Made by a program: the position numbers and the translations under genes. 64,000 nt of DNA from Saccoglossus kowalevskii (taxonomy: Eukaryota; Hemichordata; Enteropneusta; Harrimaniidae), in assembly GCF_000003605.2 (NCBI RefSeq), contig NW_003151760.1, forward strand, positions 21,935-85,934. The letters run 5' to 3'. Within the stretch, counting starts at the first letter, position 1; each line of letters starts with the position of its first letter. Below the pieces are notes generated by a model that saw only the letters and a list, made by a program, of their open reading frames with translations, made no database searches and was not told where the DNA came from. Below are positions 1 through 64,000 of this stretch, in pieces.

Positions 1-2292
1 AGTTTATTTCCGCTAAACACGTTGAAGTAATAACATTATGCATTCAGGAATCGAATCACATTGACAAGGCGTCTGCCGAATTACAAGCCGAACTCAATTA
101 TACTCGGCTTTTATTTCTGTACTTGTTGTTAGACAACTTGACTTTTGGTTCCCGAGAGGGGGCGAGAGGCTGGTGACCCGTATCGGAGATTAGCGTGTAG
201 AGAAGGTTCAAGCACACTTCGCGGTAAATAGTAGCGCCTGACAGTTTAGTAGCGTCAAACTATTTTCGCGATATTTGAAGGAAAGAAATACACGAACGCA
301 AACGCGGTGTTAAAAAAAGTTGCAACATATGGTTTGTTTTTTGCAAAATGTTGAAAATATTTCATTTTATTCAATCAAGACTTCTGATAGATAAGTCAGA
401 ACATTACCTTGTTTGGGGGATTATGCTTCAATCACGCGGGGCTCTGCATAGCATATTTTTAGGCACGGCGCACGCACAAGTAGATAACGCGTTTACTATG
501 TACGCTACGCACTCCGTATGTACAGGAAGCGTACACTAGTCATAGCGTACGCTCCGTTGGTACACAACGTGGCTAACTGCTATTTGCCACCTGTATTTGT
601 GTATAATAGTTTGTTTTTTATAATAGTGTATAATAGTATAAAGTAAACAACATATATTGCGCAAATACGTCTAGTAAATATATGTTTTTATAACACTACA
701 ACCAGATCGGTGTTATCATTCATTGTATGTCAGCCTGCTCCAGTTTGATCACAAGCAGAATATATTTTGGAATGAATGTATGGACAACAATTTATATATC
801 ACTATTTCTACTTTGCAATGCATCATCAGTGTTCACAAATATCAAATAGCGATGCATTATATTCTCTACATGGGACCCACGTCGAACCGACGCGGCGCGC
901 ATATTGAACGCGACGCGGCGCGCCCGTTGTACGCGCCACAACAATAACACTGAATGCATTAAACAACGCGCTCAGCGTTTCATTTTATCTAGAAGAGAGA
1001 ACGTGGAGAGAACAGTTTTTTCCCGGTCAATTTATTGTGGAAGCGACATTTACGATATATTACATTACAATTTTTACTAAAGTACGATCGTATATAATAT
1101 CATATGGACGCTTTTATACAGTCGAATTGATAGAAATCACATCCGATTGCGAGCATGTTAGATTTTTTTCAAAGTTTGTCATAATTATTAATTTAGTATT
1201 TTGCACGTCCCGTTCGACCAGCTGGAAGCCATATATTCCCAAAACTGATTGCGGTCAGCCTGCCAAATAAGGCAGAAGTATATTCTTTTCACTCCCGAGT
1301 ATGTAGCCTACCCGGAACTCGAAGCCAAAAACTCCATGATGACGGGCGTCTGCGCTAAATATTAATTAAGCCATACATCGGGCAATACTAAGTTTACAAT
1401 ATCAGTGCAATAGTCGAACCTAAATTTCACAAACGAGATATATAACGTAGTCCCGGCGTGACAATGGATGTATGGAGGCACCATTACGTTGAGCTCTTTA
1501 ATTACGCAAAGAATTGTCATATTATTATCATATATCACGTGATAATGCCCATTGGGATATTATCGTACAAGGATTAAACATTCATGCATGCCAAAGAGTA
1601 AACAACATTCATTTTTGTGTGAGAAAATTCGAGAAACATTTTTCAAAAAAAAAAAGAATATTCTTAGAACAGTTCTTTGGAACACCATGCCTATGATATG
1701 TATTACTGTTGTTATAATTTGAGACATGTCATAATGACATTTCACATAAGAAATTGATGGCACATCATTAACTTACAACAATAATCTTTTAAAAAAAGGT
1801 ATACACCCGTATATTGCACTGGAATACAATTTATTCAAATGGATACATGTTAGCAATCATCACTTATATGACCTGTTTACTTCAAAATCCAATAAGGCGG
1901 TTGAATACATCTGTTGTGAATAGTTACCGAGCAATGGTCTTTAATAGTCATTTGTTCAAAACTGTATTTTCACTACAGCCTCAGTGTCAAGTCGGTGTTG
2001 GTACATGGATATACAGTGTTCTCTGGTGTGAATATAGAATTCCGGAATTTACCCTTTGAACTGAATTACTTTAATTTGGAATTGTCACATCTCACTGTTG
2101 TTACACATGTTATGATTGGTTGAGATTCAATCACATGACAAAAATAAAAAAATGGATATTACATGGTATACTGCCCGCCAAATTGATATCACATGACACG
2201 TTCTATGTATGTATGTTATTGAGTAATATGTTACTTGTCATAATACATGACATAAAATACTGTATACTTCTAATATAAGTGTTGTTATACTG
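1..2292. other. Non-coding flank, no gene recognised
   Basis: No convincing coding exon is visible. The open frames here are at most about 80 codons and look like random translation, with no domain motif. A less A+T-rich patch lies at about 130-340, and a CpG-rich repeated patch at 884-923 is listed separately. The stretch from about 2041 to 2290 repeats short ATCACATGACA-type words (near 2133 and 2189) and is probably diverged repeat DNA. It could be intergenic or a long intron; nothing in the sequence decides between them. Confidence 0.6.
884..923 (+). repeat. CpG-rich direct repeat
   Basis: The 13-mer CGACGCGGCGCGC occurs twice, at 888-900 and 911-923, each preceded by a GAAC word. This dense run of CpG stands out against the A+T-rich surroundings, where such CpG clusters are rare. 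It may be a small regulatory patch or a remnant of a repeat. No adjoining gene was found. Confidence 0.6.
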
Positions 2293-2366
2293 TGGGACTC
2301 GGAGAGCGGGTGTTAGAGATGTATGTTAGAAGTAATAGTGCCCGATGGGTGTCTGTTCGATTTGGT
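2293..2366 (+). repeat. tRNA-like segment, possible SINE head
   Basis: An A-box-like stretch (ACTCGGAGAGCGG, from about 2297) is followed about 55 bases later by a B-box-like word TGTTCGATTTGG at 2354-2365, which resembles the Pol III consensus GGTTCGANTCC. Order and spacing fit a tRNA-derived internal Pol III promoter, but several bases depart from consensus and I could not fold a complete cloverleaf. The adjoining palindrome at 2391-2441 may belong to the same mobile repeat. Chance similarity is a real alternative. Confidence 0.3.
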
Positions 2367-2390
2367 AAAATGAATAACATATGGCCATTC

Positions 2391-2441
2391 GGGCAATATC
2401 GGGCAATATCACGATTTGTTGTCTGCCCCGTGATATTACCC
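2391..2441. repeat. 10-bp tandem duplication plus hairpin
   Basis: GGGCAATATC is present twice back to back (2391-2400 and 2401-2410). The second copy opens an inverted repeat. GGGCAATATCACG at 2401-2413 pairs with CGTGATATTACCC at 2429-2441, 12 of 13 positions complementary around a 15-base loop. This looks like the terminus or fold-back centre of a small non-autonomous transposable element. No matching distal terminus was found with confidence. Confidence 0.6.
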
Positions 2442-2965
2442 TCACAAACATGTGTTATTATTTAACGGTAACTTGGTACGCTTTTTTGATTTCGCTGATT
2501 TGTTTCAAATTTTAAATAATGCATTTAACCGCCTATATAGTACATGAATACTTTCTCTTCCAGTACATATGTAAACGAAATGCACAAGCTGTAATTGTTC
2601 GTCTGCATAGCTACGTCACTCGGGGGAAAATGGCCAGTGGACATTAATGCATACGTGAATATAGCGCCCATAGTCAAGTGCAGTTTTCCTCTAATTTGAT
2701 ACATTTTCATTTAATGTTGATAAAATCAGACTGTATCTTGGATGTAAGATTGTTGTCTTTTGTATTAGCAATGGGCAATTATGAAGAAGTAATTCAATTC
2801 TCAGTCTATGTGTGATGTTCTAGAACAACCACTAAAGCATCTAAATGAATAAAGTGCGTTCTGGGAGTTGGGTCGCATGATATCGCACTGTACTTTTAAT
2901 AGCCAACTTTTCATCCGTGTTCTGCGAGAGAAAAAACACACAGTAAACTTCTGTTTCTCTTTGAA

Positions 2966-3037
2966 TGGAGGTTCCGGGAATTGAACCCACGACCTCTTTT
3001 GTGGGAGGGGAACGGGATAACTAATTTCGTGTTTACA
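2966..3037 (-). repeat. Degenerate tRNA-Val-like sequence, probable SINE head or tRNA pseudogene
   Basis: On the minus strand this 72-base segment reads like a decayed tRNA. A TTAGTTATCCCGTT word stands where a tRNA-Val D-arm has GTGGTTATCACGTT. It is followed by CCTCCCAC around the anticodon (CAC, a valine anticodon) and by GGTTCAATTCC at 2977-2987, a good match to the Pol III B-box. The acceptor arms do not pair and the T-stem is imperfect, so it is not an intact tRNA gene. A tRNA-derived SINE or an old tRNA pseudogene fits best. The open frame crossing it on the minus strand is not a gene. Confidence 0.5.
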
Positions 3038-4583
3038 GCATTGGCCAATAAAAGTTGAAATCACACACTATATTCGACTAATAGTCTAGCCTTTATTCAA
3101 TATATGCATTATTTTTCACTCAGTTTAATTTTAGCTGCTGGTGGCCCGCGCGGTTGTTGTTTCTCTGTTTGTTGCAACATGTGGTCAGCTCATATTGCTT
3201 TGTGTCTCAAATATCTGCCGGCATTAAAAATTAACACGAAATCTGCCCAACATAGTTATACAATATTGTTTCTGGGTACTAAGAACATTTTCTGAATAAT
3301 AATTTCCCGTAAAAAAGTGTGTAGCTTTCAGACATCCGTTCTCAATTGTAGTTAGTCATTTGACGGGCGCAGTCACATACGTGAAACCAAGACAGAAATC
3401 AACACATTCATCCACTGAAACAGAATGACATTTAATAACGTACGCGATCCCAATTTGCGACAAATGTGTACAACTACTAAAACACCCAATAAAACGTATT
3501 TACACAATAAAATCTATTGACCTTAAAAATTCAAGTTCAAATATGAAAAAGTGCAAGAAGATACATAATGCGAAGCATAACGCCTGAATAAACTGTATTT
3601 TATATTATATTATTATCATTCTTAGAGAATCTACTCTTGCAACAATAATTCGACGTTTAGACTACCGTAGTAATTTTACTACTTAATTAGGAAACGAAAG
3701 AACTGCTTCCTGATTAAGGGATATTGGATTCGTAAATTGAAGTATGTAAATTAAACAATCACGCTTGTGACAATGAATTCAACTTGAGTTCACTATAGGA
3801 AACACCGAGTCCCCCAAACTATCGAAATTAGATAACATAAAGAAGTTATATATTATATTGTTAAACACGGAAAACATATCATCGAGCTCAATTGTACTGT
3901 CTTTATCGAGGTGAATGCGATTTCACACGAAGTTGACGCACATGTTTTAAAATAGACCGATGAGTGAATAGGCAATTGGGTTTATTCTATTTGTATTGTA
4001 CGCCATACCCCGAACATGATTTTAAAAATGAAATACGCACGAAATGCAGAAAATGTGATGTGAAACTCTATATATCCGTGTCCTGCATTTTTCGATTAGT
4101 AAAACTTGTACTGCATATTACAAGACTGCTAATCATCGTGTGACGGTATCCCTGGTCAGTAAACTCCACTTGGTATGACAGCTCTGTGCAATCCCGTTGA
4201 GAAGTCAATTTGAAAATTCCAACGAAAAGTTACGGGTTGGCAAAATGCATGTATTTCTAGGTAACGTTCAATATGCATCGTGCATCGTGATATTATTACT
4301 TTTACGCGGCGAATTCAGCAAATATCAGAATGTGTTTCATTGAGCGTCTTCACAAAGAAAAACAGAACATCTAGCCAAGTGGACAACAAGAAATACAATT
4401 ACAGTTTTATAATTAAGTTTTTGAACTGTCGATATCACAAGTCCGGCGGTGTTAAATATGATAATGTGGCGCCATTCATTAATTATTCCAAACGAAGACG
4501 TTGATACTCGAAGAATATTCACGAATTAATCAAATCGAGGTGGTATTCATGTTCCTCAGCTGAATGGCTCCACGTTCTTCATG
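3038..4583. other. Non-coding; includes the probable 3' flank or 3'UTR of the GPCR
   Basis: No coding sequence is recognised. Reading away from the GPCR stop codon on the minus strand, the first canonical AATAAA signal I find is at 3981-3986, about 600 bases downstream, so part of this stretch may be 3'UTR. The remainder is A+T-rich DNA without a recognisable element. Confidence 0.5.
3981..3986 (-). promoter_or_regulatory. Possible polyadenylation signal of the GPCR gene
   Basis: AATAAA on the minus strand (TTTATT on the plus strand) is the nearest canonical hexamer I see downstream of the GPCR stop codon. The implied 3'UTR of about 600 bases is normal for an animal gene. In DNA this A+T-rich the hexamer also occurs often by chance. 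Confidence 0.25.
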
Positions 4584-5753
4584 TCAAATTTCAGACGTTC
4601 TTGACATTCTCAAGCTGCTGCTACGCAGGCTCGTGGCTCTCGTTCGATTAAACGAGCTTTCGCGGTAGACACAGTACTTGTTCCCTTTACAGGCTGGCGA
4701 CCGACACGTACAGAATGCCCGCTTGAAAGCTTTCCTGCGTATGTTACTACCACAATTGTATAGCATGGGACTAATTGCTAAATGTATAGATAGCAACAGC
4801 GACTGGACAGTCTGCAGGCACGACATCGTGTTACGCCCTATTGATAAATCGCCCGATATTGTCTTGTACGTTTGAATTAACTGGATAGCGGCCAGTGGTG
4901 CGAAACAGAGGAAAAACAGCAAGGTTATGGCAATGCACAAAACCAACACTTTCCGCTCTTCTGAGTGCGAGCGCGAGAACCTCATGCCTTTGTTGTTGGA
5001 GTTCCCGCCCTGGTGGTCTGGTCGTTTTATCATGAATATGTTAGCGACCACTAAGCCGTAGCAGGCGACCACGATGAATACCGGTAGTACAGTGAAACAT
5101 GTAAATACGATGAACCAGGCGAAAAGCGTAGCCTCACTCGAACGATAATAAAACGTATAAAGCGCGAACAGTCCGAGGAGAATGCCTACGGTCCAGGTGA
5201 TCGCGATGAGGATGACGACACGTTTCTTGCTCCGCAAATTGAGAATATTCGCCTTGAAGGGGTGACAGACGGCAATGTAGCGTTCGATACTTATCAGTGC
5301 TATTGTCAGCAATGCCGTACACAAAAAGAGCGGTGTTATAAAAATCCACATCTTGGAAAATACATCTGACAGTAGCATCAATGTATCGAAGGATATTTTT
5401 TCCCCCAACATCAACCGATGCAGTATCAGGTAAAATATCTCCGTCAGAATCATCATAGTGTCAGCCGCCGCCAGGTTGATGAAATGGAAATTTGGAATTG
5501 TACGCATCGCTCGAACACGCACCACGACAAACACAAACGAGAGGTTGCCGACCAATGATATGGCTCCCAGAATTGTTCGACAGTAAAACAGAACTTGGAA
5601 GTCGACGTCGCAACTGTCATTCTGTGAGGTGTTCAAGTAGTCTGTCCAGTTGGTTTCGCTCGTAGTCTGTGAAACGCTTCCATCGATGAAAGCCTCCGTG
5701 AAGGGTTGGTACTCGAGTATCGACGTTGTGTTAGTCATTGCCGCTACATACAT
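4584..5753 (-). CDS. Intronless class A (rhodopsin-family) G protein-coupled receptor, peptide-receptor-like, ligand unknown
   Basis: A 389-residue plasma-membrane receptor in one exon; an in-frame stop (5769-5771) lies just upstream. Met1 has a weak start context; Met6 (ATG at 5736-5738) has G at -3 and may be the true start. N-terminus about 1-53 has N-X-S/T sites at Asn8, 35, 41 and 45. Seven hydrophobic segments follow with class A landmarks: Asn70 (TM1), LAAAD with Asp98 (TM2), ERY 157-159 then IAVCHPFKA (TM3/ICL2), Trp187 (TM4), Pro224 (TM5), CFAP 283-286 (TM6), SPMLY 328-332 (TM7). A basic helix 8 (337-347), Cys348/350/355 as possible palmitoylation sites, a Ser/Thr-rich tail and a C-terminal T-S-E-I (class I PDZ-ligand type) end it. 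Oddities: Ser133 replaces the TM3 disulfide cysteine, the second extracellular loop is about ten residues without cysteine, and NPxxY has Ser for Asn. The HPFKA loop suggests a peptide receptor, while the short loop and missing disulfide recall melanocortin/MECA receptors. The class is near certain; the subfamily is unresolved. Confidence 0.96.
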   Translation of the reverse strand: MYVAAMTNTTSILEYQPFTEAFIDGSVSQTTSETNWTDYLNTSQNDSCDVDFQVLFYCRTILGAISLVGNLSFVFVVVRVRAMRTIPNFHFINLAAADTMMILTEIFYLILHRLMLGEKISFDTLMLLSDVFSKMWIFITPLFLCTALLTIALISIERYIAVCHPFKANILNLRSKKRVVILIAITWTVGILLGLFALYTFYYRSSEATLFAWFIVFTCFTVLPVFIVVACYGLVVANIFMIKRPDHQGGNSNNKGMRFSRSHSEERKVLVLCIAITLLFFLCFAPLAAIQLIQTYKTISGDLSIGRNTMSCLQTVQSLLLSIHLAISPMLYNCGSNIRRKAFKRAFCTCRSPACKGNKYCVYRESSFNRTRATSLRSSSLRMSRTSEI

Positions 5754-6013
5754 ATATACCAGTAAAGCCTATGGTCTTCAAAACTGGTTGCGTGGTATCT
5801 GTATTATTGTAAACAAATAACCGTTAGGAAACGTTACTACAGTCGCACTGGCTACAATTATACAGTAAACCACACTAGTCGTACATATGAATGTTATACA
5901 CACTATTAGCAAAAGCAAATCACTACGCTGCGCTGCAAATATACACCCACTGAAATTTTAAAAACGGACACATTAACATATAACATCATAATATCAGTAG
6001 ACTCGTGACTTAC

Positions 6014-6028
6014 TGCGCCATCTAGCGG
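6014..6028 (-). promoter_or_regulatory. CTCF-like binding motif
   Basis: TGCGCCATCTAGCGG on the plus strand reads CCGCTAGATGGCGCA on the minus strand. It agrees with the bilaterian CTCF core (CCNCNAGRNGGCGC) at essentially all constrained positions. It lies about 260 bases upstream of the GPCR start codon. CTCF acts as an insulator or chromatin-loop anchor in animals. Motif match only; occupancy is inferred. Confidence 0.5.
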
Positions 6029-6070
6029 TGCATTGCAAGTAAAATGATATGTCAATCTGCCACCGGAATA

Positions 6071-6083
6071 GCGCCATGGCAAC
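6071..6083. promoter_or_regulatory. Partial RFX X-box
   Basis: GCGCCATGGCAAC contains one perfect X-box half (GGCAAC; GTTGCC on the minus strand) around the central AT, while the other half is degenerate. RFX factors bind such sites upstream of ciliary genes. It sits about 320 bases upstream of the GPCR start, which is compatible with a promoter-proximal site but not proof of one. Confidence 0.3.
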
Positions 6084-6130
6084 GTCGATGCTTTGTTACA
6101 AAATGAGGCATCACAAATCTGTTTTACGGC

Positions 6131-9100
6131 GTGAATATCTGGCGATGAAATGGCTTAATTTACCGCCCGGTTGGATATTTACGACATGAGATCATAAATT
6201 ACACAAAAAGTGCTATTTTGCGCCGAAATAATACGACTGCTTTAAAGGAATATTTATTAAATATTACAAATTGGAAACATGTTAGAGAAAAGAGTAATTA
6301 CTCATATTTTTTTCACTACGGAATTGACATTACAATAATATCATCCTAGTTAGTTGTCGTAATTTTTCCTGGGCTCCAGCTGAGTGCTGATTATATTTCA
6401 GATTAAGCAATACATTCACAACATTGTCCAAGACGAGACAGTTGTGTCGAAGTGTGTTGTTTGGAGAATCGAAAATGTTGGACTTTTACAGGAGGCAGAC
6501 AAAAAATGCTTGTAGATGATAATCTTGTACATGTATTACATTTACAGCATAAACGTGCTTGACAGAATTTTACATTTTACTTGTAAATACCAGTTTTATT
6601 CGGTTTCAATTTGGTATGAGAGCACTTCACGAGAGTTATGTAGGCTTACCATGTCTTCTATTGACATGAAATGCATTAGTTATTTGTATATGTCTTTACG
6701 GAAGAGCAAAAGTTAAGTAACATATACTTGATAACATCTGTACAAAATAAACAACAACCTAGACAACAACGTGATTCGGTTATATGTTGCAAATGTACAG
6801 TTGAGACTTAAAGAGTGCTACCGGACTCACATATTTATTGGAAGTATCTAAGTTGTACATTGCCCAAATCGAATCTCCTGAAATATCTCAATGTTATTTG
6901 GTAACCGATTCTGTATTATGTGTGTTGCTGGCACACAATAAATCCGCACCAGACGTTGACACATTACATCTAAGTCACATTGAATATTCGGTATTATAAG
7001 ACAACGACGAATATGTTGTTCCCTAAGCTAACGTCCATAATGGCAGAGAGCCAAATGTGTTATCCCTCGCTGGTATAAAACACAGTCACATTGTGCATGT
7101 TTGGTTTCCAACCACGCGATCGTACTCTGCACCTAACCATGGGTGGTTGTAATTGTCGTGTAATAGATCTCAAGCCAGTCAAGCAAAACAGCTCCCACGT
7201 GGGTACAAACAAAAACTATCTAATTTATCTTGAGTAAATCGGAAAACGCACACATTTTACGATATTTCCCACCAACCGATGTGATGTCTATGGTTTCAAT
7301 TTAACGAAGCAGTTGGATACCTTTTATAAAAACCGATTTTAATTACCAAAAAAGAAAATAATTATGAGTTTCAATATATCCCTAGTGGGATGCATGTGTA
7401 TAGTCTGCGCTAATAATCAAGAGCACGATTATCCCCAATGAACTCTTGAACCATTCACTGCTAGAAAACGGCAATGTATATAGACGTTAGTTTAGACAAT
7501 GAGTAAACGCAAACATGTCATATTTTACACTTTTGAGATGAACTACCTGCACAATTTCATGACAAATAACGTCATTGCATGATTGGTGATATTCTTTTAC
7601 GTTTAACATTCGGGTCAACATCGTTTGTATTTTAAAAAGTCTTCAACTATAAATATTGAAATCTAGTTAGTATTATTAGGCGGCTAGTGGGATATTCTAG
7701 ATCTATTTATTCCAACGATCATGTTAACTACCATGAAAGTAGTATTTTGTAGCGTTTGGGTTAGTTGTCTAAATACTCTCCCTGCGATTAGTGATTGTGT
7801 TTATGTATGGGACTATTATTTTTTTGTTTCCCACTTTTCGAAGAAGTCCAATCGGCGGTCTCGCGAGCGATCGCGACATCACTGACATTAGGGAAGCGTG
7901 ATTTCAAGGTGATGTTTGGGAGAGTTATAAATAAATCAGAGGTGAGAATGTGACTTCACAACAAACATACAAACAAATATATTTCGAATGATATAATGAT
8001 AAAATACTGAAAATATTCAGATCACAATGTGCCGCCTATCTATCGTGACTCGGTTATTTATTATCTTTAATACATTAAATCGTCTAACGCATCGGTATTT
8101 TGAAATCCGCTTTGGATGGACGCGTGCCATTCGCTGCCTTGATGACGCCCTATGTCGTTGAAAACTCAGTCACAACTTAAGCTACGCAGTTGCTTGGCTA
8201 TGGAAGTTTTATCACGGATATGTTGCAAGTATCCCAATTGCTGTAATACGTACATATATAATACTTGACATACAAAGATTATTTAAGAAATATTGACAAT
8301 CCAGTACACAACGTTTAGTATATTTAGATCATGGTAATTGATGACGTCAAATATAGATGTTGAAGAGTGTTGATATCGACATTATTTCACGTGCAAATGC
8401 ATGATATATTGGATAAACATATATAACGATATGTAATTTCCTGGGAGCAGCCATTAACTAAATATTGACCACATGTTTCCGCTACAACTATATCGGAAAT
8501 AATCCACTAGAGCAATATAATATCTATGATACGTGCTATTTATAAAATGTGCGCTGCACTGGGGATTAATAATTCATACTATTAAAGTAATAATTTATTC
8601 ATGGAGATGCAATATGCCGCCGACCTATATATGCATCATACATCCCACACGCGGGATAACTGATGACGAGGACGCAAATACGCAAAACATAAATAATACA
8701 CAAAAAAAATACATTACTTATTTTTGCATATATTTTCATATTTAATTAAATTGTTCAATACAGCATTGGTAGAACGAAATTAATTTCAAAATTATTTGTC
8801 ATTTTGACTGTAGAAATTAATTAAATGTAAAATATTGGGTTTTAAAAACACGCATTATGACACACCGGTATAGTTATACAAGTTTATGATCTATTTTCTC
8901 TTGTCATTGCGTAACATACCTCCTGATTCTATACGCAAAAAATGCGGAAAGCCCTAAACTAACATTTTGCATTTTTCAAGCGAGTCTTGTAAATTACTTC
9001 ATTATTCTATGTAGTCTACACGTACGTACAGGAAAAAAAAACGACCAAGTTCATGTTTAACTGCAATGGTTGGTTCATTATTGCATAGCCCCAAGATAAA

Positions 9101-12100
9101 ACATTTACTTTGAGCGATTTTAATCTGGATGGAACCTCAGACTTCCCACGCATATATTAGTAGTATTCATGCATTATTTTTTGTCAATAACTTTGAAGGT
9201 CATGTCAGGAGTATCAATTTCGAATTGATACAAAATTTGCTTATTACTAACAAGCGGACAGAAATGTACCGTATGTTACGATTCCATAATACAGAACACA
9301 GTTTCTATCGCCTCTTTTGGATTTCGACATGTTAACTTTGAATTGTTATCAATTGGTTTATTTAAAAAAAATGTTTCAGTCGTGTTTGTGTTGATCGGAA
9401 TAAATTCAGCTGGTCTGAAAGTTTTAGTGTGTAGTTGAGAGGGTGCAGATATTTTAAACAGTGTTGTCGTGAAGCAGTGTGGAAGGATAGAGGAAATTAG
9501 AGAATAATTTGTTGATGAGGAATTTATGTTGACCTTGCCTAGTACTTAAAATTAAATTGAAACAGCAAGTTTATAAGTAGATATAATTGCGGGACATCAA
9601 GGAATTGTCCCGGGCTACACAACAGAATTTTGCCCCGTGGCGTTTCAAATACTTAAACAACTGGCCGGTAGTTAGTGGTTTTTGTAATATTAAAAGTATA
9701 TAAATAACAGAACCACCAGATTAGATTCAATATTTAATGTGACCTCACTCTTTTGGGTTTTGAGTTTTGTGTCAATACGGGAAGTATCATTCGAGTTAAA
9801 TGACGTCATGTGACAATTTAGTCAACAGTACACACGTTTTATGCACTTACTTGTAACTCTATAGAGAAAAAAAACACATCAAGCAATATAGGGATTGCGG
9901 TTTAGAGAATATATCAGCTACATGAAAACCAGTAAGAGTGTTCAGACAGTCTCTACGTGTCAATATTGGCGTATATATTCATCGATATGCTCAATGCATG
10001 TACATGTAATTCTGTCCAATTAACCTTATGTTCTTGAAAACATTTTCAAATATGTTATATATTCACAAGTAGTTGCAAACATGTTTTTTTTCTTATCTAC
10101 ACGAATAACCAATCTTCTCTTTATGTTCAAAAATTTACTAATGTATTCATTGACATGGTATGATAAAAACACCCTGGTAGCATAATCTTCGAATCGGCCG
10201 TTATAGATGTAAAACTACATTTGTTTGGTTTACAGTACAGATTGTCAGTGTACAGTGCCCTTAAATCACACACCATTGAAATATACAATTATTTAATTTA
10301 GCAATACATATCTCTAATGTGTCGTAAATGTAGTAGATTAAGTAGATTCAAATTCAATCTATTTTAATGGAAATGCGTTACAATCATATCGTCTTTGTAT
10401 ATCAAAAAGATATAACAGCAGCGTACTCTGCATGTGTGGTAGTACTTGAAATTCCAATAAATCATTATGTCCCTTTAATACAATCATAATCATACCCATT
10501 TCCATTATAAGACAAATTCAGATATAATCACTCACAAAATACTCTCCTCTACTCTGAACTATTTTTTTATTTAATCGTACATCTCAAATTCCACCCACAC
10601 ATTGAAGACAGAGGTGTCAACTGCGTAAATAGCCAAGACATCGATTATCAGCTTAAGGACACAGCCTCGTAAATTGCTTAAGTACATTACAGTACATTGT
10701 CCCATTTTAATGTTCCGTGTAAAGATTTTCGCTAAGTAATCACTGACAAGATTAATGTGACCGATACGGACTTGGTAAATAAAGTTATTCGTGGCCATTC
10801 GATCTTTTTAAGTAAGAGCGCAAATGCTGTATATTTAAGTACTGCATAGCTATATTGACACATATCATCCACTTTTGTTGGACAGAATGCAAAATTCAGC
10901 ATGGGATCTATATTAAAACATTGTTTCTTGTAGTGTATGGGTAAACATATAGATATCAATCAATACTATCCATTGTAGATCTGCGTTTGTCGAAAAAATG
11001 TTAATAACATCCACAAATTGACAATAAAACAGAATATTAAAACCAAATAAACACTATTTCAATTAAGTAAGCTTTCACGACACCAACAAATGTCTCAGAG
11101 AACATTTATTCACACGACAGATATTGACATATATACTATACGACAAAACTTTAGTGTGCGACATTTTTGTTATCTATACAAGCGCCCTCTCCTCGGACAC
11201 GCATACATTTACGTTAATAATAGACTGAAATACACTATTCAATCGAAAGAACGTTTTCATAGCAGAGTCATATCGCCGATGTCATCGTCGTGTGTCCTCG
11301 CATCTAATTCGACTTGTTTCCCCCGACAACAACCCTGTTTGAAAATAGTGAATATTCAACGACGCAATCTAGAAGTTGACTGAGAGTGGATTTAAACATC
11401 GGCTCTCTCCGCTTCGAATCATGATCGTGATATTTCCGTTTATTTGTCTTTGATAATTACACTTTCATATGCATGATTGACAAATAAACATTGATATGAC
11501 GTACGAAACATTGTGATTGGCGTGGGAGTATCATCTACTACCACTTGCGCACCAACTATTAGTAAACTACTATGACAGGGTAACAATATTTTATTAGAAT
11601 ATGTTCAATGTATTTAGGTGGAATAAATATATTATTCAAAATAAATTTAATGTATTTCTCGGTATATACAATTATTTAAAAATAAATATAAAACTACTTA
11701 TGTAATATCCATATTATATTTTAACGATGAAAGATGTATAACTTAAATAAATAATACATATACATATTTCGAGGTTATAGCACGACAGTCGCCGAGGTAT
11801 AAAAATAGAACGGCGCGATATCACGGGCTTTTCGCATAATAACCTTTTCAACATACAGAGTTTTACGATCTATATGTGCCGTGGGAAAAATAAGGATCAT
11901 TTCGCAGAAGATTGCGTTATCCTTTGAAGTTAGATGACCTGACGCGTCTACTGATAAGGTAATATAAAAGTCACGCCGGCTCTTGGGCGAAGTTCGTGAA
12001 ACCGTTCAGAGCTGATGTCGGCCGTAGTATTACATACGTCTAATTTATTACCAGCAATGCAATTTTGTTGATCATGATTGTCTGTGACGTTTTTAGCGAA

Positions 12101-15100
12101 TACATTTTGGAAAATGTTAAATTAGTTAAATTAGTGTGAAACAAAATAACCCTCTCCACACGTCGATCTGGTGGTTGAGTTTACATGTGCTATTAATAAT
12201 AGATTGTCTACGATGCAGTATACTGTATTTCACCTCCGCAAATTGTCGTGTTTAGTGTTGATTACGCGTTCGCAGTCGACTGTGGAACGCTAGCTAGGAC
12301 ATGCCATATTATTCTCGATCAGTGGTCGTAAACAGTTGTTAGAGTGTCATTGAAACACGATGAGTCGTCGAATATAGGGACGTGTTTTACTGTAGGTTCA
12401 AAGGGTTCGCAAGTTCCGTGTATAAAAATACTGTTTTCCGCTAGTGCTGCAGATGCTTCTGAAATAAACAAGACGTCTCACCGACTCCACTTCTAGTTTT
12501 TTCATTGCCGATAACGAGTAAAATAACGTGGTTCGGAACAGTTTCAATGCCAGTAATTGATAGTAATGTATGTAAGTTGGTATTAAAAATAGACTAATAC
12601 TGTAACGTTTGCAGAAAAAATTGTTATACTAGTATCTGCTTTCGGAGTTGCGCTGTGTATACCATTGCAATGTGTTGACTCAGGGTCAAACAATAACACG
12701 TGATCAAAAGCTGTAGCGTCATGTGAATTGAAAAGAGTAACGGAAAAATACTGCCACTGGTAAAACAGTAGGACACCACGAATATCGCAGTTTATCATAT
12801 GACAAATATAAATATTCGACATTAAGTATCAAATGTAATACAGTGTATATCATACTCGTCCTGGTAGCCATTGCAAAAATCAGTAAGCCTGGCACACATC
12901 GTATCCAGGCATTTCTGTTCGTGACTGCCTGCTTAAGCAGACAGTTAAAATGTGGGCACACATTTACGCGAGATTTTGTTGTTATTTTATCACGCATGCG
13001 CAAATACATACAAGTAGAATAAGAAGTTTGCCAGCCGACAGATTATTCTTTCATCGTAAAACACAATTGCGGGTTTCATGCATATGATGTGATATTCCAG
13101 ACAATGGCTTTGTGTTTTTAGTGACAATTCCATGTAATTTAATAGCAATACACAAATAATCGCACTATCGATATGTGAAATAAAACAATAAAATCTGATA
13201 TTCTAACAATAGAGGTATGGTGTGTGTTTTTTAACTTCAGTGTATGTGTAAATGTATCTCAGTGTGATGTTGAATATATAGTTTAAACTGACACTGACAA
13301 AAAATAAAAATAAAAAGTACGCAATAAATCAAACATTCAATCGAAACCACCTTGGGTGTATATATGTATCATTGCGTCGTAGATTATTTTTTATCAAATT
13401 TTAATTCGGTCGTTTCGGTGGGCTGTTTTTGATATAAGATATGGTCTTAATTACATGATATAAACTTTTCACACGCCTATGTTGGCTTTCAGTTTAGTGA
13501 GATATAATATACCATAAACGTATGTTGAAGATAACGACACCAATATGGGTGAAACCTTTGTTTATTGTGGTAGTCGTTTATAATTCACTAAAATCCTGAC
13601 TATGTAACTTTCGATAAAGAATTGAATAATTTGAAATCCAAGACATATACATATGGCATATTAAAAATAATTAGGTTTCTACATTTTATGATACAACGAA
13701 TCGAACATGCCAGATGATGACGTATGCTTGCAAAGTAATATGCAAATTAAGTGATTACTATTCATCAGTTTACTTAATTAGAGTGATAAAGAAGGGATCA
13801 GTGTGTGTAGCACAGCCTGCACCTCAAAAATTGAACATGTTATCGTCTTGCTATTACACGCGTTGTTATGCATATGAGCGCACATTTTGGACACACACTG
13901 TTTCGACACACAGAACCGGAACAACGACACGATATAGTATATCATTGTACCGTAGTTTATGCCTACTTACACTGGGTAACATTTGGCACATATTTGTACA
14001 ATTGAATACAGTCTTAATATCTAACACACTAAACTAGGCGTGATGTTTTTTTATTATTATTAATATTGATATTATTGCATTCAGGGAGAACCATGACTGA
14101 GGGAGCCTGTTTGTAAAATATATACCAGTAGTGAGGACGCTATCCAAATAAAACACATCAACGAGACAATTACAGAATATATACTATTACGTAATATCAA
14201 ATTATGGTACTATTATCTACTATTATGTTTGTATGTTTCTTATAATTATCAATGTCCTTAGCCACTTCAAACATTTTAAAATGATCTTAAACATTCAGGA
14301 ACATCACACTAATATATTTAATTGTATTTCAATAGTTTTGACTCAGAATTGTGTGACAATATTATGCTTTTTTTAAATGTTATTATTATAACTGCGTAGA
14401 CTGAGAGAGCGTCATTCTCCCTACACTATTTTCACATAATGTCAATTTACTTAAATCTTATCTCAGCTAAGTGAAAAAAAACATAGACCCAGAAATATGC
14501 AACGAAATAATAAAAACGGAGATAATTTACCCGGTTCAATATGCAGGTAACAACATTAGCGACAAGAAAGTTACTTTTTGTGAACTGTTTAAACTCATTC
14601 ACGTGAGCTCACATCATACGCGGGAATTCTGTATTAAATGTGACAAGAAACATCGAGGTTATCATGAAAATGACATCAAGGATATCAAGAAATATTTATC
14701 TTCACACAATTTCAATTTATTTCAGCAGTGAAAAAATTGTAACAATTACATTTCAGTAAATGTTGTTACGTTAGCAATTGATTTCATTAGAGGTGGACAT
14801 TTTATTACATTTTCTGAATTGTCATCTATCAATATTTATATTATAACATCGTTGTCTCGCATTCCGAGTAGATACATTTGTGAGACAGTCACTTGTTCTT
14901 GATAACAAACAGAAATGTTGGTAAAGTAATAGACTCCTATGAAGCCAGAATAGTGCCCTGACGCGTGATTAAATATTAGGTAACATCTTGTGATGACAAA
15001 CACAATTTTGAAAAAAAAAGTAATTTGCTCGTGTGAAGCCCAAATAGTGCTCCGACGCTTGATTGAATATCTGGTATATGAACGTCAAATTCATTACCAT

Positions 15101-17642
15101 TGCTATAAAGATATGCCACAAACACAAAATATACTTACAAGTCGTGATTCAAATCATCAAAAGCAGATAACCAGAATGAAATGAATTTCAAAGTCCGGCA
15201 ACTACCCAGTAGTACAAGCATATATGTATTTTAGGAAAGAATGTAAAGATACGTGTTTTTTGACACAAAACAAATGTTCTTTTTTATTCCAAATAGCATA
15301 GACGTTCAGTGCTACAGACGGTGTCCTAATTTTCTATATTTCCGTAATATAAATCGAAATAATCGGATTGCAAGCGGATTTAATTATCTGACATCATATT
15401 TGGTAACCTCAAAAAGGGATAATGACATGACAGTACACATATATATCTTGAGGTGTTGTTAGTAATTCAAATATTTCTCTACGTAAGACACACCAACGTT
15501 TCAACGCTCCGCAAGCTTGTTCACGTGCAGTCAGCATTTTATATAAATTGTATAAAAGCATCAGATGGTATTACGCAAAAATTAGTGATCGCCATACAAA
15601 AGAATATATATTTCGTAGCGCGACAGATGTTGTTCACTATGATATGAAAAAGCAAACAAACAGACAAGTCAGTCAGCTTGATCAGTCTACCCCGCCCCCA
15701 AAAGAAAATCTTCACCAACTGGTATTCTGCCTAAGAATACTAAATATTATACATCTACACTGTTAGGCAAAGTAATCCAATAAAATAGCGAGATACTTCC
15801 AAAACAGACCGAAATACATTTTAATAGCTGCAGGAACCAAACATTGGATCTTTAAATACACTCAAACAATAACATTTCACAGTTGTGAATAAAACAATGT
15901 AACGTTCATTATGTGTAGTATAAATTGAAGAAGTGTATGTTGCAAATGTGGATGGAAGGCGATTTTTACGTGGCTTAGTCACTTGTAATTTTGGACTTTG
16001 CAGTTAGTTATAGCTAGAAAGTACACATAATGCTCGGCTTTATTTTCCATTTTAAAAAATTTCTATTATGAATACTATTTTGAGTGTAAATATCTGTGAA
16101 CATCCCCGCTACTGCATGCGTACTGAACGATGTTGGTTGGTTTAGCGAGTTATTTAAGGGGTGTTGTTTGTAGAAGAAGCCCTATGTGCAGTGAATGACT
16201 TGGATTGTTTTTTTTCAGGGGTATAACTATACTAGATATTATTAGCTGTTCATGAACAATGATTATGCAAATGGAACGATGTACTTATTACGTGTGATAA
16301 TGTGATTAAAATTAGCGAAACAAATGTATGGGATAACCAGAATATCAAATGTATAAGCCTATAATAACGGTTTTATTAAATGCAAAGCAATACAATTTAA
16401 TTTCTTCAACCCCGTGTGATATCCTCTTTATATAATATACAGAAACGCAAGTTCTCAATTTGCGTTACGGGGGAAATAATAACACATCTACGCATTCAAT
16501 ATTTTCCGAACACCTGAATATATGAATCGGCGAAGTGAGCAGTATACTATGTACATATCACATCCGACTTCTCTTCACTTGACCTACATGTAATAATCAC
16601 GTCTCGTAAACCCATCTACTGGTGAACAAATGAGAAGTTAAAATGACACTCATGATTTCCGCTGTGTACATTGCATTGCCTATGCATAATGTAATCTGAA
16701 TATATTCAGAGATAATATGCGTGTAGTCTAGGTTAAAGTGAATGACGCTTAACACTTACTGCAATGTATGAATACGCATTAAAGAAGTACTATCTACCAG
16801 CACGGCGTCTATAACACTGTTTTTTTTTGTGTTAAACAAAGCATTGGACTCTCATGCCTGATTAAACACTTTCTGGCAATAATTAGTGTTTCCCCGGCAA
16901 CGTAAACTTCAGTTCACTGAAGGACAATTTACATGGTACATTCCTTCTATGTTATAAGAAGAGACACATGTATTCTCTCACGACGCTCAGACGTGCCTAA
17001 AGGCAAATGCAAGCCTGAAAAGAAATGCCTATGCACAGACACGCTTAACACGGTAGTTATATGTTGTTAATGTTGTACTAAGCTCATTTTTTACACATCA
17101 ACTGTCAGCACAATGTCGATTAGTGTTCTTCTCAAAATAAAACAAACACGAAAAACTCCTATTAAATGCAAACATTGCTGATCCGTGTACCATCAAGATC
17201 TGAAAATAAATTTTATGGCTGCATTCCTAACGCTAAGTCCATCAAAAATGCCGAAACCATGCAGAGTGATTACCATAACCTACAAAAAAGACGATATCAA
17301 AGATGGTGCGTTATACGTATGCTTTCGGGAATGCCGTAGGTCAAAAAGTAAATTGTTATTCAAATGCTTTTACATGCAGTGGGTACATCTTGACATTTGC
17401 ATACATATTAACGACGTGCGAGTATACTTGTGTATGAGGGTATCTGTGGAGCAAGCTTTACGGCCCAGGTCGTATTTTATTATTTGTCATTAATTATGAA
17501 AACGCCCTCTTGAGTGAAATTGGTCTATTTCACGCTCCTTGTAGAATAACTCGCGATCGGTTAAAACATTGCGACAAATATGCATGTATATTTATTGCAC
17601 AAGTTGCTGAACAAATGGCGAACACTCTTAAGTAGTCATGGC
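6131..17642. other. Long non-coding stretch, no gene recognised
   Basis: No exon, RNA gene or intact mobile element is supported here. Open frames reach about 107 codons (near 13.7-14.0 kb), within chance expectation for this composition, and none has a recognisable motif. Small features seen: a CpG-rich double TCGCGA palindrome at 7861-7876, CTCF-like half matches near 11180 and 17500, POU octamers at 13740, 16264 and 17395, a perfect 12-bp palindrome TGTTCATGAACA near 16247, and a 7-bp inverted repeat (AACGCAA/TTGCGTT) near 16445. Confidence 0.5.
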
Positions 17643-17672
17643 AAAAACAAATGCAAAAAAATATTTGTTTTT
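17643..17672. repeat. 10-bp perfect inverted repeat
   Basis: AAAAACAAAT at 17643-17652 is perfectly complementary to ATTTGTTTTT at 17663-17672, with a 10-base A-rich loop. It could form a small hairpin. The arms are simple A/T sequence, so chance is the leading explanation. Confidence 0.5.
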
Positions 17673-18202
17673 CATTTAACTGTACTCTACGTGCTGCAAA
17701 ACACTATCGAAGGTAGGCGCTCACATTGATGTAATACAAGAAATACATTTTTCGGTTTTACCGTACGCTCTGGTGATGACAGTCAGTAACATGAAATTGA
17801 ATGCTACCGCCCAAGGCGTGCGTGTTATATGCCAAATTTGCCCTACTGCGATAAAGACTGCCTTTTTAATGTAAACCTGATGTGTGTGTAGAATTCCCTA
17901 GACAGTACGAACAACATACAATTACTTACAATATAGATCCCATTTTACATGTAAATACCACAGATCCAGATTGCTTGGGGATTTAGTGATGAACGCGAAG
18001 CTTTGAGTGTCGCGTCAATGCTAAATACAGTAACAACTTGACTAACTGATTTATGTCAATATATATCAGACAATGTTATATTTGGCGAATCAATATCTTA
18101 TTTATTAGAGTTGATCTACATTAGACAACTAGCAAGATCGGGGTATAGTCTAATATAACATGAACTAAACCCCCTTGTTGTTAGAAGTGACTGAATGCTC
18201 GG

Positions 18203-18246
18203 CTGATCAATTGATTGATTGGCTAATTGACTGACCGATCGATTGA
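18203..18246 (+). repeat. Degenerate GATT-type microsatellite
   Basis: TGATCAATTGATTGATTGG and the bases after it are a run of imperfect GATT/GACC tetramers. It looks like a decaying tetranucleotide microsatellite. A similar CAAT-rich run is present at about 28044-28076. Confidence 0.55.
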
Positions 18247-20945
18247 AATATTACCTACCACAGTATATTTATACATTGTCATAATTTTAACTTACATGGG
18301 CAAACGTAAATTCATTTGTCAGTTTACTCTAATGTTTGGGTTAACGAATACTAGAATACTACTATGGGAATAGACTACGACTATTATAATTGATAATGTA
18401 GTAGGACGTTTGTTTTACGACCGAGGAGCTGTTGACGAGGTGTGTATTATATTTACCCAAGGACGTTTGCTGATTTCCTTGTAGTGCATAAAACACTTAT
18501 TGTAATCGTTGAAGTATCCACTTTCATTGCGCGTACATGTAAGCGTTGAGAAAAAAATATTATAGATTGCTGAAATTCTTGCAGTAATGCATTTATTACA
18601 AACACACGATCAAAATAAAAACATTCACCTATCCAAACAACTTTTACCTGATTTCAAACATATGGCGTGAGACGGGGAGCATTTCAAATATAATAAGGGT
18701 ACATGGGAATTACAACTCATTCGTTTTATCACTACCTTTCGGATTTATAGTTTATAATGAAAAAAACAAAAGAATTTTCCTGGATCATGAGTTATGAATT
18801 GAATATACTACAAAAATTACCAGAGCGAGAGAGAGAGTGAGAGTTAATCGCTTGTCTGTGGCGAATTAGAACTCACTTATCTGTTACAACGAGCGAATAC
18901 GTTGACTCCATTTGAATTTAATAAAACTCCGTATGAATACTAAGACACATGTCTACGATGTGAGCTGAGCGTATACAGACGGCAGACATGTTAACCTTGT
19001 CCCTATTCTATTGAAAGATTCTTCGATGAGCTATAGAAATAACGGATCAAACAAAATAAATAGAAAATACCCTGATGTAGTGATAATATTTTGCAACTTG
19101 CATAATGAATGAGAGCAGAGGTTTAAGCTTTTTGGTCGCGTGGATGGAGTGTAATAGAAAGATAAAAATAAAACTACTGCACAGGATTTGATATTCCAAA
19201 ATTCCATTCTTTATTTTCATACTCTTATAAGTCTTATGGGTATATAAGATTTTACTGAAACTATTTTTAAAAGTGTCAGGAGAATACATACTTACTTCAA
19301 ATGGATATTTCAATTTGTGGTAGTGCTAGAGATTTTTGGTCGGTATTTGTGTCAAATTGAAACCACTATGAAAACATAAACAGTCTTTCTAATCGTTCAA
19401 TTTATTATGCTACCGCGTGTTTTAGTACACGGACACGGCTTCCGGTGGTTTACTGTCGCCTTGTCTATTTTCAGTACTTCAAATCAATAGTGCTGTCAGG
19501 TCACGTATGGAATATCGTAGCTATAATGGGTTGAGTGTTCATCTACATTATGTAATCGTGTGGACAGAATTTGAAGCTAATCGCCATAGTGCATAATGCA
19601 TTTTCACAAATTAGAATTATTGTATCAAAATGATTGGCACTTAATGCATATTTAGTCAACTGATATTGATCACCGACGGGTCACTAAATCTTTTCTCATA
19701 ATAATTGAATTTTATAATTTTAGAAATTATTTTCACAAAATTATGATCTCATGAGAGGATCCGCGCCTCAGAAAGTTCGGTGGGTAAAATGCGAAAAATG
19801 ACCTCCTAACACCACAGAAGTTCGAAAAAGTACTGCTACTGCAGCATAATGCTTTTGATGACAATTCCTCTACAAATTTAAGAATCTCCTGTTTAACTCG
19901 AGTATCGTATTTACAAATGTTATTTTGAGAACTGCCCTCCGAGTGATGCCGTTTTCTAGTTTCTTTCAATTAAAGTAACACCTTGAAAGTGTGCAGACCC
20001 ACAACATGACCATAACAGACTGACCCAAGAATATCATAGTAATTTAATGGAGTTGTCTTCATTATGTATATGCGATGAACAAATTTAATTAATTTGATAT
20101 TGTAGAATCTCGAATGTAATACCCTGTTTATCCCATATATCCGTTTCGCGGCTATAACTTTTGACATACGCATGCCTGTGGTAGTCATTATACGACTCAA
20201 CAAAAACACGTAGGAGTGATCTGCACCGGGATTGTACACAAGTGTATACATGAAACTACAACTTATCATCTCCTGCGCTCAGCAATGATATAAGCTAGCC
20301 AGGGCACAGTAACACTCAATTATTTCTCAAGGGGTCGCTACACATGCATAAACTACATAAAAAGAAGATCAAGATATTCCCAATAGACATTGATACCACT
20401 CTCTGTAGACACCGCGCATGATATGCGCCAGCAGACAAATCATGTAGCAGATAAATCCTCAGTCATTCGAGGGAGTCATACACGGAGTACGAATGGGTAA
20501 CATAATACACGTGGAATGACTTGCGAGACAGTGTGCTGTAGAAAACAACTGATCTAAACACACTGGGATAGTTTGAGAAAAATCGTCTTGAACAGAAAGT
20601 CGTATTACTTATATTAACGCAAAACATCCTATTTGTTTTGTATGGCATGTGCATACTAGACAAGTTTACAACGTAGGGATTTTAGAATATAGATTTTGCC
20701 GTTGACAGGAATACCAGTCTTTCATTGTAAATGCCAATCAAATGGGATTCAGCACACACAAAAACGCGACAGTGGTTAACAAGGTGATGCGCTCAACAGC
20801 TCGTGTTGCCAAGTACCGCTATTCAACAACACAATAAACGATTCAAGGTAATATCTTACCAAGCGCTAATTTATGAGGACTGATTGTTCTCGCTACGCTC
20901 GTTTAAAAGGGAAATGTTGTAATGACTCGAAAGCGATAATGATTC

Positions 20946-20968
20946 ATGTTGTGTTGGTAACACAACAT
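20946..20968. repeat. 10-bp perfect inverted repeat (hairpin)
   Basis: ATGTTGTGTT at 20946-20955 is perfectly complementary to AACACAACAT at 20959-20968 across a 3-base spacer. The arms are not simple repeats, so this is a more credible fold-back than most in the window. No neighbouring gene explains it. Confidence 0.6.
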
Positions 20969-21415
20969 ACACGGATATGTATGTTTATGATATGCATAAA
21001 TCATTTACAATAATTGTGGATATCGCCTGTGCAACTGAATTAAAAAAAATCCTATGGTTTGCTATTTGACGACATACTTCTAACAAAGCTTTCATGTATA
21101 GGTGAGAGTCAACTAGAAGTCAGGTTTCCGTGTTTTCCAGGCATGCCCGTTAATATGTGGTTCAACATAATATATCTGATGATGAACATTCAATATATTG
21201 GATTTAAATATCGAAACTAATATGTTTCATCAATGGTTTGTTTTTTAAACTACAAAGAAATGGGCTTTGGGAGTAGAATATATAATCTCGCGATATTTTC
21301 TTTCACGCTTACGTCAGCAGATTTAAACCAAATTCGAGCCGAAGTCGAGAATCGATACTAACGTCAAACTAAGGGAACTAATGCGTTGTGTAATTTTTTT
21401 CACAGTTCGAATATT

Positions 21416-21442
21416 GAATGCGGAGTGCGGAATGCGGAACGC
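21416..21442 (+). repeat. Heptamer tandem repeat
   Basis: Four imperfect units of the form GARYGCG stand in a row (GAATGCG, GAGTGCG, GAATGCG, then a partial GAACGC). This is a minisatellite-like run that is unusually G-rich for the area. No function is visible. Confidence 0.6.
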
Positions 21443-21761
21443 TTGCATAAATAACGCGAATAACGACAGTTTCATTGCTCGCGTATGGTGTGTGGCGATT
21501 AAGCTCTTTTGTGTCATTTTCTGTAATTTGCAGGATTTTTTTTTTGTATTGCGACAAATTATTTTGAACGATTTGATAATAAATTTGAAAAAAATAAACA
21601 CACGCGCTGGACGACATTACTTATGCTTTCCCTGCTCCTCAGTTAACGGACCAGATGAGAACATAGAAACGCAGATAACCATCTGGTAGCATGTAGAATG
21701 AAAAAAAAGGTTTAGCAGTATGAGTTGATATGACAACTATGTAATCTTATTGCATATGTGC

Positions 21762-21804
21762 AGAATACATAGTCATTTGCTGCATAGAATACATAGTCAA
21801 GTGC
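21762..21804 (+). repeat. Short direct repeat
   Basis: AGAATACATAGTCA occurs at 21762-21775 and again at 21786-21799, each followed within a few bases by TGC. This is a local duplication of about 24 bases, probably from replication slippage. Confidence 0.6.
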
Positions 21805-22537
21805 CTCTAAGATTACCTATAAGATATGGTTTATTTTCTTCTGAATTTGTCCATTTCTATATAAATCAACACATTACAAAACAAGCTGCCGCGCAGCCTT
21901 GTAAAGCATCAAAACCAAGATCGAAAGTCAATGAAAATGTTCGTCTGACACTCTATGGATTCCGAACCTCGGTCAGAGTTGTGGTGTCACTGTATTGTCT
22001 CATATATTCTGTTATGTGTCACAATTGAGGTCAAAGGATATATTAAATTGTTTTTATTTTGGTAAAACGTTTGAATTTTGTTCTGTTTGCTGCATTTTCC
22101 GGTCGGCATTTACGTCGCGTACACAACTGCCCTTGCGCGTGCTCATACGGACATTTTGCGGATGAAGTGGTTACGACTTTCCTGGCAATATTCGTCAGGA
22201 ACATACTTAACAATAACAGAATGACATGGCCTTACCCTGCGTTTATGAAGTTAAGTTCACCGTGTCTCGGTGTATCCATGCTGTGTTTTCGCATTCTCGC
22301 TCATGCATATGATGGATATACGGACGCAGAGTACATAGCATTTCTCGTGAATATAACTTCTATATTCAACAAACGCCTGGATTAGATCATGGCATTCTGT
22401 CAAATAAGGTTTCACTGTCGAGATAGTTATATTATACATGTGGTCATTATTTGAATCTCCTCAAAGAAGATAACGTAGACCATATGAATATGTGTTAATC
22501 CGCCGAAAGAAATGATCTTTATTTAAAATCAGCAACC

Positions 22538-22562
22538 TATATATATATATATATATATATAT
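22538..22562. repeat. (TA)n microsatellite
   Basis: An uninterrupted alternating T/A run of 25 bases. Length is likely to vary between individuals. It directly precedes the CpG-richer promoter-like patch that starts near 22.62 kb. Confidence 0.9.
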
Positions 22563-22623
22563 GCTGTAATGAAACGAAGACAATCAATTCAAAACACAGT
22601 CTGCTGAGTATTAACCATAATAC

Positions 22624-22970
22624 TAGTATATAGCTGACGATGCCCGGCGAGCGAGCGCAGCCAAGCAGTTTAATAATTTAGTAAAAATAAAACTGATGTA
22701 ACCATAGATCGGAGAAGTGCGTGAACTTCGAGCGTCGTGTTATTAGTGCACGCGCGAGTTGAACGGGATTCAAGATGGCGCCACGCATGATTCGTGTATC
22801 ACCACTTCTCAAAACGACTCGAAACATCACTCAAAACTAAAAACTATTTTCAGTACGATACATTGCCGGAAAACGATTGCCTTATCATATCCAATGATTT
22901 GATTTGTCACGCTCCGGATAATCTGTGAAACAACAAATAAAGTGGCCCCACCCATTGAGCGGAAGTGCAC
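22624..22970. promoter_or_regulatory. CpG-richer, promoter-like patch (YY1, CCAAT, KLF, ETS motifs)
   Basis: This patch has clearly more CpG than its surroundings (for example around 22646-22664 and 22741-22765) and a cluster of proximal-promoter motifs. These are CAAGATGGCGCC at 22771-22782 (YY1 type), CCAAT at 22891-22895, GCCCCACCC at 22945-22953 (KLF/Sp type) and GCGGAAGTG at 22959-22967 (ETS type). A TATA-like run follows at about 22989-23000. The combination is typical of animal housekeeping promoters. Direction is uncertain and no attached gene is recognised; a distal first exon is possible. It could also be an enhancer or a repeat fragment. Confidence 0.4.
22775..22840 (+). other. Possible start-codon exon or short uORF within the promoter-like patch
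   Basis: An ATG at 22775 has strong Kozak context (A at -3, G at +4) and opens a 21-residue frame, MAPRMIRVSPLLKTTRNITQN, ending in TAA at 22838. The peptide is basic and free of acidic residues, like the start of a mitochondrial targeting sequence. If it is a first exon, it would have to splice before the stop; the only GT candidates (around 22794-22797) are weak. It may equally be an upstream ORF or chance. Confidence 0.2.
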
Positions 22971-24177
22971 CATTTTCTAACTCTTAGGGTATATATATAT
23001 CTTCCATACTCTTCTATTATAAACATGTTGTCTAGTCTAGAGGTCGCGATTCGCCGCTCTTGCTTTGCTCGCTATTGTTCAATTACAATTGAAAGATAAA
23101 AATGCAATAACTGATTCCCGGAGAATACGGTATTCATTTATCAATATTAAAAATCTGTTCAGTAAGCGGCATTCTCTCATGTTGCGCACGTGCTTCAAAG
23201 ACAGCCGACCCCAGTCTTTTGAACGAGTCAAACACGTTACATTTCGATACACTTAAACTCGCATCGTCGAAATGTGAGAACATCTATTTAAAACGCTAAT
23301 TACGTCCGGCAGTTAACGTGAGCGGAAAACTGTTCTGAGTGATTTCACAATAAACGGCCAGACGTTGTTTGATAATGTATCTTGGGTGTCTTGTACTGCT
23401 TTGGGTTACGATTAGCCATCTAAATTTGATTTTTTTTTCTAGTCACGCATCGGTTCTACCTATCGTTGCGAATGCAGATACGTAATCGTCGAATGGAACA
23501 TTCTACTCAGGGGAGCTTATGATCATTCCTAGCAAGGTTTTTGTAAATTGAATAATTGTATTTTTGTACTACGATGTTGCAAATCATTGCCTCAATAATA
23601 GAGCAAAGATGATATTATATGAGAACAGTGCGCGCGATAAATAATATAGATATATACATATTTGATGATAAAATACTTATATATAATCTCACCATATCGT
23701 GGTTACCACGAGAGAGTAGCATCAATCCTCGCCTGCAGTTCGGATTGTTACATAACTGTGTGTCAGTTGAACAGCGCACGCTGTGCGACGATTATGCTCG
23801 TCCGTGATTTGTGATACAATTCGCCACATTTTCAATCAATTTTTACCATTTTTACCACAATCCTTAGTTATCAGACCGCATATAAACGTGGAAACTCTGG
23901 AACAACTTGAGGCAGTGCGTACTATGAAAACAAAATTGTTCGACAGGATGTGACGTAAAACTGTGTCCTGTATTACGTAACAACGTGGACATACGTACCC
24001 TATGCATGTGAAAAAGTGTCATAATCTTGGCAATCTTAAATATGCGATAAAAATATTATTCAAAATAATTGTCATAGTTCGAATATCACATTTTATCATC
24101 CCAATCAGTTTCAAACTATGACAGTTTGCTTGCATTAATATGACGTATGCTTCTGTATGAATGATATAATTAACATC

Positions 24178-24202
24178 AAAAACGTATTTCGAATACGTTT
24201 TT
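24178..24202. repeat. 11-bp perfect inverted repeat followed by T-run
   Basis: AAAAACGTATT at 24178-24188 is perfectly complementary to AATACGTTTTT at 24192-24202 across a 3-base loop. On either strand this is a tight hairpin ending in T residues. It looks like an intrinsic terminator, but that function is bacterial and not expected here. It may be a palindromic repeat remnant. Confidence 0.65.
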
Positions 24203-24647
24203 ATAGTTTATTTCCCCATAACAAATAACATATATATTATTCTCAGAAGTATTGGTGTATTATTCCTCAGAAAACAAGTACTGTATACTCTGACATACAT
24301 TGTGGTAAGAGGGGAAAAATCAACCGTTGTAGAGGGGTAATCAAACTTCGAATGTGATATGAGTTCCAGCTCTTAGAGAAATAAGGCTTATTATAGTTTA
24401 TAACCTAGATGCAGCTTATTTGACTGACCAATGTTAAGTTAATCATGTTAAGTAAGCTCATAGACATAGATAATGGTCTCTTCTTATAGTGTGAATGTGA
24501 TGCAGTTGATAAACCTCGTCAAACAGTTTGTGTCTTACATTCATTGTATCTGTATTAGCAATGAATATACCTATCGGCCGCCGAGATCTCGCAGAGATTG
24601 AGAAAGCCAAGAGACTTGTTTTTTTCCATTCTCTCCTCTCTTCTCTT

Positions 24648-24665
24648 CCACACCAGCGGGCGCTA
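24648..24665 (+). promoter_or_regulatory. Strong CTCF-like binding motif
   Basis: CCACACCAGCGGGCGCTA fits the animal CTCF consensus (CCACCAGNGGGCGCTA) at nearly every position and is the best match in the window. It lies beside a pyrimidine-rich tract and a small GC-richer patch (about 24570-24670). It could be an insulator or loop anchor between the promoter-like patch at 22.6 kb and the DNA to the right. Motif match only. Confidence 0.55.
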
Positions 24666-25827
24666 TGACGATAGAGTATGGACACAATATGAGGGTCTAA
24701 AACAAGTCGTGTAGCTCTTTTGTTCTAACATTACTCAAATTAAATATTGCCACGCGTTTCAGTCACCTGACATTCGAAGCGATACAGCCCATGCCGACAC
24801 TCTAAAATACGATCATTTCGATGATATTATATTATAGTTGATCGGTGATATGGAAGTTGTTTCAAATTAAGAACAAATCATATACTAGTTTATACCTTGC
24901 TTATTTTAAACTACCAACAGATTAGTGAATGACATACGTAGTATTGTTAACTAGAGCGTTATTTTATTTAAGGCATCAGTATACTACATTTATTATAGAG
25001 ATTTGTATGACGAGACTTTGAATTCGCTTGACGCTATAGATAATAAATAAGTTGAATACTCAAACTGACAAAAGATTATTCTAATGAAGTTACTTTACCT
25101 CCTATGCTTGAGACATCAGACACAGCTCAATGTAACAAGCGTCAGTCGCCTTTCCCCGTTTCACAAAATAAGTCAGTCAGCTTTCGGTCGAAACATCGAT
25201 AAAACACTGAATAACTAACCATTAATGAATTCTTTTATTTAGATAATTGGACGGTCAAGCACATGATCGTGATGAACGTGGATATCTTTTCTAATGACAT
25301 TGTGAGTGATTGCGTGAAGATGTAAAACTGAGATGAAAGTATGCGTGAGTTAAAATATCACGTTCGCTGAACTTTGCTGTTATCGCATGTAGTAACTCTT
25401 TTACTGTCTTTTCAACGTTCATTGTACCAAACCTAATTTTGATTTATCGAAAACTATACATCACACTTTTACATTTGGAGGCACACGTCACAAGGGTTTT
25501 TAGTAATTAACTGTTTTAAATAACTTATTGCATCAATCAATTGTTTCAGAATAAACTCGATTTTCAGTCGGCAAAACATAGATAAAATGAACTGTAAAAC
25601 CTATTTGTAATTAAATCTGACGCCAGTATGCCCCCAGGTTTTCAGCTACGAATGTATGTATACCATATACTGCCCGGCAGTGTACTTAAATGACACACGC
25701 ACTGTGTTATCTCATTCACAGTCAGACTTAACTTGAAGACTACACATCTATGCCAAAGTGACTTGCCAAAAAATCTGTGCATACATAACCAGTAATCACA
25801 GTTGTTTGTTACCGATGCATACATATG

Positions 25828-25851
25828 TATATATATATATATATATATATA
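25828..25851. repeat. (TA)n microsatellite
   Basis: A pure alternating T/A tract of 24 bases. The minus-strand open frame across it is an artefact of translating the repeat as Tyr-Ile. Confidence 0.9.
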
Positions 25852-28800
25852 GATACCAACAATTGATCAAATTGCACGTTTGACTCTTTGCCAATGATCC
25901 GGTAGCAAATTGATACAAATAACTGCGCTCCTTTGAAGTACCAGGGCGATGACCCGATTATAGAACGTGTAATACAAGTCAAGCCATTATGCAAAGAGTT
26001 AATCTAATCATTACAATCGTGACTAATTGTATCAGACATGTGCACTAGAAGCATTTCACATTCAATGACGTAGTGTAAAAGCGAACAAGAGACTGATTGG
26101 TTACGATTGCTCTTGACACTAATTATCAAATATTCTATGCAAATATTCCAGGAAGCGTGGCAGGTGATAAAGTGATCAACTGCGCGCATATACGCGGGGT
26201 TGCCCTGCTTAACGAAATCCAAATATCGGTTTGTGGAAAGTATATTACGCTTTAGAGTTTCGTAATTCACGCGCTATACAAATCTAATTCATAGCTGAAG
26301 AAAGAAACTATTTCATAATAGAATAGTCAGCCTTATGATTTTTATTTTATCTACCGGACTATCAACCTTCAATTTGAAAGCAGAAGAGTGAACCTCATTC
26401 AATTTTACTCGCGGCATTCCTACTTAATACTTTGATCATTTGAAACAATTTAAGTCACTGTCAGAATGAAATTCATTGAAACTCAATAAGCTCCAACCCA
26501 TGACATATTCTAATTACATCAGAATGTTGAGAAACAAATGTGTACGGCTTCACGACCCTGTAAGCATATGGGTATATATGAAGACACGCTTGAAGTGATG
26601 CTCCCACAGAACCGATGCGTCGCCATGTAGATAATGCATTAAAGATGTGCTGCCGAAATCTCTCGTGATGAAATACTTGAAACACTTGGGGCTACATTTT
26701 TTTTAACATAGTCATTCTTGTACAAGGCTTTATCCTGAGTTATTTTTGACGTCTCAAACTCAACTATGGATTAGGAGCCAAACACAGCATAATTCCATTC
26801 AATTACTCGTATTGCGGGAAGGGATCTGCGAGTGGGCGTGACAGATTAGTTGTTGAATTTGTCAAAAATCAGAGTATAAACAATTTGTAAATATTATTAC
26901 ATGTATTGTCAAAGGTATATAGTTAAAACGAAAAAAATACGTCAGAGCAAAACCGACCAATGAATAGAACTGTCGCTTGAAGTTAAATTTATAAAAGATT
27001 TCAGTGAAATATACACATTTCTGTGACTTCCATCGGCTTTCCTCATGCACATTCACAATGGGACGTAATACACAATAAAACATATCAACACAATATAAAG
27101 ACACATAAACGTTATTGCCTTTGATTCTATAGCTACCATGTTATTGACACTTTGTAACAGACGTATTAGTAAATCAATTAAATATCTGAAACTACCAATT
27201 AATAACACAGGATATGCCCTTAAGATTATAAATCTTATAAAAAAAAACGATATCATAATTAGTGAAATAGCGACGGCACGGATAGTAAGCAATGATTATG
27301 TTATATTACCTTTATTATGACGATTATACACATCTGCCAAGCATTAAGACACATCAGTTGTTTTAACTTGTTTTACATGACACAATTTATACCTAACTGA
27401 AAAACAGAGTTTATCAAAAATGCACATTACATAATTTGTGCGACCTTTTTTGAGAGAATCAGATTATTTTATACTTTCCGACAAAACCCAGAGAACGAAG
27501 AACATGTATAGTTTGATTTTCAGATTCATTGTGCCCATAACATCAGAAGGCGAGAGAACTTGAAATGAGTTTTTAAATGTTATTGAATGTTGAATAATAC
27601 CTGATCTTTGGTTCGTGGTTGAGAACAAAACAATGTTGTCAAGTGGTACATTGACAGTAATTTCTAATACTCCGTCGTATTGTTTTCCCAACCGGAAGTT
27701 GTATTACGTAAACCCCCTACCATACGCAACAGTGTAACGAGATCTATTTAATGAATACCAGTCATGGAAGCAATCAGGCAGTCTGCTGAAACTAACCACA
27801 ATACATCGGGGGGAATATACGTAAGCGTTAGACACACTTCCAAAGACTAAATAGTACAATTTAGGGAAAACACGGCATTGCATGCCAAGCTGGCATCCTT
27901 CACATGGCAATTCCGATGTAATTCAACCGTGTCACTAAGCAACTTTGCATAGTTTTGTGGATTTCTCTATACGACATGCCTAATTGGTACATCGAAGTGA
28001 ACTATAAGCACTGCGCCTCTGATATTGGTCATTCTAAGGAGAGACAATCAATCAATCATCCAGGCAGTCAATCAATTCGTATATGCAACTGGGAAATGCA
28101 CTGGAAATATGTTTCAAGACACGTTCCGAATCAAAGAGGCATCTGCCTGTCTGAAATGACATACGCATTATGGGTAATTACACGCATTATTTGATGAATA
28201 TGATTAGAAGCTTGTGTACTAACTGATTGCTCCGGTAGCCAACGTAAAACTAGTTCAGACGAAGAGCTCGGACAATGAATCTTTAGAAATAGAACAGGAA
28301 TATGCGTATTACTCACGTTGAGGCTATTTTTTGTTTAAGTTGCGTCAATTTTTACACAGACATTTCCGTTCCTTTTTGAACTGCTGGATTGGTCGTCTAC
28401 GAAAAATGCATTGAACGTTCGTCATCTTCTGTAATGGTTTGATCAATTTGCACTACCACCTGCTACACGAACAAGTATAATCCCATTATCACAAGAAGAT
28501 GTTATAATGAATGGATTACATCACAGGAATTTCCAAAGCGGAAACGTGATATAGTGCACGCAATAGACACAAAACGCGAGATAAACAATCATACGTTTCT
28601 TTATTACGCTAGGGACATTTCTTTATTTTTCGAGTAGATAAACTAATCATTGTGCTTGTTGTTCTGATTATGTTTTCATTCGGGAAACTTCGTCATATTT
28701 GGACGTCGAAATTCCCAAGCCAATTAGATATGCCGTGCATGTATTGTGTCTAGAATTTGTGTAATCATATTCAAACCGGAAAAAAAGCACATTTATAACT

Positions 28801-29267
28801 TGAATAAATACAACCAACTGTATACAGGCAGACACTTCAGTTATCTTATTTGTTCAGTAACATTTGTATTTTCCTAAAACATGAAGAATGGATGCAAACG
28901 CATCATTGAGTAGCTGATTGAGCTGCTCTCTGGTGGCACATTAGGCGGGAAAGAACAACTTTACGAGAAATAATTATCTATTCGAATTGTCAGGAGCAGA
29001 TACGGGCAACGATAGCCGGAGGGATATTACTCATAAAAAGGAGAAAATAAACAATACTAGTCCACAGGGAATGTACTTTCAGTCGTATGGCATTATTATA
29101 TGTACTAAATACTAATTGAGCAACTATTGAAATTGGGGTGATGTTGACCCCTTGTTCAAATCACACGAAATAATGTATATATCATCTGATGATATATATC
29201 CTTTGTACCACGATGTGTTCATTTCATTAATGTGTTTATTCAATAATATGTATTGGAGTTACCTATC

Positions 29268-29431
29268 ATGCAAATAATATCTAACACGGACAATTGTACA
29301 AATTAGCTGATTCAGAACATTCAACTAGATTGTGTTGCGATATGCAAATTATTATGCAAATAATATCTAACACAAACACAGACAATTGTACAAATTAGCT
29401 GAACATTCAACTAGATTGTGTTGCGATATGC
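29268..29431 (+). repeat. Tandem duplication of a 78-bp unit carrying POU octamers
   Basis: Two copies (29268-29345 and 29354-29431) share long identical blocks, including ATGCAAATAATATCTAACAC, ACAATTGTACAAATTAGCTG and TTGTGTTGCGATATGC. They differ by two compensating 6-base indels, so they are close to identical and probably recent. The region has three perfect ATGCAAAT octamers (29268, 29342, 29354) and an ACAATTGT Sox-type palindrome in each unit. It may be a duplicated enhancer fragment or simply a young tandem duplication. Confidence 0.85.
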
Positions 29432-31599
29432 GGATGGCTGGTATTTCTCAATTTGTGTCATTCTCGATAACACGTCAATTATGTAAATGCGCCGCTGTTC
29501 GTGGCAGATGAAATGCATTACATTTGACGAAGCTTTGAAGTTCAATTCTGCTGAAGTTGAACGTAGTCACCACACAGGACACGTGTATCATTCGAACAGA
29601 AATGTAAATCAGAACGATTCAATTTCCTCGTAACCATAACAGCCATGATATCACTGTCAATAAAACGTCAAAACGAATTAACTTGTAATAATTATTGTCG
29701 ATTTTCATTTTCGTTTTCTTATTTAAACTTACAAAGACAGATAACCAAGTTTGCAATTTGCCATTCAACATTACAGTATTTAGTATAATGTACCAATAAT
29801 GTATTATTTGTTCAAACGAATTTCTTACTCGTAAATATTAACGAAGTTACCGGTAAGTGGACTACGCAGTTATTAAATGAAGTCAAATGTGTGTATTTTT
29901 AGTAACAAAAGTACATATTTAGTATGTGTGTATTCCATTGTTATTTATTGCATGTATGTTTCATTGAAATATACTGGTATACAAATAACAGTAAAATGAA
30001 GTAAGACTAGAACATCAGATAGTTTGTTTCGATTCTCAGCTGCCGTGTCGCTACTAAATAGCATATTTAGGTTGTGTACATCGTGCCTTGCCTAATCGCA
30101 TAAGTCGTATACACTGTTACGGGATTTATTTTAGAATATGAACAGCGTCTTGTTAGGGGTTTGCTACTTTGGACTTAAATCGAATGACAGAGTGCTTTGA
30201 TTATATTTGACAGCTTCATATCAAAACTGGATAAGTGTTGTTTCGCTCCCTAACTGGCGCATAACAAAAAAATAAAACAAAATACAACAAGATTAAGAGC
30301 AAATGAGATCAAATAAAATGATAAATTAATAAAATAAATAAAGTCACAAAAATCCAGAGGAATTGAAAGTAAGTTCATTCTTATTCTCACGAACGTACAT
30401 TAGTTGTATCGTATTCCGATCCATGTTCTCGCGACGACTTATTCATCGACGTTGCTAACATGACATTGGGATAACAGTTTTTCATATGTATGCTTTCTAT
30501 TCTCACGACTAATCTTTTGTTGAGTGCACTTCTACGAACGGCGAGATTAAAATATCGGCGTGCCGTGAATAATGCGTCTTAGGGTTCAAACTCAGACTGG
30601 TAAAATGTTTCTGAACAAAACAAAATCACTGTGTATTGTATAAGAGAACTGACTATTACAATCATATATACATATGGTTAGGGAGCATTTCGAATATTTG
30701 AATTAATTAATGCTATTAAGTGTTTTCTTCCGCTAATGGCAATGTTATGGTTTTAAAAAGACGTAGTCCAAAAACGGAGACTTGCGGACTGACCTCCGCG
30801 CGCGTCTATCAAACATCATATCGAACATATTTGTGTTCTGATCCAAAAAATTACCACAAAACCACACATGAAGATCACCAATCCCAAACCGGATCCCAGT
30901 CGTGCATGGGCGGATTTTGTACAACTTTTGTCACCTACATCGAATACATTTGATCCTAATTCATTTCATTTTATTCTCCAGGTGTGGTTAAAAATGACCG
31001 AATGACGACCATTCTGTTTTTAAAGTATGCAGTTTCAGGCTCACACCTCCGACATGTCCGACTCGGTCGATATTATGAATATCGCTTTGGTATGTTGTTG
31101 CAATATCTGGCTTCTATAATAAAATTGAAGAAGTGTTTGCACAATATTGTACTAGTTTCTTGACATTGAGCATTGATGAAATTAGCTCTACATTTAGGCC
31201 TTAATCCGATTGCCTCAGAAACATTTTACTACACATACAAAATTATTCACACCTGTCTCTGTAACGCATGGCAAGTCGTCCGCCTTATCTACACATCATT
31301 GCAATATGCATATAACGTAATGTTCATGAATGTAGTTTTTTGTTCAAAACAATGTTATGCAATTTATAGTATGCTCGTATTGATTATATATATATAATAA
31401 TACAGTACCATGACATGTGTTCCTACTTTGACGTCAGTAGACACGGGTAATTGCCACCAGGTTGTGTATCATCTCGACTTTGATGCTAATATGACGGGAA
31501 TCTGGCGTCTTCTGACGTCAAGATAAAGAAAAATATCATGGGACTGTCTATATATATTCAATAAAACACTCTTAAATAAGAGCATTTCATGAATTACAT
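29432..31599. other. Non-coding stretch, no gene recognised
   Basis: A+T-rich sequence with A-rich runs near 30265-30350. I see no coding exon, RNA gene or repeat with clear boundaries. The open frames at 30720 and 31173 are under 80 codons and have no motif. Confidence 0.5.
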
Positions 31600-32130
31600 A
31601 ACGTATTCCCACAGTTCAAAGACGCTGAACTGTTAAAAGTAGAACTAATCTTGAAATAATACAGAATAAGGGACAACATCAAAATTTCAATGTAGGATAA
31701 AAAACCTAATTTAGTCCCTCCCCACCACCCCCACTGAAACTTAATTGATAAATATTGATCATATCGTCAGACTACATTCACCATTAAATACAAATTGATA
31801 ATCGGACAGTAGTATGGAATAGCCGTTCATTTGACGCAGCTATTTATCCTCGGACCAAACCTTGGTCTTGGATGTGTTTTTCTCCATTTTCGAACTACAA
31901 ATACTTCAAGTTTTGTTTTGACTTCATTAAGAAATAATATCGTTTTTGTAGGATAGAAAATTTTTGAGGTCAAACCCCATCCCCATCCAAACTAAAGCAA
32001 ATAAGTTTTTTATCCGATATCGATCTTTTGACGTCGTTCCTAAGAATACAATATTGAACTCATTTAGCATCCACAGTTCAAGCCGTCAAACAGTGGACTG
32101 CTAAAAGTGGAACTTTTTTTTAAAAATTAC
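31600..32130 (+). repeat. Degenerate tandem repeat, period about 240 bp
   Basis: Several words recur in the same orientation. CCACAGTTCAA with CTGYTAAAAGTRGAAC downstream appears near 31610 and 32078. TGTAGGATA appears near 31692 and 31948. A C-rich block followed by a GATATCGATC/AATATTGATC-type word appears near 31715 and 31975. The offsets (about 256, and about 468 or twice 234) fit two to three diverged units of about 240 bases. The 31.61-kb copy also contains a small hairpin, CAGTTCA...TGAACTG. It is probably an old satellite-like or duplicated repeat. Confidence 0.5.
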
Positions 32131-35100
32131 ACTGATTACAATTATATTCTTGAGCGTATTTAGTATGTCAATTTTGTAGACGTAGCTAGTTGTGTTCTAT
32201 TTTACGTGAATACATTGCGTATGCAATGTGGCGATTGTACACGTTCGTGATATTTTCCTCAATTCCATACGATTTTGTTTTTTCATTTCAACAGATTTAA
32301 AAAAAGAAAATAGTTCTAAAAATAAACACATAATCTTATCATCATTACCGTAATCCGTTGTTATATTATCGGACATCATATAAACGTGGTTTATAAACCT
32401 GGTATGTGACGTCAAACTAAGTAATATGCATTTGCAGTCTGTCATGTTACACCACACTGTGTACATAAGAATTTCATCCATGTGATAAGATACGAACATT
32501 TTCAAAACGTTGATACGTGGATGGATGGAATTTTAGCAAATACAAATACATTTGAAATGATGCACTAACACTTTTAAAGGTAATGTTTTTCGAATATTGC
32601 CAGTGGGTTCGACTTGAATGGTGTGAACTTGTAAGTCATGCTTTTAAATATATAGATTGGATTTCTCACAGTCTGTGACATGGATCTAAGATGTTTTATA
32701 TGTTAAAGGAATAAAGTACAATGCGTCAGCCATTATTGCGTGGTACTGAGGCATCCGCGAACATCCGGTCCGAGTCCTGCTATTACGTAATGGTTGTCAG
32801 TACGAAGTTCAGTACATCAATTACAATATCCCGAAATACCGACAAATTAAAATATGTACAGCGGTACGCTCGAGAAGAAAGAAAGTAAACAGTCCTGTTA
32901 GCGCTATGGGAATTGACGATATTCAACAACCAAATGATATGTGAAAACACCATCATGGATCTAGAAAAAAAAAATGTACTATTGCATTTCATTTGTATCC
33001 TGAAGTTAAATATGCACAGTTAAGGATTTACTGATAAAACATATAAATAATAGGTCCACTCCAGTGCTGTATCGAATCCGACAAAATATCGATTGGAGAG
33101 TATGTGGTGTATGTTGACCCCATTCTAACGTATACTGTGTAATCGGGAACGCCTTTGGATGCACAGCAACATTCAGTGAAACATCACTGAGTAGCGGTGA
33201 ACTCAACACAATGATCATGATTAAGACAGCTGTCACAAAAACTAAAGCTCATCGCATACCTATTCTATTTCTACTCGATTTTAGTTACACGTTAGTATCA
33301 AAAGCGGAAATTTGTGAAAAACAATTAGCGAATTACCATATTTGGGGATTATAGTTAATGTCATTTTTTTCTATATTTTCTGCAACATGTTCTAAAATCT
33401 GTTTACTCCATGTTTCGAAATGCTGACATTGTAAATTTGTTTACCATATTGGTTAGTAAAATGTATACCCTCATATTCGCCGGCCAAATGCTATGTTATT
33501 ACTTAGGTTACTTAACCAATGCGATAAGGAGCAATGTATTCATCAATAGTATAGATCACATTATGCGCTCACAGTGTTAATATCATCGAATATCTGACCC
33601 AGTTAAAATCACCATTACATATTCAATTACCCACACCTTTTCAGTACCAAGAGTGTGGAGAGTCGATGTTTCTGGTTTCAGATTAATATGCCTATCTCCA
33701 TTCTCATTTTTGTACTCTTCGGCGCCATGGCGTGGCTGATAAAGAGGTGATTCGCAGTCCAACACAGATAAGTTGTATAATAGTTTGAGGCGAGACATGA
33801 GCAACACGAACAACTCTCGGTGAGTGATAAGTATCTTTTTCTTTAATCTTCCGTTGAGAGTTGAGTATAACCCACAACCTTTAAAAGCTGTACGGAACTA
33901 TTCAAAACGCGTTCCACAATATTAAAACGCTATTATTGAAATGGACAGTACAAAGGGGTTATCGTCTTGAAATAATTATTGTTTCGTCGTGTATACGAAA
34001 AGTACTAGTTATTGTCAACGTGAAACAGCTGGCAATAGAAAGACGTCATCGTCCATATCTTGCGATATCAATTTCACTCGTTCTATACGCTCAGTCTGTA
34101 ATAATATTGTTAAAACGCAGCAGATTCGATCAGTATTGCGGCTGATTCTAGGTAAAGACTTAAAGATATACATTACCATTGTGAATGGTGATCGGATTGT
34201 GACCAACATAGGCAAAGTATATAGACTATATCGCGTGTTTTATCTTCGCTGGACATGATTGCAAAAAGTCCATAACCAAAAAAGAACAATGTTAACGAGG
34301 ATGACATTCCTTGTGCTTGGATACTGTCTATTTTGTTTTACTATGTTAAATGAACCATATGTTGTGATTATATCATGATTTTCAGAAGGATTACGTGAAC
34401 TCGGGGCAGAATAATAATGTGACCAATGTGTGAACTAGGCTTGAATAAAACACATTCACACGTCAAGCTCGGGCACTATGGATACCGGACTTTCTCTCAC
34501 TGAATCATATCTGTTCCCACACAACGGAAACTTGTGCGATGTCGTGTGCGCACGAAAGAGGACAAACTACCATTTAATCGTCTGTGTTTTTTTTCGCTGT
34601 AAATTAGGCGTGCTTTATGTACAGAGACGGCGTGACATAGTGTAAACGAGAATTCTGTTCATGTAGAGACGGCACACCTTTTAATGTATTAATACATTTT
34701 CACAAAAGTCTTTTGATATTTTTATAAAATTTTGCGAATAAATTGCTCAAGTAAGTTCAAATGCGAAAATAGCTTGGCTACGGACCTATTTTTTTAAATA
34801 AACTTGATATCACTCTATGTATATTACGGTATTAATGGAGTTCTACGGAGAAAAAAAACACGACCCATCCGAAAAATATCTTTGCCATTTTTTAAACTCG
34901 AGGTATGAAACTATGTGTCTTGAACAACCTCTTGAAAAAAAGTAGGGTGTATGGGCCTATTTGTTCAGATAAGACAGATTCAGTAATTTGCTATTTGCTA
35001 AAACATGGGCGATATAACGTGTTCACACACACAAAAAAAACTTTTGCGCAACCACTTGGAACCCATCATTTTCGAAACTGTATTGAGCAACGTCCAAATG

Positions 35101-38100
35101 TGCTTATCCGGTTACCGCTAGCTTCATGTACACGTAGAAACATGCAAGTGCTGTGCTAAAATACTTACTTGGTGGAATGACGGACACTCGGCGTAAGCAG
35201 CGTATTATTAAGTACACATGAAAACGGGCGCATTTTTTTCGTACGACTTATGAAGCTATTGAACGCAGTGCCGCTGCGTTTGAGTGTTTTTATAGAACAT
35301 TGAAAACACGGATAACGTAACGGATGCCGATGTGAAAGACGGATGCGATTTTCAACAGATGTTGACACTGCTGAAGACACTAATCGGGCGATATTCGAAA
35401 GGAAGTTAGGAGGCTTACCTTCACTCAGTATTCGAAGAGAGTTGTTCAGCAGCAAGCTTTGATGGTATGAGTAGCCTTCACTGGAATAGTGTGTTCCCCA
35501 CGCCTACTAGCTTGCATATATAAGATCCAGTGTGAAAGATGCGCTTGCGTAGAACCGACCAGTGGCATTGAACCAGATATACCCAATGTTGAATAGAAAC
35601 GTAGGCACAGGCACTAGGTGATTAAAAAAAACGTTTAATGCGCTGAAGGGGAAATAGGGTAAACATATAATTTTCTTCATTAGCTCTTGCACATTTGCGC
35701 TGTTTAGATTTCAGCATTCCAATTCTGTCACATACCGAAATATTTACTGTATATACGAAACGCATTTATGTATTTATTTCTTTTAAGAATATATCGCTTA
35801 TTAATTGACAGAAACGCACCCTTCCGACTTCTGACTTCAATGTGATTAGTATCGGGAAGACAAACTTTAAAATTCATTAATTTGTCATGCAAATTAGTTT
35901 GACATCATCAGAGCATAAGTTCTTATAAATTCGAGTGAAATCTATTAAGAACAGGAACAAACACGTGGGATGGGGGTGGTTGCTTTAAATAATACGTCTC
36001 TTTACACTGCATTCATTAGTTAATTAAGTACATGCACGCGATAATACACACAAACTACGTAATGTATTCATCATCATACAGAAAGCTCTTTGGGGGCATG
36101 GCTGGCAGCGGAGATTATCTTTTTCAAATGAGTCCAGGCTTTGAGAATGTGTGTATAAAACTGTCAATATTAATCATTAATGTATGTATATTAAGATATG
36201 TTATTGTCCAATGCGGTCAACATCACATTGAGTATGTGCTATCGTGTTTTGCTCATGTCAGAGATGTGAATATTGACTTCTCAAATACCAAGTTTCCAAG
36301 CTCTGTATACATGCTCATACATAACATGTTTTTTTATATAAAACGTTCTCTGATTTGCAAATATAAAATATTGGCAAATGGAGCGATGAGTGATACACAA
36401 ACCATATGAAACATAAAATGAACAGCAACCATCATTGTAACGTTAATATAAATATGGCTTCAGAAATGCTGACAATGGCAGAGAAGACTTATAGTCAAGA
36501 ACACTTATTAATATTCTTACCGATTACAGGAAGTGTCATTTTTTTTCATAATGGATATCTCACATTCAGTGGATGTGAATTAATCGGCAGTGAAACTCGA
36601 CACGGTGTGTGTGTGTCGCCAGCATAGGCATCATTACGTAGCCGCGCGCGTACATCGACCACAGTTGTGCATTTGTCTGACTTGAGTCTGGACTAGTACA
36701 TTTAGCGGATAATGGAAAGTACGTTTTGTGATTTGGAATAATACATCTACTAAGTTGAGCCGGCTTGCATCTACTCTAAACATGTCAATCCTGAGTTGAT
36801 GTGAGAAAATGAATCTCACATTCCAAAGGCCTGGGATGAGATTCTATACACTGGGGAGTTTATACGCTTTTTGTATAAATAACTAAATAAATAAATCACG
36901 GCCAGCATTCACTTATGGATATATATATATATATTATAGACATTTATTGGGGAATATCGTCATGTACCGTTTGCGATATTATTTGTCAGATTACTTCCCT
37001 TAAACCTTCTTCTTTATTATGTTTCTTACAATAATATTTTATATTTTTGAAATAGGGGCTCGATGTCTCTCTCTTACTAGTTCTAGTCGCGATGGTTAAA
37101 AATTAGTTTCCGAAAAACAGAAAATTATTCTTCTTAATTTAAACAGCCAATTTATTGTCAGATATACTACACAGAGGTCATTTTTCTTATAAATAAACAC
37201 GTATCAGACGAACAACTACTGTTATTCCGTAAAAGGTGATTGTTTCCAAAGCCATGATACAACTATGGATACTCATCGACATTAAATGCTAACGTTAACT
37301 AGATGGCGTATTGAAAAAAACTAATAACATTTGTTATGTAAAAATCAGTGTTCAAATTAAATATGTTGTCTTTAGACGTAACGGGGCCTGGTTATGAATA
37401 TTTTATCCAGGGATCTGTGTTTGTTGGGTGAATCGCACACTTTAAATTGGGATCAACGATAAAATTAAACACACGAAGGAGTTGCGATACATGCAATATG
37501 CAGGCGATTGAAGTGAGTTACGATTTGTAAAGTATATCACGTAGGAGATGAAGGAGAAAAGCATGTAACACAACATACGAACAAGTCTGTATGTAATCGT
37601 CATGCAAATACAAACCGCGGAACCAATTTTGATGTCTGCTTACCAGGCGTTATTACAGAAGTAGTTTTTCCTTTCATCACAGACGTCATAGATATTAATG
37701 TTGTTTATTTGTGAAATTGCAATTTGTATCGAATAAGTTATATTTACTGTGGATCAAATGTTTCATTACGTGAAATAAATCCACTTTACAAACCTAACTG
37801 TGATCAAATATAAGCTATTCCCGGGTCAAATTACTCACGATTCATGGTGACATTGCTTATATATTAAATCAATCTGTTTTCAGGACTTCTGATAACAACA
37901 TAACGCAAGTAATGATTGATATGAATGCAAAAACCAATACCTAGAAATAGCTAATCTCCGTTTCTTTCTCCTTGCCATTGCAAACAGCAAAAACCACTTG
38001 TAACATGAAAAGATATATACGTAAACAAATCACCAAACGCTTATAATGAACTCTGACTTTTTATAGAATATTGAATGAAAGTAAAGCATTTACGTTCTAA

Positions 38101-40658
38101 CTCCAGAAGCCTCCTTCCACTCACTTTGTGACTAAACTATGCGATACTGGATATTGAATCTGGCTCGGGACAATTGTTCAAAAAAACGTGTTAGTAATCT
38201 TTAAAGAAACTCGCAAATCGTTCGAGATTATGATATAATAAACATATGGGCAATGTTGTTAGTGTCGTGTAGTTTGTGGCGCCAAATTATTGAAAATGAC
38301 ATGTAAATATCAATGCGAGAATTAAAATTAAACACTTCGCATATCGATTAACTAATGCAGTATTCTGTGAATCGACTCAGACATTTTCTCCGCGCCCATA
38401 TACGCAACCTTGTGGGGCGTCTATAAACAAATCACGTTGAGATACGAATGAAAAGGTAATGTGCGATTAACTAGCCTTAATTTCTTACAACTTCTCGAAA
38501 AGTCATATCACTTAAACGAGTAGCGTAGTTAACATGCACAGACAAACACTTGAAATGTGTCTTGGTGACCTCCTGGTTTTATCTCAAAACATTACTGACA
38601 AATTAGGGCTGACAACATCTATCAGTTTGCTGATTTTGAAAACACACGTGATCTGAATATATTAAACCATTAAATGATTATTCAATCATACTGTGGTATG
38701 TAATGTTCTTTATCCTTTAGCTACAGGCCTATACTCTTGATAAATATCAACCCTTGAGATGCTGGTTAGTATAACATAAGTCAACTACTAATCTCTCTGT
38801 CTTCAACAACAAGTACCCGTAACATCAATATGGAAAAACATACTGGTAATCGAGGATCTCAAACGTATAACAACAGACATACACATGCATAGCATGCAAT
38901 TCACAGAAAACATAATGTCGCCGCTAACACCTTATTGTAAATTACACACAAAATGTTCATTACGTTATATTACATTCAAAACAGATAACTAACAGATGTC
39001 TCGTTTTATTTGATATCACATCAATGGATTCACTATATGTGTACGTAATATGCAATGTTTAACCCGTAACCCCGATCCTCAGTAAATAAGTCTGGATTAC
39101 GTCGCATACGATCGACTGACAAACATTAAACCCAAGTAACGAGGTCATCAACGAAGGCACGATTTGAAATATACATCATACTCGATTAGTCACAGGTCAT
39201 CTTGTCAAAATGATGAGATCAAAATGTTAATTGTATTGGCAAATTACGCTCATTAATATCATTGAAATAATTTGGATATTTTCTCGAACAGGTGGCAAAA
39301 AGTTATATACTCAATCATACGCTCTTGTTTTTGGATAATAGATTAATGGATTAATTATCGGTTGGTATTTATACCCATTATTCTTACATAATATCAAATG
39401 AAATTCATAGCTATATCATCATTAACACCAGAGGGGGATTTCTGGGGGATTAAATTGGAATTTGATAGCTCATCAGTGTACATGATGCTACAAAACACTA
39501 GTAATGGAAAAGCTAGCTCGAATGAGGTAATATTAAATTAGCGAGTAATTTCACACGATGTACTAACGACATTGAATATGGTCACCAAGAATAGGTTATC
39601 GGTAACTCAAAAAAAAAATAAAACATCGTTCGGGAAATTAGAACATTACAAAAATATTTAAAGAATATAAGTACACGCAATATTGCATTTTGACACATGT
39701 TATCTATGAATTGAACAATGGCATGTCCATATCAATATTTACATTTGTGATTTAAAAAATGTATAAATACACAAATATACACGAATTAATAAGTCAGCTG
39801 TTAACATCTCGTTATGATATAATTCACATTTCGACAAAAAAGCCGTGATCGTCAATCCAATAGTACAATTTTCAGTCATGGAATCAAACTTGCTATATTA
39901 ATTATTTGTGATCAAATTGAAAATTGTTCAGAGGCTAGTCATAGTAGGTAGTCATAGGTTAAGTGGAATTGTATTAGACAGTCAGATTCACGTTCTTCGA
40001 GATGTATACAGAAGATATTTTGTAAGTAATGCTATAATATAAGCATTAACAAATGATTAAACTAGTGCTGGAATTGCAACGAACACATATAAATAACTCA
40101 GTGAAAAAGTTGTACAAGTTGACTGCAATTAATCTGCTTGCATAAAGAAGAACGTATTTGACTTCACATGAGACGCTCGCTAATTATTAAGTGGACGCAA
40201 TCATATGCCACCGTTATCAATTCTGTAGAAAATAATATCACACAGATACAAAATACATTAACGTTAGAACATCAGAATTAAAAAATAACAAAAACAAATA
40301 TATACTACATCAAATATCGCAACCTGTCCTATCGGTGTCAGTACCAGTAGCTGTGTCGTTTATTTTATTTCTAGGCTGTTATCCATGATACAATAAACAA
40401 CAGGTAATTATTATTGAAAACCTAGCTCATAAAAACAGAGATTGCATTTATATGGTTATACTTTGACCATATATTTTCCTTCGCTAAAAAGGATTTGACT
40501 TGGCAATTCAGATATGAATATTCAAATACCTCATTTTGGATGAGAGAATCCATATCAGTTTACATAGAAATGTAGTTGGATAATTTCGAATGGTTACAAA
40601 AATATGTATATGAGTAGGATTAAGAATGATGAGCTAAGGTACCGATATATTACATTAA
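32131..40658. other. Long non-coding stretch, no gene recognised
   Basis: The longest open frame here is 125 codons (near 36.0-36.4 kb), about the length expected once by chance in a window like this, and it has no motif. A short (AT)n tract lies at 36919-36934, a CTCF-like half site ACTAGATGGCGTA at 37298-37310, and POU octamers at 35887 and 37602. Nothing else is recognisable. Confidence 0.5.
36919..36934. repeat. Short (AT)n microsatellite
   Basis: An alternating A/T run of about 16 bases, the shortest of the four such tracts in the window. Confidence 0.8.
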
Positions 40659-40671
40659 TTTTATTTGATAG

Positions 40672-41153
40672 ACGATGCTATTGTGTATTTTGTCTTAATC
40701 CCCACATTGACGTATTTAGTCAACCATAAGGTGATTAGGGAAGAGAATAGGGAGAGGATTGTCTATAATGGCACAGGGCTCATTATTAGTAATATATTTG
40801 TGAAAAGTAGCTTATGGTTGAATTGGACCACTTCTCCACATATTTTCAATGTCTCGAGGCAGAGCATCGTGAATGCATTATATGCATCGACTACCTTTAG
40901 CAATTCATTGGAGTGGAGTATCGCCAATTTGCACAACAACCATATGCTATTCTTTGATGTAAACTTCTGCATTGACATTAATAATATGATGAAACCATTT
41001 TATTTTAGAAACAAACAGCAATCAAATGCATTTGGCAGATGTGCTGTTGGAACTTTAGAAAGGTTATCCAAGGTTAGGCGACAAATGTTTAAACTAAAAC
41101 ATCTACATCTAATGATTCCAAAGTATGGAGATGATAACTGCGAAGGAAGTTAA
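40672..41153 (+). CDS. Possible 3'-terminal coding exon, protein unknown
   Basis: An open frame of about 160 codons, the longest after the GPCR, ends in TAA at 41151-41153. The first in-frame ATG is only at 40944-40946, so the full frame cannot be an intronless gene. A plausible splice acceptor (T-rich run then GATAG, AG at 40670-40671) sits at its left edge and would make it a terminal exon. I estimate well under one such frame by chance in a window of this size and composition, so it deserves mention. The translation is a soluble-looking mix with no domain I recognise, and no AATAAA follows closely. It could be chance, a decayed transposon gene, or the last exon of a gene lying to the left. 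Confidence 0.2.
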
Positions 41154-42476
41154 TCTCCTCATCTGCCAAATCGCAGTTGGTATCTACAAATGCAATTGAT
41201 TGCCCTTGTCTCTTCAAATGTGGTAGCCCCTCTCAGTAACGTATGTTTGTTTTAATAAGAAAGTGGAGATTACGACTATTACATATCATTGATTATTTAC
41301 TCATTGAAGGAAACATGCACAAGTAATTGAAGTGTAAATTGTCTTCTCAACACCATGTCATGATATTATTACGTAATAATATTGTGTCTCAAAGAAGAAG
41401 TGTCATACTAGTCAAGCACTGACGTTAAAGCTATGTTCTACTATGCTTAGTATTTTTCAAATCTTGGCTGAATATCTGTTAAGGAGCAATCATTTTTACA
41501 TCAAACCTCTGGTATGTAAGCTGGCTGCAATTCTAACGTGTATGCAACTATGTATCGATGGACTAGTCAGTGCTTCTGTCAACAAAATAATATAAAGCAG
41601 AATAATCTACACGTTATTTTAGCGACTGATTAATTATATTTAATAGTCGGGTGATGTCCAATACATGCATAACTATCACGTGACGTTGGTGTGATGCTAT
41701 CATCCAAACAATCTGAACCATCTGCACTGTCAAATCAGATATTCCATGAACACAACCTGATTAGTTAACAAGTTTTGCTTTCCCGAGTGTGCATGTTTCG
41801 GGCTTGGTTAAACCGGAAAAATGTACTCTCATTTTCGATGCGTACATGGAATGGAAACATGTGCAAAGATAAGTAGTAATGTCAAATATGCCTTTAGGAC
41901 ACGGACATCTTCAGCAGTAGATATGATAATTTGTTACGGTACATTCCAATTTAGGTCACCCAAGGCTAAAACAGTAGTATTGTTAGATGGAAACATATGC
42001 GGTTAGGGAAAACGTGCGTCAATCATGTAGTATCCACCAGTCCAGTCTTTGTACACAAAATGAAATGAAAAGCTGGTGTAATGATAAGTAATTCATTATA
42101 TTTGCATTATGTTCTCTCATTGTAATATTTGAATAATAAATCAGTCGTTTAATATGTATATTCTTCATTCAATAAAAGAATAAAAAGAACGATGATAATT
42201 ATATATAACCTTGTATGCCACCAAAGGAGGAGCGTGACGTTCTCGTGGACGCATAGTTTTATTTTTCTCAGCGCAAGACACTGATACGGATATTGGATGA
42301 ACACTGACAAATATTTCTACATCTTCATATAAATATACTTAGTTGATTAAGCAAATAATAATACATTAAAGATTATACACAGATCACGTTGATTCATACG
42401 TAACATATTTATAAAGTATGTGTTGTAACTGTACGGAGTTTTAAAACTATCTTGTGCTACTATACACAAGACCCAC
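41154..42476. other. Non-coding stretch, nothing recognised
   Basis: A+T-rich DNA. I see no exon, RNA gene or bounded repeat apart from a POU octamer (minus strand) at 42100-42107. The 61-codon frame at 41821 begins with ATG but shows no motif. Confidence 0.5.
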
Positions 42477-42536
42477 TTTATAACACACTGTATAATTGTT
42501 TGTTGATACTTGTATCAACAAAATACGTTATAAAAT
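42477..42536. repeat. Nested palindrome
   Basis: The core arms TTTGTTGATAC (42499-42509) and GTATCAACAAA (42512-42522) are perfectly complementary over 11 bases with a 2-base loop. Outside them, TTTATAAC (about 42478) is complementary to GTTATAAA (about 42528). Two concentric inverted repeats suggest a fold-back element or the centre of a small MITE rather than chance. Confidence 0.6.
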
Positions 42537-43295
42537 ATTACATTTATCGTAGAAAACACGCTTACCCCATCAAAATGTTGAACTATGAGATATAGCGATA
42601 CAGTCACATAGCCAGTGCGAAAATTACATTTCATAACTCAGCAATGGTACTCACTAGAGTATATATCCGACGGCCAATTTAGATATAATTCCGTGCTTTC
42701 CGCCTGAAGTGATACCAGCTGAAACCTAAGTACCACGGATTTCAGGATGAGGCAAATTGAACGATTCTTACCAGAGACCATCAGCAGTAATCTCGAACAT
42801 GGAAGGGATTCAAGTTGATGTAATAAATTACGAAATAAATGTACCGTAATAAGCGAGATGATAGAATGACTGCTCTTATTATATCTTATTCAACTTTTTG
42901 CAAATTCGCCAGCCATAGAATATGTGAATATGCCACAAACTAGTGCATAAATATACAATTCGAAAATATAAAAAATATAAAATGAATTTATAACGTTCAG
43001 TACGTCTGCCTCCCGATGTGACGTTTATTGGTTGTTACTAAAGAAAAGAATTACAGAGATGCGCTGAGTTTCAACTAATCATGATTCCAATATTAGGTAG
43101 ATTGTTACAGCTTGTGTTCAATTCTTGGGAGTGTATTCAGAGTTTGTATAGTATAAAAGCGCGAACATGTGTGCTGTGTAATTCTAAGGTCAAACGTTAT
43201 CGATCTAGTTGTCGGTGTTTTAGATCACTCATATTTCACTTAAATGTGACTATCAGTGCGAAACTTACATATAATGTCAATAATATACCTCGATC

Positions 43296-43319
43296 TCTCC
43301 CGATATATCTCCCGATATA
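43296..43319 (+). repeat. 12-bp exact tandem duplication
   Basis: TCTCCCGATATA occurs twice without a gap (43296-43307 and 43308-43319). This is a simple slippage product. Confidence 0.75.
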
Positions 43320-43651
43320 TATACTTTCATTAATCCCAGTTCAAATTTTATGTGTCAAGCCGAGGTATGTTTTCAAATCCATGAAAAGCAATTAGTTAAT
43401 AGGTGAACGCAGATATTATCGCTCCGACATTTCACTTCAAATTGGCGATCGTCGCAATATTGTGCAGTTTAAAAAGTTACTTCCTGCTCGATAACGATTA
43501 CACAATGCTCGCAACAAATACAGGTTTAGATATATGGGCAAATATTATGCGTTTCTACGCGAATTTTCTTGACAATGATATGCAGAACACACAAACACAT
43601 GTATTTAATGATTTATTTTTTGCATTGAGTGATTACATTAAAACAGGAACC

Positions 43652-43676
43652 TTAAATTAAATTAAATTAAATTAAA
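43652..43676 (+). repeat. (TTAAA)n microsatellite
   Basis: Five consecutive TTAAA units. The open frame to its left ends inside this run. Confidence 0.85.
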
Positions 43677-44582
43677 CATTGATTATATGTAACAAAATTA
43701 CCGATCAGCAAATATAAATACGCTTATAAATAGGTATACATAATTCTACATTATTTATTAATTCATCTCGTGTATCACGAAAATGGAAATATATACGAGT
43801 TATCGAATTTCCACCTCTAAGGAAACAAATCACGTAGAAAGGTTATTAGCGACAGGATTGTATTAAAGACGATTGTAATATTCTTCCGAACTCACCCAGT
43901 TGACAATTTTGTGGACGTATGGAAGGATATTGTGAACAATATAGTTACTGTAATATTGAAATAAATAAACAAAAATTCTGCGCATTGTTCTTAACGTTAC
44001 ACACCCAGAGAATTCATTGTATTTCTTAGTTTTATATTACGGACATTTTAAATAGCTCAATTACTTTATAGTTATATGAGTGTATGCTCACTTCAAGGGA
44101 AAATTTATTTTTGTGCACGTTTTTGCCATGGCTTATCTAATCTAGATACAGGTACCTTATTGGGAATAGAAGAATTGTGGTACATTCTATACATTGTTTC
44201 AACGTGAACACTCCGGAACTTAATAGTGAAATGCTATGGCCCCAAATGGTTTCAATTGGATGACTAACAAACACAGTTATTCATATATTTATATCATCGT
44301 TACGTTAAAGAATTTATGATTGCGCTCACACAACGTAATATGATTTTGGGCGCGTTTTCAATACCGACACCCACACATTAATTGATAGTTTGTAAGAATA
44401 TTCACACAAAAAGGAGAATGCCATTCATATCTTGTGCATACGCTGTATGTATATGCGCATTGTGCCTGTTTCGTGGTATTCAAAGGGTTGAGTTCGATTA
44501 CACTGTACATTATGTTGCATTCTTCAAAGTAACACAACAATAATCGAATACATTAAGATTGTTTTTCGTCATCGAGCGTATA

Positions 44583-44781
44583 CTGTAAAACACATTCAAA
44601 AAGCTTCATGTCAAATTTGGTTCAATACATGAATTAACAAAATCTTAATTTACCTAAAACTCCAACAATCTCATTGCGAGAAAATACTTTATTCCAAATT
44701 AGCGATATCTTCAATTAGCGAAATTACAGGTTAGCTAAATTGGCTGAAATGACATGCTCGCTAAAAAGACGTGTTTTACAG
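44583..44781. mobile_element. 199-bp MITE with 11-bp terminal inverted repeats and TA target-site duplication
   Basis: CTGTAAAACAC at 44583-44593 is the exact reverse complement of GTGTTTTACAG at 44771-44781. Both ends are flanked by TA (44581-44582 and 44782-44783), the target-site duplication expected of Tc1/mariner-superfamily insertions. The interior has no coding capacity but has sub-repeats of TTAGCGA/TTAGCTA type. The element is therefore a non-autonomous miniature transposon, mobilised in the past by a transposase encoded elsewhere. Exact termini and a short body suggest moderate rather than great age. Confidence 0.75.
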
Positions 44782-44783
44782 TA

Positions 44784-46727
44784 TGTTGTTTGATAGAAAC
44801 AAAAATCACAAACTGAATAGCATTTTTAGATTATATGTTTCATTGGTTACATGTGAATGGGATATGTGTAAATAGGCTTAAATGAAAGTGAAGTGGCATT
44901 TAATGATTCCGGTTTTGCAGTAATTAAAATTGAACTATCGTAAAGTGCAGACGAACTTTAACATTAACAATGTTGTAATACGCACTCACAATTTTATTAA
45001 ACATTCACTATTTGATATTGTACACGTTGAAAAACAGAAATCATATTTCGATAACATTGAATTATCCCAAATACTGACTGTTATTTATATATTAGTATTT
45101 GTAACAATGATAACATAGCTTCAATGACGAATATTTCCTTCTTTTGGCGCCAACTCGTCTAACCGGCGACACATCGGTAGGTTGGTGTAAACAATTGGGT
45201 GAGTGGAATGTCATGTTTCATTATGGCGGTTCACTAAGCAGAGCTTGTAAATTATATTTTGCTAATAACAGCGGCTATATTATTATATTAGAATCTCTTC
45301 TGTTGGAGACAAGAACTTCATTCGCGGTTCGTGAGAATATTCGTTTTAAAAAAACAATTAGGGCTATTCGAATAAAAATACACATGAGGGAGACGGAATA
45401 ATCAATGTGCATATCGTGTATTCAGTGCCAAGCGAGCTCTGGGACGTATTATAATATCTTACAGTATTCCTTTTTTTAATAAGACCATGTTTTCTACTGA
45501 GACTTTTACACGGAAACCCAGACGTAATAATCCTACAGTTCTACTTCCCTAAGAACAGAATAATTCAATATAATTCATACAAAAAAAACAAATACGTCAC
45601 CTAAATCCCATGATCATTTTATTAATCGAGAAATACATGAAATGCCGATTTCAATCAAAACTTGACTTCCGGTGCGGAAACTCAAGTGTGTTTATCCAAT
45701 GAATGCACATGTGTAAAATACAAATACATATTATCTAAGACTGTATTTCTACTTTAATGAAATATCTCTATTTGTTGCCATCAAAGTTGATATATTTGGT
45801 TACCTTCGATTTATAAATCTGATTGAAAATAGTGATATCATCAGTAGTTTATCGCTCAAATGATTTATTCGCAAAATTAATGTAAGAATCATGTAAACAG
45901 TAAATTATATACTAGCATGAGAAGAAGGATTAGTCATGTATTTGTCAAATTACAAAATGTGATTATTTTTTTTTTTTTGATATATTTCTGGAAAGAAAAC
46001 ATAATAATATTGTAATAGTGTGATTGAGGTTCTTCTTGGAATGTAAATGTAATTATTAATGTCCTTGGTGACTATTCAAACTATATGAGTAATGACGAAA
46101 ATACCACTCAAATTAGTTAGCAAATCGATTCACGCTAACATCTTTTTCTTACGTTGACGTACGTAATAGAGATAGTAGGGAGAGATACCAACCCAAAATG
46201 TAAGCGAAAACGTTTAACGAGATTGTTGCTTGTGCTTGTGCGACAGACATTCTAAGTTTTGTGATTGGATTCTATTTCGGTCGTGCGCTATATTTTGTTC
46301 GCGTGCAATATAAACAAAGAAACACGTTTGAGAATATTACGTAATAAAATAAAATGCGTTCATTGTTGGTGACGTAGTTTAATCTATATAATTTCAAACG
46401 TTGAAACGATGCAAATACGCTTTGTGAAAGTGTTCGGTGCTAGATGATTAAGAAACCAATATCTGTTTCCAGATATTCACATTTCCAAGATTGAGTCTGA
46501 ATGCGTTAGCATGTTTTATATTATATCTCGTTGGTACTCACATGTTACTCACATATTTATATATTGTTGTCGGACTCCGAATAAATATGTCAAAACGCGC
46601 ATTTTTATAAGTGTGTCATTTATCTTTCCTGTCTTAGATTTGATATCATTTGATTTGATATCACAATATTCCAGACGTACATTCTAGTAGGGCTAGTTAC
46701 GTGCGTTCAATTAAGCTCTGGCATAAA
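44784..46727. other. Non-coding stretch, no gene recognised
   Basis: No exon or bounded repeat was identified. A 13-base poly-T tract is at 45966-45978, a POU octamer at 46409-46416, and a short repeat of a GATATCATTTGATTT type word near 46634-46660. Confidence 0.5.
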
Positions 46728-46912
46728 CACGCCTGCGTGTCGATGATGGTTGTAGTTTAAATGAATGTGTTATGTTTTTTACAATGATTTCTCACGAAAT
46801 GAATTATATACAATAACATATACACACCTGCGTATTCATAGCGGGCTGTAGTTAAAATTAATGTGTTAAGTTTTTATAATGATTGCTAACGAAATGAATT
46901 ATATACAAATAA
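46728..46912 (+). repeat. Diverged tandem duplication, period about 95 bp
   Basis: The two copies (about 46728-46818 and 46823-46912) share CACRCCTGCGT, GYTGTAGTT, AATGTGTTA and, most strikingly, ACGAAATGAATTATATACAA. They differ by many substitutions and small indels, so this duplication is older than the one at 29.3 kb. No coding or RNA signature is evident. Confidence 0.75.
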
Positions 46913-49203
46913 GTAAGTTCTAAAACTCCACACTGTAAATGCACTGAATTGTGTCCATGTTTACAATTAATACAATACACGCAACACTTCAATGCACTCG
47001 AAATGCTTTTATGTCGCACCGTTTACGTCACATACATAATTACATGTTTTATCATCTATTGGAGCCACATCTGAAGCAGACGAGTGACAAATATGTTTAT
47101 CACCTTGAAATAAATTCAAGCTCATTGTGTTGGTGTAACAACATCTATTAACGTTATTCAAGGGGGCGGCTAAGTATACACAATTAGAAAAATATTTCTA
47201 CACAGTAGGTCAGGCTGTACGACGTTTGTCTAAGTCAAATCCTATTCAATTTTGTTTCAAATTAAACTAAGTGGCAAAAGAACAAGTAGATGGACATTTT
47301 AATGTACTTTTTCTGCGTATGCTGACATTCAAACTCATACATACATCATGCATTTTTAGATACAATTGTACGCCCATTGTTTCCGCGTTCCAATTCAAGA
47401 TGCCGATTGGCGAACTTTTTTTTTTGCTAAAAAATATATTTCGCCATTTTTTGTTAGGACTCAAAAACAGTCAAACAATTATCAATATCATGATCAGCCA
47501 AGTAAAAGAAGAAACTTACACTGCTTTCATCCTCATCGCAGTTGTGTGTTGACATGGCGTATATTTGTTACGTAATGTTATATATAAGAACAAAGGGTCT
47601 ATGACGTATTATATATGTATGTATAATAATGAAATACATCTTTTCCACAAACAATCCTCCTCAGCTCATTCACTGGAGTGACCAAGCAACCACACATGTC
47701 CTCGATAAATAGAATATCACCATGATATGGGATTTATTAAATAATTATTAACTAATATTTTTTATGCTTTTCGCCAAAGGCTCAGAATATATGAACATTA
47801 AGACACAACAATCTGATATCGTGGGATATGCATAAGTTTTCCTGCTATATTATCATCACAATACTACATTATCACACATTTCGTGCATAAATGAAATAAA
47901 CATGGACAAAGTAAGTAAAGTAAGTAAAAATTGTAAATGAAGTTTGAGGTAACAGGGTTGTGATTTCGAAATATCACATGGTTTAGCATGCCATGCATTA
48001 TAATACTGTATGTCATTGTGTAACATACTCACTAGCTGTACATGAATCGCGCTTTTGAAAACAACTATTTTATTCCAATCCGTGGCAGAGGTTGGTGCAG
48101 TTTAAAATCAATTGTAGGTGTTAGGGAAACATTGATTTGACTCCGTAGGTTGCATATGGCAAGTTTGACAGAGAACAGGGCTTAAAGTTAAAGATATCAG
48201 CACATGTAAGTGCACATAGTTTGATAAAGACGTGTAATAATTGACATGTCAGGAATATATATAAATATATATTTCTACACTCTTTATAGTAGTAAATTGA
48301 TTTCATTATCAATCGAAATTCCCATATAGCGTTCATGTCATTTGTTTTCATACCATACGTTTCAAACACAACAACTCGATGTTTCTTTAAAGTAATATGC
48401 TGGTGACATATTTATCTAAATTCGCTTCCAGGTATTTACGACGAAACAGACCATAAATTATACATTTTAATGTTTTCTGCTGTCCGATTAGTAGTCGTTA
48501 CCTTATCAGATTGACATATCGTTGCTAATTATATGTTGTCCTCCATATGGTACAGACATGGGTTGCATCGTAAAATATAAAAATAATAGAAAACACAGAA
48601 ACTTTTTTTAGTAAATCTAAGAAATTAACCCTCATAATTTTTAAACACCTCAATTATAAAAACGTTACAGTCGGTATGACATATGCGTAGGACTAGCATT
48701 TTATCGCCTCTTACACTGTGCTTGAAAGCATGCATGCTTTTAGCTCAATTTTGTTATCGTAGTTGACAAACCATATTTTTTAGGCAATATATCATGAACA
48801 CATTTAATGGAAATGAAATATTTGAGTTTGTATAAGACATCTACGCGATAATCACAGATAGGATAAATAACAATAAAACAATACATAATAATATACTTCG
48901 ATACTTACCGTGTTATGTGTTTACTTAAGTATAGACGGACTTAACATTTGTTGATACATATCATTTCAGTCACAAAAATGTTTTCAAAATGTAATCAGAC
49001 AACTGTAAATATTTTATTCCATTGGATTTGCAGGCATGAACCATATTGGAAAAAACACACTATATATACAAAGAAACAACGGCACGCTCATAATAATATA
49101 CTACTGTCATATGCATTAAATTGCTAAGTAAGAACCATCAACAAAATTATATTATGATTTTTTATTAAAATGTTTATACTTCAAAGTTGAGCCAGTTTTC
49201 GGT
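46913..49203. other. Non-coding stretch, no gene recognised
   Basis: The region near 47270-47575 is open in two frames but these overlap each other and a minus-strand frame, with no motif. An exact 9-bp tandem repeat of AAAGTAAGT is at 47908-47925. A perfect 16-bp palindrome, AAAGCATGCATGCTTT, is at 48725-48740. Confidence 0.5.
48725..48740. repeat. Perfect 16-bp palindrome
   Basis: AAAGCATGCATGCTTT reads the same on both strands with no spacer. It could be bound by a homodimeric factor; no gene adjoins it. Confidence 0.6.
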
Positions 49204-49415
49204 AGCGACCTTTGGCAATTTTGCCAATTTGCATAAATCAAAAATGGCCGCCATAACACCTTAGAACGGCATGTCTCTAACTCTAATTAATTTCGTAGTG
49301 ATTTTGATACGGATTTGGATATGGGGAATGTCCCTTGAACTAATCATATGATAATTTGAACATTCTAGATTTGCATAAATACACTTTATTTGCATCAATT
49401 CAAAATGATCGCCAT
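49204..49415 (-). repeat. Dispersed repeat family copy (ATGGC..CATTTT..ATGCAAAT type)
   Basis: Two related sub-units lie here. Read on the minus strand, each has ATGGCGNYCATTTT followed by a T-rich/ATGCAAAT word (49227-49254 and 49388-49415). The right sub-unit continues in ATGCAAATAAAGTGTATT, which recurs on the plus strand at about 51213-51230 in the inverted copy. This is therefore an interspersed repeat with an internally repetitive body. Its class (SINE, MITE or satellite-derived) cannot be set from these copies. Confidence 0.55.
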
Positions 49416-49540
49416 GAAATCATACCATATACAATGTACATTATATTAATGATCAGCTTTGTGTAATTGTATTATATTAAATATTATGCATAATAATAAA
49501 TGTAATACTATTGAATTGATAATTGATAAATTGTTTTATT

Positions 49541-49556
49541 AAGACGGCCATTTTTA
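49541..49556 (+). repeat. Short fragment of the same dispersed repeat family
   Basis: The word TTAAGACGG followed by CCATTTTT resembles the TTAAGACGG end of the copy at 51.2 kb and the GGCCATTTTT word at 49.25 kb. It is too short to align on its own and is assigned by these shared words. Confidence 0.35.
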
Positions 49557-51081
49557 TCACGGATACATTCTAATCGGAGATTACATATACACTGTGGTGT
49601 GCAAGTTTCGTAAATAGGAAATAGTCAAGAACGCATGTCACTACAGAATATAGTCGGTCTCTTCATCACGTCTGTTATTTTCTCTCATCTCATTGTCCCC
49701 TTTGACAGCTTGCATGTCTTTCAGCATTATGTAGAAGATACTTGTACACAATACTAATGTCGCGTTTACTGTATATAGATACGCTGTGTAACGGGCCATT
49801 AAGCATATACTATTAACGTGTGTGTCGAACACGACATATTTAAATAAGGTAGTAGCTATGATAGCGTGTACATGACGCATGGTTATGAAATAGCCAAACA
49901 CCCGTACATGGTTGTGGCCTATATTCATATGACCAGGCAGATTGTAATAGTTCTGCAGATGTATGTTCAGTATGAGGCATTAATTTCTCTTACATAGTTT
50001 CACATATGTGTCATACATATATGGAAATTTGTGTTGCCCCAATCTTCTGCATTTCAAAATAGATTTTTGCTTCGTAACTTCATTAATAGTTCGGTAGAAA
50101 AGTTTTTGCCATGAAGCTGCGTGACCCGGAATACCAGTAGTTGCAAGTAGTAGTTATAAGCTATTGACTTAAATATGTGGGATATGAAATTAATTTCTCA
50201 CGAAATTATAATCAAAGGCGCCCAATTAACTGTTATTTATGCAAGTACATTAATTAACAGTTATATATTTATATACAACTTTGTCACAGCCTGAAAAGAC
50301 ATACACAGACAACCAAACATTGTGCTATGTTGTGGGGTTGTCTCGTCTCTCTGATGTCAATTACTTGGACTCCGGTATGATGTTCTGTATTAGATGGTGT
50401 GTCATCTGTGATATTCTATATACCAATTTAAGTTTCCAAAGCTACTACTGTCTCTTCTTTTTCAGGAGGAGCTGACATACGGTTGTCTTACAGCATTACT
50501 CGCCCAAGTTATCTCTCACAAACTTTTGATGTGTATGTAGAAGATCATTCATTGATATACTGCAGATAATAGCAATTAATTATTCTCTATTGTTTCTGTG
50601 GCATGGAACCTATTCTCAGGTATATATTTCTTTAAACATCACTCGAAAAAAATAGCAGTGTGGCAATGAAGGTCACATAAATTAGCATAAATTATTGTTT
50701 AGAGATACAAAAGACTTTGGATATAGGTGCCAATTTTGGCCAGAACTACGTTACGGAATATAATATATGATGTACTTGACTGGGTTACGTGATGTGACCT
50801 GACCTACAAATGGAACTATTAGTGATATTGTGGATTACTTAAGAGTCTACATGAAGAGAACAACGATGTATTGATTATATTGAAACTTACAAGTTACAGT
50901 GTATGTAATCTCTAATTAAGATATATCAGCAACAGAACTGACTGTGTATATTTATATGTCTATTTAGTATTTGGTAATATACAATGTTGATCATTAATAT
51001 ATTTTATGCTAATAGTCATAATTTTTTAAAACAATACTGCCCAGCTTATATCACTGTACGCACGAGCGACATAAGACCCGG

Positions 51082-51240
51082 ATTATGCAATTATGACCGC
51101 CATTTTGGTTTCATATTAATACGAAATTTCAATTGTCCTGAAAATACTATTCTAACGTAATACAATACAAATCATGTAGGGAAATCAATATAATAGTGGC
51201 TATCTTGAAATTATGCAAATAAAGTGTATTAAGACGGAAT
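51082..51240 (+). repeat. Dispersed repeat family copy, inverted relative to 49.2 kb
   Basis: It begins with ATGCAATTATGACCGCCATTTTGG (about 51084-51108, split across the shared words ATGACCGCCATTTTG and TATGCAA) and ends with TGGCTATCTTGAAATTATGC and AAATAAAGTGTATTAAGACGG. The second block matches the minus strand of 49388-49415 closely. Orientation is opposite to that copy. Confidence 0.5.
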
Positions 51241-54200
51241 GTACACGTGATCGAATTATTAGTATCTGTATTCATGCAAAGTAGAAACATTGTCATTGTG
51301 ATCGTGCAGTTTCTTCAAGTGTATGGTCCCAGGGACCGAAATACATCAAAATATTGTGTATATACTCTAAGTCCAATTAGACCATCTTGTATGCCAGACG
51401 AAGATTATTAGTCACATTATTCTGCGCAGTTGCATTTCAACAGAAAATAACGAAATATTTAATACACCGAACCACAGTACCATATATACTCACAAGTATA
51501 GCTATTCAGAGTAAAGGTATATAATTTGTAATTCAAAACACATCAAATAATGAATTGAAGATATTGGTGAATGACTGTAGCGTAGTGTGTTTGTGTACGA
51601 TAATCTATACCGAAGTATACGAGCGTTGAGTAAAAGATGGGCACATGGATATACATAACAAAACATAACAATAATCTAAAAGGAATTCAAATAATTGACA
51701 ATAGAGGAGAGTTTCATAGCAATCATTGATTTAATTTCAGCCCTGTACAGCATTGTCAACTTTAATTACTTTTTTTTTGGGAACGCATTGAATGTTTTTT
51801 ATCTTCTCTCTGTAGCGAATAATACGCAAGCGAAACGGTATAAACATAACATGACTCAGATTACTGGAATATACGCGATTATATTTTTTCATTGTAAATC
51901 CTCTAAGAATAGGTTTTCTAAGAAGATTTTGAAGGACAGTTGTCGTATCACGAGGAGTCACTCTTAATGGCAGATGCGAGCTATTGCGAGATAAGTATAA
52001 CGATTTATGTGACCAAATCTTGATTGTGATTGAACAAAAACCAAAAGTGACTGGAAATGTGTCGTACAAAAAAATGTGTATTAGTTGTCCACACAGTGGA
52101 AGAGGTGTGGTATGTGGAATCTTTATTAGTCACAGTAAGCGGGGCGCAAACATTGCCATCATGCAACATATATACACCACATATACACCACAAACAAACA
52201 AACAATCTTCACACGAACCCATAAATTAGTTGAACGCAATTAGCGGATGTAATGTGTACCATACAGCATAATAACTAAATAATGACATAATAATGTACTT
52301 TTTCTCCACTGTCTGTGCCGTACGTGCAATCGTAAGTTTGTGTTATACTTTGAATCAGTCATCGATAATCGATGTAATTTACTAGCGTCGTATAAAGTAT
52401 CTCATATAACGTATATATATAATATAAAACAGACACTCATCCATGTTCTTGTCATTACATGGGTGTGATTGTGGCAACTCATGCAGAGTGTGTTTTCTTA
52501 CTAATATTGTGAAAGAGTGTAGCTGAACTAATTATTCAAGCTCCGCATATTGATAAAGAAAAAAGTGTTACTGACCAAATTAATTAGTTTCGAGAGTGAC
52601 ATGTCCAGTGCTTGAATGTTGAAATTTACACATATATTTCCAGCAACGCAATGTAGCGTACGTGATCAGAATATATGAAGACATTTGCTTTGATGAAACA
52701 CGTTTGTTTGATTTTCTGGATCACATTAATGAAAACGACAGGGTCACTAACTCTTACTCAATATATTTCCAATAGTATTACCGGCAGCACAATGAGCGAA
52801 AATAACATTATATTATATGAAAATGTTTTTTTGTCAATAACACGTTCTGATGTAACTATATTGTGTACAAAAGAGGTTAAACACACAAAGTAGACATTGT
52901 AGTCAATTCATATAATATGTTGTCTTCGCCTTATAACATTTCCGTGTCATTCAATAGTTAGTAACTTATAATGAGTAATTGACTAAAATATGTACGTTCC
53001 CAGATGGCGTCGATTCTAGTAAAGTTGCAAGAGAATCAGTTAAACAACTTTGTTCACATTAGATTTTGCCCGAGGCAGGCGTAGCATAATACGTTTCAGT
53101 CGCGTCGCTTGCGTCTGAAGGATGTGTGAATCATAACGCACACCAGATGTGTGCAATGTAATTAAAAATGTCTGCGATTCGCCAAGCGACTTCAGTTGTT
53201 AAGAACTTTGCTCTATGATCTGTCGAGACCGTTGCTTGAAAATAACAGTTGACCTAGATAGACATTAACTATTGACATACGAGCCTTATTTCAATCCGAT
53301 GAATGATGATAATGTTGTTATGAACAACGATTTCATCATGGGTTCTACATATACCATACTACTAGTATAGATCCAATATCAACATCGTAATGTTAAAATT
53401 AGTTCGTCAGAACCAAATAATCACAATATTCCTCTTTGACGTCGATTGTGTTATTCAATCTTCCTCGGGAGAAGTAAGTATGTCTGTGCCTTGTGTATTT
53501 CTAATGAAGCCACAGTACCCGTCTTGTTGTCACAGGCAATCCGTCGTATAACAGCTTTAGAACTATTCATATAAAAACCCCATATAAAATACATCCAATT
53601 GCCTCTACATGTCAATGTCATAGTGTCCGGTGTGCGCGGATTGCAGTAACTGTTATACATTATACATTATGTCTTTGGTGTGTTGTCTGTTTTAACCATT
53701 GACATAAATAAAAAAATACATGATACGTTTCACGTTTTAGAAATGGAAATCCAATTACTGTTTGAAGGAAATTCAACCCAGCTTATGAATATAGCTTGTG
53801 GACAGTATGAATATATTGTTACAGTAATAACAGAAAGTATCGATGACATTTGTTTGGCTGAGACTTTTCGAAACGCCTTCTTGCCAGGGCCTATGCAGAG
53901 TTTGTTTGAACGACATTTTCACTTTTTTGTTCAGAGGAGTAACCAAGCTACTAAGCTTAATATTAAAAAGGTATTGGCAGATATGAACCTCTGATTAAAT
54001 ACCGTAACACCACAGCATATATGATCTCCGATTACATCAATTGACTGATGTAGATATCGTGTTTCAGGAAACCATTTCATTATGACTCGGAATAATATAT
54101 GTTGGGTGCCACGTGTGAGGCTGGATCTGCTCACGCTTTTTAAAAAAAATGACTTGATACATACAATAGTCTCCATATATGTTTAGTTGTTACTTGATAT

Positions 54201-57200
54201 ATTGTAGCACTTACTTACTATATAGTGTACTTGTCATTATTTTTGTTTTGACCTTGTAAATAGACAATTGGGTATGCTATTTCCATATTACTTGCAGTAT
54301 ATCTCCAAGAAAATTGAATGCACCTTTTCTATGCGCATTTATAGTTTGATGAAGCATGAATGTTATTTTGACGTGTTTTCTTTTCCGACGCTGTCTTCCA
54401 TTGCCCCTGCTGCCGATTTTTTCAACAATATACGTTGTATAGAAAGTTGAGTTTTACCAGTTCTTCAGCACTCCACTCTCCCACATCTGCCAACATTCAC
54501 CCAAACATTGTGTCAGCATGTTTAGATCTAAAGTCTCTCACGCCTGTGTTAGGTTCACCTTTAATGATTGATCCTGCTTAAATTATCGTAAAAACAGGAT
54601 TTTACAAGCACATCACGATTGTTTAAAGGGTGTTGGCATATTGCAGTTATGTTTTACAGATATGCAGAGAACAAACAGAAAATGTCTCCGTCGCATTCAT
54701 AAATCGACATTCAGCGAAATTCTTTCATGTTAACTGCTTATTGAAAATGTGCAAGTATATTTTTATACCTGCCACATGCTATGGTATTTACTTCTATGAA
54801 TATTACCCCTGACACATATATTTCTCATCATTTGAGAATTACTGTCATATGCTCGAGCAGCTTTAACCTAATTTCTGAATTTCATTTAATCTGTCACTCG
54901 TATCAGTGACACCAAACCCAATTCCCATTTGACTCCTCTCCTTGTTATGAATATATACAACCTCTTAATAATTAATTAGATTTGAAAATATGGCGAACAT
55001 TGCAATTTAGATGTATGTGTCGATACGAACGACGTTTCAGTTTGTTAGCAAAAGCGTGGAATAGTTTAACGTGAGGTGTCACATCTACGAAGGTTATTGA
55101 CAACAAAAGTAATTACAACGCAAATACGTTACAACCATACGTTCATTGACGAATACAGTGTGGTTTGTGAATGCCATTTTTTACCTAAAGTAAATATACA
55201 GTTCGTGGGTCGTGTGACAAACGAGGCTAGTATGCGCATGCGTTCGAATTTTATCAAATAGCTCTTTGTGTAGTAGCTAAAGAATTCAATGTTCTCATTT
55301 GAAAGGATACATGTCTCATACACATACCTAATCGCCTGTGCTTGATCTACAATATCGTGTATCACTAATTGGACCAGCTTCTGAGTTTGATTCCAAAAAG
55401 GCATCTGTTTTTTCACGCCTTTAGATATACTCTCAATACGCTCACACAATTTATATGAGGTTTATAGGTTTGGTATACTTATTTCGAATCAGCGAATGGA
55501 AGAAATAAAATGTATTTTATAACATCTAATTGAAAAGACGTGCAACATACATTATAAATTGCTGTGTACGACCCGCGGCCCAAGCAATTGCTTTCTCGTT
55601 CGCGTTACAAGTGATTGATGGAAATTATCGTTAATAGGTGAATGTGTTATCATTGGTATATGGTAAATCCAAACGAGCGCGTCCTCGAGACACTCCCTGG
55701 AGGATTGTTTTTTTTTTACTTTGAGTTGATCGCCATCTTGACGTACGGAATGTGTCTAGAAATAACGAGATTATCTAGTTGTAATATTAGCTGTATACAC
55801 ATACCAACTTGTCATGAGAGCAACGTTATGTGTCCCTCGTCGGGGATTATGAGTCACCTACACAGGCTCTTTCTCTTAGACCCAAGGTCCCGTCAGTGTC
55901 TTCATTCAGTTTACTTAATAATACGGGTTACTGTGTGTCATATATTGTCCGACAAAAAGCTAATCATTCCAACCAAAACCATGTTTATTAGGTGAAACAA
56001 TTAGCATATGGCTACCAGTTTACTGCGCTAAACGCAAGCACAATTATTGATTGATGCCAACGTCAATGAGGGATTATTCTGACAACAACATAGCCGCTAC
56101 TCGACATATCAATAGTGTAAATTCTCCGCTTGTATTCAATACGTAACATTTCTGTGTCATCTACAATTGTCGATGTAAACAACAGCCGATTTCTCATCTT
56201 TATCACGCACAGTATTCGTAAGCAAACCTATATTGTTCACGTCGTTTCATAAAGTATATACAAATTAACATTTAATTCAAAGCAAACCAAATACTTCATT
56301 CGAATTCTTCTATAAAACATTATACAAATATACAAATGCTCAAGAAGTGATCGTGTCCGCTATCTGGACAAGCGTTTAGCATTGGGATAAATTTGGGTTT
56401 TCGGCATTTTCTAACACGTATAATCATATTCATTAAAATTATTGTTCACAATAGATAGTTTGTAATTTCATTCAGGTTCTTTCAGTAATAAATCAAGACA
56501 AATAAAATGCAAAAATATAGAGAATATAGCGAATTTTCTTTTTTTCTCTAATTGAACGGTAATATCGGTATTATCATTGGTGTGCATTTACATTTAAATG
56601 AAATGGTACATAATAAAGGAAACAAAAACAGAAACTATAGCTTTTTTTTAGTTATTTTAAAAATAAGTTGTCATTGGTGTAAAGATGCACAAACGAGTTT
56701 TCCAAATATTTGAGATGGCCGTTCACAATAACGTGCACCACTTCACAATCTGGGAATAAGTGCACTAGTGTTTCAAAATCGGAATTTCACAATGTCGAAA
56801 ACGAAGAGTCTTTTTCGTAGTGTTCACGTACCATTTTAAAAAACACAGCTTGTGACAACAGATAATCCGATTTGATGAATAAACAATGCATACACTCATC
56901 AAAGCTATTATGCTTGAAAAACCGTCTCCATCGATCCACGTAATTAAAGTGGGTCATGCCGAGGTTATCTCTGCTGTGGTCCATTTGCCTACTAGCCTTT
57001 TGACTTAATTCATTACTTGTGACCCGTAATGTTAATGGATAATGGCTATCCAGTAACGAATTAACGCGAACACGGCGCGTTATCGTCGTTATTGCTATCG
57101 GTGTTAGCTGATTAAGCATTCCACAAACCCCTCTACTTTTCAAGAGATTTCAGTTCTTAAAGGAAGCAGCATATTGACTGAACTCTTATGCCAACCATTT

Positions 57201-60200
57201 GTAAATTTAATCACGATATCAACGTTTGCACAGAAATAAACCAGATGTACAGAAATATCAGAGAATGTGATTTATCTGCTACAATACAGTACATATGCAT
57301 CCAAAATTGCTCAATCCATCAACTGTCTACTATTGATACTGTTGTTACATTTCACCTCCAAAGGCTGTAGACGAATGTTAGTACTGCCAGTAATGTTAAT
57401 TTCTCAAGAATGCATGCTTAATCATCTACACGTTGTCGATGTTTTTTGTAATGTTGATGTTTTTTGTCAAATCAGCCTTGACGTAGATATCCGAAAGGGC
57501 AACACATTGCAGCCCATGGCCAAATATTGATATCTTGAGAAAATAATTACGCTTAATGTGATTTCAGTGTTCCGGTTCTAATTCACCGGGGAGCATATCT
57601 TGAGGTGATTGGTGTTTGACTAGTTATAGTTGACCTGTAAACTGAATTTAATCCATCTGATGTCAAAACACATGTTTAGCTGTAGGCTGTAACGCGGTCC
57701 TTTTCATAATTGTGTTTTTCGTCCGTCAAAGTTTAATATATAAGATGTGAGTAGTTTAAGGCCGTTTGCTATTATAGGAAATACATTCCTGTACATAATA
57801 GACAACTATTATCACCATATAAACTCACTAAATTATATTTTTTTTAAATATATTAAAAGACTTAACGTTCATACCAAAAATAATATATACATTTGTCAGC
57901 CTACGTCACAAAACAACATTTTTAGATTTGAAGAAATAATCTCACTATGACAATGTCAAAAATCTGATTTTGATTATTTTGAATTACACTTCGGACTCTC
58001 ATATTTCGATTTTCCGGTGACCCCTATTCCGTTTATTTATTGTATTCATCGTATCGTATCAAATATGCTTGCAACGTAGATATAGTTTTCGAAAAGTTGG
58101 TATTATTTAAAATTACTTTAGAATCTTCGTTATTTTACCCGCCGCAATATAACAAACTTAAACATTTTCAGCAATTACTGTCACTTTCAAGATGATGACG
58201 GCTCATCAGCAATTCGAGATTAAATGCTTAATAATATTATCCCTGACACGTTGGGAGCCTTTATTATGAACTGACTACGACACGTGAAGTTGCTGGCTTT
58301 TCAAAAGATAAACGATATTTTTGCTGAAAACGATTGAAAGTGTTGGCGATTAGCAATTGTCTAAAACAGAATGTTCATTAAATTAAACTTAACTTCGAAT
58401 AGGTAGAATTACTAACAAAAAAATGTTCCAACATCGCAAACAACGTTTTAGAAAAATAAAAGTTACAGGTATATTCATGAACAAAGTATATTCATGCTGC
58501 GTGATGAATCCTTCATTTTTTACATTATATTTCAAAAAGTGTTGTATTGTTACCTCTACACCTTCATATATATCATTGAGTCAATTTATACGTTAAATTA
58601 TGACTTCTCGGAACGTGAGACGTTTGGGGAGCAAAAAGATAAAATACTATGAACGAACCTAATATCAGTGCACTGTATTTTTCCAATAACACTTCTCTAA
58701 GCAACGGCACATATATTATATTTCACAACTTCAATCAACGCGATGACAACTGCTTCCATTGGTAGAATCAATATATTATCGGTGGACATTTTAATGAGAG
58801 GATAATATTTGATTCAATCTCTATTCACCAGGACACAGGTTTGATTTAGGATGAAGATTACAATTTTTCAAATGGGGAAAACCATACTATGGTGACATAC
58901 CTTATACACATATACACATGATTCGGTAGATATCAGGATTACGTCAATTACGTTTTCCTGCTTGTATAATGTATAATGCTTGCTTTTGGAAACATGATAA
59001 CACCTGCAAACACTTCCCACATGAAAAGGCGGTCGCGACAATCAAAGCCGATAACAGTGATGATACGGCTTAAATTAAAAAAAACGAACTGGTGAATAGT
59101 AATATTAGTTTCAGTTCACAAAATTATTGCTGAAAGTTTGTCAATTGCCATTACAAACACGAGTGTTAACTATAAAGAAACAAGTAATGTTAAAGAGCAA
59201 CTATTATAGATAAAGCTCAAATAAATCAACTTATTGTATAATAATGATAATAATAATCATAAAATCGTAACATAACATGACACCATAGCCACGCCTTTTG
59301 TCAACAAATGTCTCTATCAAATGGGGAATCAAATGGTGAAATACCTCGTCAAAGTGCATACAAATAAATGAGCATCAACGTGATAGTTTCGAACATCACA
59401 TTTCAAATAGTGACAATATTTGTTTGTGCATTTATTGGGATAACGTAAGAGACCCTTACAGATGACAGTGAATTAAATTATATCAATGATTACATTATAT
59501 CTTTAGGCAAAACATTCTATTGTCCTTAGTTTGTCATGAAACTTGGTATGTAAATGTGTTAACGACATAAAAACTGAAATAACACTAATAAGGTACTAAT
59601 GATGTTTTGTTTTTTTTAAATGAAAGGTGGTGACACAAATCATTCAATTCCAATATCATATGGGATATAACAAACTACCAAGACATTTACTATGAAGTCA
59701 AATCAATTGCAGCATATCATGAATGACGAATGGCAATTCATCATGCTCGAGTATTCCACTATGCTGGAAACTTGCACATTCTGATGTCCATTGCTGTTGG
59801 AATTGGTAACCAATTTGATGAAGCTGATTACCTGTGTGAATATGTGAGCATGTTTCTCAGTCTATGGCTAATTGATGATGAGGAGAACTATTCCTGGCAG
59901 AAACTGTAATTTGACGGATTCTATGTCTCTGGCATTTGATGGCTATTTTCTCACAGATTTTACTTCTTCTCTTCTTCGAGAACTTGTTTCTTTTTCTGAA
60001 TCATTTTGGAATGATGTGCTGTGCGGAATTATTACGGAGTGCCTAGAAACTGAAAATAAAAAAAATAAAGGGAATGGAGGCATCGTTTGTAGATATGGCT
60101 GATGTGACAAACCTTCAAACATCCAATCTTTTATGTGCGAAATGATAATAAAGTCATTGTCTGGAAAAATAAAATATCTCTTAAAGATAAGTATGAGAGC

Positions 60201-61503
60201 CAATATGTTGTACTTACAACAATAAATGTTATATTATATTAATGATGCTGATCAGTGCGACACAAAACAAAGTTGGAAGAATCCTCCAATTTCAATTAAA
60301 CAGACACATGCATTTAGTGAAATGCCACTGCAGCATTGCAAACACGTATGAATGTATTCATAGTCTCTCCTGGCACAGACATAATTGTGATGGTAATTCA
60401 TTGCCCCTCTTCTAACAGCACTCAAACATTACTCAAGATAACATTCATTCTTTTAAAGGTAGCCTGCATCAAAATTCGCAAAAGCACAGTAAGATATTCA
60501 CTTGCCTGTATACTGTTAGTGTGCTTAGTACATGTTGTACATTCAAGTTATTCCGAGAGCACTAAAGAATTCCCAGGCTCGAAAATCTGAATGCAAATCT
60601 GAATTAATTGGAATCAATGCGACATGAAGAGACTCAGGTAAAATTAGTACCAAGAAAACAGAAAAGAATTTGATTTTTTCTTTGCACCAAACAAATGTTC
60701 AATTTAACATTCAGAGGGAGACCATTGTACCAACTTACAGACTCTGCATGTAAAATTGATCAAATAAGTGAAAAGTCACCTTAGGTATTGATGACACAAT
60801 CTTCTGTAGCTTATGATTGTTGTCATTTGTGAATGTCCACTGAGTTTGTGTACTTATGCCTGTACATGACTAGTAACGCATACGATAAGTAATGATACAT
60901 TATCTGCATTTCGTAGATTAGCAGATAATTGCTATCTATTCGTATGTAAATTATTCAGGTGCCATTGCACCTGCTATGATTGGTTAGTGGCTAAGTAGCC
61001 AGGTGATTATGAGCATATGGTAAGAAAGGTATTCTATTGTATTCAGTATACAACTCACGATGTTTTTTTTTATTTTAATAAATGTATAGTTTTCTTAATA
61101 TGGATGACGCCCGACGTCTATCCCTAGGTACATCTGACATTGCGTCGGGTACAGGTTTCCAGATGTTTTTCTCCCTTGACGGGTTTTTATATCTAGTTTT
61201 TCCTTGTCGGTCGATGTATTCGCGATGGAGCTTTGTCATCAATTTCGTGTGTATTTATATATGTAAGGGGGAGATAAATACACATTGTAATTAACGCGTG
61301 TGGCTCATGGGTGCTGCAACCACCACATACCGCATTTCATGCTTGTTGTGTAATTTGCATGAATAATTGAACTATATTATAGATGGTAGACATATATAAA
61401 TGAATAGATGAAAAAACATAAAAGTGATTCAGATTAGTTTCGATTATTTGATCCACTAAATACATTCACTCTTAAACGAGCACAATATATCAACGTGAAC
61501 AAG
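51241..61503. other. Long non-coding stretch, no gene recognised
   Basis: Open frames reach 118 codons (minus strand near 57.0 kb) and fit chance; none has a motif. Minor features are a 15-bp palindrome CATCGATAATCGATG at 52360-52374, a CTCF-like half site CCCAGATGGCGTC near 52999-53011, a 7-bp-arm hairpin CAGGTGC/GCACCTG at 60956-60973, and POU octamers at 60591 and 61353. The stretch at 59.7-60.1 kb is somewhat more coding-like in texture but has no supportable gene. Confidence 0.5.
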
Positions 61504-61529
61504 TATATATATATATATATATATATATA
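61504..61529. repeat. (TA)n microsatellite
   Basis: A pure alternating T/A tract of 26 bases, the longest of its kind in the window. Confidence 0.9.
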
Positions 61530-63658
61530 GTTATACTTAGTTAGCGTGTTCTGGCATCGTCATAAAGTGATGTAGATTTACGTGGTTTATGGCGCACTCT
61601 GTTGTTGATTTACTCAACAATTAGAAAATTTGGTAGACTCGTTATTACTTCTACGATCAAATTAGTTGAAAAGTGGCGTCTGATCAGGATGTATGTGGAA
61701 ATGTACTAAACCGCGATATGTGTTATGTGATATGTGATATGTTCTAATGTGTTATGTCGGAATCAGGAAAATTGCTCGTTTCTCTCCCGTTGTCTACTGC
61801 CCACTCCACATTCTATAATGCATTACACTCTGTCCACTCACTTGTGCCATGTCTAATCCAATATGGCATTGTGTACAGCAAGTTTCAATATTGATAGTGA
61901 TCAGCATAGAGCTGTGTATTCATATCGTGTAATACGGTCGTTCAATCCCACAACATTTCCGTACAGGAACGTGTGGTGGGTTGCCGAGCAACTACCGGCG
62001 TAAGAACCAGGTAATTCGCTTTTAAGTCAGACTACATAGGTTTCATATCACATGATAGGGTGTGGTCCTAAATAGCAAAATTTGTTTTTAACGAAGCTGA
62101 TCGTATCGACCTATTCACCTCTCACAATACCCAGAAAAGTATGTTTGGCACAGCAAGAAAAAAACAACAATTGCAGTTGTCAGCTTCTACATCACCAACT
62201 ATGCAAGCCTACGCTTCGAACGTATTGTACTAGATCAGTATGTGCTGTTGAATATTTCAATTAAAATTCCGTTCAATTGTTGCCAAGCTACGATATAGGA
62301 CTCTTTCACCCATGAGTTTTGGCATTAGTGAATGAACATTAGGAATAACTTAATACATAATTGACCGGATTATACGTTTGTTATTAACAAAGGGGAATGT
62401 CTTTGCTAAATATTGTTTTTTATGAAATGTACAGGAAGGAATGACATTTATTTTTCTTCTTTTTGATGTATATTTATGTATGTCATCTTTCGTATAATTA
62501 GTCTTTAATAACAATCTATTGTGACTGATATGTCTAGTATTATACTCGGAGCATATACTTTGATCTAACCTGATTGTGTCTTTAATTCGTTGTACGTAAT
62601 TGTATCTCTTATAAATATAACCTACTCACCTATCATATAAGTATGTGGTGATAACGCCTATTTATCGTGTAATTTGTCGTAACATCTGAACCGTAACTGG
62701 TGCGTGAGAAAGAAAGTTGTTGCCCAGAAACCCACAGCGCTTTTTTTTATGTTGCAGATTTCACCTCGTGATGAAACTCTTAAAATACTATGTTAAAGTA
62801 CTATGTTAAATATGACAAAAAAACGCGAATAGATGTGCAACATGACGTCATTTTTGAGTAGGCTTTTAACGTTATTATTCCTTTCACAGATTGTGATTGT
62901 CTGGATACGGAAGTTGTATCGGCAGTGTACTATTTGGCTCACGTATTTGATGTGTAATGCGCGTTATGGATCAATTTCACATAATATATTGTCAGGAGTT
63001 ACAATGACCTATTTTTAATCTCGATAATTACTTTTTTTCGCCGGTATTATTGCAAGCTTTAAACTATTCACAATACTTAAGCATAGGTGAACTCCAAAGC
63101 GAGGAACACTACTGCACCTTTGACGATACAGTGCCGTTTTTCTACATCGAACTATGATCATGTTTACGCCGAATTATATACATTCAACTATGTTTTTTCG
63201 ATTAAAAGTTGAATTAGAGTTCAAATTGAAAAGAAAACCTTGATCACTGTTTCGTTTGAATAAAATATCTGTATACAGTGTGAATTTCTATAGTACAATA
63301 CAGAATCCATCTGAATGTAGTACCGACATGATATTGTATAGTAAAAAACATTCATCTATTTCTTCACCAACAATTCAAGTCACATGTATTGTGCACCACG
63401 TCTTTGCTAAAAACGGGAGTGGGTGTATGCCCTTGAAGATGATGGATCATTTATGAAAAACGGGAGGTCGCAATAATTCATGACGCATTAATTGGGCCTG
63501 ACTATAGTGTAGTTATTGCGCATTGTTTATGTATTAATATTATATGTTTTACTCCCAAGCATTTACCGTGCATATATACTATTCCTAACACAAACATTAG
63601 TTGATCATACCCACTGAGTACTTATTACTGTAATCATCGACGTTCAAATAATAAACAG
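61530..63658. other. Non-coding stretch, no gene recognised
   Basis: It holds an irregular ATGTGATAT-type repeat at about 61716-61758 and an exact 13-mer near-duplication (TACTATGTTAAAG then TACTATGTTAAAT) at 62786-62811. The open frames are about 60 to 70 codons and have no motif. Confidence 0.5.
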
Positions 63659-63697
63659 GTGTAGTGCGGCGTCCAGTCGGAAGAGCGTCCAACTATA
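63659..63697 (+). repeat. tRNA-like A-box fragment, probable truncated SINE
   Basis: GCGGCGTCCAGTCGGAAGAG followed by CGTCC closely resembles a tRNA D-arm with its Pol III A-box (TAGCTCAGTCGGTAGAGCGT in common tRNAs). No B-box follows within 80 bases, so the tRNA-like unit is cut off after the anticodon region. This is typical of a truncated tRNA-derived SINE. Chance is less likely because the match spans about 20 informative positions. Confidence 0.45.
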
Positions 63698-64000
63698 TAT
63701 TCAATTTGTTGGCTATTGGACGAATGAAAACAATACGTTACTGAAATAAAATGTACGTGTTCGTGTTAGAAAAATGGGAATAAAATAGAGAAAATAAAAT
63801 GTTACTCATATAGCTTAAGCTTACGAATTATAAATTTTCATGGAGCATAGTTAACAAGTCATACTACTTATATATGCGTTAAAGACGTTGTTCTGCACAA
63901 TGTATACTTAGGCATTGGATAATACTTTTCATGTCCTTTCTTAGAAACATAGTAAGCAAATAACACCGAATAAACGGCAAGGTAAAGACTATGCTAATTA
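63698..64000. other. Non-coding right edge
   Basis: A+T-rich DNA up to the window edge, with AATAAA hexamers near 63747, 63779 and 63793 on the plus strand and nothing else recognisable. The hexamers have no upstream gene to serve within the visible sequence. Confidence 0.4.

Follow-up and report, generated by a model that had tools for sequence, protein, structure and literature searches.

It is probable that, in a functional class A receptor resembling the peptide receptors, a disulfide between the N-terminus and TM7 made the canonical disulfide between TM3 and ECL2 dispensable. The receptor in question, hereafter the query, is one of a set of paralogs, within which the canonical cysteines and a second pair of cysteines can be followed from gene to gene. 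Few class A families live without the TM3-ECL2 disulfide, and here one gene family in one animal shows the intermediate steps. The paralog series thereby offers natural test proteins for two questions: whether the loss has to be preceded by a second tether, and which ligands an open extracellular face receives.

The gene occupies positions 4587..5753 on the minus strand of the window, i.e., of the whole stretch of 64,000 nucleotides that was analysed, with a stop codon at 4584-4586. As judged from the open reading frame and its translation, it is an intact single-exon gene for a class A GPCR of 389 aa. Residues 69-332 correspond to the Pfam domain 7tm_1 (E 1.1e-25), and this match over the seven helices, together with D2.50, R3.50, W4.50, P6.50 and P7.50, places the protein in class A; the same domain was matched in 57/57 members of our sequence set A3. 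The reference positions are N70 (1.50), D98 (2.50), R158 (3.50), W187 (4.50), P224 (5.50), P286 (6.50) and P329 (7.50). Motif counting locates the ERY G-protein motif at E157-R158-Y159 (5277..5285, minus), and the sequence reads CFAP in place of CWxP, without W6.48, at C283-F284-A285-P286 (4896..4907, minus) and SPxxY in place of NPxxY at S328-P329-M-L-Y332 (4758..4772, minus). In the 12-member group of closest paralogs to which the query belongs (the query group), position 7.49 is Asn in 10 members and Ser in 2, the query and its sister L002. The structure was modelled by AlphaFold2 on a 57-sequence paralog alignment (pLDDT 81.7, pTM 0.80), a single-sequence model having been discarded as too poor (pLDDT 49). 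The model places the TM2-TM3 loop at residues 117-121 (5391..5405, minus), between helices 86-116 and 122-163. The spacing from D2.50 to 3.25 is 35, 8 more than in the ghrelin receptor as counted by eye on the alignment, and the query and L002 carry extra residues in this loop in comparison with the other 10 group members.

The receptor was the only gene recognised in the window by Pfam, applied to the 10 longest other open frames, and by the Rfam and tRNA scans made along the whole DNA. Those 10 frames gave no Pfam match, and the window scans yielded no Rfam match, no tRNA and no repeats as long as 60 bases or more; short tandem repeats filled 12 rows of the listing. Over positions 1-64000 the GC content is 35%, and the observed/expected CpG ratio of 0.94-1.27 per 4 kb gives no sign of CpG depletion.

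According to the cited passage of PMC9287403, more than 90% of class A receptors have the C3.25-C45.50 disulfide; it is thus usual but not obligatory in the class, and the query lacks it. The initial annotation had put Ser133 (5355..5357, minus) at the site of the TM3 cysteine of most class A receptors, and this was borne out by counting as well as by alignment: Ser133 lies exactly 25 residues before R158, which makes it position 3.25, and HMMER sets it opposite the conserved cysteine of the kappa-opioid and ghrelin receptors. ECL2 is free of cysteines and comprises, in the AlphaFold2 model, the four residues 203-206 (Y203-R204-S205-S206; 5136..5147, minus), since TM4 ends at 202 and TM5 starts at 207; the distance from W4.50 to P5.50 is 37. 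Thus, the loop is indeed very short, as had been claimed, but shorter still than the ten or so residues then allotted to it. Similarly, the statement that no cysteine lies from W187 to P224 stands for ECL2 but not for the whole stretch, where a single cysteine, C219, sits inside TM5, 5 residues before P5.50.

Our survey of relatives covered one genome, the animal's own (572.1 Mb, 4830 contigs). A six-frame search with the query protein gave at least 105 matches, with 106 of the 318 first-look candidates scored, and we read 103 loci holding 104 of the genome matches. As an open frame of at least 290 aa was found in 95/103 loci, introns must be rare, if there are any. Searching again with the paralog L013 recovered 12/12 members of the query group at E 1e-27 or better, while its best match outside the 103 loci (on C843) had an E of 5.0e-15 and further new matches were weaker. 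On C4177, the query has L012, L018, L032, L037, L043 and L052 for company, and L002, L003 and L004 share contig C1800. The receptor is, therefore, one of a large expanded set of single-exon paralogs, in agreement with the earlier suggestion of a divergent lineage. No relatives outside the animal were confirmed in IMG/VR, GTDB genomes, plasmids or phages, which says little, the query being an animal gene.

Several loci deserve separate mention. In the query group, L004 (C1800) and L005 (C2527) are matches with in-frame stop codons and are possibly young pseudogenes or assembly errors. The GPCR-like match at G000:C1465:1076992-1077408 lies inside an open frame of 7540 aa, a length out of the ordinary for one exon. 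Another six loci (L059, L071, L075, L077, L081 and L082; five on contig C2070, one on C129) are 7TM fragments of 218-221 aa that closely resemble one another; they have the canonical cysteines, and their frame ends between TM4 and TM5; perhaps they form a group of genes with an intron at this place.

A short ECL2 characterises 54 of the loci read: 53 with a W4.50-P5.50 distance of 36-42, plus L041 (46), added for its place among them in the tree (L001-L046, L049-L053, L056, L083 and L092). The same distance is 45-70 in the 41 other loci with TM7, and the remaining 8 loci stop short of this helix. Where the short-loop set has an ECL2 cysteine (38 members), it is found 13-17 residues after W4.50, as against at least 21 in the other loci, and its distance to P5.50 is nearly the same on both sides of the divide (22-28 in the set bar one; 20-27 in the others bar two). 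Such spacing indicates that the TM4-side half of ECL2 is the shortened part. The set also departs from the class in its activation residues: W6.48 occurs in 0/53 members with a residue at this position and P5.50 in 6/54, the query included. Both belong to the most conserved activation residues of class A.

Both canonical cysteines are present in 36 of the 54 members, both are absent in 16, and a single one, on the ECL2 side, remains in L018 and L092; the cysteine at W4.50+9 of L008, L010 and L013 lies inside TM4, and these members were scored as lacking the ECL2 cysteine. The two partners thus tend to go together, just as the initial annotation supposed. The losses of the whole pair include 12/12 members of the query group (the query, L002-L010, L012 and L013) and, elsewhere, L016, the pair L034/L046 and L083; in the query group, the double loss is an inherited condition common to all members. 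A link between the short loop and the loss of the disulfide, also proposed at that stage, had to be rejected, because the loop is equally short in the 36 members with both cysteines. Orthologues with a cysteine at both positions had been named in advance as what would refute the observation; relatives of this kind do exist among the paralogs, but it is likely that they have retained the ancestral condition and do not point to an error.

Two further extracellular cysteines are invariant in 12/12 members of the query group, whose alignment has 29 invariant columns in all: Cys48 of the N-terminal segment (5610..5612, minus), 22 residues before N1.50, and Cys312 (4818..4820, minus), at 7.33 at the top of TM7. 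Across the group, the N-terminal cysteine lies 22-23 residues before N1.50, and the 7.33 column is Cys in 38 of the 54-member set. From these sequence patterns we infer a C48-C312 disulfide tying the N-terminus across ECL3/TM7. We scored the second pair as a cysteine 20-27 residues before N1.50 together with a cysteine 16-23 residues before P7.50. In the 53 short-ECL2 members with TM7, 42 had both, 11 had neither and none had a single one; being whole or absent, the pair behaves as disulfide partners would, with the reservation that the rows are related. It was found in 0/41 other GPCR loci. Its placement varies somewhat (in L032 and L052 the cysteines stand 26 before N1.50 and 23 before P7.50), and a second alignment method alters the calls at a single locus, L089, which is not part of the set.

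Taken together, the two pairs divide the 53 members into 25 with both, 17 with the second only, 10 with the canonical only and 1, L018, with neither intact. Accordingly, the second pair is kept in 17/18 members without an intact canonical pair and in 16/16 of those that lost the canonical pair entirely, and the canonical pair is kept in 10/11 members without the second; since the members are related, these row counts are not independent observations. The exceptional L018 (C4177:322900-323829) is the sole short-ECL2 member without both the TM3 cysteine and the second pair, and it keeps the cysteine at the start of ECL2. Since its TM3 cysteine disappeared with no second pair in place, the tether is not an absolute prerequisite.

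The history of these changes was read from a 62-row tree, with 53 rows from the set and 9 from elsewhere, for which cysteine-bearing columns were left out. The 12 rows of the query group come together with a support of 95/60 (an SH-aLRT of only 60), and with the long-branched L092 they compose a 13-row group supported at 98/90. On this topology, 4 changes account for the members with neither canonical cysteine and 5 for all those whose canonical pair is not intact; the second pair needs 3, or 2 with narrower windows that score L032 and L052 as lacking it. A single clade for the 16 members with neither canonical cysteine was rejected (AU p 0.0033); hence, the canonical pair was lost more than once. 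The exact number of losses is unsure, as L083 and L092 are on long branches and L083 stands in an unresolved fork, and the outer limit of the set is likewise unsure, as the long-ECL2 rows L048, L060 and L068 adjoin it.

Such evidence induces us to propose the following scenario. The second pair would form a disulfide tethering the N-terminus across ECL3/TM7, and with this tether in place the TM3-ECL2 disulfide would have become dispensable. Both canonical cysteines would then have been lost together in the ancestor of the 12-member query group, and once more in other parts of the family. The opening would no longer be lidded by ECL2 and would have the tethered N-terminus at its side, an arrangement known from some melanocortin receptors. 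A fuller version, in which gain of the N-terminus-TM7 bond freed the canonical disulfide to be shed several times, the lidding and bracing of the pocket moved to the N-terminus and the melanocortin receptors arrived at the same state by convergence, is one that we advance tentatively. An independent-pairs test of whether canonical loss depends on having the second pair was neutral and not significant, with 3 usable pairs; together with the exception of L018, this means that the order in which the second bond came first and the loss followed is suggested and not proved.

The same test bears on another scenario, in which constraint was simply relaxed as the family expanded and evolved fast: ECL2 would have already been too short to need anchoring, and the second pair would be older, unrelated and not permissive. 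Every loss that we saw falls in short-ECL2 receptors, as this account expects, L018 did lose its TM3 cysteine without a second pair, and the pairs test gives dependence no support. Nevertheless, a short loop goes without any loss in 36/54 members, and the association described above, with the second pair kept in 17/18 members lacking an intact canonical pair and the canonical pair in 10/11 lacking the second, is not what unrelated pairs would lead one to expect, even if the rows are related. We therefore regard relaxed constraint as rather unlikely, though it deserves serious attention.

Whether the receptors still work is a question that their substitution patterns and signalling residues help to answer. 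Between the query and its nearest paralog, L002 (53% identical), pS is 0.758 and pN 0.30; although synonymous sites are saturated, these values indicate purifying selection on the query protein. We tested dN/dS in 12 paralog pairs: eight unsaturated pairs of the short-ECL2 set, three of them inside the query group, gave 0.12-0.29, one pair outside the set gave 0.47, and three query-group pairs, with query-L002 among them, were saturated at synonymous sites. With 11 paralogs in the same state and purifying selection against L002, sequencing error or decay is an unlikely origin of the double loss, and the view of the initial annotation that the loss is real is upheld. In the query group, R3.50, Y5.58, E6.30, P6.50 and Y7.53 are invariant, and 3.49 and 6.48 vary; across the set, R3.50 is found in 54/54 members and Y5.58 in 51/54. 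Given that R3.50, Y5.58, P6.50 and Y7.53 are kept, the receptor should couple to G proteins. At the outer end the picture is one of change: mean entropy is 3.18 bits at 30 usual ligand-pocket positions, 2.65 bits in the rest of the outer helix halves and 1.85 bits in the inner halves. Such variability fits diversification of ligands over a constant signalling end. As ligand, a peptide or a chemical cue from outside seems most probable.

It might be supposed, on the other hand, that selection for large or lipidic ligands opened the pocket, much as in the melanocortin receptors and the lipid receptors of the MECA group, the double loss being an adaptation that gives ligands access and the second disulfide being incidental. 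In the short-ECL2 family, no part of the helices varies as much as the pocket positions, and the cited passages describe melanocortin receptors as lacking both cysteines and as having 3-4 residues in ECL2 and a wide, open pocket in which peptides bind (PMC8563958, PMC10390531). However, variability alone is no sign of selection for ligand size. Moreover, the best-ranked solved relatives by both sequence and fold are opioid, somatostatin, ghrelin and orexin receptors, i.e., peptide receptors outside the melanocortin/MECA group. Two adenosine-receptor entries stand lower down in the fold list, and melanocortin receptors are absent among the best 60 of 241, 888 and 669 matching PDB sequences. The MECA link drawn by the initial annotation finds no support in the sequence, and we consider an opening driven by ligand size improbable. 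It is still far less credible that the receptor is a decaying gene or an annotation artefact with another true exon structure, for, despite the stop codons in the matches of L004 and L005 of the same group, the frame of the query is intact through all seven helices, pS exceeds pN against L002 as given above, C48, C312, R3.50, Y5.58 and Y7.53 are invariant in the group, and the AlphaFold2 model is confident.

Returning to the scenario of a tethered N-terminus that made the canonical bond dispensable, we would like to set the query beside known receptors. Its closest solved relatives do not share its outer face: the mu-opioid receptor keeps the canonical disulfide and a longer ECL2, whereas the query is without both. 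The somatostatin, ghrelin, orexin and other opioid receptors likewise keep the canonical disulfide and a longer loop, unlike the query. MrgD, as described in part of PMC9287403, also has no C3.25/C45.50, with an eight-residue ECL2 and Ser at 6.48, but it replaces the canonical bond with C4.64-C5.33 (C164, C175), which implies a W4.50-P5.50 distance of 42. The query has F201 and E207 at 4.64 and 5.33 and Phe at 6.48, so that the MRGPR bond is missing, and its proposed replacement, between the N-terminus and TM7, is of another kind. Closer in this respect are HCAR1-3, where the cited passage of PMC12040280 reports an N-terminus-ECL3 disulfide beside the canonical one, plus a third bond from the N-terminus; they share the first of these with our proposal for the query but keep the canonical bond. 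In a constitutively active orphan receptor, the portion of PMC12444479 cited here describes a short flexible ECL2, no class A disulfide and a prominent N-terminus that serves as a built-in agonist cap, and we liken the query to it for its short disulfide-free ECL2 and for the prominent place that the N-terminus would take.

As regards the mode of expansion, the cited passages report large, clustered rhodopsin-type expansions, for the most part of single-exon or intronless genes, in sea cucumbers and other echinoderms (PMC7042368) and among the Aplysia chemoreceptors (PMC2700072). The echinoderm OR-like receptors, or surreal-GPCRs, and the Aplysia chemoreceptors are alike in this type of expansion, compared here by description only, and those passages mention no members without the canonical pair. 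For starfish receptors, the passage cited from PMC5442662 gives conserved cysteines in TM3, TM7, ECL2 and ECL3; hence, the two-bond state may extend beyond this genome. Piece by piece, then, the short ECL2, the canonical loss, the N-terminus-ECL3 bond and the N-terminal cap are already known; a family with the series of canonical only, both, and second only was not found in searches of an open-access library.

The nearest parallel is offered by the melanocortin receptors. According to the cited part of PMC8563958, MC4R has a four-residue ECL2, D3.25, no canonical disulfide and an N-terminal disulfide, C40-C279 (7.30), and that of PMC10390531 gives MC3R and MC5R a three-residue ECL2. The latter places the N-terminus-ECL3 bond in MC1R, MC2R and MC3R, but not in MC4R or MC5R, so that the two sources, in the passages cited, disagree on MC4R; the absence of a like disulfide from MC5R means that it is not essential in melanocortin receptors either. 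The query differs in lacking D3.25 of MC4R as well as the intra-ECL3 pair, for it has a single cysteine, C312, from 7 residues after P6.50 to 12 before P7.50. With no C3.25 or C45.50 and an ECL2 of 3-4 residues in the melanocortin receptors so described, as in the query, the outer face of the query, by this analogy, would resemble that of a melanocortin receptor.
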